Position numbers and translations under genes: made by a program
Notes under the pieces: generated by a model
What the model was told of the DNA's origin: nothing
Databases searched by the model: none
What the model saw: only the letters and a program-made list of their open reading frames with translations
Assembly: GCF_017983445.1 (NCBI RefSeq)
Contig: NZ_JAGOBJ010000009.1
Coordinates: 62,001-126,000, forward strand
Reading direction: 5' to 3'
Source of the DNA: Halomonas sp.
Lineage (GTDB): Bacteria; Pseudomonadota; Gammaproteobacteria; Pseudomonadales; Halomonadaceae
Length of the DNA stretch: 64,000 bases
Shown: in pieces, positions 1 to 64,000 of the stretch
How the letters are laid out: the number at the start of each line of letters is the position of its first letter
Position numbering within the stretch: position 1 is the stretch's first letter

Positions 1-1060
1 GATAAGTTTCAAACGCTGCATAGCGATGGGTATCAAGTGCCGCAGGGCTTAACGCAATCCTGAGTAAGATATCCTCCCATGCATCGGCATTGATGGGATT
101 ATCGAGTATTGGGTGAGTATCCGTTAATAGCTGCCACGCCTGAGTCGGATTTTCCACGATCCAGTCGCTTGCTTCATCCAGGGCAATCAAAAAGCGTGAC
201 CACGTATTGGCTTGTCTCACCAAGGAATTACTATTGGCGATGATGATCAGGCCGTCATGACGAGGAATACCCAAGTCGTGATAACGCACGGTATGAGTGG
301 TAATACCGTTGGCGGCTAGCTGTTGAGGTAAAAAATGAAAAAAGCCATCGGCAATAGCATCAATGTTTCCCTCATCAAATGCGCTGGCCGGATTAAAATG
401 TACGCCCTGCGGAGATAGAAAAGCGTCTGTCTGCCGTACCGAGCGTGGCACAAGTTCGGGTAGCAGGATATCGGCACCTTCCCGAGTGGAGTATCCATAA
501 TGCAGTCCTGAAAGGTGCATAACGTTTTCAGGCTGAGCTTCGCCTTTCACAATAACGGCGTTTAAGGGCGTCTCGATCAGCGTGGCAATACGCGTGATGG
601 GCATATCCTCATGGGCCAGCAAATGCAGAAGCGGCTGACGCGTAAGGGCTAGATCGACTTCTCCCGCTGCCAGCAGCTTGATAGCAATGGTGGGGTCGGC
701 TGGTGTCTGCAGTTCTACATCCAGACCCTGTGCGGTAAACAGGCCGTGCTCTTGAGCGACCACTAACGCAGCATGCTGGGGACTCAAGTACCAGTCGAGC
801 ATTACCGATATGCTTTTCAGCGGTGGTGGCTCAAGTGGTGGTGGTAATGAAAGGACGGCGGCCGGCACTTCATCGGTATCTTCGCTGTCAGTAGGGGGTG
901 AAAGTGTATCAAGGAAGTGAATACCACTTTCCAAAGAGAGCACTGGCTGCTCATTTTGCGTATCGGCTTGCTCTGCGTAAACTGATGAAAAAACGAACAA
1001 TAAACAAAACATCACCATATATAAACGTGAATGCCCATAACGTGAAAGGCAGTGCAACAT
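1..1060 (-). CDS. ABC transporter substrate-binding protein, NMT1/THI5-like (partial, runs off left edge)
   Basis: The frame is open from an ATG at 1060 to the window edge, giving 353 residues without a stop. The N-terminus is a hydrophobic signal peptide ending near VYA, so the protein is exported. A proline- and acid-rich linker follows, then the family pattern LDWYLSPQHAALVVAQEHGLF near residue 88 and a substrate-binding stretch with GEVDLALTR. This is typical of periplasmic binding proteins for pyrimidine/thiamine precursors, sulfonates or nitrate. The substrate cannot be told from sequence. The C-terminus and any permease or ATPase partners lie outside the window. Confidence 0.85.
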   Translation of the reverse strand, partial: MLHCLSRYGHSRLYMVMFCLLFVFSSVYAEQADTQNEQPVLSLESGIHFLDTLSPPTDSEDTDEVPAAVLSLPPPLEPPPLKSISVMLDWYLSPQHAALVVAQEHGLFTAQGLDVELQTPADPTIAIKLLAAGEVDLALTRQPLLHLLAHEDMPITRIATLIETPLNAVIVKGEAQPENVMHLSGLHYGYSTREGADILLPELVPRSVRQTDAFLSPQGVHFNPASAFDEGNIDAIADGFFHFLPQQLAANGITTHTVRYHDLGIPRHDGLIIIANSNSLVRQANTWSRFLIALDEASDWIVENPTQAWQLLTDTHPILDNPINADAWEDILLRIALSPAALDTHRYAAFETY

Positions 1061-1211
1061 AGTCGGTCACTCCTGTTATCTAGACGGCGGAGTTTAGCCC
1101 TGTCAATCCGTGGATGACCAGCCCCTTATCGCGTTAGCGTGCTGAGTTGACGCAGTAAATTTAACAGTAGCGTGTAATAATAGCGCGGCATTGATGTAGA
1201 GATGGAGAGAC

Positions 1212-2918
1212 ATGGACGCGATCTATACGTTCTTTTTAGTAGGCGGTTCTTTAATGGCGCTCAGCATATTAGCGAGCCGCTTATCATCAATGGTAGGCGT
1301 ACCATTGCTGCTTATTTTCCTGGGCCTGGGCATGTTGGCGGGCGAAGAAGGGGTGCTGGGCGTTGTCTTCGATGATTACGCGATGGCTTTCACTATCGGG
1401 CATCTGGCGCTGGCCATGATCCTGCTCGATGGCGGCTTGCGCACGCGGCTTAAAACGTTCCGGGTAGGCTTTAAACCAGCGCTTTCGCTTGCCACATTCG
1501 GGGTGTTTATCACGAGCGCGGTCGTAGGATTGATCGCGATGTGGATCTTCGAATTAAGCCTGGTGCAAGGGCTATTGGTCGGCGCGATTGTAGGTTCAAC
1601 CGACGCCGCCGCCGTTTTCTCAATGCTCAGTGGGCGCGGGGTGAACCTCAACGAGCGGGTAGGCGCAACGCTTGAAATTGAGTCCGGTACCAACGATCCG
1701 ATGGCCATCTTCCTGACCTTGATGCTGGTTGAACTACTGGTCGGCGATATCGGTGGGCCTTTTGAAACACTCATCTTCTTTATATCCCAGTTTGGTGTCG
1801 GCTTGATTGTTGGCCTGGGTGGTGGCTGGTTAAGCGCGAAGCTGCTGCGCTGGCTGGACTTGGCGCCAGGTCTATATGCCATGCTGGCGCTGGCGTTGGG
1901 GTTCAGTGTGTTCGGGTTAACCAGCGTACTCGGCGGCAGCGGCTTTTTGGCGATTTATCTAACGGGCCTCATGATTGGCAATCAGCCTGGCCGCCACCTT
2001 AACTTTATTCTTCCCGTGCACGATGGACTAGCATGGCTAAGTCAAATCGGCCTGTTCCTGGTGCTCGGGCTTCTAGTAACGCCTAGCCAGCTGTGGGATG
2101 TCGCTTTGCCGGCGGGCTTGGTGGCGCTGGCGCTTATCTTCATTGCACGCCCTTTGGCTGTACTTATCACGATCAAGCCGTTCTTTAAATTCCGCTGGCG
2201 GGAAACCTTCTTTATTGCCTGGGTAGGTTTAAGAGGGGCAGTACCTATCGTATTGGCCATCTTTCCGGTCATCGGTGGGGTTGAGAACGCCTCGCTTTAT
2301 TTTAATGTCGCCTTTGCCGTTGTATTGATGTCGCTCTTGATACAGGGCGGCTCGCTAACGCTTATGGCGCGTTGGCTAAAGGTAGAAGTACCAGTAGGCA
2401 CGACGCCAAACCGCCGAGGGCCGCTGGGTATCCTGCCGGATAATGACTTTGAAATGTTTGTCTACGTGGTTGAGAACCACGACCTTGAAGATGTCCCCAT
2501 CCGGCTGCTGCGCTTTCCTTCAGGTGCATTGATTTCGGCGCTGTTTCGAAACCATGCCATGCTCCATCCTAAAGGCAGCACACGTTTAAAAATGGGAGAC
2601 GTCATCTGTGTTATAGGACGTACCGAAGATCTTCACTCGTTAAACCGTTTGTTTAATGGTGATGCCAAGCTCAAGCAGGAGCGAGCCTTCTTCGGCACCT
2701 TTACGCTTGAAGGTAGCGCAAAGATGCTGGATGTTGCCCAGGCCTATGGCTTAACGCTAAGCGCCGGCGAGCATGACATGACCTTGGGCGAGTTCGTAGC
2801 CCTGCGCGTAGGCGGACACCCGGTAATCGGTGATGATGTTGACTGGCACGGCATTCACTGGGTCGTCAGCGATATGGAGAAGGGTACGATTACCCGTGTG
2901 GGCCTTCGGTTGTATTGA
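1212..2918 (+). CDS. nhaP2: K+/H+ antiporter, NhaP2/CvrA family
   Basis: A 568-residue cation:proton antiporter of the CPA1 family, close to the usual NhaP2 length of about 577. The first 390 residues form about a dozen membrane segments and carry the conserved GSTDAAAVFS motif in the transport core. A cytoplasmic RCK_C/TrkA-C domain follows (about 400-490), then a C-terminal CorC/HlyC-type domain. It should extrude K+ in exchange for protons and help with cytoplasmic K+ and osmotic control, sensible in a halophile. The start has a purine-rich stretch (GGAGAGAC) just upstream. It stands alone. Confidence 0.92.
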   Translation: MDAIYTFFLVGGSLMALSILASRLSSMVGVPLLLIFLGLGMLAGEEGVLGVVFDDYAMAFTIGHLALAMILLDGGLRTRLKTFRVGFKPALSLATFGVFITSAVVGLIAMWIFELSLVQGLLVGAIVGSTDAAAVFSMLSGRGVNLNERVGATLEIESGTNDPMAIFLTLMLVELLVGDIGGPFETLIFFISQFGVGLIVGLGGGWLSAKLLRWLDLAPGLYAMLALALGFSVFGLTSVLGGSGFLAIYLTGLMIGNQPGRHLNFILPVHDGLAWLSQIGLFLVLGLLVTPSQLWDVALPAGLVALALIFIARPLAVLITIKPFFKFRWRETFFIAWVGLRGAVPIVLAIFPVIGGVENASLYFNVAFAVVLMSLLIQGGSLTLMARWLKVEVPVGTTPNRRGPLGILPDNDFEMFVYVVENHDLEDVPIRLLRFPSGALISALFRNHAMLHPKGSTRLKMGDVICVIGRTEDLHSLNRLFNGDAKLKQERAFFGTFTLEGSAKMLDVAQAYGLTLSAGEHDMTLGEFVALRVGGHPVIGDDVDWHGIHWVVSDMEKGTITRVGLRLY

Positions 2919-2933
2919 TTTCTCTAGAAGGTG

Positions 2934-2961
2934 TTGACTTCCAAGGGAATACTGTTAATAT
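2934..2961 (+). promoter_or_regulatory. sigma70-type promoter of the tRNA-Ser gene
   Basis: A -35 box TTGACT (2934-2939) and a -10-like TAATAT (2956-2961) are 16 bp apart. They lie between the nhaP2 stop and the tRNA, so the RNA would start just before the mature 5' end. Confidence 0.6.
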
Positions 2962-2976
2962 ACGCACCCATAAGCC

Positions 2977-3067
2977 GGAGGGATGGCAGAGCGGTTTAAT
3001 GCACCGGTCTTGAAAACCGGCGTAGGTGAATAACCTACCCAGGGTTCGAATCCCTGTCCCTCCGCCA
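2977..3067 (+). tRNA. tRNA-Ser (anticodon TGA)
   Basis: The acceptor arms GGAGGGA (2977-2983) and TCCCTCC (3057-3063) pair fully, followed by discriminator G and an encoded CCA. The anticodon stem CCGGT/ACCGG encloses CTTGAAA with anticodon TGA. A long variable arm (GTAGGTGAATAACCTAC) marks a class II serine tRNA. The T arm GGTTCGAATCC is canonical. Confidence 0.97.
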
Positions 3068-3078
3068 CTTCGATACTA

Positions 3079-3107
3079 AAACCCCTGATTCATCAGGGGT
3101 TTTTTCG
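3079..3107 (+). terminator. Rho-independent terminator of tRNA-Ser
   Basis: The hairpin AACCCCTGA-ttca-TCAGGGGTT is followed by TTTTTC, directly after the tRNA. Confidence 0.85.
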
Positions 3108-3588
3108 TTTCTAGGCCCTGCGCTTCCTTCCCGATACCTCCTCTATAGAATGCACCGGTCTTTTATCGTGCCCAGAATGTGTCTGAGAATGCTCGATCAG
3201 CTTCTGGCGCATTGATAAGCGCCAGGAAATAGCTACTTGATTAATAGGGGCATGCATAGAGTCACTCCTTGCCCCCATTTTTACTATTCACTATCAAGCA
3301 TCAAGAGCAGCCTTGTATGCAAGCGCTGGCTTAGCATGGCATATGAATAGATCACTTTTATTAATTAAGCAGCCTGGAAAGCTGTATAACGCCACTGAGT
3401 GTTTCAATACCCGCCATCTTTAACTAGGTTTTCTAAAAGCTCTATTTTTAGCTAAGAGCTCAGCTTCTTCATGGAGCCGCGCATCGTTTTTGAGCGCTTG
3501 TTTCTATATTTCTTCAAAAATAGTCGCAGTGATCAATAGAATTTATTTACCAAAATTCAAGCAGTACTAGGTAGTGAGGAGCCAAGAA
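3108..3588. other. Intergenic region with a 14-nt tRNA duplicate; no gene seen
   Basis: About 480 bp without a convincing coding frame. AATGCACCGGTCTT at 3149-3162 repeats exactly the anticodon-arm segment 2998-3011 of the tRNA just upstream. A second terminator-like hairpin GGGGCA...TGCCCC followed by CATTTTT lies at 3247-3282. The last 150 bp are AT-rich and probably hold the promoter of the polyketide operon. Confidence 0.5.
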
Positions 3589-4635
3589 ATGAATCCGACC
3601 TATATCAATAGCATTGCCTGTGCTGTCCCGGACTTTGATATACATAGCAAGTTTATCGATTACGCCCCGCGGCTTTTGTCGGATACGCGTTCAGTCAAAG
3701 TGTTCCAGCGGATGGCTGAGCGCTCACAGATAGAGCATAGGTATTCGTTTCTTCAACCTCATGCAGATGACGATAAACTGGATGCAGCAGGTTTCTATCA
3801 AAACGAGGCTTTTCCCAATACTCAAGCGCGCATGAAATTCTACGAACGCTTTGCTTTTACGCTGGCAAAGCGGGCCTTGGATCAGCTTGATCTAACCGGC
3901 ACAACCCATTTGATTACGACAACTTGCACTGGTTTCTATGCACCAGGGCTGGATTATCAGTTGATCAAGTATTACGCATTGCCTGCCAGTATCGAACGCA
4001 CCACCGTTGGCTTTATGGGCTGTTACGCTGCGATCAACGCGCTCAAACTGGCTCGGCATATTGTTCGTTCAGAGCCGCAGGCCAAGGTGCTGTTGCTCAA
4101 TCTTGAACTCTGCACGTTGCATCTCAAGTCTGCGGGAACGCTTGAAGAGGTTTTATCATTCGCAATTTTTTCGGACGGCTGCGCGGCAAGTATCGTATCG
4201 GCGAAGCCTGTTGGTATTGAAATTCAAGCTTTCAACTCGGATGTGCTGCCGGAAACCGAAGCGTTGATTACATGGCATATCGGAAATCAGGGCTTCGATA
4301 TGCACTTGTCAGGCAAAGTGCCGGGAGCCATTGCTAAAAATCTACCGCTTGTAATGGATACGCTGCTGGACGGTGCTACGCATAGTGATATTGCGCTCTG
4401 GGCCATTCACCCCGGTGGCCGCACGGTGCTGGATGCAGTACGGACGGGGGCAGGGCTTGAAGAGCAAGAGCTTACCGAGTCGCGAGAGGTACTTAGGAAG
4501 TTCGGCAATATGTCCTCAGCCACCATTATGTTCGTGCTTCAGGATATGTTGCATCATCCAAGAAAATTAGGCCCCGGCTTGGCAATGGCGTTTGGCCCTG
4601 GGCTAACGGTTGAAAGCATGCGGTTCATTCTTTAG
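3589..4635 (+). CDS. Type III polyketide synthase (chalcone/stilbene synthase-like)
   Basis: A 348-residue homodimeric ketosynthase that would extend an acyl-CoA starter with malonyl-CoA and cyclise the product. The Cys-His-Asn catalytic triad is visible: C145 in FMGCYAAIN, H274 in WAIHPGGR and N307 in FGNMSSA. Length is normal for the family. The ATG at 3589 is preferred over a GTG 15 bp upstream because a GAGGAG ribosome site lies 7 bp before it. It leads a compact operon with a methyltransferase and an FAD oxidoreductase, the same kinds of partner as srsABC for phenolic lipids in Streptomyces griseus. The real starter and product are unknown. Confidence 0.9.
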   Translation: MNPTYINSIACAVPDFDIHSKFIDYAPRLLSDTRSVKVFQRMAERSQIEHRYSFLQPHADDDKLDAAGFYQNEAFPNTQARMKFYERFAFTLAKRALDQLDLTGTTHLITTTCTGFYAPGLDYQLIKYYALPASIERTTVGFMGCYAAINALKLARHIVRSEPQAKVLLLNLELCTLHLKSAGTLEEVLSFAIFSDGCAASIVSAKPVGIEIQAFNSDVLPETEALITWHIGNQGFDMHLSGKVPGAIAKNLPLVMDTLLDGATHSDIALWAIHPGGRTVLDAVRTGAGLEEQELTESREVLRKFGNMSSATIMFVLQDMLHHPRKLGPGLAMAFGPGLTVESMRFIL

Positions 4636-4649
4636 GGATAAAGAGAGCT

Positions 4650-5369
4650 ATGCCAGATTTTAGTCAACGCAGTGATGAGAAGGAACTCATGGATGCAGAA
4701 GGTATCTCGTTCGAAGAATTTCACGATTGCCTTAAAGGTCTTGAGCGTATCAATTATCTCACGCTGGCTTATCGTCCCACTCTGCAATGGCTTCGTCCTT
4801 GGGTAGAAAACCATAAACGTCTTTTCGTGTTAGATGTGGCCAGTGGTGGTGGGGATATGTTGCGCCAAATTGCCAAGCAATGGCCTGCTCATTTTACGCC
4901 GAATTCCGGTTATCGTATGGTTGGAGTCGATCTGAACCCATGGTCAAAAAAGTCTGCTGAATTATGGCCTCAACCTTCTGCCACAAGCTATGTAACTGGG
5001 AATGTGTTTGCCTTCGAGCCCAGTCAGCCCATCGATATAGTTATATCGTCGCTATTTACCCATCATCTTACCGATAGTCAGATAGTGGATTTTCTGCGCT
5101 GGATGGATAGCCACGCGAGCAAGGGCTGGTTTATTAACGACCTTCATCGGCATTCCATTCCCTATTATTTTATCAAGGCGGCCACGGCACTCTTCAGCCG
5201 CAATCGACTTATTCGTAATGACGCCGCTGTGTCGGTGGCACGCGCTTTGACAGTAGCGGATTGGCAGCGTCTGATCGATAAAGCAGACCTTGAAGAAAAG
5301 GTGCGAGTTCAGTGGTTTTTCCCTTTTCGCTTGTGCGTCTCCTGTAACAAGGAAGTATCAATCCAGTGA
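4650..5369 (+). CDS. SAM-dependent methyltransferase of the type III PKS cluster
   Basis: A 239-residue class I methyltransferase. The glycine-rich SAM-binding motif VLDVASGGGD lies near residue 60, an acidic GVDLNPWS motif II follows, and IDIVISSLFTHHL matches motif III. It begins 15 bp after the synthase stop and its end overlaps the next start (GTGA), so the three genes should be co-transcribed and coupled. It most likely methylates carbon or oxygen of the aromatic polyketide. That role rests on context; the fold assignment rests on motifs. Confidence 0.85.
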   Translation: MPDFSQRSDEKELMDAEGISFEEFHDCLKGLERINYLTLAYRPTLQWLRPWVENHKRLFVLDVASGGGDMLRQIAKQWPAHFTPNSGYRMVGVDLNPWSKKSAELWPQPSATSYVTGNVFAFEPSQPIDIVISSLFTHHLTDSQIVDFLRWMDSHASKGWFINDLHRHSIPYYFIKAATALFSRNRLIRNDAAVSVARALTVADWQRLIDKADLEEKVRVQWFFPFRLCVSCNKEVSIQ

Positions 5370-6529
5370 GCGATGAAACGGTAATCATAGGTGGCGGGCC
5401 AGCGGGGGCGGCAGCGGCGATCGAATTAGCCAGGCAAGGCATGCCGGTGCGGCTTTTGGAGCGAAAGCCCGGTCCGCATCACAAAGTTTGCGGTGAATTT
5501 ATCAGCTATGAGGCCGCCCAACATTTAGAGGCGCTGGGGTTGAGTTTAGCGACGTTAGGGGCTGAGCCTATTCATCACGTGCGGTTCTATAACGGCGAGA
5601 GCGAGCTTGCTTTTGACCTGCCGTTCACTGCCTGGAGCCTGTCCCGGCGCCTGCTGGATTCGGCTTTGTTAGAGAAGGCTGAACATGCGGGTACAAACGT
5701 TGCGCTAGGGACGGCGGTTAGGCAGCTATCTCGCACTGATGATGGCTGGAGATTGGTTACCAGTAGCAAGTCGAGTATAAGGCCAGCCAGCATGGAGTTT
5801 TCAGCGAAGACAGTGTTTCTAGCCACGGGAAAGCATGAAGTGCGCCACTGGAAGCGTAACGTAAAAGCGTCTCATCGCCATAATTTGATTGGTCTTAAGA
5901 TGCACTTTAGTCCTGACGCCTTGCATCAGGATCAATGGCGGAACACCGTTGAAATTCATTTATTCAATGACGGTTACGCCGGCCTGGAACCGATAGAAAA
6001 GGGTAGGGTCAATCTCTGTTTTTTAATCAGCCAAGATGTATATAAAGCATGTGGTGGTAGCTGGGCTGTGGTACTCGACTGGCTTAGCCGTACTTCATCC
6101 CATATGAAGCAGCGCCTTGCCACGTTAACGCCCTGCTGGTGTGAACCCTTGGCCGTCTCTGGGATTCCTTATGGGTATATCCATTCACCCGATGACTCGG
6201 TACCCAATTTGTTCTCATTGGGAGATCAGGCTGCGATAATTCCATCGTTTGCAGGTGATGGAATTGCCATTGCCTTATATACCGCTTCACTCGCTGCCCA
6301 CGTTCATGCCTCTGGTGGCGATTCCAGAACGTATCAACGACTGGCCTCTAACGATTTAACCCAACCGGTGCGGTATGCCAAGCGGCTAGCCAGCGTGCTA
6401 TCTAGTCGCTTGGGGCGTAAGGCAGTCTTTGCTTATGCACGGCTATGGCCGGGGCTAACACGTGAAATGATACATCGGACGCGGGTGGGCCAATTTAATC
6501 GTATGCAACAAGAACCTCAGACAAAGTAG
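5366..6529 (+). CDS. FAD-dependent oxidoreductase, geranylgeranyl-reductase/UbiH-like
   Basis: A 387-residue flavoprotein. The N-terminal dinucleotide-binding motif GGGPAGAAAA leads into LLERKPGPHHKVCGEF, typical of the geranylgeranyl reductase/PHBH-like superfamily. The second FAD motif is SLGDQAAIIPSFAGDGIAIAL near residue 290, where D binds the ribityl chain. It uses a GTG start overlapping the methyltransferase stop by 4 bp. It probably oxidises or reduces the polyketide product, as the flavoprotein hydroxylase does in srs-type clusters, but family members also reduce isoprenoids. A terminator follows. Confidence 0.85.
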   Translation: MSDETVIIGGGPAGAAAAIELARQGMPVRLLERKPGPHHKVCGEFISYEAAQHLEALGLSLATLGAEPIHHVRFYNGESELAFDLPFTAWSLSRRLLDSALLEKAEHAGTNVALGTAVRQLSRTDDGWRLVTSSKSSIRPASMEFSAKTVFLATGKHEVRHWKRNVKASHRHNLIGLKMHFSPDALHQDQWRNTVEIHLFNDGYAGLEPIEKGRVNLCFLISQDVYKACGGSWAVVLDWLSRTSSHMKQRLATLTPCWCEPLAVSGIPYGYIHSPDDSVPNLFSLGDQAAIIPSFAGDGIAIALYTASLAAHVHASGGDSRTYQRLASNDLTQPVRYAKRLASVLSSRLGRKAVFAYARLWPGLTREMIHRTRVGQFNRMQQEPQTK

Positions 6530-6589
6530 TGATACATGTTTGATTGGGTCGAGTAGATTCCTATGCTTTAAGCGCACAAATAGGCAAGA

Positions 6590-6615
6590 ACCCCGCCGTT
6601 TTCAAAGGCGGGGCA
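6590..6615. terminator. Terminator hairpin between convergent genes
   Basis: The perfect stem CCCCGCC/GGCGGGG (6591-6597 and 6607-6613) with a 9-nt loop sits between the FAD oxidoreductase and the small gene on the other strand. The T tract is weak on both sides. Confidence 0.6.
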
Positions 6616-6621
6616 AAATAT

Positions 6622-6804
6622 TCAGTGATCGAAGGTATTGTCGGAGCGGTGCATTGGCGAATTTCTTGGTGTCGGGCGCGGCCGGTTAGATGACCGTCTT
6701 TGCGTACTATTGCCCCGATACTTGTTCCAAGCATCCTTGGCTTTCTGGCGGTTGGCGGGCTTACGTAGCCAGTTTATGAGCGCCAACATGATCCATTTCC
6801 TCAT
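6622..6804 (-). CDS. Small basic hypothetical protein
   Basis: Sixty residues, rich in Arg, Lys and Asn, with an N-terminal amphipathic stretch (MLALINWLRKP) and an unstructured basic tail. A very good ribosome site AGGAGG lies 5-6 bp upstream of the ATG, the main evidence that it is real. No family or function is recognised. Confidence 0.6.
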   Translation of the reverse strand: MRKWIMLALINWLRKPANRQKAKDAWNKYRGNSTQRRSSNRPRPTPRNSPMHRSDNTFDH

Positions 6805-7019
6805 ACGAACCTCCTAGTTCCTGATGATGAGATGTGCACGCTTGCTTACCTTGAAACTATAGCTTAGCTGCCCAAGGTAGGTTAAATACTCTACTCGCTT
6901 TTTGACGCGTGGTCTTTCCCTGAGTTCTATGGAGCTTGCACAACAGTAGGCGACTGCAGGGCAGGAATTTTTCCTCGTTTTGAGTTAAAGGCTGCTGGCA
7001 TATTGCCTGGTGTTGAAGG

Positions 7020-7244
7020 CTATACGATTTTTAGATTGGCTATCTGCTTTACTCGCTGTGCAGCTTCGCTTCGCAACTTGGCGTTTTCGGCTGCGAGTAA
7101 CTTATTTTCAGCCACCAGCTCATATTTCTCAGCTTCTATAAATTCAAGCCGTCTAATCAACTGATTAATAACTAGACGGCGATAAGTAGCTGAAAATTCC
7201 ACTCCAGTACCTTGGTGAACAGCAATCATGGTTTTTTCCGTCAT
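7020..7244 (-). CDS. Small coiled-coil hypothetical protein
   Basis: Seventy-four residues. From about residue 25 to the end it is a heptad-rich helix with repeated AENKLLAAENAKLRSE-like segments, so it probably forms a coiled coil. There is no clear ribosome site before the first ATG; the second ATG (7229) has GGAAAAA close upstream and may be the true start. Function unknown. Confidence 0.5.
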   Translation of the reverse strand: MTEKTMIAVHQGTGVEFSATYRRLVINQLIRRLEFIEAEKYELVAENKLLAAENAKLRSEAAQRVKQIANLKIV

Positions 7245-7485
7245 GTTGAGGAACGCTTAGCGTTAATATTTCGCTACTATATGCTTTAAAAAAGTATTTT
7301 TTGTATGAATGTTGTTAAACGGGAGGAATGATTTGACTGGCATATTTTTATTAATAATCTTAGGGCGCTAATTATTGACAAAATAAATGTTAAATAGTCA
7401 AAGTTTTTGGTTTGTCTAATGCTGTCTTTGAACTTATTTGTTTAGCCGACACCTAATAGATAGATATTTAATGAGGAGGACTGCC

Positions 7486-7704
7486 ATGAAACATCCCATA
7501 ACATGTCAAAAATGCGGTCATGAGTATGTGCCTGAAGCTGAGGCTCACGTTCCTCATGATCATCCGTGCAGCTCATGCGGTGCTGAATTGTATGAAAAAG
7601 ATCCTCGGTCCGCTGAGGATAATTCCAGTGAAGACGAGCATCCCATTGAAAAGGGGCTACGGAAATTTACTGATGAAATCACTGGTAATAAGCATGACGT
7701 CTAA
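7486..7704 (+). CDS. Small zinc-ribbon protein with acidic tail
   Basis: Seventy-two residues with two CxxC knuckles, CQKC (near residue 7) and CSSC (near residue 29), forming a zinc ribbon. The C-terminal half is acidic and Ser-rich. A GAGGAGG site 6 bp before the ATG at 7486 decides this start over an upstream alternative codon at 7438. Function unknown. A similar ribbon-plus-acidic-tail protein is encoded at 11851. Confidence 0.72.
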   Translation: MKHPITCQKCGHEYVPEAEAHVPHDHPCSSCGAELYEKDPRSAEDNSSEDEHPIEKGLRKFTDEITGNKHDV

Positions 7705-7825
7705 TTGATCTTTCTATAAGCCTAACTAACACCGTTGCCAGTCCTGTAGGGCTGGCATCTTTTCTATTTGGACGGTAGCTTTATGCAGTAGTTATTAATA
7801 TCGTACTGTCACTTATACTATGTTG

Positions 7826-7985
7826 CTTACAAGTCACTAGTAAGCTGGCAATCTTACCAACTGAGTAAGGACGTTCAGCAAGGAACAGTGAGTTAGGATG
7901 ACTCCCTAGGGATGGGCAGGCAGGAAGCTTGCAATGTGTACAAGGATGCAACTTTAAAGCCCGACCTCTGGTCGGGCTTCTTGCT
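7826..7985 (+). ncRNA. Candidate CsrA/RsmA-sequestering sRNA (RsmX/Y/Z- or CsrB-like)
   Basis: An approximately 160-nt intergenic stretch carries six GGA motifs (about 7869, 7882, 7896, 7910, 7923 and 7944). The last is GTACAAGGATGC, very close to the CsrA SELEX consensus RUACARGGAUGU, and sits in the loop of a hairpin with arms TTGCA/TGCAA. A 5' hairpin CTTAC...GTAAG starts near 7828. The 3' end is a perfect 10-bp stem AAGCCCGACC/GGTCGGGCTT (7957-7979), though its T tract is poor. A -10 box TATACT at 7814-7819 would place the start near 7826; no clear -35 or GacA box was seen. No open frame covers it. Ends are estimates. Confidence 0.55.
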
Positions 7986-8068
7986 ATAATGTTTTAGACG
8001 CTACGCTTTTATATAGATAAATGATTTATATAATTAAAATTTTTATTTTTTAAAAGTGACACAAAGAA

Positions 8069-8806
8069 TTAAATATCTTGAATCAAACTTGGGTCTGCTT
8101 TTTCAAGATGTAAATAATTGGCATCAAAATCACTAAATTCTTTCATTTTTTTCCAATCATGAATTTTAAGAAATTTATTTTCCCATGAAATCAATCCTTC
8201 TTGACGCAGTTTGCTAATAACTCGACTCGTATGAACAGGCGTGATCCCCATCGCTTCGCCTACCTGCTGTTGAGTGAGGGGCATAACAAATCCGTGATCG
8301 GCGGTTAACCCTGCTGCACGCGAGCGGATAAGCAGTTCGCAAAATAAATGTCCCATACGCTGATCTGCTTGTCGGCTGGCGATATTAACTATCCATTCAC
8401 GCAGTGTTGATTCATCTACCAACATGGACCAGAAAAACGCGCGTGCAAGCCTGGGGTGCAACGCATACATTTCTTCAATTTTTTGCTGAGGAATAGAAGT
8501 GAATTTTGATGGGATTACGGCACATATGGAATGATCCATCCGGTCTATGAGTGTAATGTGCACATCACAGGCATCACCGGGAATCAAAAAGCTTAACGCC
8601 TGATATTTACCCGCATCGGTAATCTTGTATCGGGTGGCCCAACCTTCCAGCAGAATATTAACTTCATAAGGTTTCTCTGATTCTTGTATAAGATCTTCTG
8701 ATTTTTTAAGAATACGTACAGGCGTTATGTAACTTTCTAAAGCTTTAATTTCTTCAGAAGTGCATGGTTGGAAATTTTCTAATTTCTTGATGAGGTTTCG
8801 GAGCAA
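8069..8806 (-). CDS. Crp/Fnr-family transcriptional regulator
   Basis: A 245-residue protein with an N-terminal cyclic-nucleotide-binding-like beta roll (about 25-125) and a C-terminal winged helix with the recognition segment QQQVGEAMGITPVHTSRVISKL (about 175-200). There is no Fnr-type cysteine cluster, so the signal is unknown. It starts at TTG with GGAGG 6 bp upstream. It is divergent from the TPP enzyme gene across a 330-bp AT-rich region and may control it. Confidence 0.85.
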   Translation of the reverse strand: MLRNLIKKLENFQPCTSEEIKALESYITPVRILKKSEDLIQESEKPYEVNILLEGWATRYKITDAGKYQALSFLIPGDACDVHITLIDRMDHSICAVIPSKFTSIPQQKIEEMYALHPRLARAFFWSMLVDESTLREWIVNIASRQADQRMGHLFCELLIRSRAAGLTADHGFVMPLTQQQVGEAMGITPVHTSRVISKLRQEGLISWENKFLKIHDWKKMKEFSDFDANYLHLEKADPSLIQDI

Positions 8807-9139
8807 GGGAACCTCCAGTAAATAAATATTTATATATCTTAGTTTTCATATGATAAAAAAGATACCCCATTAATAGATTTATTTTATTACTTTGATTGGA
8901 ATTAGCTATTAGTCTGCTTACTTATTCTTTTATTTGTAATTTTTATGACCTCGTTTATTTAATAAGAAATTTATAGCGCGTTTATTCAGTAGGCTAAGAA
9001 ACTCGCTCATCGGATAACAATAATTAACAAGGAACGTTATGAAGTTGACCTTTTCTGAAATCAATACCTATACCTATAGGCCAGTCAACATTTATTGATA
9101 AATGATGATATAAGGCGAAATTTTGCCATGGAGGCTTGA
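8807..9139. promoter_or_regulatory. AT-rich divergent intergenic region
   Basis: About 330 bp, strikingly AT-rich compared with the surrounding genes, between the Crp/Fnr gene and the TPP enzyme gene. It must hold promoters for both. I cannot define a firm Crp-type palindrome. It contains a short possible leader ORF at 9039-9098. Confidence 0.5.
9039..9098 (+). CDS. Possible 19-residue leader peptide
   Basis: ATG at 9039 preceded by AAGGA at good spacing, then 19 codons ending at TGA, about 40 bp before the TPP enzyme start. The ribosome site AACAAGGAACGTT has a GGA between AAC and GTT, a CsrA-like arrangement. It may be a regulatory uORF or chance. Confidence 0.3.
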   Translation: MKLTFSEINTYTYRPVNIY

Positions 9140-10939
9140 ATGAGTAAGCAGCTGGTGAGTGATTTTCTGGTTCAACGATTAGGTGAGTGGGGCGTTAAAC
9201 GTATTTTTGGATATTCAGGAGATGGCAGTAACGGCATCATGGGGGCGTTGAATCGAGCAGGTGACCAGTTTGAGTTCGTGCAAGCCCGCCATGAGGAAAT
9301 GGCTGCTTTCATGGCGTGCGCACATGCCAAGTTTACCGGAGAGGTTGGGGTTTGTACTGCCACTTCAGGGCCGGGAGCCATTCATTTACTCAATGGTCTT
9401 TATGACGCCAAGAAGGATCATCAGCCAGTCGTCGCCATCGTTGGTCAGCAAGCACGCGCTGCCATGGGCGGTGAATACCAGCAGGAAGTCGACCTGGTCT
9501 CATTATTTAAAGATGTGGCTCATGAATACGTCCATATGGCGACCAGCCCAGCGCAGATTCGCCATCTCGTTGACCGCGCCATACGTATTGCCTTAACCGA
9601 ACGTACCGTGACGGTTATCATTATTCCCAACGATCTCCAGTCTCAGCCAGCGGTTGAAAAACCTGCTCGTGATCACGGCACTGTACATTCGGGCGTGGGC
9701 TACTCCAGGCCGTTTACGATTCCGCATGACAATGATCTTCGTCATGCAGCTCAGATACTCAACGAAGGCGAGAGAGTGGCAATCCTGGTGGGCGCTGGAG
9801 CGCTGAATGCAACTGATGAGGTTATCCAGGTCGCTGAGAGGTTAGGCGCTGGTGTCGCTAAAGCATTACTGGGTCTTGCAGTACTTCCCGATGACTTACC
9901 CTTCGTTACCGGCTCCATTGGGTTATTGGGCACCAATCCAAGTTGGGAGTTGATGACCAACTGCGACACGTTATTAATGATTGGCTCAAGTTTTCCCTAT
10001 TCGGAATTCTTGCCCGAAGAAGGCCAGGCTCGAGGAGTGCAAATCGATATTGATGGCCGTCAGTTGAGCATGCGCTATCCCATGGAGGTAAATCTGGTAG
10101 GAGATAGTGCAGCTACCTTACAGGCGCTCTTACCCTATCTAGAACAGAAAACGGATCGCGGCTGGCGTGAGGATATTGAAAAGAGCATGGCCCAATGGCA
10201 GGAAGTGCTTGAGGAGCGCGCCATGGCGCCAGCTGAGCCGGTCAATCCGCAGCGTGTCTTCTGGGAGCTGTCGCCACGCCTGCCGGATAATTGCATTCTT
10301 GTCAGTGATTCCGGTTCTGCTGCCAATTGGTATGCACGCGATCTCAAGCTGCGTCGCGGCATGATGGCATCGCTTTCTGGTGGGCTTGCCACCATGGGGA
10401 ATGGCGTACCCTATGCGATAGCTGCCAAGTTCGCCTACCCCGAAAGAGTGGCTATTGCGCTGGTGGGGGATGGTGCCATGCAGATGAACGGTAATTCGGA
10501 GCTAATCACCGTTGCCAAGTATTGGCAGCAGTGGGCTGATCCACGTTTGATTGTCATGATTCTTAATAATAGGGACCTTAATCAGGTCACATGGGAAATG
10601 CGCGTAATGGAAGGCGATCCAAAGTATGAAGCCTCACAAGATCTTCCCGACTTTCCCTATGCCGAGTATGCCGAGCTCATCGGGCTTAAAGGCATTAAGG
10701 TCAGCGACCCTGAAACGCTGGGGAATGCCTGGGATCTGGCTTTGAGCGCCGACCGACCGGTAGTGCTTGAGGTGCTTACTGACCCTGATGTTCCGCCAAT
10801 TCCGCCGCATATCAAACCCGAACAGGCAAAAGCTTATATGTTGGCGCTATTGCATGGCGACCCGGATGCTCTGGGTATGATCAAAGCATCATTTCGCCAG
10901 TTCGCCGGACGGATAACCCCCAAACTGCGCAAGCATTAA
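9140..10939 (+). CDS. Thiamine pyrophosphate enzyme, pyruvate oxidase/PoxB-like
   Basis: A 599-residue protein with the three-domain plan of the acetolactate synthase/pyruvate oxidase family: N-terminal pyrimidine-binding domain with the catalytic Glu region (QARHEEMAAFM near 48-58), central domain (about 195-330), and C-terminal TPP domain with GDG at 443-445 followed by NN about 30 residues on. PoxB of E. coli is 572 residues. It could decarboxylate pyruvate to acetate with electrons to quinone, but the substrate is not proven. GGAGG precedes the ATG. It is divergent from a Crp/Fnr regulator. Confidence 0.82.
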   Translation: MSKQLVSDFLVQRLGEWGVKRIFGYSGDGSNGIMGALNRAGDQFEFVQARHEEMAAFMACAHAKFTGEVGVCTATSGPGAIHLLNGLYDAKKDHQPVVAIVGQQARAAMGGEYQQEVDLVSLFKDVAHEYVHMATSPAQIRHLVDRAIRIALTERTVTVIIIPNDLQSQPAVEKPARDHGTVHSGVGYSRPFTIPHDNDLRHAAQILNEGERVAILVGAGALNATDEVIQVAERLGAGVAKALLGLAVLPDDLPFVTGSIGLLGTNPSWELMTNCDTLLMIGSSFPYSEFLPEEGQARGVQIDIDGRQLSMRYPMEVNLVGDSAATLQALLPYLEQKTDRGWREDIEKSMAQWQEVLEERAMAPAEPVNPQRVFWELSPRLPDNCILVSDSGSAANWYARDLKLRRGMMASLSGGLATMGNGVPYAIAAKFAYPERVAIALVGDGAMQMNGNSELITVAKYWQQWADPRLIVMILNNRDLNQVTWEMRVMEGDPKYEASQDLPDFPYAEYAELIGLKGIKVSDPETLGNAWDLALSADRPVVLEVLTDPDVPPIPPHIKPEQAKAYMLALLHGDPDALGMIKASFRQFAGRITPKLRKH

Positions 10940-11023
10940 AACCTGATGACGGCTGTCGTCTTGTTTACAAAGCGACGTAGCCCAATAGCATGAACGCCAA
11001 TTGACGTGTAGAAGGAAAACCAC

Positions 11024-11635
11024 ATGCCTTTAAAAGCCTTGGCTATCAACTGTACGCTAAAAGCATCGCCCGCTGAATCTTCCTGTGATCGGCTCTTATC
11101 TGAGACATTAGCAGAGCTTGCTCACCATAACGTTGTTGGTGAGCAAATTCGCGCCGCGGATTTCAGTATCAAGCCTGGTGTAACTTCTGACGAAGGTGAG
11201 GGCGATGATTGGCCACAAATACGTACGCAGATTCTGGATGCCGATATATTAATTTTAGGTAGCCCCATCTGGTTAGGGCACCACTCAAGCATCTGCCAAC
11301 GTGTGCTAGAACGGCTCGATGCTTTTCTTGAAGAAAAGGATGATCAGGGACGCATGGTCTCTTACGGCCGTGTCGCAGGCGTTGCGGTAGTAGGGAATGA
11401 GGATGGCGCGCATCATATTGTCGCCGAACTATTTCAAGGCTTGAACGACGTCGGCTTTACCATACCTGCGAATGCCTGTACCTATTGGGTGGGTGAAGCC
11501 ATGCAAGGGGGCGACTACAAAGATTTAGAACAGACGCCAGAAACTACCCAGAGCGCGACGAAAGCGCTAGCACTTAATTGCGCCCATCTGGCCACGTTAT
11601 TAAAGCAGAGCCAGTATCCTGAGCAAGAGGGCTAG
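11024..11635 (+). CDS. Flavodoxin-fold NAD(P)H-dependent oxidoreductase
   Basis: A 203-residue FMN-reductase/flavodoxin-like protein. The N-terminal strand LKALAINCTLKASP ends in the phosphate-binding loop, and LILGSPIWLGHHSS is the second FMN-contacting loop of the family. It lies 84 bp after the TPP enzyme on the same strand and may share its transcript. The electron acceptor is unknown. Confidence 0.8.
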   Translation: MPLKALAINCTLKASPAESSCDRLLSETLAELAHHNVVGEQIRAADFSIKPGVTSDEGEGDDWPQIRTQILDADILILGSPIWLGHHSSICQRVLERLDAFLEEKDDQGRMVSYGRVAGVAVVGNEDGAHHIVAELFQGLNDVGFTIPANACTYWVGEAMQGGDYKDLEQTPETTQSATKALALNCAHLATLLKQSQYPEQEG

Positions 11636-11850
11636 GTCCCTCAAAGATCCGCTGCGTCTCATTCATGGGCTTGTTTGTACAAGCCTATTTATACGAGCCT
11701 ATTTCCATGTGCTGAGCCGTAAAGGGGGCTAGAACGCGTAAATTTATAGCTGAATATGCTGCAAGTCCTTATACGCAGTTATTTTTGTTCTCAGCTAAGC
11801 TATAGGTGTGCATGGCATGATGCTCTGCATACAACAAGGAGTAATTTTAA

Positions 11851-12057
11851 ATGGCATTTCCGAAACGATGTGCCCAGTGTGGCAGCGAAGATTTCCGTTT
11901 CCCCAATAATACCGATGAAGATGAAACTATTTACTGCAATTCATGCAATGCAGTAGTGGGTGATAAGAAAGAACTAGCAAAAGAGGAGGTAGACGATGAA
12001 GGTGAGGGCGACCATCAAGTTGAGTCGCTGCTTAGATCGCTAAGTGGTAAGAAATAG
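11851..12057 (+). CDS. Small zinc-ribbon protein with acidic C-terminus
   Basis: Sixty-eight residues with CAQC (residues 7-10) and CNSC (around 30) forming a zinc ribbon, then an acidic stretch and a short helix. AAGGAG precedes the ATG. It resembles the protein at 7486 in plan but not clearly in sequence. Function unknown. Confidence 0.75.
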   Translation: MAFPKRCAQCGSEDFRFPNNTDEDETIYCNSCNAVVGDKKELAKEEVDDEGEGDHQVESLLRSLSGKK

Positions 12058-12088
12058 GCGCATCTTTGTTTTTCTACATTATTATCAT

Positions 12089-12122
12089 CCACCAGTCCGT
12101 GTTGTGCGAAGACTGGTGGGTG
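12089..12122 (+). terminator. Terminator-like hairpin
   Basis: The 9-bp stem CCACCAGTC/GACTGGTGG (12089-12097 and 12111-12119) follows the zinc-ribbon gene; the tail is GTGTGTCTT rather than a clean T tract. Confidence 0.45.
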
Positions 12123-12208
12123 TGTCTTAGCTGATAGACCCCAAATTGATTTTAGCGTCTTTGTGGTAAAGTTTGCTTTATAACGTAACGGGTAGGCGAT
12201 GTAGCTAC

Positions 12209-12394
12209 TCAACCAGCATATTGTTCGTTAAGCTCATTTACCACTTCATCGGCTTCGGGCTTGGTTGTGCAGCGCTTACGTACCAGATCACCATCCCGTT
12301 GATCAGCGTCACGCATATCTACTACCCACCATTCAGGCTGTGCATCAATTTCAATGCCTTCCTGAACTGCTCTGTAAACCATAAAAGTCGCCAT
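12209..12394 (-). CDS. Small hypothetical protein
   Basis: Sixty-one residues, MATFMVYRAVQEG at the start and a mixed alpha/beta look with a WWVVDMRDAD core. A GAGAGGA ribosome site lies 3-4 bp before the ATG. No signal peptide or membrane segment. No family recognised. Confidence 0.6.
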   Translation of the reverse strand: MATFMVYRAVQEGIEIDAQPEWWVVDMRDADQRDGDLVRKRCTTKPEADEVVNELNEQYAG

Positions 12395-12603
12395 TATCCT
12401 CTCCGTTGTTTTCAGTCCGTTTTATAACGTAGCGTATGACGCACGGGTTGAATACCCAGCCTGCAGCTAACCGGTCGATTTTTAAAAAAACTTCTTAACA
12501 TGTATTAGGCGTCTAGCAGCGAGCTTGGAAATAGCTAGCCGGCGGTGCTAGCTTAAAATGGAGCTGGCGGCTCATGGTCTATTAATGAAAGGGAGAGAAA
12601 GGT

Positions 12604-13185
12604 ATGGATAACCACACGCAAGGCCTTACAGGCAACGGATTGGACGTTATAAATATTTTAACGACCGATCATCAAGAGATGCTTGAGTTACTTACCCAAG
12701 TGGAAAGCACTAACGACCCTAAAGAGCGTCGGGATTTAATAGATACAGCGATTGCCGAAGTGATGCGTCATGCGGTAGCTGAGGAAATGTATGTTTATCC
12801 CGCCATGGAGAAACATATACCCAATGGCCGTGATGAAGTCGAGCATGACAAGAAAGAGCACGATGAATTGGTCAAGGTCATGAAAAAATTAGAGGACGTT
12901 GATGCTTCTGATCCTTCTTTTATGACGCTTACCAAAGAGATGGAAAAACAGCTTCGTCATCATATTGATGATGAAGAGTCTGACCAGTTTCCCAAGCTAC
13001 GTACCCATATTTCTGGCAATGAGCTTATCAAGTTGGGTGAGAAGGTCGACAATGCCAAAAAGCTGGCGCCGACACGCCCACACCCCAGCGCGCCTCATTC
13101 AGAGCTATTTCACAAGAGCGTTGGGCCTGGGGTAGGAATGATTGATAGGCTCCTGGATAAGCTTCAGGGGCGTCACACTGGTTAA
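12604..13185 (+). CDS. Hemerythrin HHE domain protein
   Basis: A 193-residue helical protein with the HHE metal-ligand pattern: TTDHQEML near residue 22, HAVAEEMYVYPAME near 60, EHDKKEHDEL near 82-90 and RHHIDDEESDQFP near 122. The His and Glu residues should bind a di-iron centre that senses or stores O2, NO or peroxide. A Pro/His-rich linker and short tail follow residue 160. It stands alone with GGGAGAG upstream. Confidence 0.88.
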   Translation: MDNHTQGLTGNGLDVINILTTDHQEMLELLTQVESTNDPKERRDLIDTAIAEVMRHAVAEEMYVYPAMEKHIPNGRDEVEHDKKEHDELVKVMKKLEDVDASDPSFMTLTKEMEKQLRHHIDDEESDQFPKLRTHISGNELIKLGEKVDNAKKLAPTRPHPSAPHSELFHKSVGPGVGMIDRLLDKLQGRHTG

Positions 13186-13217
13186 ACACTGTTCACGACT
13201 TTTGGCATCGCTCTTAT

Positions 13218-13248
13218 AGCCCCATGGTAATTCCTTGGGGCTTTTATT
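13218..13248 (+). terminator. Rho-independent terminator of the hemerythrin gene
   Basis: Stem AGCCCCA/TGGGGCT (13218-13224 and 13236-13242) followed by TTTATTT. Confidence 0.7.
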
Positions 13249-13352
13249 TGCCGCCTGCTTTTAAAGGCTATACCAGCGCGCTTGGCGCATTGAATTGTTA
13301 GCCGTTATGCGGCATAACAAGATGGAAGAAATTTCCTTTTCAGAGATTGGCT

Positions 13353-14357
13353 ATGTCGATGTTTTTCCAGCGTCTTAAAGAAGTGTCTTCGCCTGCTATT
13401 GGCCTTGGCTGTATGAACTTGTCGCATGGTTACGGCCAGCAAGTGTTGGAGGCAGATGGCCTGCGTGCCTTGCATGAAGCGTTTGAAATGGGATATCGGC
13501 ATTTTGATACCGCAACGCTGTATGGCGCCACGGCTAATGAGCGTCTGCTCGGCACTGCCTTGAAAGACAAACGCCATGAGCTGTTATTGGCCAGCAAATG
13601 CGGTATGGCCATCAATACTGATAGTGGAAAGCGCGTCATTAACGGGCGGCCGGAAATACTGCGCCAACAGTGTGAGGCAAGCCTTGCGCGTTTAAAGACC
13701 GATCATATTGATATCTATTACCTGCATCGGCTAGACCGCGATGTGCCTGTTGAAGAGAGCGTCGGCGCGCTGGGTAAACTGGTCGATGAAGGTAAAATAG
13801 GTGGTGTAGGACTATCCGAGGTTTCAGCGCAGACCCTTTATAAAGCGCACAACGAGTATTCCATAGCGGCAGTGCAGTCGGAGTACTCGCTCTGGACACG
13901 CAACCCAGAAATTGCGCTGATTGATGCTTGCCAAGAGCTTGATGTGGCCCTGGTGGCATTCAGCCCGCTAGGGCGTGGCTTTTTAACGGGTGCTATTAAA
14001 GCCGATACGGTTTTTAGCGAAGGTGATATGCGGGCTAATATGCCACGCTTTAACGCTGATAATCTGCCGAAGAACTTAGCGGTATTCTCACGCATTCAGT
14101 CACTTGCCCAATCGCTTGACGTTACTCCTGCTCAATTGGCACTGGCTTGGGTAAAAGCGCAAGGTAGCCATATCGTTCCCATCCCAGGAACATGCTCAAT
14201 TGACCATATGCGCGAAAATCTGGCCGCCGATAGTCTGACACTGGATAGTAATTTCTTAAATGAACTCAACTCGATGATGACGCCTGATCAAATAGCAGGG
14301 GAGCGTTACAGTACGGCGCAGCAGATGGATATCGATACGGAAGAATTTGATCAGTAG
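13353..14357 (+). CDS. Aldo/keto reductase
   Basis: A 334-residue NADPH-dependent TIM-barrel reductase. The catalytic tetrad is in view: FDTATLYG (Asp and Tyr), LLLASKCG (Lys) and IYYLHRLD (His). The cofactor site at the C-terminus includes VPIPGTCSIDHMREN. Close to the YajO/IolS-type subfamily; substrate unknown. ATG 13353 is chosen over the upstream TTG at 13347, but the ribosome site is weak (CAGAG). Confidence 0.88.
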   Translation: MSMFFQRLKEVSSPAIGLGCMNLSHGYGQQVLEADGLRALHEAFEMGYRHFDTATLYGATANERLLGTALKDKRHELLLASKCGMAINTDSGKRVINGRPEILRQQCEASLARLKTDHIDIYYLHRLDRDVPVEESVGALGKLVDEGKIGGVGLSEVSAQTLYKAHNEYSIAAVQSEYSLWTRNPEIALIDACQELDVALVAFSPLGRGFLTGAIKADTVFSEGDMRANMPRFNADNLPKNLAVFSRIQSLAQSLDVTPAQLALAWVKAQGSHIVPIPGTCSIDHMRENLAADSLTLDSNFLNELNSMMTPDQIAGERYSTAQQMDIDTEEFDQ

Positions 14358-14487
14358 CAAAAGCAAAAGCGTTAGGTACGCCATATTAATTGCATGGTTT
14401 GGCTAGTGCAGCTATTGCTTTCAGTAGCCTTTGAGCTAGCATTCAGCAAAAGGTTGGCTATCGCCAGCCTAGTTCAGGAAAGCCGAC

Positions 14488-14646
14488 ATGATCAAAGGTT
14501 TTATCATCTGTTTTGCAGTGCTTTTTGTACAGCTCGCAGTACTGCATGTCGTTGATGCTAGGTTATACGCCTCGCAGGATATTCGGCACACCGCAAGTTC
14601 TGTGGTTACTTCGGCGAAAAATGATGACGAAGAAATAGAAAGTTAG
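14488..14646 (+). CDS. Small single-pass membrane protein
   Basis: Fifty-two residues. The first 25 form one hydrophobic segment (MIKGFIICFAVLFVQLAVL) that could be a membrane anchor or signal peptide; the rest is polar and acidic at the end. AGGAAAG precedes the ATG by about 6 bp. Function unknown. Confidence 0.5.
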   Translation: MIKGFIICFAVLFVQLAVLHVVDARLYASQDIRHTASSVVTSAKNDDEEIES

Positions 14647-14663
14647 AAGAAATAGAAATCTAA

Positions 14664-14700
14664 AAGACGCCACTGGCGATGAGAACCATCTCCAGTGGCG
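14664..14700 (-). terminator. Terminator of the dienelactone hydrolase gene
   Basis: A 9-bp stem CGCCACTGG/CCAGTGGCG (14668-14676 and 14692-14700). Read on the minus strand it is followed by TCTTTTAG, so it serves the gene ending at 14724. Confidence 0.65.
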
Positions 14701-14723
14701 GTTTACGTTACGGTAATACTCTT

Positions 14724-15482
14724 TTATTCCAATACGCTGTTTAGCCATTGGGTAAACGAAGCCCAAGAGCGCTCGTCTGCTCGCGCCTGGTAACGGTCGC
14801 TGCCGAATACGCTGAAGGCGTGGGGTGCGCCTGAATAAATATCGACTTCATACGTTATCTCAGCCGCTTCTAACGTTTCCATTAGCGTAGTTACTTCTTC
14901 AAGACTCACACTTTCATCGGCACCCCCATGTGCAATAAAAATCGGCGGCGTGGTTTGCGGATAGTCCTGACCCTCAGGTGTGGCTAACCCGCCATGAAAG
15001 CTTGAGTAGGCCACGACATCATTTGCCTCGCCAGAACGGGCGATTTCTAGCGCTACGGCACCTCCAAAGCAGTAGCCGAGTAATACGGTTGACTCGGCAG
15101 CGCCTTGCTCCCGGGCCTGAGTTAAGCCTGCCAGGGTTAATTCCCGCATGCGCGCTCTATCTTCATAAAGCTGGCTGGTAGCCGCCTTTTTATCCTCGAC
15201 TGCCTGAGGGCGATTTCCAGCACCGAAGAGGTCAATGGCAAACGCGTCATAACCTTCATTAGCTAGCATATCGGCTCGTTGGCGCTCATAGTCATCCACG
15301 CCATCCCAGTCATGGATAATCAGTATTGTGCCTTTTGATTCGTTTACGGCTGAAACGTAATAGCCTTCAAATGCTTCATCGTTAACTGTATAAGTAATAT
15401 CTTCACCCATAGGCGAAAAGGCAAACGCATTTGCAGCGTAACAAGTCAGTACGAGAGATGAGAGAGAAAATGTTTTTATCAT
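14724..15482 (-). CDS. Secreted dienelactone hydrolase family protein
   Basis: A 252-residue alpha/beta hydrolase with an N-terminal signal peptide (first ~21 residues, ending NAFA), so likely periplasmic. The nucleophile is the Cys of LGYCFGGAVA, as in dienelactone hydrolases. The Asp of HGGADESV and the His of GAPHAFSV complete the triad. The family hydrolyses lactones and esters; the substrate here is not known. It has its own promoter region and terminator. Confidence 0.88.
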   Translation of the reverse strand: MIKTFSLSSLVLTCYAANAFAFSPMGEDITYTVNDEAFEGYYVSAVNESKGTILIIHDWDGVDDYERQRADMLANEGYDAFAIDLFGAGNRPQAVEDKKAATSQLYEDRARMRELTLAGLTQAREQGAAESTVLLGYCFGGAVALEIARSGEANDVVAYSSFHGGLATPEGQDYPQTTPPIFIAHGGADESVSLEEVTTLMETLEAAEITYEVDIYSGAPHAFSVFGSDRYQARADERSWASFTQWLNSVLE

Positions 15483-15645
15483 TGTCTAAGCACCTTAGTT
15501 AGTCGAAAAAATAAGCATAGCTGACTATCCTTTCGTTAGAAAAAGGTTGAGTACTTTAGTTTCGGTACAATAAGGGCTTGCGTCTGGAACTTGGTGACGG
15601 CATGCTGGTCTATTGTAAGCAACATTATTTTGGGGAGCATTAAAG

Positions 15646-16326
15646 ATGGCTTATAACGACCTGAACACGGCACATACGCGATCAAGCGGTGTGGCCAACA
15701 GCGTCAGCACCAATAAAGTGCTACGTAACACTTATGCGTTACTCGCAATGACACTGCTTTTCTCTGCAGTGATGGCAGGCGCATCCGTTGCAATGGGCAT
15801 CCAACAAATGAACATTTTTGTGTTCTTTATTGGTGCTTATGGTTTGATGTTCCTGGTGCATAAAACGGCTAACTCAGCGGCTGGCTTATTGGCAACGTTT
15901 GCCTTTACCGGTTTTATGGGCTTTACCCTAGGCCCGATCATCTCAGCCTATCTGACGCTGCCCAACGGCGGCGCGCTGATCATGAACGCATTGGCGATGA
16001 CAGGCCTTACGTTCTTCGGCCTTTCTGCAGTGGCTCTAACCACGAAAAAAGATTTCAGCTTCCTGGGTAACTTCCTGCTGGCTGGCGCGATCGTTTTGAT
16101 CCTGGCCATGGTCGCTGGCTTAATCTTCAACATCCCGGCACTTTCGCTGATGGTATCGGCTGGCTTTGTTCTGTTCGCCTCAGCTGCGATTCTTTACCAG
16201 ACCAGTGAGATCATTCATCGTGCCGGTGAAACGAATTACATTCTGGCTACAGTGACACTGTACGTCTCTATCTATAACTTGTTTGTAAGCCTGCTGTCTA
16301 TCCTGGGTATTATGAGCAACGATTAA
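15646..16326 (+). CDS. Bax inhibitor-1 family membrane protein, YccA-like
   Basis: A 226-residue protein with seven predicted membrane segments from about residue 25 and the BI-1 features GPIISAYLTLPNG and the polar C-terminal helix YVSIYNLFVSLLSI. E. coli YccA of this family binds and modulates the FtsH protease. It sits just before tusDCBE, the same neighbourhood as in Pseudomonas (PA2604-PA2608). GGGGAG lies before the ATG. Confidence 0.92.
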   Translation: MAYNDLNTAHTRSSGVANSVSTNKVLRNTYALLAMTLLFSAVMAGASVAMGIQQMNIFVFFIGAYGLMFLVHKTANSAAGLLATFAFTGFMGFTLGPIISAYLTLPNGGALIMNALAMTGLTFFGLSAVALTTKKDFSFLGNFLLAGAIVLILAMVAGLIFNIPALSLMVSAGFVLFASAAILYQTSEIIHRAGETNYILATVTLYVSIYNLFVSLLSILGIMSND

Positions 16327-16349
16327 TAGCGATTTGCGGTTAATAAACG

Positions 16350-16382
16350 GACAGACCCTACTTGTAGGGTCTGTCTTTTTTT
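16350..16382 (+). terminator. Rho-independent terminator
   Basis: Perfect 10-bp stem ACAGACCCTA/TAGGGTCTGT (16351-16360 and 16365-16374) with a 4-nt loop and a long T tract. It separates the Bax-inhibitor gene from the tus genes. Confidence 0.93.
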
Positions 16383-16407
16383 GGCTACCGAATTCGGATT
16401 TAACGGA

Positions 16408-16797
16408 ATGGAGTATGGTTTGTTGGTGATGGGCGCGCCGTATACCAGCCAAGCGCCTCATTCTGCTTTGCGCTTTGCTCATGCAGTCATTGCTCAGGGG
16501 CACCGTTTGGCAGGGGTGTTCTTTTATCATGAGGGTGTCCACAATGCTTCCTCTTTCATGACGCCTCCTCAGGATGAACTTAATCTGCATGGTGCATGGG
16601 TTGAGCTTCATCACTCTCACAATGTTGCGCTGGATGTATGTATTGCCGCAGCCCTTCGGCGTGGGCTTCTAAGCGAAGCAGAAGCACAGCGCCACGGCAA
16701 AACGTCATTTAATGTAGAAGCGCCATTCGAACTGACGGGGCTTGGCCAGTTGCTCACCTTGCAGAAGCGCTGTGATCGGTTCATCACGTTTGCTTAA
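16408..16797 (+). CDS. tusD: Sulfurtransferase complex subunit TusD
   Basis: A 129-residue DsrE-family protein. The sulfur-accepting Cys is C78 in ALDVCIAAAL, the same position as in E. coli TusD. With TusB and TusC it forms the TusBCD complex that passes persulfide sulfur to TusE during 2-thiouridine synthesis at tRNA wobble U34. The ATG at 16408 gives the usual 128-130 residue length; an upstream TTG would place the start inside the terminator tail. First gene of the tusDCBE operon. Confidence 0.92.
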   Translation: MEYGLLVMGAPYTSQAPHSALRFAHAVIAQGHRLAGVFFYHEGVHNASSFMTPPQDELNLHGAWVELHHSHNVALDVCIAAALRRGLLSEAEAQRHGKTSFNVEAPFELTGLGQLLTLQKRCDRFITFA

Positions 16798-16806
16798 GAG
16801 GGCATA

Positions 16807-17172
16807 ATGACTGACTCAGAAAATTTGCTGGTGATAATTCGGCATGCGCCTTATGGCTCTAATTTACTACGAGAGGGGTTAGATGCGGCGCTGGTGGCTG
16901 CCGCCTTTGGTCAGCCTGTAGATTTATTGTTTCTGGGGCAGGGTATAATGGCGCTGTTAAAAGAGCAGGGCAGCGGTGCACCGGGGCAAAAAGCCAGCTT
17001 GCCCACCATGGATATGCTGGAAATGTACGATATTGAAAATCTGTGGACCTCTGAGGCGTCTTTGGCGGCCGTTGGCGTACCTTCAACTGAGCTGCGTGAT
17101 AACGTACGCGTCTTGAAGCTTGAGGCAATGCCTGCGTTCATGCAGCAATATTCGCACATACTTAATTTTTAG
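16807..17172 (+). CDS. tusC: Sulfurtransferase complex subunit TusC
   Basis: A 121-residue DsrF-like protein in second position of tusDCBE, 9 bp after tusD. It begins LLVIIRHAPYGSNLLREGLDAAL, typical for TusC, and has no cysteine in the position used by TusD. It is a structural subunit of the TusBCD heterohexamer. Confidence 0.9.
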   Translation: MTDSENLLVIIRHAPYGSNLLREGLDAALVAAAFGQPVDLLFLGQGIMALLKEQGSGAPGQKASLPTMDMLEMYDIENLWTSEASLAAVGVPSTELRDNVRVLKLEAMPAFMQQYSHILNF

Positions 17173-17185
17173 CGGAATACCCACC

Positions 17186-17473
17186 ATGTTGCATATTTTA
17201 ACCAAGGCACCGGGTAGCGATGCAGCGCATCAGATGCAGCAAGCCGTCGGCAGCGACGATGTTGTCTTGCTGATGGAAGAGGGCGTACAGGCAGCACTAA
17301 AACCACATTGGGAAGGCTGGCAGAACTATCACTCACGCATTCACTTACTGGCGGAAGACGTGTCAGCCAGAGGACTTGACGAGCTGATAGAAGCGCACGT
17401 ATTTCCCACGGTAGATATGCATGGCTTTGTTTCCTTAACGGAGCGCCACCTACAGACAGTGACATGGTATTAA
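17186..17473 (+). CDS. tusB: Sulfurtransferase complex subunit TusB
   Basis: A 95-residue DsrH-family protein with MLHILTKAPG at the N-terminus and the usual short C-terminus (TVTWY). It is preceded by a weak ribosome site (AGCGGAA) and followed by tusE after 1 bp. It contributes to the TusBCD core. Confidence 0.9.
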   Translation: MLHILTKAPGSDAAHQMQQAVGSDDVVLLMEEGVQAALKPHWEGWQNYHSRIHLLAEDVSARGLDELIEAHVFPTVDMHGFVSLTERHLQTVTWY

Positions 17474-17474
17474 T

Positions 17475-17825
17475 ATGTCAGATGTAAAAATATACCGTTA
17501 TCTTGATTCAGCGAAAAAAATCGGGCTAGACCCCGAAGGGTACCTTGTTAAACAGTCCGCGTGGTCGAAATCGGTCGCTGAAATGCTCGCGTTAGATGAA
17601 GGGCTTGTACTGACTGACGAGCATTGGGAATTGATCAATGTTGTGCGAGATTTCTACCAGCGCTTTGAAATGGCGCCCGCCATGCGGCCACTGGTAAAAG
17701 CTACCAAGAATGCATTAGGTGAGGAAAAGGGCACGTCGATATACCTAATGACGCTGTTTCCCGGCAGCCCACCGAAGCGCATTGCACGCCTTGCCGGGCT
17801 GCCCAAGCCAACTAACTGCCTTTAA
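17475..17825 (+). CDS. tusE: Sulfur carrier TusE (DsrC family)
   Basis: A 116-residue DsrC-type protein. The penultimate C-terminal cysteine C115 in PKPTNCL carries the persulfide that is handed to MnmA. The second DsrC cysteine needed for sulfite reduction is absent, as expected for TusE. It overlaps by 4 bp the end of the convergent regulator gene. Confidence 0.92.
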   Translation: MSDVKIYRYLDSAKKIGLDPEGYLVKQSAWSKSVAEMLALDEGLVLTDEHWELINVVRDFYQRFEMAPAMRPLVKATKNALGEEKGTSIYLMTLFPGSPPKRIARLAGLPKPTNCL

Positions 17826-18454
17826 GCCGCCTCACCGCGAGTACATACCGAGAGCACGACGGCATCATCCGCACTGGTGGATACCAGGGCGTGGCCCATA
17901 TCGCTATCAAAATAAATGCTGTCGCCTTCAGTAAGTATCAAAGGGGCATAAAACTCGCTGTAAAGCATGATATCACCGTGCAGGACCATCAAAAACTCTT
18001 CGCCATCGTGGCGTACCCACTGGTGGTACTCGTCGAAGCTGCGCGCCCGCACAATGGTTTTAAACGGAATCATGCGCTTTTGCGCCAATTGATGGCCAAG
18101 CAGCTCATGTTCGTAAGTAGGGGTGGGGTGTAGTTGCCCTTTACCTTTACGCGTAAGATCACGCCTGCCCATGGTATAGCGCTCACGTTTGGGCGGCGTA
18201 AATAGCTGTGGCAGGTCGATATTAAGCCCCGTAGTCAGCTTTTGAACCACGCTAAACGTAGGCGAAACCTGATCATTTTCGATTTTTGAAAGCGTCGAAC
18301 GTGCTAACCCCGTGCGCTGGCTGACATCTTCCAGGGTCCATTGGTTAGCAAGACGTATTTGTTTAAGCCGCCCACCCAGGCGCAGGGGTTCTACAAACGG
18401 CTTGCTGCCGGAAGCGATACGTAGCGCGGCATGTTCTTCAGAAGTGGCAGTCAT
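17822..18454 (-). CDS. XRE-family regulator with C-terminal cupin domain
   Basis: A 210-residue protein with an N-terminal helix-turn-helix (WTLEDVSQRTGLARSTLSKIEN, about residues 35-57) and a C-terminal cupin (about 135-205; EEFLMVLHGDIMLYS, DSIYFDSDMGHALV). The plan is that of PuuR-like regulators of small nitrogen compounds. It lies 75 bp downstream of the deacetylase gene on the same strand. The ATG at 18454 is preferred on family alignment; an ATG at 18485-18487 is possible, and neither has a good ribosome site. Confidence 0.85.
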   Translation of the reverse strand: MTATSEEHAALRIASGSKPFVEPLRLGGRLKQIRLANQWTLEDVSQRTGLARSTLSKIENDQVSPTFSVVQKLTTGLNIDLPQLFTPPKRERYTMGRRDLTRKGKGQLHPTPTYEHELLGHQLAQKRMIPFKTIVRARSFDEYHQWVRHDGEEFLMVLHGDIMLYSEFYAPLILTEGDSIYFDSDMGHALVSTSADDAVVLSVCTRGEAA

Positions 18455-18529
18455 AAGGATCACGTTGAAAACAGCAGTAATAGCCATAGTACCATAGCGT
18501 TAATGTGTCCCATGGCATTAGCTGATTCA

Positions 18530-19471
18530 TTAATCGCCTTCCTTAAAAGGCAGCCCCAGCAGGGCTTTTAAATGGGCTTCGGCGCCGCTGCCTAACGATT
18601 TCGGGTTGTAACCACCTTCCAGCACGGAAACAACACGGTTATCGGCATACAGAGTGGCAATCTCCATTGCCAGATGAGTCACCCAATAGAAATCTTCATC
18701 ATCCAGGCAAATATCTCCCATGGGGTCATCACGATGGGCGTCGAACCCGGCAGATATCATTACCAGATCAGGCTTGAAAGCGTGAAGGGCGGGCAGCCAC
18801 TGGCTTTCGATAAGACGACGGAATTCGGGCCCCTCGGTACCGGCTTCCAGAGGCGTATTGATAACATTTTTCCATTCACTGCGTAGATATCGCCACGGGT
18901 AGAACGGATATTGAAAACTTGTGCAAATCAGCACTTCAGGCTGGTCTTTAAAAATATCGATCGTTCCGTTGCATTGATGAACATCGAAATCGAGTATGGC
19001 GATACGCTTGGCGCCGTACGTATCGCGGGCATGCGCAGCCCCCACCGCAATGTTGTTATAGAAACAAAACCCCATGGCATCCGTTGCTTCAGCGTGGTGA
19101 CCTGGAGGTCTTACCGCGCAAAAAACATTATCGGCCTGACATTTAAATACCTGGTCAACGCCTTTAATAACGGCGCCTGCAGCTACCCGCGCAGCCTTTA
19201 AGCTATCCGGGTTCATTAGAGTGTCGCTATCCAGCGCTGCAATCCCTTCACTGGGTAAACACTTATCTAAAGCATCCAAGTGCCTGATGGGGTGTACTTT
19301 GACCAAGGCGTCACGGCTAGCTTCTTTGGCATCGGCTTGCATGGTCTGCTGTAATAAACCCGCAAGCGAAAGACGCGCGCGGATAGCTTCCAGACGCTGC
19401 GGGCTTTCAGGATGCTCAGGCCCCATATGGTGCAATGAGCAGTCGGGGTGGGTAAGGTAGGCAGTAATCAT
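18530..19471 (-). CDS. Histone deacetylase family protein (AcuC/HDAC-like)
   Basis: A 313-residue zinc amidohydrolase. Key motifs: RPPGHHAE with the catalytic His pair, MGFCFYNN, the zinc site DFDVHQCNGT (common form DVHHGNGT, so His-Gly is Gln-Cys here) and SAGFDAHRDDP. Bacterial members deacetylate acetyl-lysine (AcuC on acetyl-CoA synthetase) or acetylpolyamines. It is divergent, by about 105 bp, from a PatZ-like acetyltransferase and precedes a cupin regulator. Both roles are open. Confidence 0.88.
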   Translation of the reverse strand: MITAYLTHPDCSLHHMGPEHPESPQRLEAIRARLSLAGLLQQTMQADAKEASRDALVKVHPIRHLDALDKCLPSEGIAALDSDTLMNPDSLKAARVAAGAVIKGVDQVFKCQADNVFCAVRPPGHHAEATDAMGFCFYNNIAVGAAHARDTYGAKRIAILDFDVHQCNGTIDIFKDQPEVLICTSFQYPFYPWRYLRSEWKNVINTPLEAGTEGPEFRRLIESQWLPALHAFKPDLVMISAGFDAHRDDPMGDICLDDEDFYWVTHLAMEIATLYADNRVVSVLEGGYNPKSLGSGAEAHLKALLGLPFKEGD

Positions 19472-19576
19472 TCAAGCGCTCCATTGTATTGAGGCCACCT
19501 TAATCGCCTCCGGGGCTTGCGCGACAGTGTCAATAAGTCGTACACCGTCGCTATCTATTTCAGAGGAGGCTCACAT

Positions 19577-22324
19577 TTGAGTACGCGCTTTTTGCATCAT
19601 TTCTTTGAACCTCGCACTCTGGCGGTGTTCGGTGCCTCTGAAAAACCAGCCTCGCTGGGAGGATTGGTGCTTGGCAACCTGCAGGAAGGTGGCTTTAAAG
19701 GCACACTGTGGGCGGTAAACCCCAAAGGGTACGGCGAGGTATTGGGCGTACCCTGTTTCAGCAGTGTAGCGGATTTACCCGAAGTACCCGACCTGGCCGT
19801 GGTCTGCTCACCGATAGCAGGTGTGCCTGGGTTAATAAAACGCTTAGGGAAGTTTGGCGTTAAAGCCGCGCTTGTACTCTCCGGCGGTGCCTATCTGGAT
19901 CGCGATAGCGACAATAAGGGCTCCATTCGCGAACGGATGCTGAACGCGGCGCTCGCTTCGGGTATCCGTGTACTGGGACCGGAATGTATGGGGTTGATCG
20001 TACCAGGCAAGCATCTGAATGCCTCCTACGCCAGCCAGCCGGTCAAAGCAGGCCGCGTAGCGTACTTGGGGCAATCAGGCATGCTTGCCAACGGTATGAT
20101 TGATTGGGCAGCGGGACGTGATGTCGGGTTTTCGCATTTAATCACCGTTGGCGATAGCGTCGATGTTCTGCTGCCGGATCTGATCGATTACGTCAATCAG
20201 TTTTCTCCCGCTCAGGCGATCCTGCTGCACCTGGAACGCGTCACCGATGCCCAGCATTTCATGACCTCCGTGCGGGATGCTTCGCGTAACCGTTTGGTAC
20301 TGGCAATCAAAAGCGGCCGGACACCGCAATCGGATATTTCCGGCATGGCACCTACGCCAGGCATTGCCAATCGCGATGTGGTGTTTGATGCGGCATTCGC
20401 ACGCGCCGGAGTAGTACGAGTTGATGATTCCGATGAGTTGCTGGATGCCCTGGAAACGCTCTCGCGCATGAAACCGCTGCGCGGTGATCGGCTAGCCATT
20501 GTTTCCAACGGCTTGGGGCCCGCAATGCTAGCAATCGACAAGTTGATTAGTGCCGGCGGCAAGCTTGCAGAATTTACCCCCGAAACCCAGGCAGCGCTGC
20601 ATAAAAGCCAGGTCGATATGAGCAAACCGGGCGAAAACCCGGTAGATCTTGGCGGTAACGCGACGCCCGCGCGGTTTGTCGAAGCGCTGGAGATTGTCGC
20701 GGCAGATGCCAATGTTGATGCAGTGCTAGTCGTTCACGCCCCGACGCGCTTGGCACCCTCGGCCGTCACTGCTCAGGCATTGATAGATAATCGTAAGAAA
20801 TTTCGGCGTAACTTGCTCACAAGCTGGATGGGACTGAAAGAAGCACTCAATGCGCGCCACTTGTGTAATGGGGCAGGCATTCCTACCTATATTTCCCCTG
20901 AAAAAGCCGTTAAAGCGTTTATGCATATGGTGGATTACCAGCGCGTTCAGGCTTTGCTGCATGAAATCCCGCCAAGCTTACCGTTTTCAACCAGCCCGGA
21001 AATACGCGCTCAGTGTCGGGCGTTGATTGCCCAGGCAAAAGAACAGAGTAGGCAGACGCTTACTCATTCAGAAACTGCTCAGGTGTTGGAAGCATACGGG
21101 ATTCCAACGGCGCCAAGCGTCTATTTGACCAATCCTGAAGACGCCGAAACTGCAGCGCAACAAATTCAGGGCCCTATGGCGCTCAAGGTGATTCACGAGG
21201 GCAATTGCCGGCCGTACCGATACCGTAAGCATCCTCACAAAATATCCGCAGGCTTGCTGCAAGACCTGGAAACGCCCAGCCAGGTTGCCCAAGGTATGCG
21301 CCAGCTGGGTGATAAAGTGCAGGAGAAGTTTCCGCAGTACGCCATTCGCGAGTACTGCCTTCAGCCCATGCAGCGTGGCAAGCACTCCATGCAGATTTGC
21401 GCGGGTATTACCCGTGATCCGGTTTTCGGCCCGTTAATCGTATTTGGTATTGGTGGCTACAAAGTTAATATTCTGGCGGACCGCCAAGTGGCGCTGCCGC
21501 CATTGAATATGAGCCTGGCCGCCGATATGGTGGGTAGAACCCATGCTGCATCGCTGATTAGCGAGCACTCGGCAGAGCCTGAGCGTGATATCGAGCGGTT
21601 ATGTCAGCTTTTGGTCAAGCTTTCCCAGATGGCCTCGGATCTAGGTGATCTGCGCGGCCTTGAGATTAATCCGTTACTGCTGAACCGTGATGGCGTGCTT
21701 GCCGTGGATTTTGCTCTGGATTTAGGTACTCCGGCGCGTTTTGCCATCATGCCTTACCCGGAGGAACTGCGGGAATGGGTGACGCTTAAAAACGGTTGGC
21801 AGGTAGAGGCGCGCCCTATTCGGGCCGAAGATGCGCCGTTGATTACCACGTTTCATCGTCAGCTCTCTGAGGAGAGCATTCGCTTTCGCTATTTCCATAA
21901 TAAATCCAACCTGACGCAGCGCGATTTATCGATTCTGTCGCATATCAATTATGATCGACAAATGGCATTTATTGCTGAGCATCAGCAAGATGATGGCAGT
22001 AAACAGATGTTGGGCGTCGTACGGGTATGGAATGACCCTGACAATATACGTACCGAGTTTTCGGTGATTATCCGTGATGACCTGCAGGGGCTAGGGATCG
22101 GCAGCTTACTGATGAAAAAGATGATCGACTACTGCACTCATATCGGCACGCTCGAAATGATCGGCAAAATCATGGTGGATAACCATCCTATGCGCGCGTT
22201 GATGAAGCACCTTGGCTTTAAATGCCGTTACAACATGGAAGAGCAGGTAATTGATGCCGTACTGCGCTTGAATGAGCCTGAAAGCGAGTGGCAGCGCCAC
22301 CGCCTGGAAAGCCTGCCCGATTAA
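19577..22324 (+). CDS. Protein lysine acetyltransferase, PatZ/Pka-like (ACD-CoA ligase + GNAT)
   Basis: A 915-residue fusion: an NDP-forming acyl-CoA synthetase-like region (CoA-binding VFGASEKPASLGGLV at the start, ligase-CoA and ATP-grasp domains to about 720) and a C-terminal GNAT domain (about 735-885; GLGIGSLLMKKMIDYC binds acetyl-CoA). E. coli PatZ is 886 residues and inactivates acetyl-CoA synthetase. The TTG at 19577 is chosen because AGAGGAGG lies 7 bp upstream, and the family start aligns there; a longer frame opens at 19517. Confidence 0.9.
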   Translation: MSTRFLHHFFEPRTLAVFGASEKPASLGGLVLGNLQEGGFKGTLWAVNPKGYGEVLGVPCFSSVADLPEVPDLAVVCSPIAGVPGLIKRLGKFGVKAALVLSGGAYLDRDSDNKGSIRERMLNAALASGIRVLGPECMGLIVPGKHLNASYASQPVKAGRVAYLGQSGMLANGMIDWAAGRDVGFSHLITVGDSVDVLLPDLIDYVNQFSPAQAILLHLERVTDAQHFMTSVRDASRNRLVLAIKSGRTPQSDISGMAPTPGIANRDVVFDAAFARAGVVRVDDSDELLDALETLSRMKPLRGDRLAIVSNGLGPAMLAIDKLISAGGKLAEFTPETQAALHKSQVDMSKPGENPVDLGGNATPARFVEALEIVAADANVDAVLVVHAPTRLAPSAVTAQALIDNRKKFRRNLLTSWMGLKEALNARHLCNGAGIPTYISPEKAVKAFMHMVDYQRVQALLHEIPPSLPFSTSPEIRAQCRALIAQAKEQSRQTLTHSETAQVLEAYGIPTAPSVYLTNPEDAETAAQQIQGPMALKVIHEGNCRPYRYRKHPHKISAGLLQDLETPSQVAQGMRQLGDKVQEKFPQYAIREYCLQPMQRGKHSMQICAGITRDPVFGPLIVFGIGGYKVNILADRQVALPPLNMSLAADMVGRTHAASLISEHSAEPERDIERLCQLLVKLSQMASDLGDLRGLEINPLLLNRDGVLAVDFALDLGTPARFAIMPYPEELREWVTLKNGWQVEARPIRAEDAPLITTFHRQLSEESIRFRYFHNKSNLTQRDLSILSHINYDRQMAFIAEHQQDDGSKQMLGVVRVWNDPDNIRTEFSVIIRDDLQGLGIGSLLMKKMIDYCTHIGTLEMIGKIMVDNHPMRALMKHLGFKCRYNMEEQVIDAVLRLNEPESEWQRHRLESLPD

Positions 22325-22349
22325 TCATTGCCAGAGTCATCGCCAGTAC

Positions 22350-22386
22350 AAATCAGGCCTGCATAATCAGCAGGCCTGATCTTATG
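22350..22386. terminator. Bidirectional terminator
   Basis: Perfect 11-bp stem ATCAGGCCTGC/GCAGGCCTGAT (22352-22362 and 22370-22380) between the convergent acetyltransferase and pdxH genes. Confidence 0.85.
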
Positions 22387-22397
22387 TGGATTCAACT

Positions 22398-23042
22398 TTA
22401 CGGGGCCAGGCGGAATTGCCCCCATTCACCGCCGTCGCGGCGCTCAAAGCGGATACGGTCGTGAAGTCGGCTGGGCTGACCCTGCCAGAATTCAATCATC
22501 TCGGGCGAGAGCCGGTAGCCGCCCCAATGAATAGGTCGGGGTATTTCCTGGCCCTCATAAGCTTGCTCAAAGCGCTTCTGACGCTCCTCAATCCAGTTGC
22601 GATCAGGAATGACAACGCTTTGTGTAGCAATCCATGCGCCCAGCTGGCTGCCGCGCGGGCGGCTGGCAAAGTACTCATCCGACTCTTCAAGAGCAATCTG
22701 TTCAACCGGGCCTTCGATACGCACTTGACGCGCAAGCGAGGGCCACCAAAACGTCATGGCGGCAAACGGAACGTTACTGAGCTCGCTACCTTTGTGGCTA
22801 TGGTAATTGGTAAAAAACACCATGCCACGCTCGTCAAAGCCCTTGAGTAACACCACGCGTGCGTGGGGACGCCCTTGGCTGTCAACTGTAGCAAGCGTCA
22901 TGGCATTGGCATCTTTAGGCTCCTGTTCCATGGCCAGGCTGAACCATTCATCAAACAGGGTGAATGGTCCTTGGACCGTGTGCGCTTCATCAAGCCGCCC
23001 ACCTTCGTAGTCACGCCGAATGTCAGCAATATTGCGGGTCAT
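22398..23042 (-). CDS. pdxH: Pyridoxamine 5'-phosphate oxidase
   Basis: A 214-residue FMN enzyme that oxidises PNP or PMP to pyridoxal phosphate. Visible family elements: RVVLLKGFDERGMVFFTNY (FMN site), ASRPRGSQLGAWIATQS and the C-terminal signature YRLSPEMIEFWQGQPSRLHDR with LAP at the end. Length matches E. coli PdxH (218). It is a single gene on this strand. Confidence 0.96.
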   Translation of the reverse strand: MTRNIADIRRDYEGGRLDEAHTVQGPFTLFDEWFSLAMEQEPKDANAMTLATVDSQGRPHARVVLLKGFDERGMVFFTNYHSHKGSELSNVPFAAMTFWWPSLARQVRIEGPVEQIALEESDEYFASRPRGSQLGAWIATQSVVIPDRNWIEERQKRFEQAYEGQEIPRPIHWGGYRLSPEMIEFWQGQPSRLHDRIRFERRDGGEWGQFRLAP

Positions 23043-23106
23043 TAGCGGATCTCCCTAAAATTTTATTTATGTTGGCTACTCTTCAGATAAAGCTCATGCG
23101 CTGATA

Positions 23107-24152
<1,046 letters not shown>

Positions 24153-24176
24153 TCAATAAATGATAATGCTGTGTGC

Positions 24177-24647
24177 TTATGGTATCAGAGCTACCTGTCT
24201 GGCAGGAGGTGGCGTAAGCAGACGACTAAATTCAGGTAACCTGACATATACCCATGCACTGCTGCCATCTGCCAGCTGCTTTTCGATCCGTTCATAACGA
24301 ATCCCTAGGCGTTCATAGCGGTCGAGCCGAGCCAGCTCCTGGTGCGTTACGGTTAACTTTAAACCGTCGACATGACTCTCGGGTTGCCGCGCTAGAGTTA
24401 GCCCTTCGCGCTCGTAACCTTCCAGTACGGCGGTTTCCGGGTTGCCTGACCCGCCAAAAACGACCCAGCGGATCGCTGCATAGCGTAGCGTTCCATAAAC
24501 AAACAGCTGATGCGTGCGTTGCTCTACCATCTGTACGTCATCGGGGGGCGAATATAGCCAGGGGCTTAACATGGTAAGCCACAACCATGTGGCAGCTGCC
24601 AACACTAATAAACCCGCTATGCTGATCGCTTTTTTGACCCAGACCAT
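24177..24647 (-). CDS. Gamma-glutamylcyclotransferase (AIG2-like) with N-terminal membrane anchor
   Basis: A 156-residue protein. One hydrophobic segment at about residues 7-27 anchors it. The GGCT fold starts with the signature FVYGTLR and has LDRYERLGIRYERI, where the acidic residues are typical of the active site. Substrate unknown; the family acts on gamma-glutamyl amines or modified amino acids. Confidence 0.8.
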   Translation of the reverse strand: MVWVKKAISIAGLLVLAAATWLWLTMLSPWLYSPPDDVQMVEQRTHQLFVYGTLRYAAIRWVVFGGSGNPETAVLEGYEREGLTLARQPESHVDGLKLTVTHQELARLDRYERLGIRYERIEKQLADGSSAWVYVRLPEFSRLLTPPPARQVALIP

Positions 24648-24780
24648 TGGCTAACCTTTAAAAACGTTGAATATATAGCTTGGCGTGTGGTTTTAATCGG
24701 GGCAAGCCTCAAGCAATCTACTTAAGCAATGCGCCAGGGTTTGCTAGGATAATGGTTAGACCTTATCGGAGGAGCCTGCA

Positions 24781-25371
24781 ATGAACCAGCCACTTCGTGA
24801 TGATATGGATTTCCGAGCCTTTATTGGCGATGTAAAACCCTTGCCGCGCAGCAATCGCGCCGATGCAGGCAATCGCCGGCAAAGCCCTTCCGAGGCACAG
24901 CTTGCTAGACGAGAAAGTGCTGCAGAAACTATTGGAGAGCGCAACTTTCTATCTGATGATTTTGTTGATTTGCTGCCCCCCTTTGATCCTATTGAATTTC
25001 GTCGCGAGGGTACCCAGCAGGGCGTCGTCGATAAGCTAAAACACGGTGGGTATAGCGTACAGGCCCAGCTTCACTTATTGCGACGTCCGCTCGCTGAGTG
25101 TCGTCGAATGGTATTCCCCTTTATTCAAGAAGCTTATGCCAACGACTTGCGCTCAGTGATGATTGTTCACGGTCGGGGGCGTGAACTGGACAGCCCCGCC
25201 AACGTCCTGCGCTCGTATTTAGCCAAATGGCTGAGTCAGTTCGATGAAGTGCAGGCTTATGTATCCGCGCAACCTTCAGAAGGCGGCCTTGGCGCTACCT
25301 GGGTGATGTTACGCAAAAGCGCGCGGGCAAAAGCCAATAACCGCGAGCGCCAGCAAAAGCGGCGGGGTTAA
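24781..25371 (+). CDS. smrA: Smr-domain nuclease, SmrA-like
   Basis: A 196-residue protein with a disordered basic N-terminal part and a C-terminal Smr domain (about 95-185). The catalytic HGRG motif and the AQLHLLRRPLAECR helix are present; the latter replaces the LDLHG motif of SmrB/MutS2, as in the SmrA branch. GGAGGAG lies 7 bp before the ATG. Smr proteins cut branched DNA or RNA on stalled ribosomes; the substrate here is unknown. Confidence 0.83.
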   Translation: MNQPLRDDMDFRAFIGDVKPLPRSNRADAGNRRQSPSEAQLARRESAAETIGERNFLSDDFVDLLPPFDPIEFRREGTQQGVVDKLKHGGYSVQAQLHLLRRPLAECRRMVFPFIQEAYANDLRSVMIVHGRGRELDSPANVLRSYLAKWLSQFDEVQAYVSAQPSEGGLGATWVMLRKSARAKANNRERQQKRRG

Positions 25372-25445
25372 AGAATAATTCCAAGTCTCTGAGTGTGAAC
25401 GCGTTTCGCATATCTAGCTTTATCTCATTTCTTCTAACCTTTTCA

Positions 25446-25589
25446 TTAAGTGCCTAAAAAGGCACTTAATGATTCATTTTTCGCTTTAAGTTCAAATATA
25501 AGCACTTTTCAAATGGCTTTATTCTTTTATGTGCTATTATGGGGACGTAAAAGCGTTTTTCGCTTTTAAGTGCTTTTTAGAGGACTTTA
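25446..25589 (+). promoter_or_regulatory. Four phased operator copies upstream of hipBA
   Basis: Four imperfect palindromes of the form TTAAGTGC-N8-GCACTTAA start at 25446 (perfect), 25486 (TTAAGTTC/GCACTTTT), 25527 (TTATGTGC/GGACGTAA) and 25566 (TTAAGTGC/GGACTTTA), 39-41 bp apart. The third covers the likely -10 box TATTAT (25535-25540) and the fourth runs into the ribosome site and start codon. This mirrors the four TATCC-N8-GGATA HipB operators of E. coli. An additional palindrome TAAAAGCG-N5-CGCTTTTA lies at 25548-25568. Confidence 0.75.
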
Positions 25590-25918
25590 TGGGCATTGAA
25601 AGCATGTCGCCCTCTGCTTTGGTGGAAGAGCTGGGGCATCGCTTGAAGCAGGCACGTCTTAATCAAGATCTGACGCAGCAAGAAGTGGCTAAGCTTGCTG
25701 GCTTATCCAGAAAGGTGGTACTGAATGCTGAAAAGGGCAGGGCTCAGCTAGAGGCGTTCGTAGCCATTATGGTGGCCTTGAATTTGACAGCGCAGCTGGA
25801 TCACTTCTTGCCACAGCAAATGATTTCACCCTTACAGCTCTCCAAACTCCAAGGCAAACAGCGCAGGCGTGCTTCTGGCCAGAGCAACATAGCTGACGGG
25901 GAGACGCTTGAATGGTAA
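25589..25918 (+). CDS. HipB-like antitoxin / XRE-family repressor
   Basis: A 109-residue protein with a helix-turn-helix of the XRE type (NQDLTQQEVAKLAGLSRKVV, about 26-45). The ATG at 25589 follows AGAGGA and gives the usual length; a longer frame from 25529 has no ribosome site. It overlaps the toxin gene by 7 bp. It should neutralise the HipA-like kinase and repress the operon through the four palindromes upstream. Confidence 0.85.
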   Translation: MGIESMSPSALVEELGHRLKQARLNQDLTQQEVAKLAGLSRKVVLNAEKGRAQLEAFVAIMVALNLTAQLDHFLPQQMISPLQLSKLQGKQRRRASGQSNIADGETLEW

Positions 25919-27228
25919 TGGAAGCTGCCGATGTTCACTATCTGAACCACTACGTAGGTGCGGTTAGTTTTGATACGCGTACTGGTTATGGCGCATTTGA
26001 GTACGATACTTCGTTTATTAAGAGAGGCATCGAACTTTCCCCTTTGAAAATGCCGTTAGCCCGTAGAATATACGCGTTCCCAGAACTTGATTTTAAAACC
26101 TTTAAAGGGCTTCCTGGGCTAATTGCTGATTCTTTACCCGATGATTTTGGTAACGCCGTATTGAATGCTTGGGTTGCCAGCAAGGGCGGTCAACCCAGTG
26201 ATATTACGCCGCTTCAACGGCTGCAATATACTGGCAAGCGTGGCATGGGCGCCCTGGAGTATTCGCCTGCTACGCGGCTAAAAAGCCTAAATGCCTCCTC
26301 CCAGATAGAAATAGCGTCACTCGTTAGTATTGCCCAAGAAATACTGGATAACCGTGCTGACTTTTCCGTAGAGCTCACAAAAGAGGGCCAGGATGATAGG
26401 GAAGCAATGATGGCACTGCTTTCTGTTGGAATGAGTGCAGGCGGCGCACGGCCCAAGGCCGTATTGGCATTTAACCAGGATTTTTCCCAGGTGCGCTCAG
26501 GCCAGGCGGATGTACCTAAAGGGTTTACTCACTATTTAATGAAATTTGACGGTGTAAGCGAGCATAACCAAAATCGCGAGGTTTTCGGTGATCCGTTGGG
26601 TTATGGTGCCATGGAGTATGTGTATCATCTGTTAGCGAAATCCTGTGGTATCGAGATGATGCCTTGTCAATTATTACAGGAAGGCAAACGCCGTCATTTC
26701 ATTACTCAGCGCTTTGACCGTATCGGGAATCACAAGCGGCATATGCAGACGTTGAATGGCATTGCCCATGCGGATTATAAAAAACCAGGCTCTTTTTCTT
26801 ACGCAGAATTATTTGGCGTTGCAAGACAGTTACGCCTCTCAGCAGAAGAGGCCGATCAGCTTTTCAGACGTATGGTGTTTAATATCGTGGCGAGAAACCA
26901 TGATGATCATGCAAAAAACTTTGCCTTCATGCTGAAAGGAGAGCGGTGGTCACTCACGCCAGCCTATGATCTTGCATATAGCTACAAGCCCGGGAGCCGG
27001 TGGGTTAATAGCCACTGGATGAGTTTAAACGGAAAGCGCGATCACTTTACACGAGACGATTTGTACTCGCTTGAAAAACTCAGTCCACGCTTTACCCGGC
27101 CAAGAATCAACGCCATGATCGATGAAACACTCGAGCACGTTTCGCAGTGGCACATATTAGCGAAGGAGCATGGAGTGCCTGCTTCACTGATAGACGAAGT
27201 AGCTTCTAATCTTCGCTTAAAGCTGTAG
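25912..27228 (+). CDS. HipA-like serine/threonine kinase toxin
   Basis: A 438-residue kinase of the HipA family, matching the E. coli length of 440. The catalytic region is RNHDDHAKNFAFM near residue 325, and AYDLAYSY carries the metal-binding Asp. N-terminal HipA_N (about 5-110) and the SAGGARPKAVLAF loop near 180 are present. E. coli HipA phosphorylates glutamyl-tRNA synthetase and promotes persistence; the target here is not known. Confidence 0.88.
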   Translation: MVMEAADVHYLNHYVGAVSFDTRTGYGAFEYDTSFIKRGIELSPLKMPLARRIYAFPELDFKTFKGLPGLIADSLPDDFGNAVLNAWVASKGGQPSDITPLQRLQYTGKRGMGALEYSPATRLKSLNASSQIEIASLVSIAQEILDNRADFSVELTKEGQDDREAMMALLSVGMSAGGARPKAVLAFNQDFSQVRSGQADVPKGFTHYLMKFDGVSEHNQNREVFGDPLGYGAMEYVYHLLAKSCGIEMMPCQLLQEGKRRHFITQRFDRIGNHKRHMQTLNGIAHADYKKPGSFSYAELFGVARQLRLSAEEADQLFRRMVFNIVARNHDDHAKNFAFMLKGERWSLTPAYDLAYSYKPGSRWVNSHWMSLNGKRDHFTRDDLYSLEKLSPRFTRPRINAMIDETLEHVSQWHILAKEHGVPASLIDEVASNLRLKL

Positions 27229-27263
27229 CGAATGCCGGCTATAAAAACCGTTCATTCCAATAT

Positions 27264-27306
27264 AAAAAACCGGCCAAGACTGATTGTCCTGACCGGTTTT
27301 TTTTAC
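27264..27306 (+). terminator. Terminator of hipBA
   Basis: AAAAACCGG...CCGGTTTTTTTT with an imperfect inner stem, ending in an 8-T tract at about 27303. Confidence 0.9.
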
Positions 27307-27324
27307 CGTAATGTGCTTGGAGGC

Positions 27325-27870
27325 TTATTGGCTAGTTGCTGCCCAGCGGCGTTCAAACAGCGCTTGGCGCTCTTCCACATCCGTTTGGTAACGCACACTA
27401 AAAGAATTCAGCAGACGCAGCGCATCTTCAGGGTGCTGATCATCGCGTAGCGCCATGGCGTTAAAACCACAACGACGCATGTAGTCAAGCTGATCGACAA
27501 GCACGTCACCCACGGCGCGTACTTCACCAGCGTACTCAAAGCGCTCACACAGCAGGCGGGCGATTGAGTAGCCACGGCCATCGGTAAAACTGGGGAAGTC
27601 GATCGCCACGGCGGACAGCGGATTCAGTTCAGCCGCCAGCTCAGCGTTAAGCTCGGTGTCGCTCAAGAGTAACGGCGCAAGCTCTTCATCCTGCTTATTG
27701 GCCTGCCATAGCGCCAGCGGCACAAAGGCCGGGCGCTGTTCGGGCAGGTTCTCGGCATCATAAGACACGCACCAGGCATTTTCAGCCGCCAGTTCGCCGT
27801 CAAGCAGAAGATGATCAACGTGCACCGGAACCAGTGCTTCTTCAGTCGGGGTATCCACGTTATTTGGCAT
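27325..27870 (-). CDS. DUF934 protein, partner of sulfite reductase
   Basis: A 181-residue DUF934 family protein with the signature FPSFTDGRGYSIARLL near residue 85 and VGDVLVDQLDYMRRCGFNA near 120. It overlaps the end of the sulfite reductase gene by 11 bp and is always found beside this type of reductase. Its exact role in assimilatory sulfate reduction is not settled; electron delivery or complex assembly has been suggested. The ATG at 27870 is used rather than a GTG two codons earlier. Confidence 0.88.
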   Translation of the reverse strand: MPNNVDTPTEEALVPVHVDHLLLDGELAAENAWCVSYDAENLPEQRPAFVPLALWQANKQDEELAPLLLSDTELNAELAAELNPLSAVAIDFPSFTDGRGYSIARLLCERFEYAGEVRAVGDVLVDQLDYMRRCGFNAMALRDDQHPEDALRLLNSFSVRYQTDVEERQALFERRWAATSQ

Positions 27871-29515
27871 ACACACGCTCTTTAAAGGGTTTCAAGCCAA
27901 TCCGGCGATAGGTGTCCAGGAAATGCTCGTCTTCATGCCGCTCGGCAACATAGACCTGCAGCACCTTTTCGACCACTTCCGGAACGTCCTGGCGGAAGAA
28001 GGAGGGACCTAGAATCTTGCCCAGCGATACGTCGTCGGTAGAGTTTCCGCCAATCGATATCTGGTAAAACTCCTCGCCTTTCTTGTCGACGCCCAGAATG
28101 CCGATATGGCCCACGTGGTGATGGCCACAGGCGTTCATGCAGCCCGAAATATTAAGATCCAGCGGGCCCAAGTCATACAGGAAGTCCAGATCCTCAAAAC
28201 GCTCCTGGAGCGCCTGGGCGATAGGAATTGAAACCGCATTGGCCAAGCTGCAGTAGTCGCCACCCGGGCAGCAGATAATATCGTTCAGCGTGCCAACCGT
28301 AGGGTTGGCCATGCCCAGCGCTTCAAGCTCGTTCCACAGCGCTTCGATCTCATCGACGGGAACATCGGAAAGCACCAGATTCTGCTCGTGAGTCACGCGC
28401 ATTTCGCTAAAGCTATAGCGATCGGCCAGGTCCGCCACGGCGTCCATCTGATCGGCAGTGACATCGCCAGGGGCATGTTCACGGCGCTTGAGTGACAGCG
28501 TTACCGCTTTATAACCAGGCACTTTATGATCTGTCACGTTATTGGTCACAAAGCGCGCAAAGCTGCGGTTTTCACTGCGCAAACGTTCAAAATCCACCAC
28601 GGCGCTTTCTGCCACCGGGCGACGCTCGGGCTCTGGGAAGTGGCCTTTGGCCACATCGATCGCTGCCTGATTGAGCGTCTGCGGGCCATCTTTTAAATGG
28701 GCCCACTCTTCATCAACGCGGCGGCGATACTCTTCAATGCCCAGTGCTTTGACCAGAATCTTGATACGCGCCTTGAACTTGTTATCACGACGCCCAAACT
28801 GATTGTAAACGCGGACACAGGCTTCAAGGTAGGTCAGCAGATGTTGCCAGGGCAGGTCTTCACGCACTACCTCAGCAATCATGGGGGTACGACCCAGGCC
28901 GCCGCCGGCTAATACCTTAACGCGCAGCTCGCCCTGCTCGTTACGCCATAGGCGCAGGCCAATGTCGTGCACCTGAATCGCCGCGCGATCTTTCGCGGCG
29001 CCGGTCACGGCAATCTTGAACTTACGCGGCAGGTAAGCGAATTCGGGGTGAAGCGTCGACCACTGGCGAATAAGCTCGCACCAGGGGCGAGGGTCTTCCA
29101 CTTCATCGTTGGCAATACCCGCAAACTGGTCGCTGGTAGTGTTACGGATGCAGTTACCGCTGGTCTGAATGGCGTGCATCTGTACTTTCGCAAGTTCAGC
29201 CAGAATATCCGGCACGTCTTCCTGAGCGGGCCAGTTCAACTGAAGGTTCTGGCGGGTCGTGAAGTGGCCATAACCCCGGTCATACCGGCGAGTGATATCC
29301 GCCAGGGCGCGCAGCTGGTAGCTGGCGAGCATGCCGTACGGGATAGCAATACGCAGCATCGGCGCATGCCTTTGGATATAAAGGCCGTTTTGCAAGCGAA
29401 GCGGGCGAAATTCTTCTTCTCCCAGACGTCCGGCCAGGTAGCGATCCATTTGATCGCGAAACTGAGCAACACGCTCATCAACCAGCGTTTGGTCGTGAAT
29501 ATCATAGCGGTACAT
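27860..29515 (-). CDS. cysI: Sulfite reductase hemoprotein (CysI-type nitrite/sulfite reductase)
   Basis: A 551-residue siroheme and [4Fe-4S] enzyme that reduces sulfite to sulfide. The cluster and siroheme cysteines appear as CPGGDYC and SGCMNACGHHH near residue 440-480. Two ferredoxin-like half domains precede them (RHAPMLRIAIPYG near 60). The ATG at 29515 (MYRYDIHDQ) matches the family start; the longer frame to 29548 has no support. No flavoprotein CysJ gene is nearby. Confidence 0.92.
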   Translation of the reverse strand: MYRYDIHDQTLVDERVAQFRDQMDRYLAGRLGEEEFRPLRLQNGLYIQRHAPMLRIAIPYGMLASYQLRALADITRRYDRGYGHFTTRQNLQLNWPAQEDVPDILAELAKVQMHAIQTSGNCIRNTTSDQFAGIANDEVEDPRPWCELIRQWSTLHPEFAYLPRKFKIAVTGAAKDRAAIQVHDIGLRLWRNEQGELRVKVLAGGGLGRTPMIAEVVREDLPWQHLLTYLEACVRVYNQFGRRDNKFKARIKILVKALGIEEYRRRVDEEWAHLKDGPQTLNQAAIDVAKGHFPEPERRPVAESAVVDFERLRSENRSFARFVTNNVTDHKVPGYKAVTLSLKRREHAPGDVTADQMDAVADLADRYSFSEMRVTHEQNLVLSDVPVDEIEALWNELEALGMANPTVGTLNDIICCPGGDYCSLANAVSIPIAQALQERFEDLDFLYDLGPLDLNISGCMNACGHHHVGHIGILGVDKKGEEFYQISIGGNSTDDVSLGKILGPSFFRQDVPEVVEKVLQVYVAERHEDEHFLDTYRRIGLKPFKERVYAK

Positions 29516-29626
29516 GTGGCACGATCCTGCTAAAAGCGAAATGGTCACGTCAAGACGGATTAATATAGTGTTACCTTAACGCGTGTTTAATATTCTACAA
29601 AAGAATATATAATTATCTTTTTATCG

Positions 29627-30964
29627 TTAAACGCTATTTAAAATATTAGGCGCCAACCATCGGCGTCGCTGCCAGATCCATAAAAAACCGATCGAATTTA
29701 GAAGTCGGTAAAATAGCTGCATTATCCAGACGCCAAGTAGCCCTTGTTCTAAACCAATGCCTACCCACCATGCAAGGGGGAGAAACACTAGCCACTGCAT
29801 ACTGAGCGTCAACATCATCACCGTGCGCTGAGCTCCCGCGCCCATAAGTGCCTGGGCAAGCACGAGGGCGGCGGCATCCAGAACAATCATCGCGCCGGTA
29901 ATCTGCAAGGGCAGCTTGCCCAGCGCAACAAGCTCATGGCTTGAAAAGAAGATGCCCAGCACGTGGGTGGGCATTACCAGCATGGGTAACGCTAGAATCG
30001 CCAGCAGTAAGCCCGCCACGCGTAGCGCATCCAACCCCCAGCGGTGGGCCGCCGTCTGGTCATCACGCCCCAGGGCTTCGCCCACCAGGCTCATGGCCGC
30101 CACACCCACGCCAACGCCCGGCAAAATCAGCAGCAGCGACAGATTAACCAGTACATGGCCCACGGCAACGCTTGCGGTACCTAAACGGCTCAATAGCCAA
30201 AACAGCACTACGTAGCCGCCTGCAAAACATACCTGTTGGAGCGAATGGGGAGCCGCCAGCGCAAGCGTCGAGCGTAGCGTTGAGGGTGACAGTTTACGCT
30301 GTAAAAAGCCGTTATCGCGGCGTTGTTGAAACGTCACGCCTAGCCAGATGAACAGCCCCAGAAATAGGGATAGCGTAGTGCCTACGCCTGCGCCGCTGGC
30401 CCCGAGCTTAGGCAACCCCGCCAGACCATAAATCAGCCCGCTGCTGGCGATAACGTTAAACACCTGAACGATGAGGATGATACGTAGATAAAGCTGCGTC
30501 TGTTGACGGCCATTCCAGTACCCGCGAAAGCAAAGGGTTAAAGCAATGGTCGTCAGGGCAATCACGCGCCAGCGAAAGTAGTCGACGGCTACGCTATGAA
30601 CATCGGGCGCTTGGGTAATGAGATTGAGTAGGGCAGGCGCCTGCCACCAGGCAAGTAGCGAGAGAGGCAGGCCAATGGCCATGCCAATTGTCAAACCTGC
30701 CTGCAGCGGCTGAACGGCTCTATGGCGGTTGGCTTCGAGGCGTTGGGATGTTTGTGACTGAACGCTGGAGGAAAGCCCAAACACCAGTGCGGTCATCATG
30801 AACATGGCGTAGCCACCAACACCGACGCCTGCCAGCGCTACCTGGCCCAGATGGCCGACCAATGCCGCATCGATAATATTGAGCATGCTCTGGGAGAGCA
30901 TGCCCAACATGATCGGTAACGCTAAGCGCATCACTTTGCCGTGACGGCGAGCCGCTAATGCCAT
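29627..30964 (-). CDS. MATE-family efflux transporter (DinF/NorM-like)
   Basis: A 445-residue protein with twelve membrane segments in two related halves (LALPIMLGMLSQSMLNIIDAALVGHLG opens the first and ALAAPHSLQQVCFAGGYV the second). MATE proteins export drugs or metabolites using Na+ or H+. It begins 18 bp after metH on the same strand, so it may be co-transcribed with it. No good ribosome site is seen at the chosen start. Confidence 0.9.
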   Translation of the reverse strand: MALAARRHGKVMRLALPIMLGMLSQSMLNIIDAALVGHLGQVALAGVGVGGYAMFMMTALVFGLSSSVQSQTSQRLEANRHRAVQPLQAGLTIGMAIGLPLSLLAWWQAPALLNLITQAPDVHSVAVDYFRWRVIALTTIALTLCFRGYWNGRQQTQLYLRIILIVQVFNVIASSGLIYGLAGLPKLGASGAGVGTTLSLFLGLFIWLGVTFQQRRDNGFLQRKLSPSTLRSTLALAAPHSLQQVCFAGGYVVLFWLLSRLGTASVAVGHVLVNLSLLLILPGVGVGVAAMSLVGEALGRDDQTAAHRWGLDALRVAGLLLAILALPMLVMPTHVLGIFFSSHELVALGKLPLQITGAMIVLDAAALVLAQALMGAGAQRTVMMLTLSMQWLVFLPLAWWVGIGLEQGLLGVWIMQLFYRLLNSIGFLWIWQRRRWLAPNILNSV

Positions 30965-30982
30965 GTGAATCTAAATGGCAAA

Positions 30983-33900
30983 TTAGCTGGGGTCGTAAGA
31001 AAGCACCGGCGAGAGCCAGCGCTCCATTTCCTCAAACGGCATCTGCTTACGCTCGGCAATTGATTCAACCTGATCGCGGGTGATCTTGCCCGTCGAGAAG
31101 TACTTCGACTGCGGGTGAGCGAAGTACCAGCCCGCAACGGCAGCGGCAGGCCACATGGCGTAGCTTTCGGTTAGCGTAAGGCCGGTATTTTCCGTGGCGT
31201 TCAGCAGCTTGAACAACGTGCCTTTTTCGGTATGATCCGGGCAGGCCGGATAGCCGGGCGCAGGGCGGATACCCTGATACTTCTCGGCAATCAACGCGTC
31301 ATTATCCAAGGTTTCTTCAGGCACATAGCCCCAGAACTCTTTACGCACCCGCTCGTGGATGCGCTCGGCAAAGGCTTCCGCCAGACGATCGGTCAGCGCC
31401 TGAACTAAAATCGCGTTGTAGTCATCACCTGCGGCTTCATAAGCCTTGGTGAGCTCATCAACGCCATGCCCAGTGGTGACCGCAAACCCGCCGATCCAGT
31501 CGGCCTTGCCGCTATCTTTAGGTGCAATGAAGTCCGCGAGGCTATAGCAGATGCCGTCGCGGCCTTTAGTGGTTTGCTGACGAATATGGTGAAGCCGTTC
31601 GATAACTTCGCTACGCGATTCATCGGCATACACTTCAACGACGTCATCGTCCACGCTGTTGGCTGGCCATAGGCCGATAACGCCCCGAGCCTGAACGCGC
31701 TTCTCATCGACAAGCTTGCGCAGCATGACCTGTGCATCGGCAAACAGATTGCGTGCGGCTTCGCCCACCACTTCATCGTTAAGGATTTTGGGGTACTTAC
31801 CCGCCAACTGCCAGCTCATGAAGAAGGGCGTCCAATCGATACGCTCGATCAGTTCTTCCAGATCATAGTTATCGAACGTTTTTAGGCCCAGGAACTTAGG
31901 CTCAACTGGCGTCTGGGTGCTCCAGTCAGTGCGGAAGCGGCGCTTGCGGGCTTGCGTATAATCCAGGTCCGCCGCTTTAGGTCGGCGCTTGGCGTTACGT
32001 TCACGTACCTTGACATACTCTTCACGAATTTCCGCCACATACGCCGTCTTGAGGTTCGGGGCGAGTAACCGGCCGGCGACACCTACCGCGCGTGAAGCGT
32101 CGGTCACATAGATGACCGGGTGCTCATACTGCGGCTCAATTTTGACTGCCGTATGCGCTTTGGACGTCGTCGCGCCACCAATCAGCAGTGGCAGATTCAT
32201 GCCCCGGCGCTGCATTTCTTTAGCTACGTGAACCATTTCATCGAGCGACGGAGTAATCAGCCCTGAGAGGCCAATAATATCGGCGTTGTGATCGATAGCG
32301 GCTTGAAGAATTTTCTCGGCAGGCACCATGACGCCAAGATCAATAACTTCATAGTTATTACACTGCAACACGACGCCAACGATATTTTTGCCGATATCAT
32401 GTACATCGCCTTTAACCGTGGCCATGACGATCTTGCCCTTGGCCTGCGTGCCCTCACTTTTCTCCGCTTCGATATACGGGATCAGGTAGGCAACCGCTTG
32501 CTTCATGACGCGCGCGGACTTCACCACCTGAGGCAGGAACATTTTACCGGCACCAAAGAGGTCGCCGACGACGTTCATGCCGTCCATCAGCGGCCCTTCA
32601 ATAACCTCGATAGGGCGCTCGGCCTGGGCACGTGCTTCTTCGGTGTCATCTTCAATATATGCCGTGATGCCTTTCACCAGCGCATGCTCGATGCGCTTGT
32701 TAACCGGCCAACCACGCCATTCAAGATCTTCTTTCTTAGCAGGGCCGCTACCGTCGCCCTTGTACTTGTCCGCCAGATCCAGTAAACGCTCGGTGCCGTC
32801 GCTGCGCTTATTCAGCACAACGTCTTCTACGGCATCACGAAGCTCGGCAGGCAAGTCGTCGTATACCGCAAGCTGACCGGCGTTGACGATACCCATGCTC
32901 AAACCCGCACGGATGGCGTGATACAGGAACACGGAGTGGATCGCTTCACGTACCGGGTTATTGCCCCGGAACGAAAAGGAGACGTTGGAAACCCCACCGG
33001 AGATCATGGCATGCGGCAGGTTTTCACGAATCCACTGAGACGCCTCGATAAAATCGACGGCATAGTTGTTGTGCTCTTCGATGCCCGTGGCAATGGCGAA
33101 AATGTTGGGGTCAAAAATGATATCTTCAGCTGGAAAGCCGATTTCATCGACCAGCAGGCGATAGGCACGCTCACAGATTTCCGTCTTGCGGGCGAACGTA
33201 TCGGCCTGGCCATCCTCGTCAAAGGCCATGACCACGATAGCCGCGCCAAAGCGACGACATTTTGTGGCTTGCTCGCGAAATGCTGCTTCGCCTTCTTTTA
33301 GAGAAATCGAGTTGACAACGGCCTTGCCCTGAACGCACTTAAGGCCTGCTTCGATGATGTCCCATTTGGACGAGTCGATCATGATTGGCACGCGAGCAAT
33401 GTCCGGTTCGCCGGCGATCAGGTTCAGAAAGCGCACCATGGCTTCCTGTGACTCCAGCATGCCCTCATCCATATTGATATCGATGATCTGCGCGCCGCTT
33501 TCAACCTGCTCAAGCGCTACTTCCAGGGCAGTGGTGAAGTCTTCTTCCACGATAAGCCGCTTGAAGCGCGCCGACCCCGTTACGTTGGTACGCTCGCCCA
33601 CGTTGACGAATAGCGAGTTAGCATCAATGTTGAAAGGCTCAAGCCCGGATAAACGACAAGCGGGGCTACGCTCAGGAATCTGACGCGGTGCCATGGGGCG
33701 CACCGCATCCGCAATCGCACGGATATGTTCAGGCGTCGAGCCGCAGCAGCCGCCAATGATATTGACCAGGCCGCTCTCGGCAAACTCGCTAACGATCGCC
33801 GCCATCTCTTCCGGTGTTTGGTCATACTCGCCAAACTCGTTAGGCAGGCCGGCGTTAGGGTGCGCGGAAACAAACGTATCGGCTTTGGTGGATAGCTCTT

Positions 33901-34678
33901 CAAGGTAAGGGCGTAACTCTTCAGCCCCTAGTGCACAGTTAAGGCCCACTGACAGCGGCTGCGCGTGGCGTACCGAGTTCCAGAACGCTTCAGTGGTTTG
34001 CCCGGAGAGTGTCCGGCCTGAGGCATCGGTGATAGTGCCTGAAATCATGACCGGCAGACGCTTGCCCATATCTTCAAACAGCACTTCAAGTGCATAGATG
34101 GCGGCTTTAGCGTTGAGCGTATCGAAGATGGTTTCGATCATGATCAAGTCGGCGCCGCCCTCGATCAGCGCCTGGGCGGCTTCGTAATAGTTTTCATGCA
34201 GCTCATCGAAGGTCACGTTACGCTTGGATGGGTCGTTCACATCCGGCGAAAGTGAGGCAGTGCGTGAAGTAGGACCCAAGACGCCCGCCACATAGCGCGG
34301 CACGCCAGTTTCTGCAGCGACTGCGTCGCACACTTCCCGGGCCAAGCGCGCAGATTCGCGATTAAGCTCGACGACAATGTTTTCCATGCCGTAATCGGCT
34401 TGGGAAAGGCGCGTGCTGTTAAAAGTATTGGTTTCAATAATATCCGCCCCTGCCTCCAGGTACGCGCGGTGAATACGCGAAACCACATCGGGGCAGGTGA
34501 GCGCTAACAGGTCATTATTGCCTTTCAGATCCGACGGCCAATCGCTGAAGCGTTCACTGCGAAAGTCTTCCTCGCTCAGCTGGGCATTTTGCAGCATGGT
34601 TCCCATCCCGCCATCCAGAATAAGAATGCGTTGGGTAAGGCGTTGGGTGAGCGAGGCGTTCAAATCACTAGCGGCCAT
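30983..34678 (-). CDS. metH: Cobalamin-dependent methionine synthase
   Basis: A 1231-residue modular enzyme (E. coli 1227). Domain order: homocysteine-binding barrel (2-340) with zinc ligands in GGCCGST; methyltetrahydrofolate-binding barrel (about 360-620); cobalamin cap; B12-binding domain with the axial His in DVHDIGKN; and the AdoMet reactivation domain (about 900-1231) with [12 protein letters not shown]. No cobalamin riboswitch is recognisable in the upstream 250 bp. Confidence 0.98.
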
Positions 34679-34936
34679 AACAGGGGGAGTTCTCCAGCGT
34701 CTTAATCGAATTTGGCGTCGGTTTTATCGTATCGATAATGAAACAGGCCAATATGATACCAAAGGCCGTCAGACACGGCAGCTATGAATGCAGCCAATAA
34801 AGTTTCCTTGGCTGGCCGCAGCTTAAATAGCCTACTAAAACAGTCGGGATTGTGTCGGCGCGCTGTTTTGCTTACCATAGTGTGAAAATGACATGTGAAG
34901 TGGTATTGCCACCGTTCACGGGAGGGAAATAGCCTC

Positions 34937-35542
34937 ATGACCACGACTATCGAAGCACCTGGTATCGACATTACCGACAGCGCTCAGGAGTACCTTGCGG
35001 AATTGCTCGAGAAGCAAAACGTTGAAGGGATTGCCGTGCGTATCTTTATTACCCAGCCCGGCACGCCGTATGCAGAAACCTGTCTGGCATACTGTCGTCC
35101 CGGCGAAGAAGAACCCACCGATGTTAAGCTCGAGCTTGAAAAGATCAACGTGTTTCTTGATAAAAACAGCCTGGCGTTTTTAGAAGAAGCCGTGGTTGAT
35201 TTTAACGCCGACCGCATGGGTGGCCAGCTAACCATCAAGGCACCTAATGCCAAGATGCCCAAGGTGAATGCCGACAGCCCCTTGGAAGACCGCATTAATT
35301 ATGTGCTGTACAGTGAAATCAACCCTGGGCTTGCTTCTCATGGGGGCGAAATCAAGCTGGTTGAACTGACGGAACAGAAAATGGCCATTCTCGCCTTTGG
35401 TGGCGGCTGCCAAGGATGCGCCGCGGTAGACTTAACCTTGAAGGATGGTGTTGAGAAAACCCTGATGGAGCGTATTCCAGAGCTCGCGGGTATTCGTGAT
35501 GTCACCGACCACACCGATACCACCAACGCTTATTATCGCTAG
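34937..35542 (+). CDS. nfuA: Fe/S biogenesis protein NfuA
   Basis: A 201-residue scaffold that carries and delivers [4Fe-4S] clusters. The N-terminal half is a degenerate A-type (IscA-like) domain without its cysteines. The C-terminal Nfu domain has the cluster ligands C158 and C161 in [16 protein letters not shown] lies 10 bp before the ATG at 34937. E. coli NfuA is 191 residues. Confidence 0.96.
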
Positions 35543-35565
35543 ACGATATTGCCATAGCCTCATAA

Positions 35566-35594
35566 ACCCAGCCTTTCGGCTGGGTTTTTTTGTT
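35566..35594 (+). terminator. Terminator of nfuA
   Basis: Stem AACCCAGCC-ttt-CGGCTGGGTT followed by TTTTTTG. Confidence 0.9.
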
Positions 35595-35779
35595 TCATGC
35601 AGGCGGCCGTCGCCTTTCAACAGTAGGGCTGCGTTGAAAGCGTTTCTAGCACCCTTTACAAAATCATGTAATTATCCAATAAAGCTTGGGCAAACCTTAT
35701 ACATGGACGTGGATTGAGCGTAAAGCATGGTGCCAGTGGTGGGTGCCCGGCAAGCGACTATCCCTAAGGAGACACCACC

Positions 35780-37426
35780 ATTAATATTCAGCGCGCATTT
35801 TCAAATATTCATAAGCCTATCTTTTTTGGCTCCCTAGGTCTGCTGCTAATCGTCACGCTTCCATTAATTGCCTTTCCCGAAATGGGCCGCGTATGGGTGA
35901 TGGCTGCTCAAGGGTTTGTTACTCAAAACCTGGGCATGCTTTACCAGACAATGGGTATTGCGTCACTGGGGTTCATGGTTTACATCGTGTTTAGTGATAT
36001 TGGCCAGATCAAGCTGGGCGATGTCGATGCTGAACCTGAATTTTCGCTACTTTCATGGGGTGCCATGCTGTTTGCGGCAGGGATTGGGGGAGCGGTAGTT
36101 TTCTGGGGGATGGTCGAGTGGATGTACTATCTTCAAAACCCACCGTTTCATGTTGAGCCTTTCTCGGAGGAAGCGACGGCATGGGCGGCGACCTATGGCA
36201 TGTTCCACTGGGGGCCTATTGCCTGGTCCATCTATCTTGTACCGGCGTTGCCCATGGCCTACTTCCTCCATGTTCGTAAACACAAGGTGTTGCGTATCAG
36301 TGAAGCGATCAGACCGGTTTTGGGTGAAAAGCTCGCGCGTAGTTGGCTGGGTAACGTTATCGATATTCTGTTTATCTTTGGCATGCTGGGCGGTGGAGCG
36401 ACCTCGCTAGGTATTCTAGTGCCGCTGATTAACCAGGGTTTAGGCAACCTGTTTGGATTCACTCCCAACTCAATCAGTCAGATAGCAGTATTAGTGGGTA
36501 CCACTGCACTATTTGCCATTAGCGCCTGGCGAGGCTTGAAAGGGGGTATTGAGATGCTCTCCGATATCAACATGTGGCTCGGCCTGGCGGTACTGCTGTT
36601 TGTGCTTACGGTAGGTCCTACCGTGTTTATTCTGGATACAGGGCTCAACTCCATTGGTTTAATGCTCAGCAACCTGATTCAGATGGCGACCTGGACAGAA
36701 CCGTTTGGCCGCTTTGATGGCTTTGAAGAGACCGGCTTCCGGCAGACCTGGACAATTTTTTACTGGGCATGGTGGCTGGTGTTTGCGCCTACCGTTGGGC
36801 TATTTATCGCGCGCATCTCCAAGGGCCGGCGGATCAAGACCATGGTGGCGGGCTCGATTTTCTTTGGTTCTTTAGGCTGCGCGCTGTTTTTTATTATCCT
36901 GGGTAATTACGGGCTTTATCTTCAACTATCCGGCACGCTGGATGTTGTTCAGTTGATGAACGATCAGTCAGCGAACGTGGCCTTCTATGCGGTGCTCGCT
37001 GAACTGCCGCTTTCCTGGCTGGTAACCTTGGCGGTGGTGATTCTACTGTCTATCTTCACCGCTACAACGTTTGACTCGATTGCTTATATTCTGTCATCCG
37101 CTGCAGAAAAAAATCTGGATAAGGAACCCGCACGTTGGCATCGCCTTTTCTGGGCATTCACGCTTTCACTGCTGCCCATGTCGCTACTCTTTTTGGGTGG
37201 CCTTGAAACCCTGCAAACGGCGAGTATCGTGAGCGGGGTGCCTCTGTTGCTGATTGCGCTACTTCTGATGATCTCCATGGTGCGAGCAGCGCAGTATGAC
37301 TTGCGCTATCAGCCGGATTATGAAGAACCGGAGATCAATATAGAGGAGTTCCCGGAAAACGACCCCTGGACAGAAGAGGGCTCATGGGAAGTAACCGATG
37401 ACGAAGGTTATCAAGAGAAAACTTAA
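35780..37426 (+). CDS. BCCT-family betaine/choline/carnitine transporter (apparent ATT start)
   Basis: A 12-TM osmolyte transporter. The signature FYWAWWLVFAPTVGLFIARISKGR near residue 300 is diagnostic for BCCT. The first ATG (35882) would remove TM1; the frame is open further up to a TAA at 35765 and encodes IFFGSLGLLLIVTLPLIAF. An ATT at 35780 lies 8 bp after TAAGGAG and gives 548 residues. No ATG, GTG or TTG exists between that stop and TM1. The tail is acidic (about 45 residues). Substrate is likely betaine or choline, by family. Confidence 0.88.
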   Translation: MNIQRAFSNIHKPIFFGSLGLLLIVTLPLIAFPEMGRVWVMAAQGFVTQNLGMLYQTMGIASLGFMVYIVFSDIGQIKLGDVDAEPEFSLLSWGAMLFAAGIGGAVVFWGMVEWMYYLQNPPFHVEPFSEEATAWAATYGMFHWGPIAWSIYLVPALPMAYFLHVRKHKVLRISEAIRPVLGEKLARSWLGNVIDILFIFGMLGGGATSLGILVPLINQGLGNLFGFTPNSISQIAVLVGTTALFAISAWRGLKGGIEMLSDINMWLGLAVLLFVLTVGPTVFILDTGLNSIGLMLSNLIQMATWTEPFGRFDGFEETGFRQTWTIFYWAWWLVFAPTVGLFIARISKGRRIKTMVAGSIFFGSLGCALFFIILGNYGLYLQLSGTLDVVQLMNDQSANVAFYAVLAELPLSWLVTLAVVILLSIFTATTFDSIAYILSSAAEKNLDKEPARWHRLFWAFTLSLLPMSLLFLGGLETLQTASIVSGVPLLLIALLLMISMVRAAQYDLRYQPDYEEPEINIEEFPENDPWTEEGSWEVTDDEGYQEKT

Positions 37427-37459
37427 AGCATGTAAACATATACTCAAGCTAAATAGATA

Positions 37460-37486
37460 AAGGCCACCCAAGCGGTGGCCTTTTAC
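37460..37486. terminator. Bidirectional terminator
   Basis: Perfect 9-bp stem AAGGCCACC/GGTGGCCTT with a 5-nt loop between the convergent BCCT and msrQ genes. Confidence 0.88.
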
Positions 37487-37499
37487 GTAAGCAGATTAA

Positions 37500-38126
37500 T
37501 TATGCAGAGTGCTTTAGCCGTTGACGTACCTTGGGCAACATCCGGGATATGGACGGAATCCTCAGACACATCAACAGCGCGCCTGCCATGGCGTATAAAA
37601 ACCACTCCTGCATATCGGCACGTACTATCCATAAGAAGTGCAGCAGCACCAGAGCTAATATAACGTAGATAAGCTTATGAAGCGTTTTCCAACGCTTGCC
37701 CAGTTTGCGCATGGCCCAACGGTTGGACGTGGCGCCAAGGGCAGCTAAACCTAATAACGCTAGCATCCCCACGATAATATACGGTCGTTTAATGATCTCA
37801 CTGCCTAGCTGAGCCCAGTCAAGTCCCAGAATAAACAGCACATAGCAAACCAAATGCAAAAAAGCGTAGGCGAGGGTCCAAAGGCCCAACTGACGGCGGA
37901 TAACGCTAAAGCCTTTCCAGCGTGTCAGCTTGGTCAGTGGTGTAAGTGTCAAGGTGAGCAGAAGTAGCCATAAGGCGGCCTGACCTATATTCAACAGTAA
38001 ATAGCGCCCCGGCTCTGGGCCCGCCATATTGTTGGCTACCTGCCAACTCCACCAGCCCAAGGGCACTAAGGCACCAATGAAAACGCCTATTCGCCATAGC
38101 GTAATAAAATAAGTCGGCATGGGCAT
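37500..38126 (-). CDS. msrQ: Heme-binding membrane subunit MsrQ
   Basis: A 208-residue ferric-reductase-like protein with six membrane segments and heme-ligand histidines (AYAFLHLVCY, LGKRWKTLHKLIYVILALVLLHFLW). It takes electrons from the respiratory chain or Fre to the periplasmic reductase MsrP. Its ATG overlaps the msrP stop (TAATG), so the two are coupled. Confidence 0.95.
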   Translation of the reverse strand: MPMPTYFITLWRIGVFIGALVPLGWWSWQVANNMAGPEPGRYLLLNIGQAALWLLLLTLTLTPLTKLTRWKGFSVIRRQLGLWTLAYAFLHLVCYVLFILGLDWAQLGSEIIKRPYIIVGMLALLGLAALGATSNRWAMRKLGKRWKTLHKLIYVILALVLLHFLWIVRADMQEWFLYAMAGALLMCLRIPSISRMLPKVRQRLKHSA

Positions 38127-39151
38127 TAGTAGTGTGTCCGAAGATCCATGTCAGCGTATAAGCTGGCCACTTCATCGCCATAACCATTAAACATGCGCGT
38201 ATCGATGATATTGGTATTGAACAGGCTGTTAGGCAAGCGGCGCTCGGTTGCCTGGCTCCAGCGGGGATGATCGACTTCTGGATTCACGTTGGCATAGAAG
38301 CCATATTCATTCGCTGCGATTTGCTGCCATGAATTAAGCGGCTCCTCTTCAACAAGCGAAATACGCACAATCGACTTGATGCTTTTAAAGCCATACTTCC
38401 AAGGCACCACCAAGCGCAGCGGCGCGCCATTTTGATTGGGAAGCTCCCGGCCATACATACCCATGGCAAGAAAGCTAAGCGGATGCATCGCTTCATCAAG
38501 ACGTAGACCCTCCACATAGGGCCAGTCGATCAGGCCAAAGGAAGAGCGCTGCCCTGGCATCTGCTCAGGATCAACCAGTGTTTCAAAGCGTACGTACTTG
38601 GCCTTTGACGTTGGTTCTGCGCGCTGTATGACGTCGGCAAGTGAGATACCCAGCCAGGGAATGACCATCGACCAGGCTTCCACACAGCGTAGCCGGTAAA
38701 TACGCTCTTCAAATTGGGAAGGCTTGGCGATATCTTCAAGGGCGAAGCGTCCTGCGTTATTTACTTCACCATCAATCACTACGCTCCAGGGCTGGGTGAT
38801 CAGTGATCCCGCTTTTCGGGCAGGATCACTTTTGCCGGTGCCAAACTCGAAGAAGTTGTTATAGCCGCTGGCATCGGCAAAGGGCGCCATTTTGTCCTGG
38901 CTTGGGTCGCTAGGCACGATAGCTTGCCATTCGGCTGCATCACGTTTGGCTTTGAACCACTCAGGAGCATTCCCTTCAGGAACATCGGCATAGTCAGACG
39001 GCTGTTCCTGGGCAGTGGCATTGCCTGCTAATGCCAAGCCAGCGCCCAGGCCCGCAAGCCCGCCCATAAAGCGTCTGCGCGATAGGTAAATCGACTCGGG
39101 AGTAACCTCCGATTCGTGCAAATCACTGGGCTTGGCAATTTTGATCAGCAT
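38126..39151 (-). CDS. msrP: Protein-methionine-sulfoxide reductase catalytic subunit MsrP
   Basis: A 341-residue molybdopterin enzyme that repairs oxidised methionine in periplasmic proteins. A Tat signal (SRRRFMGGLAGLGAG) lies at about residues 25-40. The Mo-ligating Cys is in RLRCVEAWSM. The ATG at 39151 has GGAG 8 bp upstream and gives a normal signal peptide; a longer frame to 39199 is not supported. Confidence 0.95.
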   Translation of the reverse strand: MLIKIAKPSDLHESEVTPESIYLSRRRFMGGLAGLGAGLALAGNATAQEQPSDYADVPEGNAPEWFKAKRDAAEWQAIVPSDPSQDKMAPFADASGYNNFFEFGTGKSDPARKAGSLITQPWSVVIDGEVNNAGRFALEDIAKPSQFEERIYRLRCVEAWSMVIPWLGISLADVIQRAEPTSKAKYVRFETLVDPEQMPGQRSSFGLIDWPYVEGLRLDEAMHPLSFLAMGMYGRELPNQNGAPLRLVVPWKYGFKSIKSIVRISLVEEEPLNSWQQIAANEYGFYANVNPEVDHPRWSQATERRLPNSLFNTNIIDTRMFNGYGDEVASLYADMDLRTHY

Positions 39152-39349
39152 GGTAATGCTCCGGTCATTCAATGCTTGTCGCATACAGCGGTAAAGCACT
39201 GAGTGGCTCTAAAAGTGACGGGCCATTGAATATGTGGATCTAGACATAATGCCTTCTCTATAAATAGCCCAAGTAATGCGCCAGGGCGTAAATTAGATTT
39301 CAACGCAAATGCCTTAAATGTCCAGGTTGACCGTTAGGTTTTAAGTGGT

Positions 39350-40381
39350 TTACTCATCACCTTTGGGCTGCTTTTCTCTGACGTTTATAGACGCTGGTAG
39401 TTCAGAAAGCTGTTGCTGTAGCGCGGCCATTTGCTGGGCCATTTTAACCTGCCACTCGCGCTCGATATTTGCCTGCTCTACTTGCTGCTTGTTGCTGGCC
39501 TGAGCGTCAGTCAATTGCTGAGTTAGTGACGCAAGGCGCTCTTCCAATGAAGTAATGTGCTGCTCAAGCTCTCTCGCTTGCTGGGCGTATTTGATTACCT
39601 GAGTCTGCTGCTCGAGTAGATCATTGCGATTAAGCTTCAGCTCCTCGGTTAACGTCTCAATCCGCTGTTGTTTCTGATGCAGGCGTTTCTGTAAGGCTTT
39701 TTCTTCCTGGACTCGCTCTTGGCGAGCTTCATCCAGCATTGTCATTAACCTTCCCTCGGCGTTTTCATTACGCTGCTCTTCTTGAGCCAAGCGTTTTGCC
39801 CATGCGCTCTGCTGCTCTTTAAGCTCAACGGCGTGCTGGTGAGTCAGCGTCGTATTGTGTTGCTGCAATGCTTCGTGGGCTTTTTTAAGCTGCTGGCTTT
39901 CTTCCCGCGCCTCGTTAGCGGCTTTTAATAAATGCTGTTCATTTGCCTGGCTCGCGGCAAAGTCGCGGTTAAGTGCTTCCAGGCGCTGTTCTGTATGGCG
40001 AAGGTGATCGGCAAAGGCGCTTTCACGCTGTTCGGCATTTGCAGCCAAATGGGCGGCATCGATTGCCGCTTGCTGGGCTTCTTCTACCTGACGGTTTGCC
40101 TCTTCCCGGTAATGAACCAGCGCCTGATTGGCGACATCCTGCGCTTCGCGCCATATTTCACTGGCCACGCTAACCACCACTTCAGGAACGCCTTTGGGCG
40201 GCGGGATATCCCTGTTTTGCTCACGTTCGGTGCGCCAATGGCGAAAGTGCTCACTGATCGTGGTAAAGCTTCCGGTCCCCAGCACTTCGCGGATTCGCTG
40301 CACGCTTGGCGTATCGCCGCGGGTAAGAAGCGTATCAATTGCCTGCTGAACATCACTGTACTGAATGCCGCTGCGCGCCAT
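39350..40381 (-). CDS. KfrA-like DNA-binding coiled-coil protein
   Basis: A 343-residue protein. The first 120 residues match the plasmid KfrA N-terminal DNA-binding domain (SDVQQAIDTLLTRGDTPSVQRIREVLGTGSFTTISEHF split over residues 8-45). From about 100 to 330 it is a long Gln/Glu-rich coiled coil. AAGGAGG precedes the ATG at 40381. KfrA proteins autorepress by binding inverted repeats before their gene; such repeats are present at 40427-40480. It is divergent from a tyrosine recombinase gene. Confidence 0.85.
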   Translation of the reverse strand: MARSGIQYSDVQQAIDTLLTRGDTPSVQRIREVLGTGSFTTISEHFRHWRTEREQNRDIPPPKGVPEVVVSVASEIWREAQDVANQALVHYREEANRQVEEAQQAAIDAAHLAANAEQRESAFADHLRHTEQRLEALNRDFAASQANEQHLLKAANEAREESQQLKKAHEALQQHNTTLTHQHAVELKEQQSAWAKRLAQEEQRNENAEGRLMTMLDEARQERVQEEKALQKRLHQKQQRIETLTEELKLNRNDLLEQQTQVIKYAQQARELEQHITSLEERLASLTQQLTDAQASNKQQVEQANIEREWQVKMAQQMAALQQQLSELPASINVREKQPKGDE

Positions 40382-40426
40382 GTTGTCTGCCTCCTTCAAT
40401 AGCCTGCTGAATAGCGTTATTTTCCG

Positions 40427-40480
40427 CGTAATTGCTTATAAATACAATTATTACGTTATATGTATTACGTAATTGTATTT
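40427..40480. promoter_or_regulatory. Probable operator of the KfrA-like gene
   Basis: An AT-rich imperfect palindrome: AAATACAATTATTACGT (40440-40456) against ACGTAATTGTATTT (40467-40480), with an extra half-site CGTAATTG at 40427. It sits directly before the KfrA-like start. Confidence 0.55.
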
Positions 40481-40492
40481 ATCAATCTATGC

Positions 40493-40528
40493 ATAAATTC
40501 AAGATTACTCTTATTATCTTGAATTTAT
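40493..40528. repeat. Perfect 13-bp inverted repeat next to a tyrosine recombinase gene
   Basis: Arms ATAAATTCAAGAT (40493-40505) and ATCTTGAATTTAT (40516-40528) are exact complements with a 10-bp centre TACTCTTATT. No T tract or gene end makes it a terminator. It may be a recombination core site or operator for the gene at 40630. Confidence 0.6.
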
Positions 40529-40629
40529 AGAGGCATAGCGCCATACTGATAAACCTAGGAAAACAGGTACATAGAATTGAAACGGCATAGCCTGGATTAA
40601 TGTTGCTGTTTTAAGGAAAATACCCATTT

Positions 40630-41766
40630 ATGAGCAAGATAGGCGTAATTATTGAGCAGAATGAGGCTGTTTCAGCGCAAGATGGGGTAGGGCAGCCCAT
40701 ACACTCAGCACGGATAGAGGCTAATGATGATGCCCAAGCCGTTGCGGCATGGCTCGCCGAGTATCAGGACAGCCCGCAAACTTGGAAAAGTTACCGACGT
40801 GAGACCGAACGGCTGCTGCTTTGGCTAGCATGGCAGCAGCTACCGCTAGCCGCCATGAACCGTGAAATGCTGCGTCAGTTTGAAGCGTTTTTAGCAGACC
40901 CACAGCCAAACAGTCAGTGGGTAGGGCCTTCAAAACCTCGTCAACACCCTGACTGGCGACCCTTTCGTGGAGGGCTATCACCGGCTAGCCGCCGGCAGAG
41001 TTTGATTATTCTGCAGGGGCTATTCAGCTGGCTGGTGGAAGCCGGGTGGGTAAACCACAACCCGTTTCGGCTAATGCGTGACAAATCCCGCCGCTTGAAC
41101 AATCAGTCATCTCGTATTGAGCGCTATCTTGAGCGCGACTTGTGGGAATGGTTGTGGCAATGGCTTAATAAACCTTTAACGCCTGATAGCGGAAGACGCG
41201 CTGAGTACGAGCAGGCCAGACGCCGATTTATTTTTGGCTTTGCGTATTTATTGGCACCTCGTATCAGTGAAATAGCGGATGCGCGGATGGGCGATTTTTA
41301 CCAGGCAGAAGGGCGCTGGTGGTGGTCCGTGGTAGGTAAGGGCAGTAAGTTGGCGCGTGTTCCATTGCCCGATGATATGCGGGTATGTCTGGCTGATTGG
41401 CGGCAGGCATCGGGGCTTGATGCCAATCCCGTGCATCTGGATGAAACACCTGCCGTTCGGGCATTGGATGGACGGCGCAGTATTGGTCATAATCAGCTGT
41501 ATCGGCTAATTCGAGATACGTTTATGGAGGCAGCCAATGCGCTTGAAGCAGAAGACGGCTCACCTGCTTATTTGGCAGCGCTGCGTCAGGCAACTCCGCA
41601 CTGGTTGCGTCATACCTCGATTACCCATCAGGCTCAGGCGGGAATTAGTTTGCGCCACTTGGCAGAAAGCGCCCGTCATGCGCGTCTGGACACCACGTCG
41701 CGCTACCTGCACACAGAAGATAACGAGTGGCACCGCGAACAGCAGCGTCACCGGCTTACGCCATAA
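40630..41766 (+). CDS. Tyrosine recombinase / phage-integrase family protein
   Basis: A 378-residue site-specific recombinase. N-terminal SAM-like core-binding domain (about 35-150; QTWKSYRRETERLLLWL) and C-terminal catalytic domain with the Arg of LAPRISEIADA, HWLRHT (HxxR), ARHARLDTTS and the nucleophile Tyr in SRYLHTEDN. All catalytic residues are present. No prophage or integron genes adjoin, so it is not a typical integrase at an island edge. It shares an intergenic region with a KfrA-like protein. Confidence 0.9.
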   Translation: MSKIGVIIEQNEAVSAQDGVGQPIHSARIEANDDAQAVAAWLAEYQDSPQTWKSYRRETERLLLWLAWQQLPLAAMNREMLRQFEAFLADPQPNSQWVGPSKPRQHPDWRPFRGGLSPASRRQSLIILQGLFSWLVEAGWVNHNPFRLMRDKSRRLNNQSSRIERYLERDLWEWLWQWLNKPLTPDSGRRAEYEQARRRFIFGFAYLLAPRISEIADARMGDFYQAEGRWWWSVVGKGSKLARVPLPDDMRVCLADWRQASGLDANPVHLDETPAVRALDGRRSIGHNQLYRLIRDTFMEAANALEAEDGSPAYLAALRQATPHWLRHTSITHQAQAGISLRHLAESARHARLDTTSRYLHTEDNEWHREQQRHRLTP

Positions 41767-41856
41767 AAATCCTCAAGCAAAGCTATCCACGCAAGGCATC
41801 TTGAACCCGTATAATGGTGCAACGTTTTTTTAAATACGAATGCAAAAGGAAAGAGT

Positions 41857-42273
41857 ATGAGCACTTCCGGCGCCGAACAGGCCCAGCAAGAGCTAATTGA
41901 AGATTTTGAAATGTTTGATAACTGGATGGATCGGTATCAATACATTATCGATATGGGCAAGCAGCTCCCTGATTTTCCAGAGGAGTGTAAAACAGAAGAG
42001 TTTAAAATTCAGGGCTGCCAGTCAAATGTATGGATGCGACATGAGACTCAAGGCGATCAGCTAATTTTTAACGCCACCTCGGATGCAGCCATTGTGTCTG
42101 GGCTTATTGCAGTATTGCTACGTATTTATAGTGGGCGTACTGCAGCTGAAATTCGCACTACTGAACCGCATTTTCTAGCAGATTTAGGGTTGGATAAACA
42201 TCTGTCACCTACGCGCAGTAACGGCCTGCACGCCATGCTTGAGCGTATCTATCTGGTTGCCCAACAAGGTTAA
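41857..42273 (+). CDS. sufE: SufE-family cysteine desulfurase activator
   Basis: A 138-residue sulfur acceptor. The persulfide-carrying Cys is C54 in IQGCQSNVW. It takes sulfur from a SufS/CsdA-type desulfurase for Fe-S assembly. Neither desulfurase nor scaffold is adjacent. It could equally be CsdE. Confidence 0.93.
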   Translation: MSTSGAEQAQQELIEDFEMFDNWMDRYQYIIDMGKQLPDFPEECKTEEFKIQGCQSNVWMRHETQGDQLIFNATSDAAIVSGLIAVLLRIYSGRTAAEIRTTEPHFLADLGLDKHLSPTRSNGLHAMLERIYLVAQQG

Positions 42274-42281
42274 TTAAGCAA

Positions 42282-42617
42282 TCAAGGGGTAGGGTGGTGA
42301 TTGCAGCAAGAAGAGGGTGGTGACTGCTCATCATCCTCTTTGCATAGCTTTTCGCTGCGCCCGCCAGGGACAGGGTCCATGCCGCCGGGATTGCCGGGGT
42401 GACATTTGATGATTCGCTTGATCGCCATCCAGCCGCCCTTGAAAGGGCCATGAACCTGGATAGCTTCAATAGTGTAAGAAGAGCAGCTGGGCCAAAACCT
42501 GCAACGCGGGCCAAGCAGAGGGCTGATAACATACTGATAGGCCCGTACAGCACCGACCATTAATATGGTAATCAACTGACGTAAGATTCTGCCTACCGCC
42601 CGCGCCCAATGCATCAC
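42282..42617 (-). CDS. yidD: Membrane protein insertion efficiency factor YidD
   Basis: A 111-residue amphipathic protein with the family core [27 protein letters not shown] and [14 protein letters not shown]. It assists YidC-dependent insertion. Usually it lies between rnpA and yidC near the origin; here it follows hisI with a 1-bp overlap of stop and start. Confidence 0.92.
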
Positions 42618-43084
42618 TACTTTTTACCGTAGAGCTCATCAGGATTAATAAGCGGCTCGCTATTAATGCTGGCGTGCTCATTGGTCAGCGAAAGATAAAA
42701 GCAGCTTCGGCGGCCGGTATGGCAGGCAGGGCCGGTCTGTTCTACCTGCAATAAAAGCGTATCGCCATCACAATCCAGAGCGGCTGATTTTAGATGCTGC
42801 TGTTGCCCTGATGACTCACCTTTACGCCAGAGTTTTTTACGCGAGCGCGAGTAATAGCATACGCGATGGGTATTAAGTGTCTCTTCCAGCGCCTCGCGGT
42901 TCATCCAGGCCATCATTAAAATTTCTTTCGTATCGTGCTGCTGGGCGATGGCGGGTAATAGGCCATCCGCATTGAAACGGATGGCATCCAGTAGCGTGGC
43001 AGTGGCAGGTAGCTCATCTTGCGGGGAAGCCGACTCAAGTGCTTTAAACAGCTTATCAGCCGGTAGTTGATCAAAACGGGGCAT
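42617..43084 (-). CDS. hisI: Phosphoribosyl-AMP cyclohydrolase
   Basis: A 155-residue enzyme of histidine synthesis (third step). Family motifs: [41 protein letters not shown] and [10 protein letters not shown] with the zinc and metal ligands. There is no fused HisE. Other his genes are not in the window. Confidence 0.94.
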
Positions 43085-43089
43085 AAAAA

Positions 43090-43548
43090 TTATTCACTCT
43101 TGGCTCGGCATTTCTGGCAAAGACCTTGTAGCTCAATTGTTTGCCGCTCAACACTAAAGCCTTGTCGGTTGGCAAACGCTGCCAACTGATCGCTAACTTC
43201 ATCTAAATGCAGCTCTTCAACGTAGCCACAGTTACGACAAATGAGCAGCTGGAATCCATGGATATGTTCAGGGCAGGCACATGCCACATAGGCATTTTGT
43301 GATTCAATGCGATGCACCAGACCCTGGTCGATCAAGAATTCAAGTGCACGATAGACCGTGGGAGGGCGAGCGGCCGCATGTTCGGTGGAAAGCTGATCCA
43401 GCAGGTCATAGGCTTTCAAGCCGCCGCCATTATTGGCAATCAGTTCAAGCACCCGCCGGCGTATCGGGGTAAACCGAACGCCGCGGCTATGGCACTGTGA
43501 TTCCGCTTGTTGAAGTAGCGTATTCGCTTCAGTCATTGGAGCACTCAT
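43090..43548 (-). CDS. zur: Zinc uptake regulator Zur (Fur family)
   Basis: A 152-residue Fur-type repressor with the winged helix GLKAYDLLDQL...PPTVYRALEFL (about 43-75), the HIHGFQLLICRNCGYVEEL metal region and a second CQKC at the C-terminus holding structural zinc. The pattern is closer to Zur than Fur. Znu transport genes are not adjacent. Confidence 0.86.
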   Translation of the reverse strand: MSAPMTEANTLLQQAESQCHSRGVRFTPIRRRVLELIANNGGGLKAYDLLDQLSTEHAAARPPTVYRALEFLIDQGLVHRIESQNAYVACACPEHIHGFQLLICRNCGYVEELHLDEVSDQLAAFANRQGFSVERQTIELQGLCQKCRAKSE

Positions 43549-43567
43549 TAAACGTCATCACTCTAGT

Positions 43568-44566
43568 CTACGCGCTTGATAGAGTTGTGTCAGAGGTTTC
43601 TACCAGCTCACTCTTGCGGGCAAAATGGTGCTGGGCAAAGGCTACACGTTCTTCCACACCAACCCCATCAGGCTGACGTTCAATCAGATCAAGTCGGCGG
43701 CGCAAGCCTTCGCCATTGGTCATTTGAATCGCCAGGCCAGGGCGTGCATTTAGCTCCAGAAGCATCGGACCATGCTGCCGATCCAGAACCATGTCTGTGC
43801 CTAAATAGCCCAGGCCGGTCATTTCATAACAGCCGGCAGCCAGGTTTAATAAAGTGTTCCACTGGGGAACTACCAGGCTTGCCAAGTCATGGCCTGTATC
43901 GGGGTGGCTAAAGCAGGGCCGGTCAAACTGAACGCCACGTAGGGCTTCGCCGGTGGCTATATTCAAACCCACACCCACGGCGCCCTGGTGCAGGTTGGCT
44001 TTACCGTCGGAGGCGGCAGTAGATAGTCGCATCATCGCCATAACGGGATAGCCTTTGAATACGATAACCCGGATATCCGGCACGCCTTCGTAGGTATAGG
44101 CCATCAGGCTTTCTTCGAAATTAATCAGCGTCTCGATAATCGCCACGTCGGGCGAGCCGCCCAGCGAATACAGCCCTGAAAGGATGTTGGAAACATGACG
44201 CTCCACGTCTTCAAGGGTCAGCTGCGCACCACTGGGCTTCACAAATTGATTATCGATGACTTTTTCGATAACCAGAATACCCTTGCCACCACTGCCTTTG
44301 GCAGGCTTGATCACGAAGCCGTTATGGCCAGTTAGCATGTCGCCGATATGTTTGACGCCAAACTGTGTAGCAACCGTACCGATCAGTTCAGGCGTGGTGA
44401 TGCCATATTGCTGGGCCAATAACTTGGTTTTCAGCTTGTCATCGACAAGCGGATAAAGACGGCGTGAATTGTAGCGACCGATGTAGCGAATATTACGCCG
44501 ATTCATGCCGATGATGCCTTTATCCTGTAAGCGGCCCGGCCATGTCCAGTCCTTGAACCAACTCAT
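43568..44566 (-). CDS. Alpha-L-glutamate ligase-like ATP-grasp protein
   Basis: A 332-residue RimK-like ATP-grasp enzyme. GFVIKPAKGSGGKGILVI (about 85-105) is the ATP-binding loop and MLLELNARPGLAIQ (about 265-278) holds the metal ligands. Its start overlaps the transglutaminase-like gene by 4 bp. It is third in the PA1766-1768-like operon; the substrate is unknown. Confidence 0.88.
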   Translation of the reverse strand: MSWFKDWTWPGRLQDKGIIGMNRRNIRYIGRYNSRRLYPLVDDKLKTKLLAQQYGITTPELIGTVATQFGVKHIGDMLTGHNGFVIKPAKGSGGKGILVIEKVIDNQFVKPSGAQLTLEDVERHVSNILSGLYSLGGSPDVAIIETLINFEESLMAYTYEGVPDIRVIVFKGYPVMAMMRLSTAASDGKANLHQGAVGVGLNIATGEALRGVQFDRPCFSHPDTGHDLASLVVPQWNTLLNLAAGCYEMTGLGYLGTDMVLDRQHGPMLLELNARPGLAIQMTNGEGLRRRLDLIERQPDGVGVEERVAFAQHHFARKSELVETSDTTLSSA

Positions 44567-46086
44567 GAGGGCTTCTCGTCATCGGTAATCGGTTTAAAGC
44601 GACGCAGCTCCAATAAACGGTAGCCCGTGTAGTTACCCAGCAGCAGAATAAGCGCCATTAAAATCAACTGAACACCCAGGAAGTTGAAGGTGATGTGACG
44701 CACCCAGGGGTTATTCATGGCCAGATAGGCGAGTACGGCGGTCAATAAGCTGCCGCCCCCTTGAATAAGTACCTGTTTGGGGCCTTCTTCTTCCCAAAGG
44801 ATCGACATCCGCTCAATGGTCCAGGCCAGAATGATCATGGGGAAGAAGGTAACCGTCAACCCGGCACTTAGGCCCATTCGGTACGCTAAGACGGTGAAAA
44901 TAGAGATAATGGCGATAACCGTTATGATGACCGCTGATACCCTGGCCACGAGCAGAAGGTTCAGATAAGACAAATAGTTACGAATAATTAGCCCGACCGC
45001 AACAATAAGCAGGAAGCCAATCAATCCGGTAAGCAGCGTTGTTTGGATAAAGGCAAGGGCAATAAGCACCGGCATAAACGTGCCCGATGTCTTGATACCC
45101 ACCAAGACGCGCAGGAACACCACCACCAGCGCACCAATCGGAATTAATAGAATGGTCTGGAAAAGCGCCTGTTCTTCAAGCGGCAGACTGTGGATGGAGA
45201 AGTTTACCAGCGTATCGTCAGAATAGTGGTTACGCACCGCTGCTGAGGCTGGCTGGTAATGCGTCAGCATGGAGAACATCACACGCGAGTTAGTGCCGCC
45301 TTCAACTTCCAGTACCGCGCGGCCACCGGTTTCCCACAACAGTAAATTTTCAGGCTGACCCTGCTCCCCGGTTAAAGGATTGAATATAGCCCACTGGTTT
45401 ACACCCTCGTCAAAGACTTGGATCCAGCTGCTCAAGGCTTGCCGACGGCGGCCATCTTCAAGCAATAGGCCGCTGACTTCACGGGCTTGAACACCGGCTT
45501 GATTGAGCAGGCGTACTATCAGCGTTGAGGGAGCTTCTTGAGTCAGCAAGAGTCGAGCATTCTCACCCTGGCGCTCGCCATTCAGATCAAGAATAAGCTC
45601 ACGTGCAAACGTAGCGTTATTGGCGCTGCGCGCCCACGCTCTATCAATTAGCTGGCTAGCCGCAGAGTCATAGGGGCTTTCCCAAGGCGTTGCCGACGTT
45701 AGGCCGGGCGGCGTTTGTACGGGCGGGCGGGCATCAGGTGAAACCAGCATCTGTACTGAGTAGTAAAGCTGTTGGCTACCCGCTGCGTCGCGAGTGGTCC
45801 ACTGTGCCTGGCGGCCAAGTTCGTCTGCCTGATACGCCAAGCCATAGCCTGAAGACGCGGTATTCTCAGTGAGAACCCGGTAGCCCGACTGATGGGAGGG
45901 CAGTGCCAAATCAACCTGTACCGGCCCATTTTGGGCGTTGAAGTTAATGACTGCTTCAATCTCCCATACCTGGCGCTGTTCGCCTGGCACCCAAGGAATC
46001 TCAAACTGAATATGCCTATGCACACTGGTAGCAATACCTGCTACCAGAAGTAAACCTACGATAATATAAAATGGAAGCCGGGACAT
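44563..46086 (-). CDS. Inactive transglutaminase fused to 7-TM domain
   Basis: A 507-residue protein: one N-terminal membrane anchor (FYIIVGLLLVAGIATS), a periplasmic transglutaminase-like domain (about 30-290) and seven C-terminal membrane segments (about 305-490). It matches the 'UUP1 family/7TM transglutaminase' of Pseudomonas PA1767. It sits between a retropepsin-like lipoprotein gene and the ATP-grasp gene. Confidence 0.86.
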   Translation of the reverse strand: MSRLPFYIIVGLLLVAGIATSVHRHIQFEIPWVPGEQRQVWEIEAVINFNAQNGPVQVDLALPSHQSGYRVLTENTASSGYGLAYQADELGRQAQWTTRDAAGSQQLYYSVQMLVSPDARPPVQTPPGLTSATPWESPYDSAASQLIDRAWARSANNATFARELILDLNGERQGENARLLLTQEAPSTLIVRLLNQAGVQAREVSGLLLEDGRRRQALSSWIQVFDEGVNQWAIFNPLTGEQGQPENLLLWETGGRAVLEVEGGTNSRVMFSMLTHYQPASAAVRNHYSDDTLVNFSIHSLPLEEQALFQTILLIPIGALVVVFLRVLVGIKTSGTFMPVLIALAFIQTTLLTGLIGFLLIVAVGLIIRNYLSYLNLLLVARVSAVIITVIAIISIFTVLAYRMGLSAGLTVTFFPMIILAWTIERMSILWEEEGPKQVLIQGGGSLLTAVLAYLAMNNPWVRHITFNFLGVQLILMALILLLGNYTGYRLLELRRFKPITDDEKPS

Positions 46087-46124
46087 GGGAGTTCCTTGTA
46101 GCGAAAAGCGGCAGGGGAGCGCAG

Positions 46125-46961
46125 TTACTCTTCGATATCGTCTTGATCAACCGCTTCGTCTTCAGCGGCTTGTTCAGCGGGTTCGCCACCAGGAAATTCC
46201 GGGCGCTCATGAATATAGTTTTGCGCCACATCAATGATCGCAATATCCATCAGGAACCGACGACCCAGCAGTACCGGATAGTCCAAATGGGTACGATCGT
46301 TAAGGGTAAACTGAACGTTTTCGCGGATGGGGCCAAGCGTCATCAATAACGAAATCACCGGGCGTGATGCTTCGCCAGAAGCTTGCACTATACGGACGCG
46401 CCGCTCGACGGGTGCTTCAATCCACTCATCACGCAATGATTCCACAACAACGTCATCGTCATTGAGGGCCAGTTTGAAACGTACCCAATCTTCACCGTCA
46501 CGTTCGAAACGGGTAATCTCGGAAGCTGACAAGGATGAAGTGTTGGCACCCGAATCGACGCGGGCTTTTAAATAAGTACCGATACTGGGTAAACCGATCC
46601 ACTCATTACGGCCCAGCGTGGCCTTGGTTTCAAGAGCCTCGTCAATATTACATTCTTCACGAATAACGATCGGCTCTTCGCCGCGGGCTTCAAGCTCTTG
46701 TATATCACTGCGTAAGAGACGCACAAGGCTGCCAACCTCACGAACATCGGCTGTCAGGGTCTTTTGTTGGCTGAGCTGTTGGTCTTGATGCTGGGCGCTA
46801 GCATCGCATTGCTGCGTTAGTGTGTCTTGCAGTTCGAGTATTCGCGAATTAAACGACGCTTCGCTCAATGGCGGTGGATCATTTGACTCTGGCGGCTGTA
46901 GGGCACAGCCTGAGAACAAAAGTGATAAACCAGCCATCAGCCACAAAACACCTGGGCGCAT
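46125..46961 (-). CDS. Retropepsin-like aspartic protease lipoprotein (PF05618 'ATP-dependent zinc protease' family)
   Basis: A 278-residue exported protein. A lipobox (LLFSGC) ends the signal peptide at about residue 20, and a coiled coil follows (40-85). The catalytic domain (about 115-245) has RVDSGANTSSLSA, the D-S-G motif of retropepsins, and DYPVLLGRRFL, the usual second motif. The tail is acidic. It leads the operon. The ATG at 46961 has AAGGA about 11 bp upstream; an ATG at 46973 is possible. Confidence 0.85.
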   Translation of the reverse strand: MRPGVLWLMAGLSLLFSGCALQPPESNDPPPLSEASFNSRILELQDTLTQQCDASAQHQDQQLSQQKTLTADVREVGSLVRLLRSDIQELEARGEEPIVIREECNIDEALETKATLGRNEWIGLPSIGTYLKARVDSGANTSSLSASEITRFERDGEDWVRFKLALNDDDVVVESLRDEWIEAPVERRVRIVQASGEASRPVISLLMTLGPIRENVQFTLNDRTHLDYPVLLGRRFLMDIAIIDVAQNYIHERPEFPGGEPAEQAAEDEAVDQDDIEE

Positions 46962-47112
46962 AACGAGTGACATCCTTGAAAAGTAAAAAGGAATGATAAG
47001 GAGAAGCTAGACCGGTTGTCCAACGTAGCACTGATATTTCGTAGCTCACGATTATCCGATTTAACATAATATATATTATGCGAACCCTTGTAGGGTCATT
47101 GTGAAGCGCATA

Positions 47113-47172
47113 GCACCGGCAGCCTTGTACTTCCACACAAAGTGCTTAATTTCCACATAAACCACTTAAGAT
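47113..47172 (+). repeat. Tandem ~20-bp repeats, left array
   Basis: CCACACAAAGTGCTTAATT (47133-47151) and CCACATAAACCACTTAAGAT (47153-47172) are 20 bp apart; a degenerate copy ending GTACTT precedes them at 47113. The same repeat occurs at 55213-55273 in the same orientation and at 56415-56545 inverted. Confidence 0.65.
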
Positions 47173-47529
47173 TGCGTATGTCCATCTAACATTCTGATTT
47201 TTAGATAATAATGGTTTAGCGTGCACATTCTTACATAACCAGATTCTAATTGCCTCTACTGAACAGATTCCGCCTGCATTGACATTACGAATTCTTGTCC
47301 TCGACGAGGGGCCGGCGAAACTTTTTTATGCATAGATTTGTACATCTAGTGACTCCTTGTTTTTCTGCAGCTCAGACTCATGCTGACCGCGAACATTCTT
47401 GGTGCTTGCCCGAACCCCGTTTTCCATACTGTACAGGGTCTCATTGTTCCAGCCTTACACCTCCGAAAAGGTGAAGTCATGCTAACGAGTCACATAAGTG
47501 ACGGTGTTCTTATTCTTGAAAATATTCAT
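47131..47529 (+). repeat. Direct repeat copy A flanking the helicase cassette
   Basis: Aligns with 55231-55556 over nearly its whole length, for example TTAGCGTGCACATTCTTACA at 47216 and 55318, CAGCTCAGACTCATGCTGAC, and CTAACGAGTCAC. Copy A has about 75 bp (47266-47345) that B lacks. Several differences in the frame from 47380 fall at third codon positions, so it may be a coding fossil. Confidence 0.8.
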
Positions 47530-48311
47530 GACTATTACGGCGGGCCAGTGTTCGACGTTAGGTGTGTTGCTCATCTCAACCTAATGATCACTGCAATGTT
47601 GCCTGTGCATACTTGGAAGGGTTCACGTTAATCTGGGCATATTACATGCACCGCTGAGCCTGACCATCACCTCTTTGCCGGATTGCGGTTAGAGCTGAAG
47701 ACAACTGTTTAAAATCATCAGATGTTGAAACAGATCTTTTCACAGATGACAGGAAAGGATCGTACCTGTCTTGAATGTGCACCGTATAAGAAGGCCTATA
47801 ATGCCTACTACCCACTGATACTAAATACATTGGGACAGCCTGTTGCAAAGCTTTTTCAAACCACATGCAAAAAATCCGTTAAAATAACATTAATTTTCCT
47901 CGTCTTAATTCCAATCAATCGCCCCCAAGTACCCTAGAAATCTCTCTTGGCAACTAAATGGCTGCGCTCCTTGGCCTGTCCGACGGTTTCGATCTTGGGG
48001 CCTAGTATATCGTTTGCGGCCCATAGGGCCCTCAGTGTAAGGCTTGGTGTGTCTACGAACCAAAGGCGATTCACGACTGGATAGCCAGCTACTCAAGTGG
48101 TTGGCTGATCACAATTTTTGGCAGTCGAATTATATCCTTGAGCGATACCCTTCAGTGACCAAAGACCAGTTCTGATAGGCCTATTTGCGCGCCCACGAAT
48201 GTAATTTTTTGATACCATGCTGACAGTCTATGTACTACAACAATACGCAGGCAATAGGATAAAACTGGAATCGCATGCAAGGATTAAATTATTTTATAAG
48301 GAACTGATTTC

Positions 48312-51300
48312 ATGAAAATAATTAACCATGGGAACGGAATACATCAACGAGAAGTCCCTGGTATTAAATATCTAGGGAGTCACTTGCCCCTTAAGTGGAT
48401 AGGTCATACAAATTTAGACCTATCGCTTCCTCAGGGGCCTCGCGAAATTGATTTGGTACTCTTCTCCACAGATAGAATCTTCCTCATTGACCTGAAGGAT
48501 GGTCATGGCCGTTATGAGAGCTTTGAGGGTGCCTGGTCTCTGAACGGCGTGCCTCAGAACGGTCTCTCCCCAGTCAAGAAGATACTCGACAATGCCAGGC
48601 AGGTGCGAATCCAGTTAGATAGGTTTCTTGAAGATCGTGCACGTCAAACCGGTCACACAAGGATGCCCACTCCTAAAGTCGAGGGAGTAGTGATCCTGAC
48701 TAGCAGCTCTGATCTTAGCGGGATTGCACCAACCGAGAAACTCTCGGTATTTACTTCTAAGTCTTTTGTTGAGATCGTCAGTGATACGAAACGTCGCCTT
48801 GGGCGATTCCAGGCCGTAGGGCCCGACTTTGTAACCAATCCGATTTACTCATCCCATTGGCACAGCCACTTGAACCTATTTCTAAACGCAAGAAGTGGAG
48901 TTTTTCGCCCAGGGACACGCATCTATGGCGGCTATGTTGCTTCCGGAAATGGTGCCGCAACGTTCGTCGGTCCATCGAAGATCTATCAGGAATTTACGGT
49001 TCATGATAACACAGCTGCTCAGTCGACCGGCCTCCTTCGCAAATGGGACTTTTCTTTGGCCGAAACGAAATTCCAGACGCAGGACGGCAGACTAGAGGTT
49101 GCCGGCCGTGAAAGGGGAATTATTGGTTGGCTAAATGATCGGAGCGAGCTCTGCGCAAATGCGGTTCTTCAGCCCAAGGCCGAGGACGACGAACGCTCGG
49201 TCGACTATTGGGAGGTCTATGATCAGCGCAGACGGATGAAACGTTTTTCGGAGTTCGTGCAGAGTGAGCTACCTCGCCTTCGACCTGATGAGCGAATTGA
49301 AATTGCACGACAGATCATTTACCAGGTGAGCTGCTTGCACACGTACCATGCCGCTCACCTGAATCTGGGTGTACACAGTATTTGGATAGCGCTTCCGTCC
49401 GAGGTAAAACTTTCACATTTGATGTGTGCCCGCTACCCGCAGGCCATGTCACTTGGCAACACACGATATCAGTTCCTATCCAGCGTCCAGTCTCCAGAAG
49501 ATGAATTGGGAGAAGTGGTTAGCGGAGAGCAGCGCGATGTATATCACCTCGGGTGCTTAGTTCATCTAGTTCTCTTTGGTGTCTTGCCTGCAGACAACCC
49601 GCCCGACTGGGACCCTGGGATTGATACCACTGGCACTTTTCATAACCTCCATCACGTCCTAGAACATGCTATCTCATGGGATTGTTCCGACCGCTACAAG
49701 GACGCTAATCAGCTTCTCCATGCGTTCAACGCGTCTGTAGAGCCGGTGGAGGTTGGTGCAGAGGTACTGAAAAGGCTGGAGTCGTTCAAAACTATCCCCT
49801 CACAAATGAAGCTCTTCAAACAATATCCGGAACATAAAGAGCTTAAAGACACCGACTTTATGACCATGTGGACGTCAGAGACCGATGACGGGCTTGTTCT
49901 CGTAAAGCTGTGGAAGCGCGCCGCATGGAGCGAGGGGACAACCGACTTACCACGCATTCTTGATTTTTTGGAACGTGCGCATCATTACAGCATCACTCAC
50001 CCACCGGGTTGCGTCCCGATCAAGGCTGCCTATTGGCTAAATGATGCCTTTGCGTTGGTTCAGCCCTATGTCGATGCACCGACTCTTGCTAATCACCCTC
50101 TACTGGTTGACAAGGGGGCCGTGACGCCGGATCAAGCCTTACTCTTCTCACTTGAACTCGTCCGGACGGTAATCACACTCCACGATGCCGGGCTAGGCCA
50201 CGGGGATCTCAAGCCAGAGAACATTCTCACCTGCGGCGATCTGCCAGAACCTTACCTGGTAGATTATCTCGACTTCTGTTGCATTAGCGACGGGGAGATC
50301 CAAACGACCGCATACGCGCCAGTTGCCGGGGGCACTCTCGAACGCGATCGCTACGCCGTTACCATGATCGCTCAAGAGATCCTTCATGGCGTTAAACTTG
50401 CCGAGAAAACACAAAAATCTATTGACGAATCGATCACAACGTGTCGAGGCGAAGTCCATGCAAATGCAACTTTGTTGCCCCTCCAGGATGCACTTAGACG
50501 TGCCCTGAACCCATCACCTCAGCATAAGATCCGTCATCTTCACATTAGCCTCCCCAACGCACCTACCGGACAGTTGGTGCCAGATGATGACGGCTTCGGG
50601 TATGGGATCACGGGATCGGAATTGTTTATTCGCGGCACCAGTGATGTCCTGTACTTCCGACTCCAGAAGGGACAGATTAAATTTGCCCGACTCTCCCCGA
50701 CCCCGCAGATAGTTCACCGGCGCCTTCAGGCAAAGCAGAGAGGGATCCTGAATGCCGAGATTTTCGTTCAGGGAGATGCCACGCAGTCTTTGAAAGACTT
50801 CCAAAAGTTATTCGGTGAACCAGAGTTCATTGATCTCGTTGCACCGTCTGGAAAAGCACAAGCCTCCATTGAAGACAGCGCGGAACTTGAAGGCGATGAC
50901 ATTGATCCGGACGAGGAGGCTCATGCCACTACTGCCGAGACTGATGAAGATGCAGTCGCAGAGCTCGTCGAAGCCGCAAGAACCACACAGCGGTCAAGTA
51001 TACCGGAACTCTGGCGCTCTCTCGTTGATGTCGAAGTCAGCCTGACTAACGAAGCCAAAGCAATCGGCCCCAGCACCTTCAGGAAGGACAACGGCACGCA
51101 CGCGGTTCCTATACAGCTTGTTTGCGGAACCTTCGAGTTTGATCGAAGGGATAGAGTAACGGTAGAGCGCCTCGGCAATGACGGACGATGGCGGAGGATT
51201 GGAATCCTCGAACTGGTGAAGTCTAGCGCCGAGTTCATTCATATCGAGGCTACAGCATGGTTCTCATCCGTTGGCAACTTAATAGAGCAGGAAACTCGCT

Positions 51301-53300
51301 TACGCTTCGTCAGCAGAATGGAGTATGCCAACATCACTCGGCGTGACGCTGCGGTTAAACGCATCCTTGCACGCCGCTCAATCGTGCCGAACCTGATCGA
51401 CTACTTCGACCCAGCATGCTCGCCAGAGCTCCAGATAATGCCGATTGAGGTAGACAAAGCACAGATCAAACGTCTCTATGAATTGAATGATACCCAAGCT
51501 GAGGCATTTGCTCAGATTTTCAAGGTACGCCCTCTAGGTTTACTTCAGGGCCCGCCTGGGACCGGCAAAACCAAGTTCATTGGAGCACTTATCCACTATG
51601 CGCTCACTCACGGATACGTGCGTAACGTACTACTCTCCAGTCAGTCGCACGAAGCTGTGAACAATGCTGCCGGAGCTGTTCTCAAACTGTTCCCGAACAC
51701 AGAACAAGCGCCAAGCATCTTGCGTATCGGGCAGGAGGATGATGTTTCGGAGCAACTCCTACCCTACCATGTCCTGCGTGTTGAACAATCATATAAAGCC
51801 AACTTCAATGCCACATTAAAACCCCGACTGATGACTGCTGCAGCTGCAATTGGCATTTCTCCTAACGTGGCTGAAAAACTGATCTGGGTAGAGAGTTCGA
51901 TACGTCCTGTAATGGTGGGCCTAAATAAGCTTGCTGAAGACCCCGATGCAGATGGCGTTCAGGATCGCCTACAGAGCCAGCTCAATACCCTAGCCTCACT
52001 AGTTTCCGACATGGACCTCGACATTGACATACCTATGAGGAATCACTTGCCCGACGAGCACTTCCTCGACACGGTCTTTGACGAGATAGCCCATGAGTCA
52101 GGATGCGCACCTGATAGCATCGCCAAGCTCATCGATGTCTCTCGGCTGACTCGGGACATGGTGAGCAGCGTTTCCACTGCCGAGCGCAGCTTCGAAACGT
52201 TCCTCGCCGGAACCCGGCAGATTGTTGTTGGTACATGCGTTGGACTTGGCCGTTCCTCTCTCGGCCTCACCTCAACCGCCTTTGACCTAGTCGTCATCGA
52301 TGAAGCTGCACGGTGCACCGCGAGTGAGCTTGCAGTCCCCATGCAGGCTGGCCGCTGGTGTGTGCTAGTAGGCGACCAGAACCAACTTGAGCCGAGAGTG
52401 GACGAGACCGTTGTGTCACGGGTTGCAGAAAAGACGGGCTATTCCGCCGAGGACATCGTGGAAAGCGCATTCCAGACTGTGTTCGAATCCGAACTCGGGA
52501 AACAGATCAGTCAGCGTCTGGATACTCAGTATCGCTCCCTCCCACCTATCGGCCGTGTGGTTTCAAGTGCCTTCTACAACAACCGGCTGGAGCCAGGCCG
52601 GCTCACATCGCCGGTACCAGGCTCTGCGTTCCCGCCGGGATTACAGCACCCCCTCATGTGGATTTACACCGATGAGATGGGGGAGGAAGCCTTCCAACGG
52701 CCAGAATTAAAGAAAGCGTCCAAGAGCTTGATCAATCGAGTCGAGGTTGACCTAATCGCTGGTATGCTCCTGAAATGGGACAAATGCCCCAAGTTCATTG
52801 AATGGCTGGAAAATCGGGAAGAACAGGAGCCGGCAATTGGCATCATCTGCTCGTACTCAGCTCAGGCTACTGCGATCCGGCATAAGCTTCGCCTAGCTCG
52901 GCTCAGTGACACAATGCAAGCTTCCGTTAAGGTTGGTACTGTCGACAGCTATCAGGGCAAGGAGAACCGCATTATCCTGTTATCCCTAGTAAGGAACAAC
53001 ATAGAGGGGCAACGGGTAGACGGAAAGCCGACGATTCGACCAGGTTTTATGGCACGTCCTAATAGGATTAACGTAGCAGCAAGTCGAGCCATGGACCGTT
53101 TAGTAATAGTGGGGGCAAAGGATAGGTGGGCACCTGAAGGCCCCATGGCAACGTTGAAAGAAAAATTTGAGCAAGAGGTTACCGGAGGGCAAGGGATTTT
53201 CATCGAGGCCACAGAAATGCTGGTTGAGCAAAGAGAGGCTCTGATGGCTTCTGTCTCTACGCCCAGTCCTAAGAAGGCTGCGAACAAGGAACTTTCATGA
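48312..53300 (+). CDS. NERD-pseudokinase-kinase-SF1 helicase fusion, candidate defence protein
   Basis: A 1662-residue protein. Residues 30-130: NERD nuclease-like domain (E45-x-D47 and I59-D-L-K62). About 225-480: a degenerate kinase fold, HLNLG at 349 instead of HRD. About 505-730: a second kinase with HGDLKPEN at 630-637 and VDYLDF at 650-655 in place of DFG. About 1040-1620: UPF1/DNA2-type helicase with Walker A GPPGTGKT (1080-1087), DEAA (1330-1333), GDQNQLEP (1354) and DSYQGKE (1545). AAGGA precedes the ATG. It overlaps the next gene by 4 bp. BREX PglW (NERD + kinase) and Mokosh type I (kinase + helicase) are the nearest described plans. Defence is inferred. Confidence 0.85.
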   Translation: MKIINHGNGIHQREVPGIKYLGSHLPLKWIGHTNLDLSLPQGPREIDLVLFSTDRIFLIDLKDGHGRYESFEGAWSLNGVPQNGLSPVKKILDNARQVRIQLDRFLEDRARQTGHTRMPTPKVEGVVILTSSSDLSGIAPTEKLSVFTSKSFVEIVSDTKRRLGRFQAVGPDFVTNPIYSSHWHSHLNLFLNARSGVFRPGTRIYGGYVASGNGAATFVGPSKIYQEFTVHDNTAAQSTGLLRKWDFSLAETKFQTQDGRLEVAGRERGIIGWLNDRSELCANAVLQPKAEDDERSVDYWEVYDQRRRMKRFSEFVQSELPRLRPDERIEIARQIIYQVSCLHTYHAAHLNLGVHSIWIALPSEVKLSHLMCARYPQAMSLGNTRYQFLSSVQSPEDELGEVVSGEQRDVYHLGCLVHLVLFGVLPADNPPDWDPGIDTTGTFHNLHHVLEHAISWDCSDRYKDANQLLHAFNASVEPVEVGAEVLKRLESFKTIPSQMKLFKQYPEHKELKDTDFMTMWTSETDDGLVLVKLWKRAAWSEGTTDLPRILDFLERAHHYSITHPPGCVPIKAAYWLNDAFALVQPYVDAPTLANHPLLVDKGAVTPDQALLFSLELVRTVITLHDAGLGHGDLKPENILTCGDLPEPYLVDYLDFCCISDGEIQTTAYAPVAGGTLERDRYAVTMIAQEILHGVKLAEKTQKSIDESITTCRGEVHANATLLPLQDALRRALNPSPQHKIRHLHISLPNAPTGQLVPDDDGFGYGITGSELFIRGTSDVLYFRLQKGQIKFARLSPTPQIVHRRLQAKQRGILNAEIFVQGDATQSLKDFQKLFGEPEFIDLVAPSGKAQASIEDSAELEGDDIDPDEEAHATTAETDEDAVAELVEAARTTQRSSIPELWRSLVDVEVSLTNEAKAIGPSTFRKDNGTHAVPIQLVCGTFEFDRRDRVTVERLGNDGRWRRIGILELVKSSAEFIHIEATAWFSSVGNLIEQETRLRFVSRMEYANITRRDAAVKRILARRSIVPNLIDYFDPACSPELQIMPIEVDKAQIKRLYELNDTQAEAFAQIFKVRPLGLLQGPPGTGKTKFIGALIHYALTHGYVRNVLLSSQSHEAVNNAAGAVLKLFPNTEQAPSILRIGQEDDVSEQLLPYHVLRVEQSYKANFNATLKPRLMTAAAAIGISPNVAEKLIWVESSIRPVMVGLNKLAEDPDADGVQDRLQSQLNTLASLVSDMDLDIDIPMRNHLPDEHFLDTVFDEIAHESGCAPDSIAKLIDVSRLTRDMVSSVSTAERSFETFLAGTRQIVVGTCVGLGRSSLGLTSTAFDLVVIDEAARCTASELAVPMQAGRWCVLVGDQNQLEPRVDETVVSRVAEKTGYSAEDIVESAFQTVFESELGKQISQRLDTQYRSLPPIGRVVSSAFYNNRLEPGRLTSPVPGSAFPPGLQHPLMWIYTDEMGEEAFQRPELKKASKSLINRVEVDLIAGMLLKWDKCPKFIEWLENREEQEPAIGIICSYSAQATAIRHKLRLARLSDTMQASVKVGTVDSYQGKENRIILLSLVRNNIEGQRVDGKPTIRPGFMARPNRINVAASRAMDRLVIVGAKDRWAPEGPMATLKEKFEQEVTGGQGIFIEATEMLVEQREALMASVSTPSPKKAANKELS

Positions 53301-54754
53301 GATCACTCTCGGCAAGTAAGCCCACCTACTCTGCAGAACTGGAAGATGAGGTCACCACAATTGAGATCGGAACCTACGATGTTCTGCTGCCGTGCCGTAG
53401 GTATCGAGTGACTTTCAAAGTCGCTGAGGTCGGGAAGGTCTCACTGACAACTGAATTTCTGCTCCGGCTGATACACGCGGTAGACGGGATGCCAGAGTCA
53501 GAGGTCGCCAAGTTCTTTGGTTTCAACTCACAGGAGATGGCTTTCCTTCTCAATGACGCCGTTAGTCTCGGGTATGTCATCAGGGAGGCAGGTCGGCTCT
53601 GGCTAACCACAGCTGGCCGCCAGCTCTTCGTGCAAGGCGAGGATGCTCCCCAGATTTATGACGTTGAAACCAAAACCGTGATTCAAGGTTTTGACATGCT
53701 CTCATTCAGTCCCGAGGAGAAAACTTGGCTCGAGCATTTCAATTTCGACAGCAGACTACCTGAACTGCCAATTGATGCAACACTTGCCAGTAAAGCACGC
53801 GATCGTATCCCAGCCTCCTTCAAGCGTCATTTTTCCACTCTTATGTACAAGCGTGACTCAAGGTATGCGCCACGGAAGTCACTGTATTCCATTGATAACG
53901 TTACTTCTTCGGATCGCTTCACTTCAATCGTGCCGGTAGTCGTAAAGGCTATCCCTTCACACCCCTCTCTCGGTGAGCCAGACTTGCTTGTCTGGCGCTC
54001 TGAAGAGCAACTTGATCGGCTTTCCCAGATCACGTCTGCTGTGGCCCAGTTTGTCCATGAACTTCGGATGGATAAGCCAGCCGATGCCGCAGAGCATTAC
54101 CAAATACTGGCTGACCTAGCACCTGAGTTCATGAAAGACTACACAAGTGGGTCCGGGGTCGCAGTTGAGCGCTTCTATCGCGATGTCGTAGCTCTGAAAG
54201 GTGGTGGTTTCCGTAGTAATCGTAGGACTGTCCCAATCCTAGGTCCCCTACTCTGCGCTAAGAACCTGAAGCTTCTCTTTGATGGCATCGAGCGCACCGG
54301 CGCGAATAGTCCTGTGCACTGCCTACCGAAGAAGTACTACTGGCGCGCCCCACAAAATCGTCATTGGGGGATGAGTCGCAAGCTGCCTCACATCTGTAGT
54401 CAAATAGCGGAGTATCTGGCTACTAAAGCTGGCGACGATTCACCGTCACCGCGCTCCGTTCTGATCCAAGAGGGCAGATGCTGGGGACTTGATCGAGCCT
54501 TCTCTGAAGTGCAGGATGCCCCACTGGGAAGTATTCCTTCTTCAGTAGAGATAATACTAATACCAGGTTTAGCCGTAGCCGTTCTAGTACATCTTCCCAT
54601 ACTTGCCACTAGCGGGCATGCTGTACCTCTAGGCTTCATCAGCGTAGATTCTCAGGTTGTTGCACGGGCAGTTGCGCTGTTACGAGAATCAGTGCCTATT
54701 GAGGTACCTACTGAATACATAACGGAGGACATGATCGACTTACCTAGTGAGTAG
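53297..54754 (+). CDS. Partner protein with winged-helix region, unknown function
   Basis: A 485-residue protein starting in an ATGA overlap with the helicase gene, so it is translationally coupled. About residues 45-115 look like a winged helix (MPESEVAKFFGFNSQEM then LGYVIREAGRLWLTTAGRQLF). The remainder is a mixed alpha/beta region with no motif I recognise; no HxKxxxxD of phospholipase D nucleases, no Walker motif, no membrane segment. A second component of a defence system is likely from context only. Confidence 0.75.
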   Translation: MRSLSASKPTYSAELEDEVTTIEIGTYDVLLPCRRYRVTFKVAEVGKVSLTTEFLLRLIHAVDGMPESEVAKFFGFNSQEMAFLLNDAVSLGYVIREAGRLWLTTAGRQLFVQGEDAPQIYDVETKTVIQGFDMLSFSPEEKTWLEHFNFDSRLPELPIDATLASKARDRIPASFKRHFSTLMYKRDSRYAPRKSLYSIDNVTSSDRFTSIVPVVVKAIPSHPSLGEPDLLVWRSEEQLDRLSQITSAVAQFVHELRMDKPADAAEHYQILADLAPEFMKDYTSGSGVAVERFYRDVVALKGGGFRSNRRTVPILGPLLCAKNLKLLFDGIERTGANSPVHCLPKKYYWRAPQNRHWGMSRKLPHICSQIAEYLATKAGDDSPSPRSVLIQEGRCWGLDRAFSEVQDAPLGSIPSSVEIILIPGLAVAVLVHLPILATSGHAVPLGFISVDSQVVARAVALLRESVPIEVPTEYITEDMIDLPSE

Positions 54755-55212
54755 CTAGATCAACTCCTCAAACTGCGCAAGCTGCTGGGCGTGCATGCAT
54801 TAAAATGCTTGACTCGCCCGTTTTAATCACATCATGTAATCTATACTGTTTCTGACTACCTTTTCATTGATTGTTAAAGCATCCACTATAGTCGTAGTAT
54901 CAATGCTGTTCGTGTTAACGAATTTTAAAATTCAATAATATAGTGCAGTTTATCGACCATCCATTCGGATCGTTGCGGTTACCATTAACTATATTGACAG
55001 TCACGCGATACATGCCCATGGTCACTTAATTTCCGAGCCACTGTTAATTACGTAGCGATGTGCTGCCTCGGGATATTCCGCAATGTTACGAGTACGTTGT
55101 GATGAATATCTGAGCGCTCCTTGCCAAGGTCTGATCTTTTACTAAAATCCTGCCCCAATGGAACGCAACATGCAGTGCTCCAAAGAGCGAATACCAAGCC
55201 CTCCCCATATAT
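54755..55212. other. Non-coding region after the cassette, with a weak terminator
   Basis: No plausible gene. GGGCG...CGCCC followed by GTTTTAATC at 54787-54826 could end the cassette transcript. A degenerate copy of the ~20-bp repeat (GGTCACTTAATT) lies at about 55014-55032. The rest shows nothing. Confidence 0.45.
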
Positions 55213-55273
55213 CCACACAAGGTACTTAATTCTCAACACAAGGTACTTAATTTCCACATAAAGCATTTAAGAT
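55213..55273 (+). repeat. Tandem ~20-bp repeats, middle array
   Basis: Three head-to-tail copies at 55213 (CCACACAAGGTACTTAATT), 55234 (CAACACAAGGTACTTAATT) and 55254 (CCACATAAAGCATTTAAGAT), 20-21 bp apart, same orientation as the left array. Confidence 0.75.
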
Positions 55274-55556
55274 GGCTTATATCTAACTAACTTTCTGATT
55301 TTTAGATAAAAATGGCTTTAGCGTGCACATTCTTACATAACCTGATGCCGATTGTCCCTACTGAACAGGTACCGAGTGACTACTTGTTTTTTTGCAGCTC
55401 AGACTCATGCTGACCGCGAATATTCTTGGTGCTTTCCCGAATCTCGTTTTTCATACTGTGCAGGGCCTCTTGATCCAGCCTTTCACCTCCGAAACGGTGA
55501 AGTCGTGCTAACGAGTCACTTCAATGGCGGTATTCTTATCTTTGAAAATATTCATC
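55231..55556 (+). repeat. Direct repeat copy B flanking the helicase cassette
   Basis: The diverged second copy of 47131-47529, in direct orientation, ending with GAAAATATTCAT as copy A does. It lacks about 75 bp internally and has a 1-bp deletion in the possible fossil frame. Its right end overlaps the 3' end of the minus-strand gene at 55536. Confidence 0.8.
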
Positions 55557-55851
55557 CCTAGCCAATAGCCCCAAAGGATCATCTTTATTCCAGACCCGGT
55601 TTCCGTAGCCATCTTCGCTGAATAAGTTTTGCACGCGACGCTCTTGTTTGAAGTAAGCCAACGCACTAAAAAAACAGCTTTCGCACAGGTGAATTTCATA
55701 GCGTTCACCGTCGTGTTGAGAGCCATAGCCCCAATGTGCTTCAAGGGTGGCGTACTCAAGATTTTCACCTGCTACATGAGTTGTAGTTAGGCATACATCG
55801 CATATCACATCAGTGATGGCATCGATTTCTACTTTTTTCAGTTACTTTCAT
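55536..55851 (-). pseudogene. CxxC zinc-ribbon-like protein, probably frameshifted near its start
   Basis: The open frame (GTG at 55808) encodes 90 residues with CDVC at the N-terminus and LCESC near residue 38, a zinc-binding pattern. No ribosome site precedes that GTG. An ATG at 55851 begins MKVTEK but runs to a stop; skipping one A in the six-A run (55833-55838) joins it to the 90-residue frame as MKVTEKVEIDAITDVICDVC. The C-terminus lies within direct repeat B, so the original end may be altered. Function unknown. Confidence 0.5.
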
Positions 55852-55998
55852 TGCATTTACCCTGCTATGCGTTACTTACAAATGTTTTCCACATCACAAC
55901 AGCTTTCTGAGACCTAGTAGTATTTTTTATTTACCAAAGCTATCCACGTCAACAGGCCGTTGGGCACGATGAGATACTGACTTCACCCCTTCTCAGTA

Positions 55999-56190
55999 TC
56001 AGCCGGTTTTAGAGTAAGAAGTTACTATGTTGTGTTTTACAGCAAGCTGATCGGTATAGGCAAAAGGTGTCAGCCCACCTAAGCTCTTTTCTCTCTTTCT
56101 TCGTTGTACTCTGGCCGCCATGCCTTAGCCTTAGTGACTACCATAAAATTGAGATGTTCGAGCTGACGCAGAGCCTAAATAGAAAGGCGT
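55999..56190 (-). pseudogene. Remnant of IS3-family transposase OrfB (C-terminus)
   Basis: On the minus strand, AWRPEYNEERE followed, after a frameshift, by SLGGLTPFAYTDQLAV is the well-known end of IS3-group transposases (typical form WRPEYNEERPKRSLGGLTP). Upstream sequence decays quickly and no catalytic DDE part or terminal repeat remains. Confidence 0.75.
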
Positions 56191-56714
56191 ATTCCGTCGG
56201 TATAATAATCTGCTTCGATGTCAGCTTCGATGACGTTCCTACTGCGTCACGTTAAGCAAATCTGCCTAATGTGAAGTACTTGATACTAGGCTTTGATTCC
56301 AGATCCGGTTTCTTTCTCGCGGGTATCGCGAAAATTTCAGTAGAAAGCTGCTCAGGGCTTGTATCGCCAAAACAATAAAGGGGCTTGATAAAATCTGCGT
56401 GTGCAAATACGTTGGATTTAGTACTTTACTTGGAAAAATAAATCGATTGTTATTCTGAAATATATTTCGTTTTATTTAGCACTTTGTGTGGAAAAATCTT
56501 CTAAGTAACTGATATTTGGTGAGCCAGATTTAGTATTTTAATTGATCGTCTAACTCACTGGTTTAAGCAAGCATCGTCTCTAATTCAATATAATCAGCAA
56601 GATAATAGATTTTACCAGGTATAACGCTTAAGCGATTTTTACCCATGCTATGAAACACCTACACTCTAGGTCATGGCTTGCTAAGCAACCGCTGGGTCTG
56701 ATTCGTGAACATTA
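56191..56714. other. Intergenic region right of the IS remnant
   Basis: No gene seen. It contains the inverted ~20-bp repeats (56415-56545) and AT-rich sequence up to the ectC terminator. Confidence 0.5.
56415..56545 (-). repeat. Spaced inverted copies of the ~20-bp repeat, right array
   Basis: Three copies read on the minus strand: 56415-56433 (CCAAGTAAAGTACTAAATC), 56473-56491 (CCACACAAAGTGCTAAATA) and 56527-56545 (TCAATTAAAATACTAAATC, weak). They are 54-58 bp apart and opposite in orientation to the left and middle arrays. Confidence 0.6.
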
Positions 56715-56748
56715 AAAAGCAGCCTGCTTGAGCAAGGCTGCTTTTCGT
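56715..56748 (-). terminator. Terminator of ectABC
   Basis: Perfect 11-bp stem AAAAGCAGCCT/AGGCTGCTTTT (56715-56725 and 56735-56745); on the minus strand it ends in TTTTTAATG. Confidence 0.88.
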
Positions 56749-56787
56749 GGACTCATGTCCAAGCGCTAACGGCTCTAACCCTTATGC

Positions 56788-57183
56788 TTATTCATCAGCC
56801 GGTGCGTAGGAGCCGTCTTCGCGGTGTACTTCCTTGCCTGACAGCGCGGGAGTAAATACGCAGGCAACGGTCATGCCTTTTTCTTTACCACGCAGCAGGT
56901 GCTCGTCATGCTGATCAAGCAGATAGATATCACCTGCTTTAATGGGCCAAATCTTGCCATCGGCCAGGGTTTCTACTTCACCTTCGCCTTCATAGCAAAA
57001 CACCGCTTCATAGTGGTGCTTGTACTGAATGTGAGTTTCAGTACCTGGGAAAATACGCGTGACATGAAAAGAAAAACCCGCGTTATCTTCAGCAAGCACT
57101 AGACGCGTGCTGTCCCAGTTGCCGTTTTCAGCAGTTACCAGACGATCTGTTTTGCGTGCTTCTTCAAGATTACGAACAATCAT
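56788..57183 (-). CDS. ectC: L-ectoine synthase
   Basis: A 131-residue cupin that cyclises N-gamma-acetyl-diaminobutyrate to ectoine. The core [21 protein letters not shown] contains the metal and substrate residues, and [12 protein letters not shown] follows. It is nearly identical in plan to H. elongata EctC. ATG 57183 has GGAG 7 bp upstream; the frame start at 57195 is too long. Last gene of ectABC. Confidence 0.97.
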
Positions 57184-57200
57184 AATGTGCTCCATGCCTG

Positions 57201-57223
57201 AACGGCTGGCAGTACCAGCCGTT
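57201..57223 (-). promoter_or_regulatory. Hairpin in the ectB-ectC spacer
   Basis: A perfect 9-bp stem AACGGCTGG/CCAGCCGTT with a 5-nt loop, placed between the ectB stop and the ectC ribosome site, without a T tract. Confidence 0.5.
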
Positions 57224-57266
57224 GAATATATCGCTAAGTGTTTAGCTACTTAAGGTTAATCTCAGA

Positions 57267-59169
<1,903 letters not shown>

Positions 59170-59201
59170 AGTTATGCTTCGCTGTAGCGAATTTGATGCC
59201 C

Positions 59202-59230
59202 ATTATAACACTTGATTATTACCAATTCAA
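59202..59230 (-). promoter_or_regulatory. sigma70-type promoter of ectABC
   Basis: On the minus strand, TTGAAT (59225-59230) and a perfect TATAAT (59202-59207) are 17 bp apart, starting transcripts about 25 bp before the ectA ATG. A separate stress-sigma promoter upstream is possible but not clear. Confidence 0.72.
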
Positions 59231-59356
59231 AAATCATATTATCCACTGCTCTATATTCCATAATTTTTGGTTATAGTTAGTTCTTTTGGGTCGCGACAGA
59301 CACCTTCCGTAACAGACCAATATGAGTTTAGTCTAAGTTTTAAAAAACGTGATGTA

Positions 59357-59384
59357 TAAAAAAAGCGAGCCTATTGGCTCGCCA
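59357..59384 (-). terminator. Terminator of gor
   Basis: Stem GCGAGCC/GGCTCGC (59365-59371 and 59376-59382), followed on the minus strand by TTTTTTT. Confidence 0.88.
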
Positions 59385-59400
59385 TTTAGTTACTTAAAGG

Positions 59401-60783
59401 TCAGTGTCGTGTCACGGTTCTTAAGGTGACAAACTCTTCGGCACCGGTCGGGTGAATACCAATGGTTAAATCAAAGTCCTGCTTAGTGAGACCCGCTCTA
59501 ACGGCAATGGCAATACACTGAATAATCTCCCCCGCTTCATCGCCTACCATGTGGGCACCAACGACTCTATCGGTTTCATCATCCACGATAAGCTTCATTA
59601 GCGTGCGTTCCTGACTTCCCGACAAGGTATGTTTCATCGCCCGAAACTCAGTAGAATAAACGCGAATTTTGGTAAGTTTTTGCCGAGCTGCTTCTTCACT
59701 CAGTCCTACGGTGCCGATATTGGGATGGCAGAATACGGCAGTGGCCACTGTTGCATAATCAAGTGGCATGGGCTGTGTCTCTTTAAAGTGATAGTCCACA
59801 AGCTGCATGGCCTCAGCAAGAGCGACGGGGGTTAGCTCTGGGCCAGCCGTCAAATCTCCTAGAGCCAAAATGGAGGGTACTAACGTTTCATAGCGCTCGT
59901 TGACCGGAATTTTACCATCGCCATCCAGGCTAATACCCAACTTTTCGATACCCAGGCCCTGAACGTTGGCTTTACGCCCCGTGGCCGCTAGTATCGCATC
60001 CACTTCTAACACTTCACCGGTGGTCAGGTAGACGTTATAGCTGGATCCCGTAGCCTCAATACGCTCGATATTGGCGTTGAAATGGAGGTTGACACCCTTT
60101 TTGTCCATTTCATTACGGGTGAACTCGCGTACTTCGTGGTCAAATTGCTTTAGAAATAGATCGCCCCGATAAATCAGATGGGTCTCGCTACCCAAGCCGT
60201 TAAAGATACTCGCAAATTCAACCGCGATATATCCACCGCCCAATACCAGAAAACGCTTCGGGAATGTTTCTAAGTCAAAGACCTGATTTGAGTCCAGCGC
60301 ATGCTCTTTACCTGGGAAGTCAGGCACCCATGGCCACCCCCCCGTTGCCAGTAAAATCTTGTTTGCCGTGATATGAGTCACGCCATTTTCATCTTTCAAT
60401 GCTGCCGTATGGCCGTCAACCAGCTGTGCGCGGGCATTAAACAGCGTGACGTCTGCCCCTTCGAGCATACGCTGATAAATTCCATTCAAGCGCTTAATTT
60501 CACTGGTTTTATTATCTCTTAACGTGGCCCAGTCAAACGTGGCAGGCTCCGAAAGGCTCCAGCCAAACCCTGCTGCGTCGTCGAAGCTATCATGAAAATG
60601 GGCCGCATATGCGTAAAGCTTCTTGGGGACACAGCCCACATTAACGCAGGTGCCGCCTAGGTAACGGTCTTCTACAATAGCAACCTTTGCGCCTGTCGCA
60701 GCCGCGGTGCGGGCAGCACGAACGCCGCCTGAACCTGCACCAATTACTAGCAGGTCATACTCATATTCAGAATCGGCTACCAT
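59401..60783 (-). CDS. gor: Glutathione-disulfide reductase
   Basis: A 460-residue FAD/NADPH enzyme. FAD site GAGSGGVRAAR, redox disulfide C46-C51 in GGTCVNVGCVPKK, NADPH site GGGYIAVEFA near 175, and catalytic HPTGAEE at the C-terminus. Length is typical of proteobacterial Gor. It maintains reduced glutathione. Confidence 0.95.
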   Translation of the reverse strand: MVADSEYEYDLLVIGAGSGGVRAARTAAATGAKVAIVEDRYLGGTCVNVGCVPKKLYAYAAHFHDSFDDAAGFGWSLSEPATFDWATLRDNKTSEIKRLNGIYQRMLEGADVTLFNARAQLVDGHTAALKDENGVTHITANKILLATGGWPWVPDFPGKEHALDSNQVFDLETFPKRFLVLGGGYIAVEFASIFNGLGSETHLIYRGDLFLKQFDHEVREFTRNEMDKKGVNLHFNANIERIEATGSSYNVYLTTGEVLEVDAILAATGRKANVQGLGIEKLGISLDGDGKIPVNERYETLVPSILALGDLTAGPELTPVALAEAMQLVDYHFKETQPMPLDYATVATAVFCHPNIGTVGLSEEAARQKLTKIRVYSTEFRAMKHTLSGSQERTLMKLIVDDETDRVVGAHMVGDEAGEIIQCIAIAVRAGLTKQDFDLTIGIHPTGAEEFVTLRTVTRH

Positions 60784-60922
60784 TATCTGCTCCTATAGAT
60801 TTTCATGCGCGCTAAGCGCTTGGCTGAGCCTGCTTATTGACCTTAGTTGTAGAGAAGGTTAAAACCTTGTCTACTTACTTGCATTTCGCCTTAACCTGAC
60901 GATGTAATGAAACGGAGATTCA

Positions 60923-61570
60923 ATGTCTGATCCTATTGCGACGCTTCTCGACAATAATCGTGCCTGGGCTGAACGCATGTGCGAAGAAGATCCCGAGTAT
61001 TTCAAGCGCCTTTCAGATCAGCAAAATCCTGATTATTTGTGGATAGGCTGCTCTGATAGCCGGGTTCCTGCCAATCAGATTATTGCCCTGCCGCCCGGTG
61101 AGGTTTTCGTTCACCGCAATGTTGCCAATCTTTTGCATCATACTGATATGAATGCACTGTCCGTCGTTCAGTATGCCGTAGATGTACTTAAAGTTAGCCA
61201 TATCATGATTGTTGGCCACTACGGCTGCGGTGGGATCAGAGCGGCAGTGACGGGTGGTGAATGCGGTGTGGTTGATTACTGGCTACATTCGGTGCGTGAG
61301 CAATATAACCAGCATCGAAACACACTTGGACATCTTCCCTTGGATGAGCAAATAGACCGTATGTGCGAGCTCAACGTTAAAGCACAGGTTAACAGCTTAT
61401 GCCGTACTAAAATTCTGCAAAGGGCATGGCAACGCGGCCAATCCATCTCCATACATGGCTGGGTCTATGGCTTAAGCGATGGCCGCGTAAAAGACCTCAA
61501 ATGTACGGTGACTGGCCTAGATCAGGTGGAAACGCTTTACCGTATTGATCGCATACAGTCGGGCGATTAA
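60923..61570 (+). CDS. can: Beta-class carbonic anhydrase
   Basis: A 215-residue zinc enzyme interconverting CO2 and bicarbonate. Zinc ligands C43 (with D45 and R47 in CSDSRVP) and H and C of VGHYGCGG are present. Length and sequence fit E. coli Can. AACGGAG precedes the ATG. Confidence 0.95.
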   Translation: MSDPIATLLDNNRAWAERMCEEDPEYFKRLSDQQNPDYLWIGCSDSRVPANQIIALPPGEVFVHRNVANLLHHTDMNALSVVQYAVDVLKVSHIMIVGHYGCGGIRAAVTGGECGVVDYWLHSVREQYNQHRNTLGHLPLDEQIDRMCELNVKAQVNSLCRTKILQRAWQRGQSISIHGWVYGLSDGRVKDLKCTVTGLDQVETLYRIDRIQSGD

Positions 61571-61575
61571 GCATC

Positions 61576-61657
61576 AGGCGGCTATGACCAAGCAGTACTT
61601 ATAGCTAAATAGCACTAAGGCCAAGTAGCATGGCTCAGTTCATAGCCGCCTTTATTT
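61576..61657. terminator. Long hairpin terminator between can and msrA
   Basis: Arms AGGCGGCTATGA (61576-61587) and TCATAGCCGCCT (61640-61651) pair perfectly over a 52-nt loop, followed by TTATTT. Confidence 0.65.
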
Positions 61658-61672
61658 GATTGTAGTTTAGGG

Positions 61673-62296
61673 TTACCCACCAATAGGGCAAGTCACCCCT
61701 GTGCCCTTCAAGCCACAGTAGCCATTCGGATTTTTATCGAGATATTGCTGATGGTACGTTTCTGCAAAATAGAACGTATCCAGCGGTTCGATTTCCGTGG
61801 TAATTGCTCCCCTGCCTACCTTACTCAAAGCACTTTGATAAGCCTCTGCGCTCTGCCTCGCTGCCGTTAGCTGCTTATCGGTTGTGGTATAAATCACCGA
61901 GCGATACTGTGAGCCAATATCATTGCCCTGACGATTTCCCTGAGTTGGGTCATGCTCTTCCCAAAATACCTGAAGCAAGGCTTCAACCGTCACTTTGCTT
62001 GGGTCATAGATCACGCGGACGACTTCCGCATGCCCGGTTCGCCCGGAGCAAACTTCCTGATAGGTGGGATGCTGAGTAGTACCGCCTGCATAGCCTGCAG
62101 CCGTAACGTAAGCCCCGGGCTGCTGCCAGAACAGGCGCTCGACACCCCAGAAGCAACCCATTCCCAACACGATTTCTTCGTGGTTTTCAGGATAAGGCGC
62201 ATGTAGTGAGTGACCATTGATAGTATGGTATTCACTGGTTTCGACGGGCGTTGTGCGCCCTGTTTGGGCGTCTTTACCATCGTTAAATTGTGTCAT
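61673..62296 (-). CDS. msrA: Peptide-methionine (S)-S-oxide reductase MsrA
   Basis: A 207-residue repair enzyme. The catalytic Cys is C48 in [13 protein letters not shown]; the resolving cysteines lie near the C-terminus in [20 protein letters not shown] precedes the ATG. It follows tamB by 10 bp on the same strand and is probably co-transcribed. Confidence 0.95.
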
Positions 62297-62306
62297 GTCA
62301 GCCTCT

Positions 62307-64000
62307 CTATTGCTGCTTATAAGTTACAGGGCTACCTCGACGGGAGAAGGTATAGATCAAATCCACCGCCTGATTAGTACCCGATACAGCCTGTACATAT
62401 AGATTACGCCATAGCGTATAACGTAACGTTAGTTCGGCAATTGGCGAGAAAATTCCCACACCATAGCTAATACGCAGATCATCGGATAGCTGACCACTCA
62501 AGGCCACCTGACTGTCATCCCCAGTACCGGTCGTATCCAGTGCCAGATCATCGATACCAAACGCTTCACCAATGGAGCCGACAGCTCCCCCCGTGCGGCC
62601 CAGGGACATACCAATCAACGCTGTTGTCAGAGCACTGTCCATACCGCCACTAGAATCTGATGCCCGGCCTCTCAACACATAGGAGAGAGCCTGGTTTTCG
62701 GGCATGGATGGCTCTGAGAAAATCGTCACGTTAGGCTCTTCAGCACTGCCCGTTACGCGTAGTCCGGCAATAACATCGTCTTCTGTCACATCCGGATTAC
62801 GGATTGCTTCGAAGTCAAGTGAAGGCAGCCCAGGTGGTCCGCTAAACAGTAGCTGACCGCGGCGGATCAACAGATCCTGACCAAAGGCTTGGAAACGACC
62901 ATCGACGAGATTTACTTCGCCAAATAGCTGAAGTCCACCGCTGTCTTGACGAATTTCCAGCGTGCCGCCTAAGCCTGATTCAAGGCCATAGGCGGAAATC
63001 AGCATGTCTCTGCCCAGCGTGAGGGTAATCAGAACGTCTAGCTCCATACCTGTTTCAGCCAATTCATCGGCGGCACTAGGTCCGCCATTTTCAGCTGCGC
63101 GCCGCACCTCTTCTTCAGCTTCGCGATCTTCACGCTCGGTAATAATAATTTCATCCGAGCTGGGTTCAATCGTAGAGGCAGAGCTTGAGCCAATCTCCAA
63201 CCGTGCCCAAGGTAAATCCACATTACCCCGTACCTGCAATCGCTCTGGCGTTATACGTACCCGAATATCTGGCGCTGCCTCCAGGCGGCCAAACTGGGGC
63301 AATACCAACAGTAATGGCTCTTGCGTAGCGTTAAGGTCTATGCCTATTCGCCAGTCGTCCGCGCCGGGCCAATAGGCGTCCCCGGTAATGTTCAGTCGGC
63401 CACGCTCGGCCGCCACGAAACCATTGATATCGCCCTGCTCACCATCAAACGAGAGATTTATTTCGCCATCGCGTACATCAACAGGAATATCGGGGCCGCG
63501 AACTCGCAAGCCACGCAACGCCAATGTACCCTGCAAATCTGGTTGGCTGGTGGTGCCGCCAATCTGCACTCGGCCGTTTAATTCACCTTCAAGGCTATCC
63601 ATGCCCACGACCATAGGACGATAAGGAGCTAAGGCGATATTATTAGCCAGCAACTCGCCATCCAATGTACCTCGCCCAAGCGGATCGTTGAGAGATAGAT
63701 CAAGTCTCAAATCACCAGCTTCAGAAAACGACAGCACTATGTTGATATCCGCCTGTGTCTGGTTCGCCTGCAGGTTTGCATCCAGATTAATGACCGGTAG
63801 CTGAACGGGTTGCCCGTAATCGTTGATTGCGGTAATCGCAAGCTCGCTAAGCACTTGAACGTCGGCTTGCCAGCGTGCGCCGCCTTGGCGCCAATCAACC
63901 ACCATATCCGCCGTGGTATCGCCCTCGAACGACCACTCTTCAGGTAAGAACGGTTCGAGCATCTCCATAGGTACTTCGCGTACGGTTAATACCGCACGCC
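62307..64000 (-). CDS. tamB: Translocation and assembly module protein TamB (partial, N-terminus outside window)
   Basis: The C-terminal 564 residues of a large beta-rich protein. The frame is open across the right edge; the ATG at 63968 is internal. The DUF490 region is clear, with [39 protein letters not shown] and the end [29 protein letters not shown]. TamB spans the periplasm and moves lipids or outer-membrane proteins with TamA, which would lie upstream, outside. Confidence 0.92.

What the first reader, a model, noticed from the sequence alone, without database searches (positions are those of the whole stretch)
48312..54754. Two-gene candidate anti-phage system: NERD-pseudokinase-kinase-helicase plus an orphan partner
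Seen: a 1662-residue protein combines a NERD-like N-terminus, two kinase folds and a complete UPF1/DNA2-type helicase, coupled by an ATGA overlap to a 485-residue protein. Known: NERD plus kinase occurs in BREX PglW, and kinase plus helicase with a PLD nuclease partner in Mokosh type I, as I recall it. Inference: this fusion with a partner that has no PLD motif is a variant or new defence family. Its isolation between repeats supports transfer.
Basis: partly seen in the sequence, partly recalled or inferred. Interest (0 to 1): 0.85.

Follow-up and report, generated by a model that had tools for sequence, protein, structure and literature searches.

The report
Mokosh phage defence with swapped nuclease
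This is a two-gene bacterial anti-phage system of the known Mokosh kind, but of a branch in which the usual PLD nuclease looks dead and a different nuclease domain, plus an intact kinase, seems to have taken its place.

Summary
The genes at 48312-53300 and 53297-54754 match PADLOC's MkoA (1530 bits) and MkoB (364 bits) almost end to end: Mokosh type I, so neither an orphan partner nor a new family. PADLOC files two kinds of pair under these names. Short MkoA (no NERD in 12 of 12; no HRD Asp in its kinase-like part in 12 of 12) pairs with MkoB bearing HxKx4D in 12 of 12. Long MkoA, the window's kind, has NERD in 21 of 21, complete NERD catalytic residues in 69 of 69 and a second, intact kinase in 68 of 69; its MkoB has HxKx4D in 0 of 23 (1 of 69 in a larger set), although a confident model of the window's MkoB weakly resembles winged-helix and PLD-fold proteins. 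In 80 of 80 long-MkoA loci that MkoB is next door. Two near relatives lack 47126-56552, so the pair was gained by insertion. Best reading: helicase-driven defence in which NERD replaces a dead PLD, gated by a pseudokinase-kinase tandem. Identity near certain; mechanism inferred. NERD in Mokosh type I is in print; the exchange I did not find in print.

The parts
48312..53300 (+). mkoA (long branch): NERD - pseudokinase - kinase - SF1 helicase, 1662 aa
   Evidence: ORF; PDLC03921, 1530 bits, 1-1636; Pfam
48312..48740 (+). NERD (PD-(D/E)XK-like) domain, aa 1-143, with E14, D47, D60-x-K62
   Evidence: Pfam PF08378 aa 19-129; E14, D47, K62 kept and position 60 D or E in 69 of 69
48900..49751 (+). 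pseudokinase, about aa 197-480 (K to R243, N to S356, DFG-D to S368)
   Evidence: limits read off the model, approximate
49824..50516 (+). second kinase, about aa 505-735, K532, D632, N637, D651 intact
   Evidence: Pfam Pkinase aa 567-640; limits approximate
51480..53120 (+). UPF1/DNA2-type SF1 helicase, aa 1057-1603
   Evidence: Pfam AAA_11 + AAA_12; K1086, D1330, E1331 in 69 of 69
53297..54754 (+). mkoB (PLD-motif-less branch), 485 aa, ATGA overlap with mkoA
   Evidence: PDLC03923 363.7 bits, 20-466
53360..53611 (+). N-terminal strand plus winged helix-turn-helix of MkoB, aa 22-105
   Evidence: AlphaFold2, MarR/TrmB Foldseek matches, profile match to the N-terminus of PLD-type MkoB
54227..54685 (+). 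MkoB C-terminal domain with PLD-like fold but no HKD motif, aa 311-463
   Evidence: AlphaFold2, block means of pLDDT 91 or more; weak Foldseek matches NucT, F13, FAM83; HxKx4D absent
47126..56552 (.). inserted segment, 9427 bp, absent from two near relatives at the same junction
47132..47534 (+). left copy of the imperfect direct repeat
55212..55560 (+). right copy of the imperfect direct repeat
47131..47150 (+). 20-nt inverted repeat, left arm, 5 bp inside the left junction
56474..56493 (-). 20-nt inverted repeat, right arm, 59 bp inside the right junction

Best explanation
The pair is a Mokosh type I anti-phage operon (mkoA-mkoB) of a branch whose catalytic parts have been exchanged. In the PLD branch MkoB is a winged-helix protein with an HKD-bearing PLD nuclease domain, and MkoA carries one kinase-like part without the HRD Asp. 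In this branch MkoB keeps the winged helix and, probably, a PLD-like fold without active site, while MkoA has an N-terminal NERD nuclease domain and a second, intact kinase. Proposed mechanism: MkoB (wHTH + pseudo-PLD) binds nucleic acid and/or docks on MkoA as recogniser and regulator; the UPF1-like helicase translocates on a phage RNA or DNA intermediate; the pseudokinase-kinase tandem relays this state, by phosphorylation of MkoA, MkoB or a third protein, and releases the NERD nuclease to cut phage (or cellular) nucleic acid. Shown here: family identity, domain order, catalytic-residue state, co-occurrence, the exchange pattern in the sample, the insertion. Inferred: phage defence by this copy, NERD as nuclease effector, kinase gating, the role of MkoB, and the direction of the exchange.
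For: PADLOC MkoA/MkoB matches almost end to end. In 390 genomes of the order, the 9 with MkoA-long at E 1e-100 are the same 9 that hold a near-full-length MkoB of this kind; in 80 of 80 genome loci found by the helicase alone MkoB is the next gene, gap -4 bp in 31 of 80. NERD Pfam match in 21 of 21 long MkoA; none in 12 of 12 short ones (and no frame of their loci matches my NERD profile). PLDc_2 in 11 of 12 short-type and 0 of 23 long-type MkoB; HxKx4D 12 of 12 against 0 of 23 and 1 of 69 (1.9 of 69 expected in shuffles). NERD E14, D47, D/E60, K62 in 69 of 69, as a working PD-(D/E)XK site needs (motif recalled). Kinase 2 K532/D632/D651 in 68 of 69; kinase 1 lacks three catalytic residues in 69 of 69; the kinase-like part of short MkoA lacks the HRD Asp in 12 of 12. 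MkoB model pLDDT 93.4 with NucT, vaccinia F13, TrmB and, lower, FAM83 among its weak PDB matches. Helicase tree: long clade 100/100, long + short together 86/90. Best Foldseek match of MkoA 1-790 is a JAK with pseudokinase and kinase, 1.3e-12. Insertion with empty junctions; relatives on conjugative plasmids and inside a BREX-1 operon. PMC11291487 (passage) says that Mokosh degrades foreign viral transcripts.
Against: No phage test exists here for this copy. NERD nuclease activity is not shown; NERD could bind rather than cut. PLD-fold matches of MkoB never reach E 0.001 in PDB or BFVD, with TM 0.17-0.21 by query length, and profile comparison of the C-terminal parts of the two MkoB kinds finds nothing (probability at most 2.7%). 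The short sample is small (12 pairs, 8 of them plasmid loci found by likeness to one of the others), and Pfam recognises its kinase in only 8 of 12 at E 0.01. Of the 12 long loci with split or cut MkoA, 7 show NERD in some frame and 5 do not (4 near a contig end, L137 not). Long + short as sister groups has only 86/90 support, with one viral long branch among the short and 5 of 13 short rows lost. The JAK match is over a model with pTM 0.54 and has rmsd 28.5, so it shows two kinase folds in tandem, not a JAK-like arrangement.
Confidence: 0.6

Rival explanations
1. Ordinary Mokosh type I with nothing exchanged: both MkoB kinds act alike and the NERD is only a nucleic-acid-binding or structural domain; cutting is done by another protein or the system only unwinds and blocks.
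For: PADLOC uses one name for both kinds; the N-terminal parts of the two MkoB kinds are related by profile; many NERD proteins have no shown nuclease activity (recalled).
Against: The PD-(D/E)XK residues of NERD are kept in 69 of 69 while identity of this region to the window falls to 19-33% in the main group; NERD and HKD motifs exclude each other in the pairs examined.
Confidence: 0.2
2. The intact kinase is the effector: on infection kinase 2 phosphorylates host proteins and shuts down the cell; NERD and helicase are the sensor.
For: Kinase 2 is intact in 68 of 69 and was not found in the PLD branch; PADLOC models of the kinase defence PD-T4-6 give weak matches to it (42.6 bits at best).
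Against: NERD residues are at least as conserved (69 of 69); what the two branches share in kind is a nuclease domain plus helicase.
Confidence: 0.15
3. A housekeeping RNA-decay or DNA-repair pair that happens to resemble Mokosh.
For: Helicase is UPF1/IGHMBP2-like (TIGR00376 125 bits, below its cut-off of 349).
Against: Patchy: MkoB matches in 4 of 250 genomes of the family including its own; inserted at a junction that is empty in the two nearest relatives; plasmid-borne relatives.
Confidence: 0.03

Closest known systems
Mokosh type I, PADLOC profiles PDLC03921 (MkoA, 1607) and PDLC03923 (MkoB, 454)
   Same: Both window proteins match almost end to end (1530 and 364 bits); gene order, strand and closeness as in relatives.
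   Different: The window's sub-branch (with Pseudomonas and mostly Alphaproteobacteria) is 24-28% identical to the main group and has HLD, HLN or HCD for HRD in its pseudokinase (36, 1 and 1 of 38).
Mokosh type I with PLD nuclease, PADLOC PDLC03920 (MkoA, 1112) and PDLC03922 (MkoB, 610)
   Same: SF1 helicase, a degenerate kinase-like part, winged-helix N-terminus of MkoB, operon order, genes overlapping in 7 of 8 plasmid pairs.
   Different: No NERD, no second kinase found, HxKx4D in MkoB.
Mokosh type II (MkoC)
   Same: Related helicase (PDLC03924 93 bits over parts of the window helicase).
   Different: One gene, helicase and PLD fused, no kinase mentioned (as described in PMC11672841 and PMC10740426, passages).
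BREX PglW / MADS MAD6
   Same: NERD-kinase part: NF047741 MAD6 75.5 bits over 2-627, NF033442 PglW 53.8 bits, best stretch 44-432.
   Different: Far below their cut-offs (460, 990); the match stops before the helicase; no further genes in the insert.
FAM83 pseudo-PLD proteins (vertebrates)
   Same: Weak fold similarity of MkoB (FAM83 entry at E 0.06); a PLD-like domain without working HKD that anchors CK1 kinases (PMC6008594, passages).
   Different: No sequence relation shown; analogy only.

Membership tests
Mokosh type I (PADLOC) | MkoA profile match over the whole protein | tested here: met
   PDLC03921, 1530 bits, 1-1636 of 1662 aa, 1-1603 of 1607 positions
Mokosh type I (PADLOC) | MkoB profile match over the whole protein | tested here: met
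   PDLC03923, 363.7 bits, 20-466 of 485 aa
Mokosh type I (PADLOC) | mkoA and mkoB adjacent, same strand | tested here: met
   ATGA overlap at 53297; 80 of 80 relatives adjacent
Mokosh type I (as described in PMC11672841) | COG1112-like helicase with a Ser/Thr kinase domain | tested here: met
   AAA_11, AAA_12, Pkinase above cut-offs; COG1112 itself was not searched
Mokosh type I (as described in PMC11672841) | PLD family nuclease encoded by the separate second gene | tested here: not met
   No PLD Pfam match and no HxKx4D in 23 of 23 long-type MkoB, window included; only a weak PLD-like fold. Hence filed as a PLD-dead variant, not as a typical member
Mokosh type I | NERD domain (listed for the type in PMC10952713) | tested here: met
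   PF08378 28.9 bits against cut-off 22.1; passage
Mokosh type I | protects against phage | not testable with these tools
   needs plating assays
BREX (PglW) | PglW equivalog score and accompanying pglX, pglZ, brxC, brxL | tested here: not met
   53.8 bits against 990; no ORF of 100 aa or more on either strand lies in the insert outside the two genes
MADS (MAD6) | MAD6 equivalog score | tested here: not met
   75.5 bits against 460

The most novel reading that the evidence does not exclude
Within one named defence system the catalytic duties have moved between the two proteins: MkoB's PLD nuclease stands against a pseudo-PLD adaptor, while MkoA carries a NERD nuclease and a live kinase next to a pseudokinase, giving a bacterial pseudokinase-kinase relay that gates a nuclease-helicase during phage infection.
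Probability: 0.45. Interest if true: 0.7.

Novelty: new variant of a known kind. Interest (0 to 1): 0.48.

Why it matters
One label, Mokosh type I, covers two machines that very probably cut nucleic acid with different enzymes. The comparison says which residues to test (NERD K62, kinase D632, MkoB's missing HKD), turns the open question of what the effector of Mokosh is into a simple swap experiment, and offers a bacterial case of a pseudokinase-kinase tandem and of a pseudo-PLD partner of a kinase, both best known from eukaryotes (recalled).

Tried and rejected
New family: rejected. BREX or MADS membership: rejected by cut-offs. Housekeeping gene: rejected by patchiness and empty junctions. 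Phage-borne: no match of MkoB at E 1e-5 in 50,697 phage records; viral contigs gave 26 loci matching only the helicase region, 23-33% identical. Sequence proof that the MkoB C-terminus descends from PLD: failed (a forced global alignment of whole proteins scored 91.5% but rests on the N-terminus), so only fold similarity is claimed. Solved relatives by sequence: none for NERD, two MarR regulators at E 0.1 for MkoB. Repeats as a multi-copy IS in this genome: rejected, the only copies found are the two flanking the pair; 6 of 60 other genomes of the genus hold a partial copy. Promoter and terminator scans: about chance or below. DefenseFinder sub-type names: one paper says 'Mokosh Type I-A' (passage), so sub-types exist in some catalogue, but I could not learn which one this is (listing). 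The founding Mokosh paper is not held; what I say of it is second-hand. Print searches for the NERD/PLD exchange: (listings), nothing found; most subscription journals and bioRxiv preprints are outside that library.

Rows dropped: A2 left out the split or truncated MkoA of L042, L043, L069; A4 left out the split MkoB of L043; A1 left out L065 (contig edge, partner missing). A6 used 68 of the 78 MkoB of at least 400 aa from the 80 loci, A7 58 of the 68 MkoA of at least 1590 aa (near-duplicates and some others left out); one search used those 68 and the window, the other 12 of 80 loci having a split, broken or cut MkoA. A8 used 24 rows. The tree lost 5 of 13 short, 1 of 16 long, 8 of 9 other and 2 of 14 viral rows to a motif and length filter.
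Full report
What is there. Two ORFs, 48312-53300 (1662 aa) and 53297-54754 (485 aa), lie head to tail with an ATGA overlap; no ORF of 100 aa or more on either strand lies in the insert outside them. Pfam places NERD at 19-129, a kinase at 567-640 and AAA_11/AAA_12 at 1057-1603 of the first protein, each above its curated cut-off; the second has no Pfam match.

Identity. PADLOC names the first MkoA (PDLC03921, 1530 bits over 1-1636) and the second MkoB (PDLC03923, 364 bits over 20-466). The pair is therefore Mokosh type I by profile. PglW and MAD6, other NERD-kinase proteins of defence systems, match only the N-terminal part and far below their cut-offs. In 390 genomes of the order, 15 have some match to PDLC03923, 9 of them near full length; the nine genomes with MkoA-long at E 1e-100 are the same nine. 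A scan of the species-genome collection with a conserved helicase stretch gave 206 related loci, of which the best 80 were kept; in 80 of 80 the next gene is MkoB of this kind, in two cut short by a contig end. The nearest are Pseudomonas loci, the helicase stretch 64-79% identical and MkoB 47-66%.

Two machines under one name. PDLC03922, PADLOC's other MkoB profile, matches the window MkoB only at its N-terminus (3-110 of 610), while its positions from about 258 on ring on generic PLD proteins: 239 of 390 genomes gave a match, in the listed rows mostly there. I collected 12 pairs with short MkoA (2 from the order search, 2 from a phylum search, 8 plasmid loci found by likeness to one of these) and 21 to 23 with long MkoA. 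Short MkoA: no NERD in 12 of 12; this rests on complete lists for two, the first 600 aa of nine and the whole of L066, where the best 25 of 31 families were shown, on the tally, and on the absence of any match of my NERD profile in all frames of these loci. The HRD Asp of their kinase-like part is absent in 12 of 12; Pfam recognises that part as kinase in 8 of 12 at E 0.01. Their MkoB: PLDc_2 in 11 of 12, HxKx4D in 12 of 12. Long MkoA: NERD in 21 of 21. Their MkoB: no PLD family in 23 of 23, HxKx4D in 0 of 23, and in 1 of 69 of a larger set against 1.9 of 69 in shuffled sequences. So in this sample NERD and an HKD-bearing PLD exclude each other. In 12 of the 80 genome loci mkoA is split, broken or cut: 7 of these show NERD in some frame; L117, L145, L183 and L185, near contig ends, and L137, not near one, do not.

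Residues. In 69 intact long MkoA (window plus 68) the NERD residues E14, D47 and K62 are invariant and position 60 is D or E (39 and 30); this is the E...D...(D/E)xK set of PD-(D/E)XK nucleases (motif recalled). By my placing of the motifs, the first kinase fold has R for the beta3 Lys, S for the catalytic-loop Asn and S for the DFG Asp in 69 of 69, so it is a pseudokinase in the whole branch; the window alone also lost the HRD Asp (N351). The second kinase keeps K532, D632, N637 and D651 in 68 of 69 each, and the helicase keeps K1086, D1330 and E1331 in 69 of 69.

Structure. AlphaFold2 models the window MkoB at mean pLDDT 93.4, pTM 0.84, from 69 sequences: a strand with winged helix, a middle part, and an alpha/beta domain at 311-463. 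Foldseek against the PDB gives, in its first ten, TrmB and TrmBL2, the nuclease NucT (TM 0.45-0.52 by target length, rmsd 6.5-7.8) and vaccinia F13, then MarR regulators and, lower, a human FAM83 domain and BJ-TSA-9; that NucT and F13 have the PLD fold and that BJ-TSA-9 is a FAM83 protein is recalled. The best E-value is 2.8e-3 and none passes 1e-3. BFVD agrees weakly: its first match is a DNA-binding protein, the second a poxvirus envelope lipase, and a NucT-like nuclease comes at rank 49. The N-termini of the two MkoB kinds are related by profile (E about 1e-5, probability 83%); the C-termini are not shown to be. I conclude, with reserve, a wHTH plus a PLD-like fold without active site; E418 is invariant and H432 at least 90% kept in 69 rows, so the domain still has a constrained site. 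MkoA 1-790 is modelled at pLDDT 89 but pTM 0.54; the best PDB match is a JAK, 815 columns, E 1.3e-12 but rmsd 28.5, followed by single kinases, so only two kinase folds in tandem are shown.

Phylogeny. On a helicase tree of 36 rows the long MkoA form one clade (100/100) and join the short ones at 86/90, with a long-branched viral row among the short. This fits a common origin of the two branches but does not show which state is older.

How it came here. Of 61 genus genomes (own included), 57 have both neighbours on one contig. The distance between ectC (56788-57195, ectoine synthase) and the Zn_protease-family gene (46125-46973) is 229-1007 bp in 48 and 3.3-64 kb in 9, the window (9.8 kb) among these. 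G202, 98% identical in the neighbouring protein, lacks 47126-56552 and has 7 bp in its place; G156, equally close, has the same junction with the same 7 bp, but its neighbours lie on two contigs and it carries other DNA just to the left. The insert has direct repeats about 8 kb apart and a 20-nt inverted pair near both ends, and no recombinase ORF of 100 aa or more. G170 holds a 79% copy of part of the repeat at the same site with other genes. For 7 of the 8 other long intervals I read the ORFs by eye, without family searches, as mainly metabolic, transport or regulatory; so this is a variable site, not shown to be a defence hotspot. MkoB matches occur in 4 of 250 genomes of the family including this one.

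Setting elsewhere. NERD-branch relatives lie on conjugative plasmids and, in one plasmid, between pglX and pglZ of a BREX-1 operon. PLD-branch pairs lie near Hachiman and near SIR2 and SAVED genes. Of the plasmid loci that I opened, others have no obvious defence neighbours (for example). No match in phage records.

How it most likely works. Shown: parts, residue states, co-occurrence. Inferred: the helicase moves along a phage RNA or DNA intermediate; MkoB recognises or docks; kinase 2, held or relayed by the pseudokinase, changes the state of the complex; NERD cuts. I rate the identity about 0.97, NERD as the nuclease effector about 0.6, kinase gating about 0.5, the pseudo-PLD reading of MkoB about 0.65.

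Against what is known. PMC11672841 (passage) describes type I as helicase plus STK with a separate PLD nuclease; PMC10952713 (table passage) lists both NERD and PLD under Mokosh type I, and the passage does not say that they exclude each other; PMC12735699 (passage) uses the name type I-A. So the branch is in catalogues, and what I add is the exchange. By the printed PLD criterion the window fails; by profile it is a member; I file it as a PLD-dead, NERD-bearing variant.

Verdict. Known kind, real variant, with a testable exchange of active sites that I did not find in print. Interest 0.48.

Noticed in passing
window 46973-56788: The interval between the Zn_protease-family gene and ectC is a variable site in the genus: 229-1007 bp in 48 of 57 genomes with both genes on one contig, 3.3-64 kb in 9 (window included), with different cargo.
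   Followed up: partly
L217:16109-22523 (Polaromonas sp. JS666 plasmid 1): A NERD-branch mkoA-mkoB pair sits between pglX and pglZ of a BREX-1 operon.
   Followed up: no
L030:1-11311, L034:501-11179: Gene rows with a separate kinase-like gene, a related helicase of about 1135 aa and a protein with weak winged-helix matches and no PLD match: possibly a third, split relative of Mokosh.
   Followed up: no
L066:7836-14639: A short-type MkoA at the C-terminal end of an open frame of 2267 aa that also has an AAA_16/AAA_22 match near its start, followed by an aberrant 798-aa MkoB-like protein.
   Followed up: no
L043, L069/L158, L120, L168, L171, L179, L189: Long mkoA is split into two or more frames in several relatives; sequencing error, decay or real splitting not told apart.
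   Followed up: no
PADLOC profile PDLC03922: This MkoB profile matches in 239 of 390 genomes at E 0.001, in the listed rows mostly over its PLD part, so it can over-call MkoB when used alone.
   Followed up: partly
window 47132-47272: A copy of part of the left repeat, 79% identical, lies at the same chromosomal site in another species with different genes beside it (L197:1354-1494); mobile-element origin not identified.
   Followed up: partly
window 2977-6529: A tRNA-Ser gene is followed by a type III polyketide synthase-like gene, a methyltransferase and an FAD-binding oxidoreductase-like gene.
   Followed up: no
window MkoB E418 and H432 (about 54548-54592): E418 is invariant and H432 at least 90% kept in 69 MkoB of the PLD-dead branch, in neighbouring strands of the PLD-like domain: a possible replacement site.
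   Followed up: no
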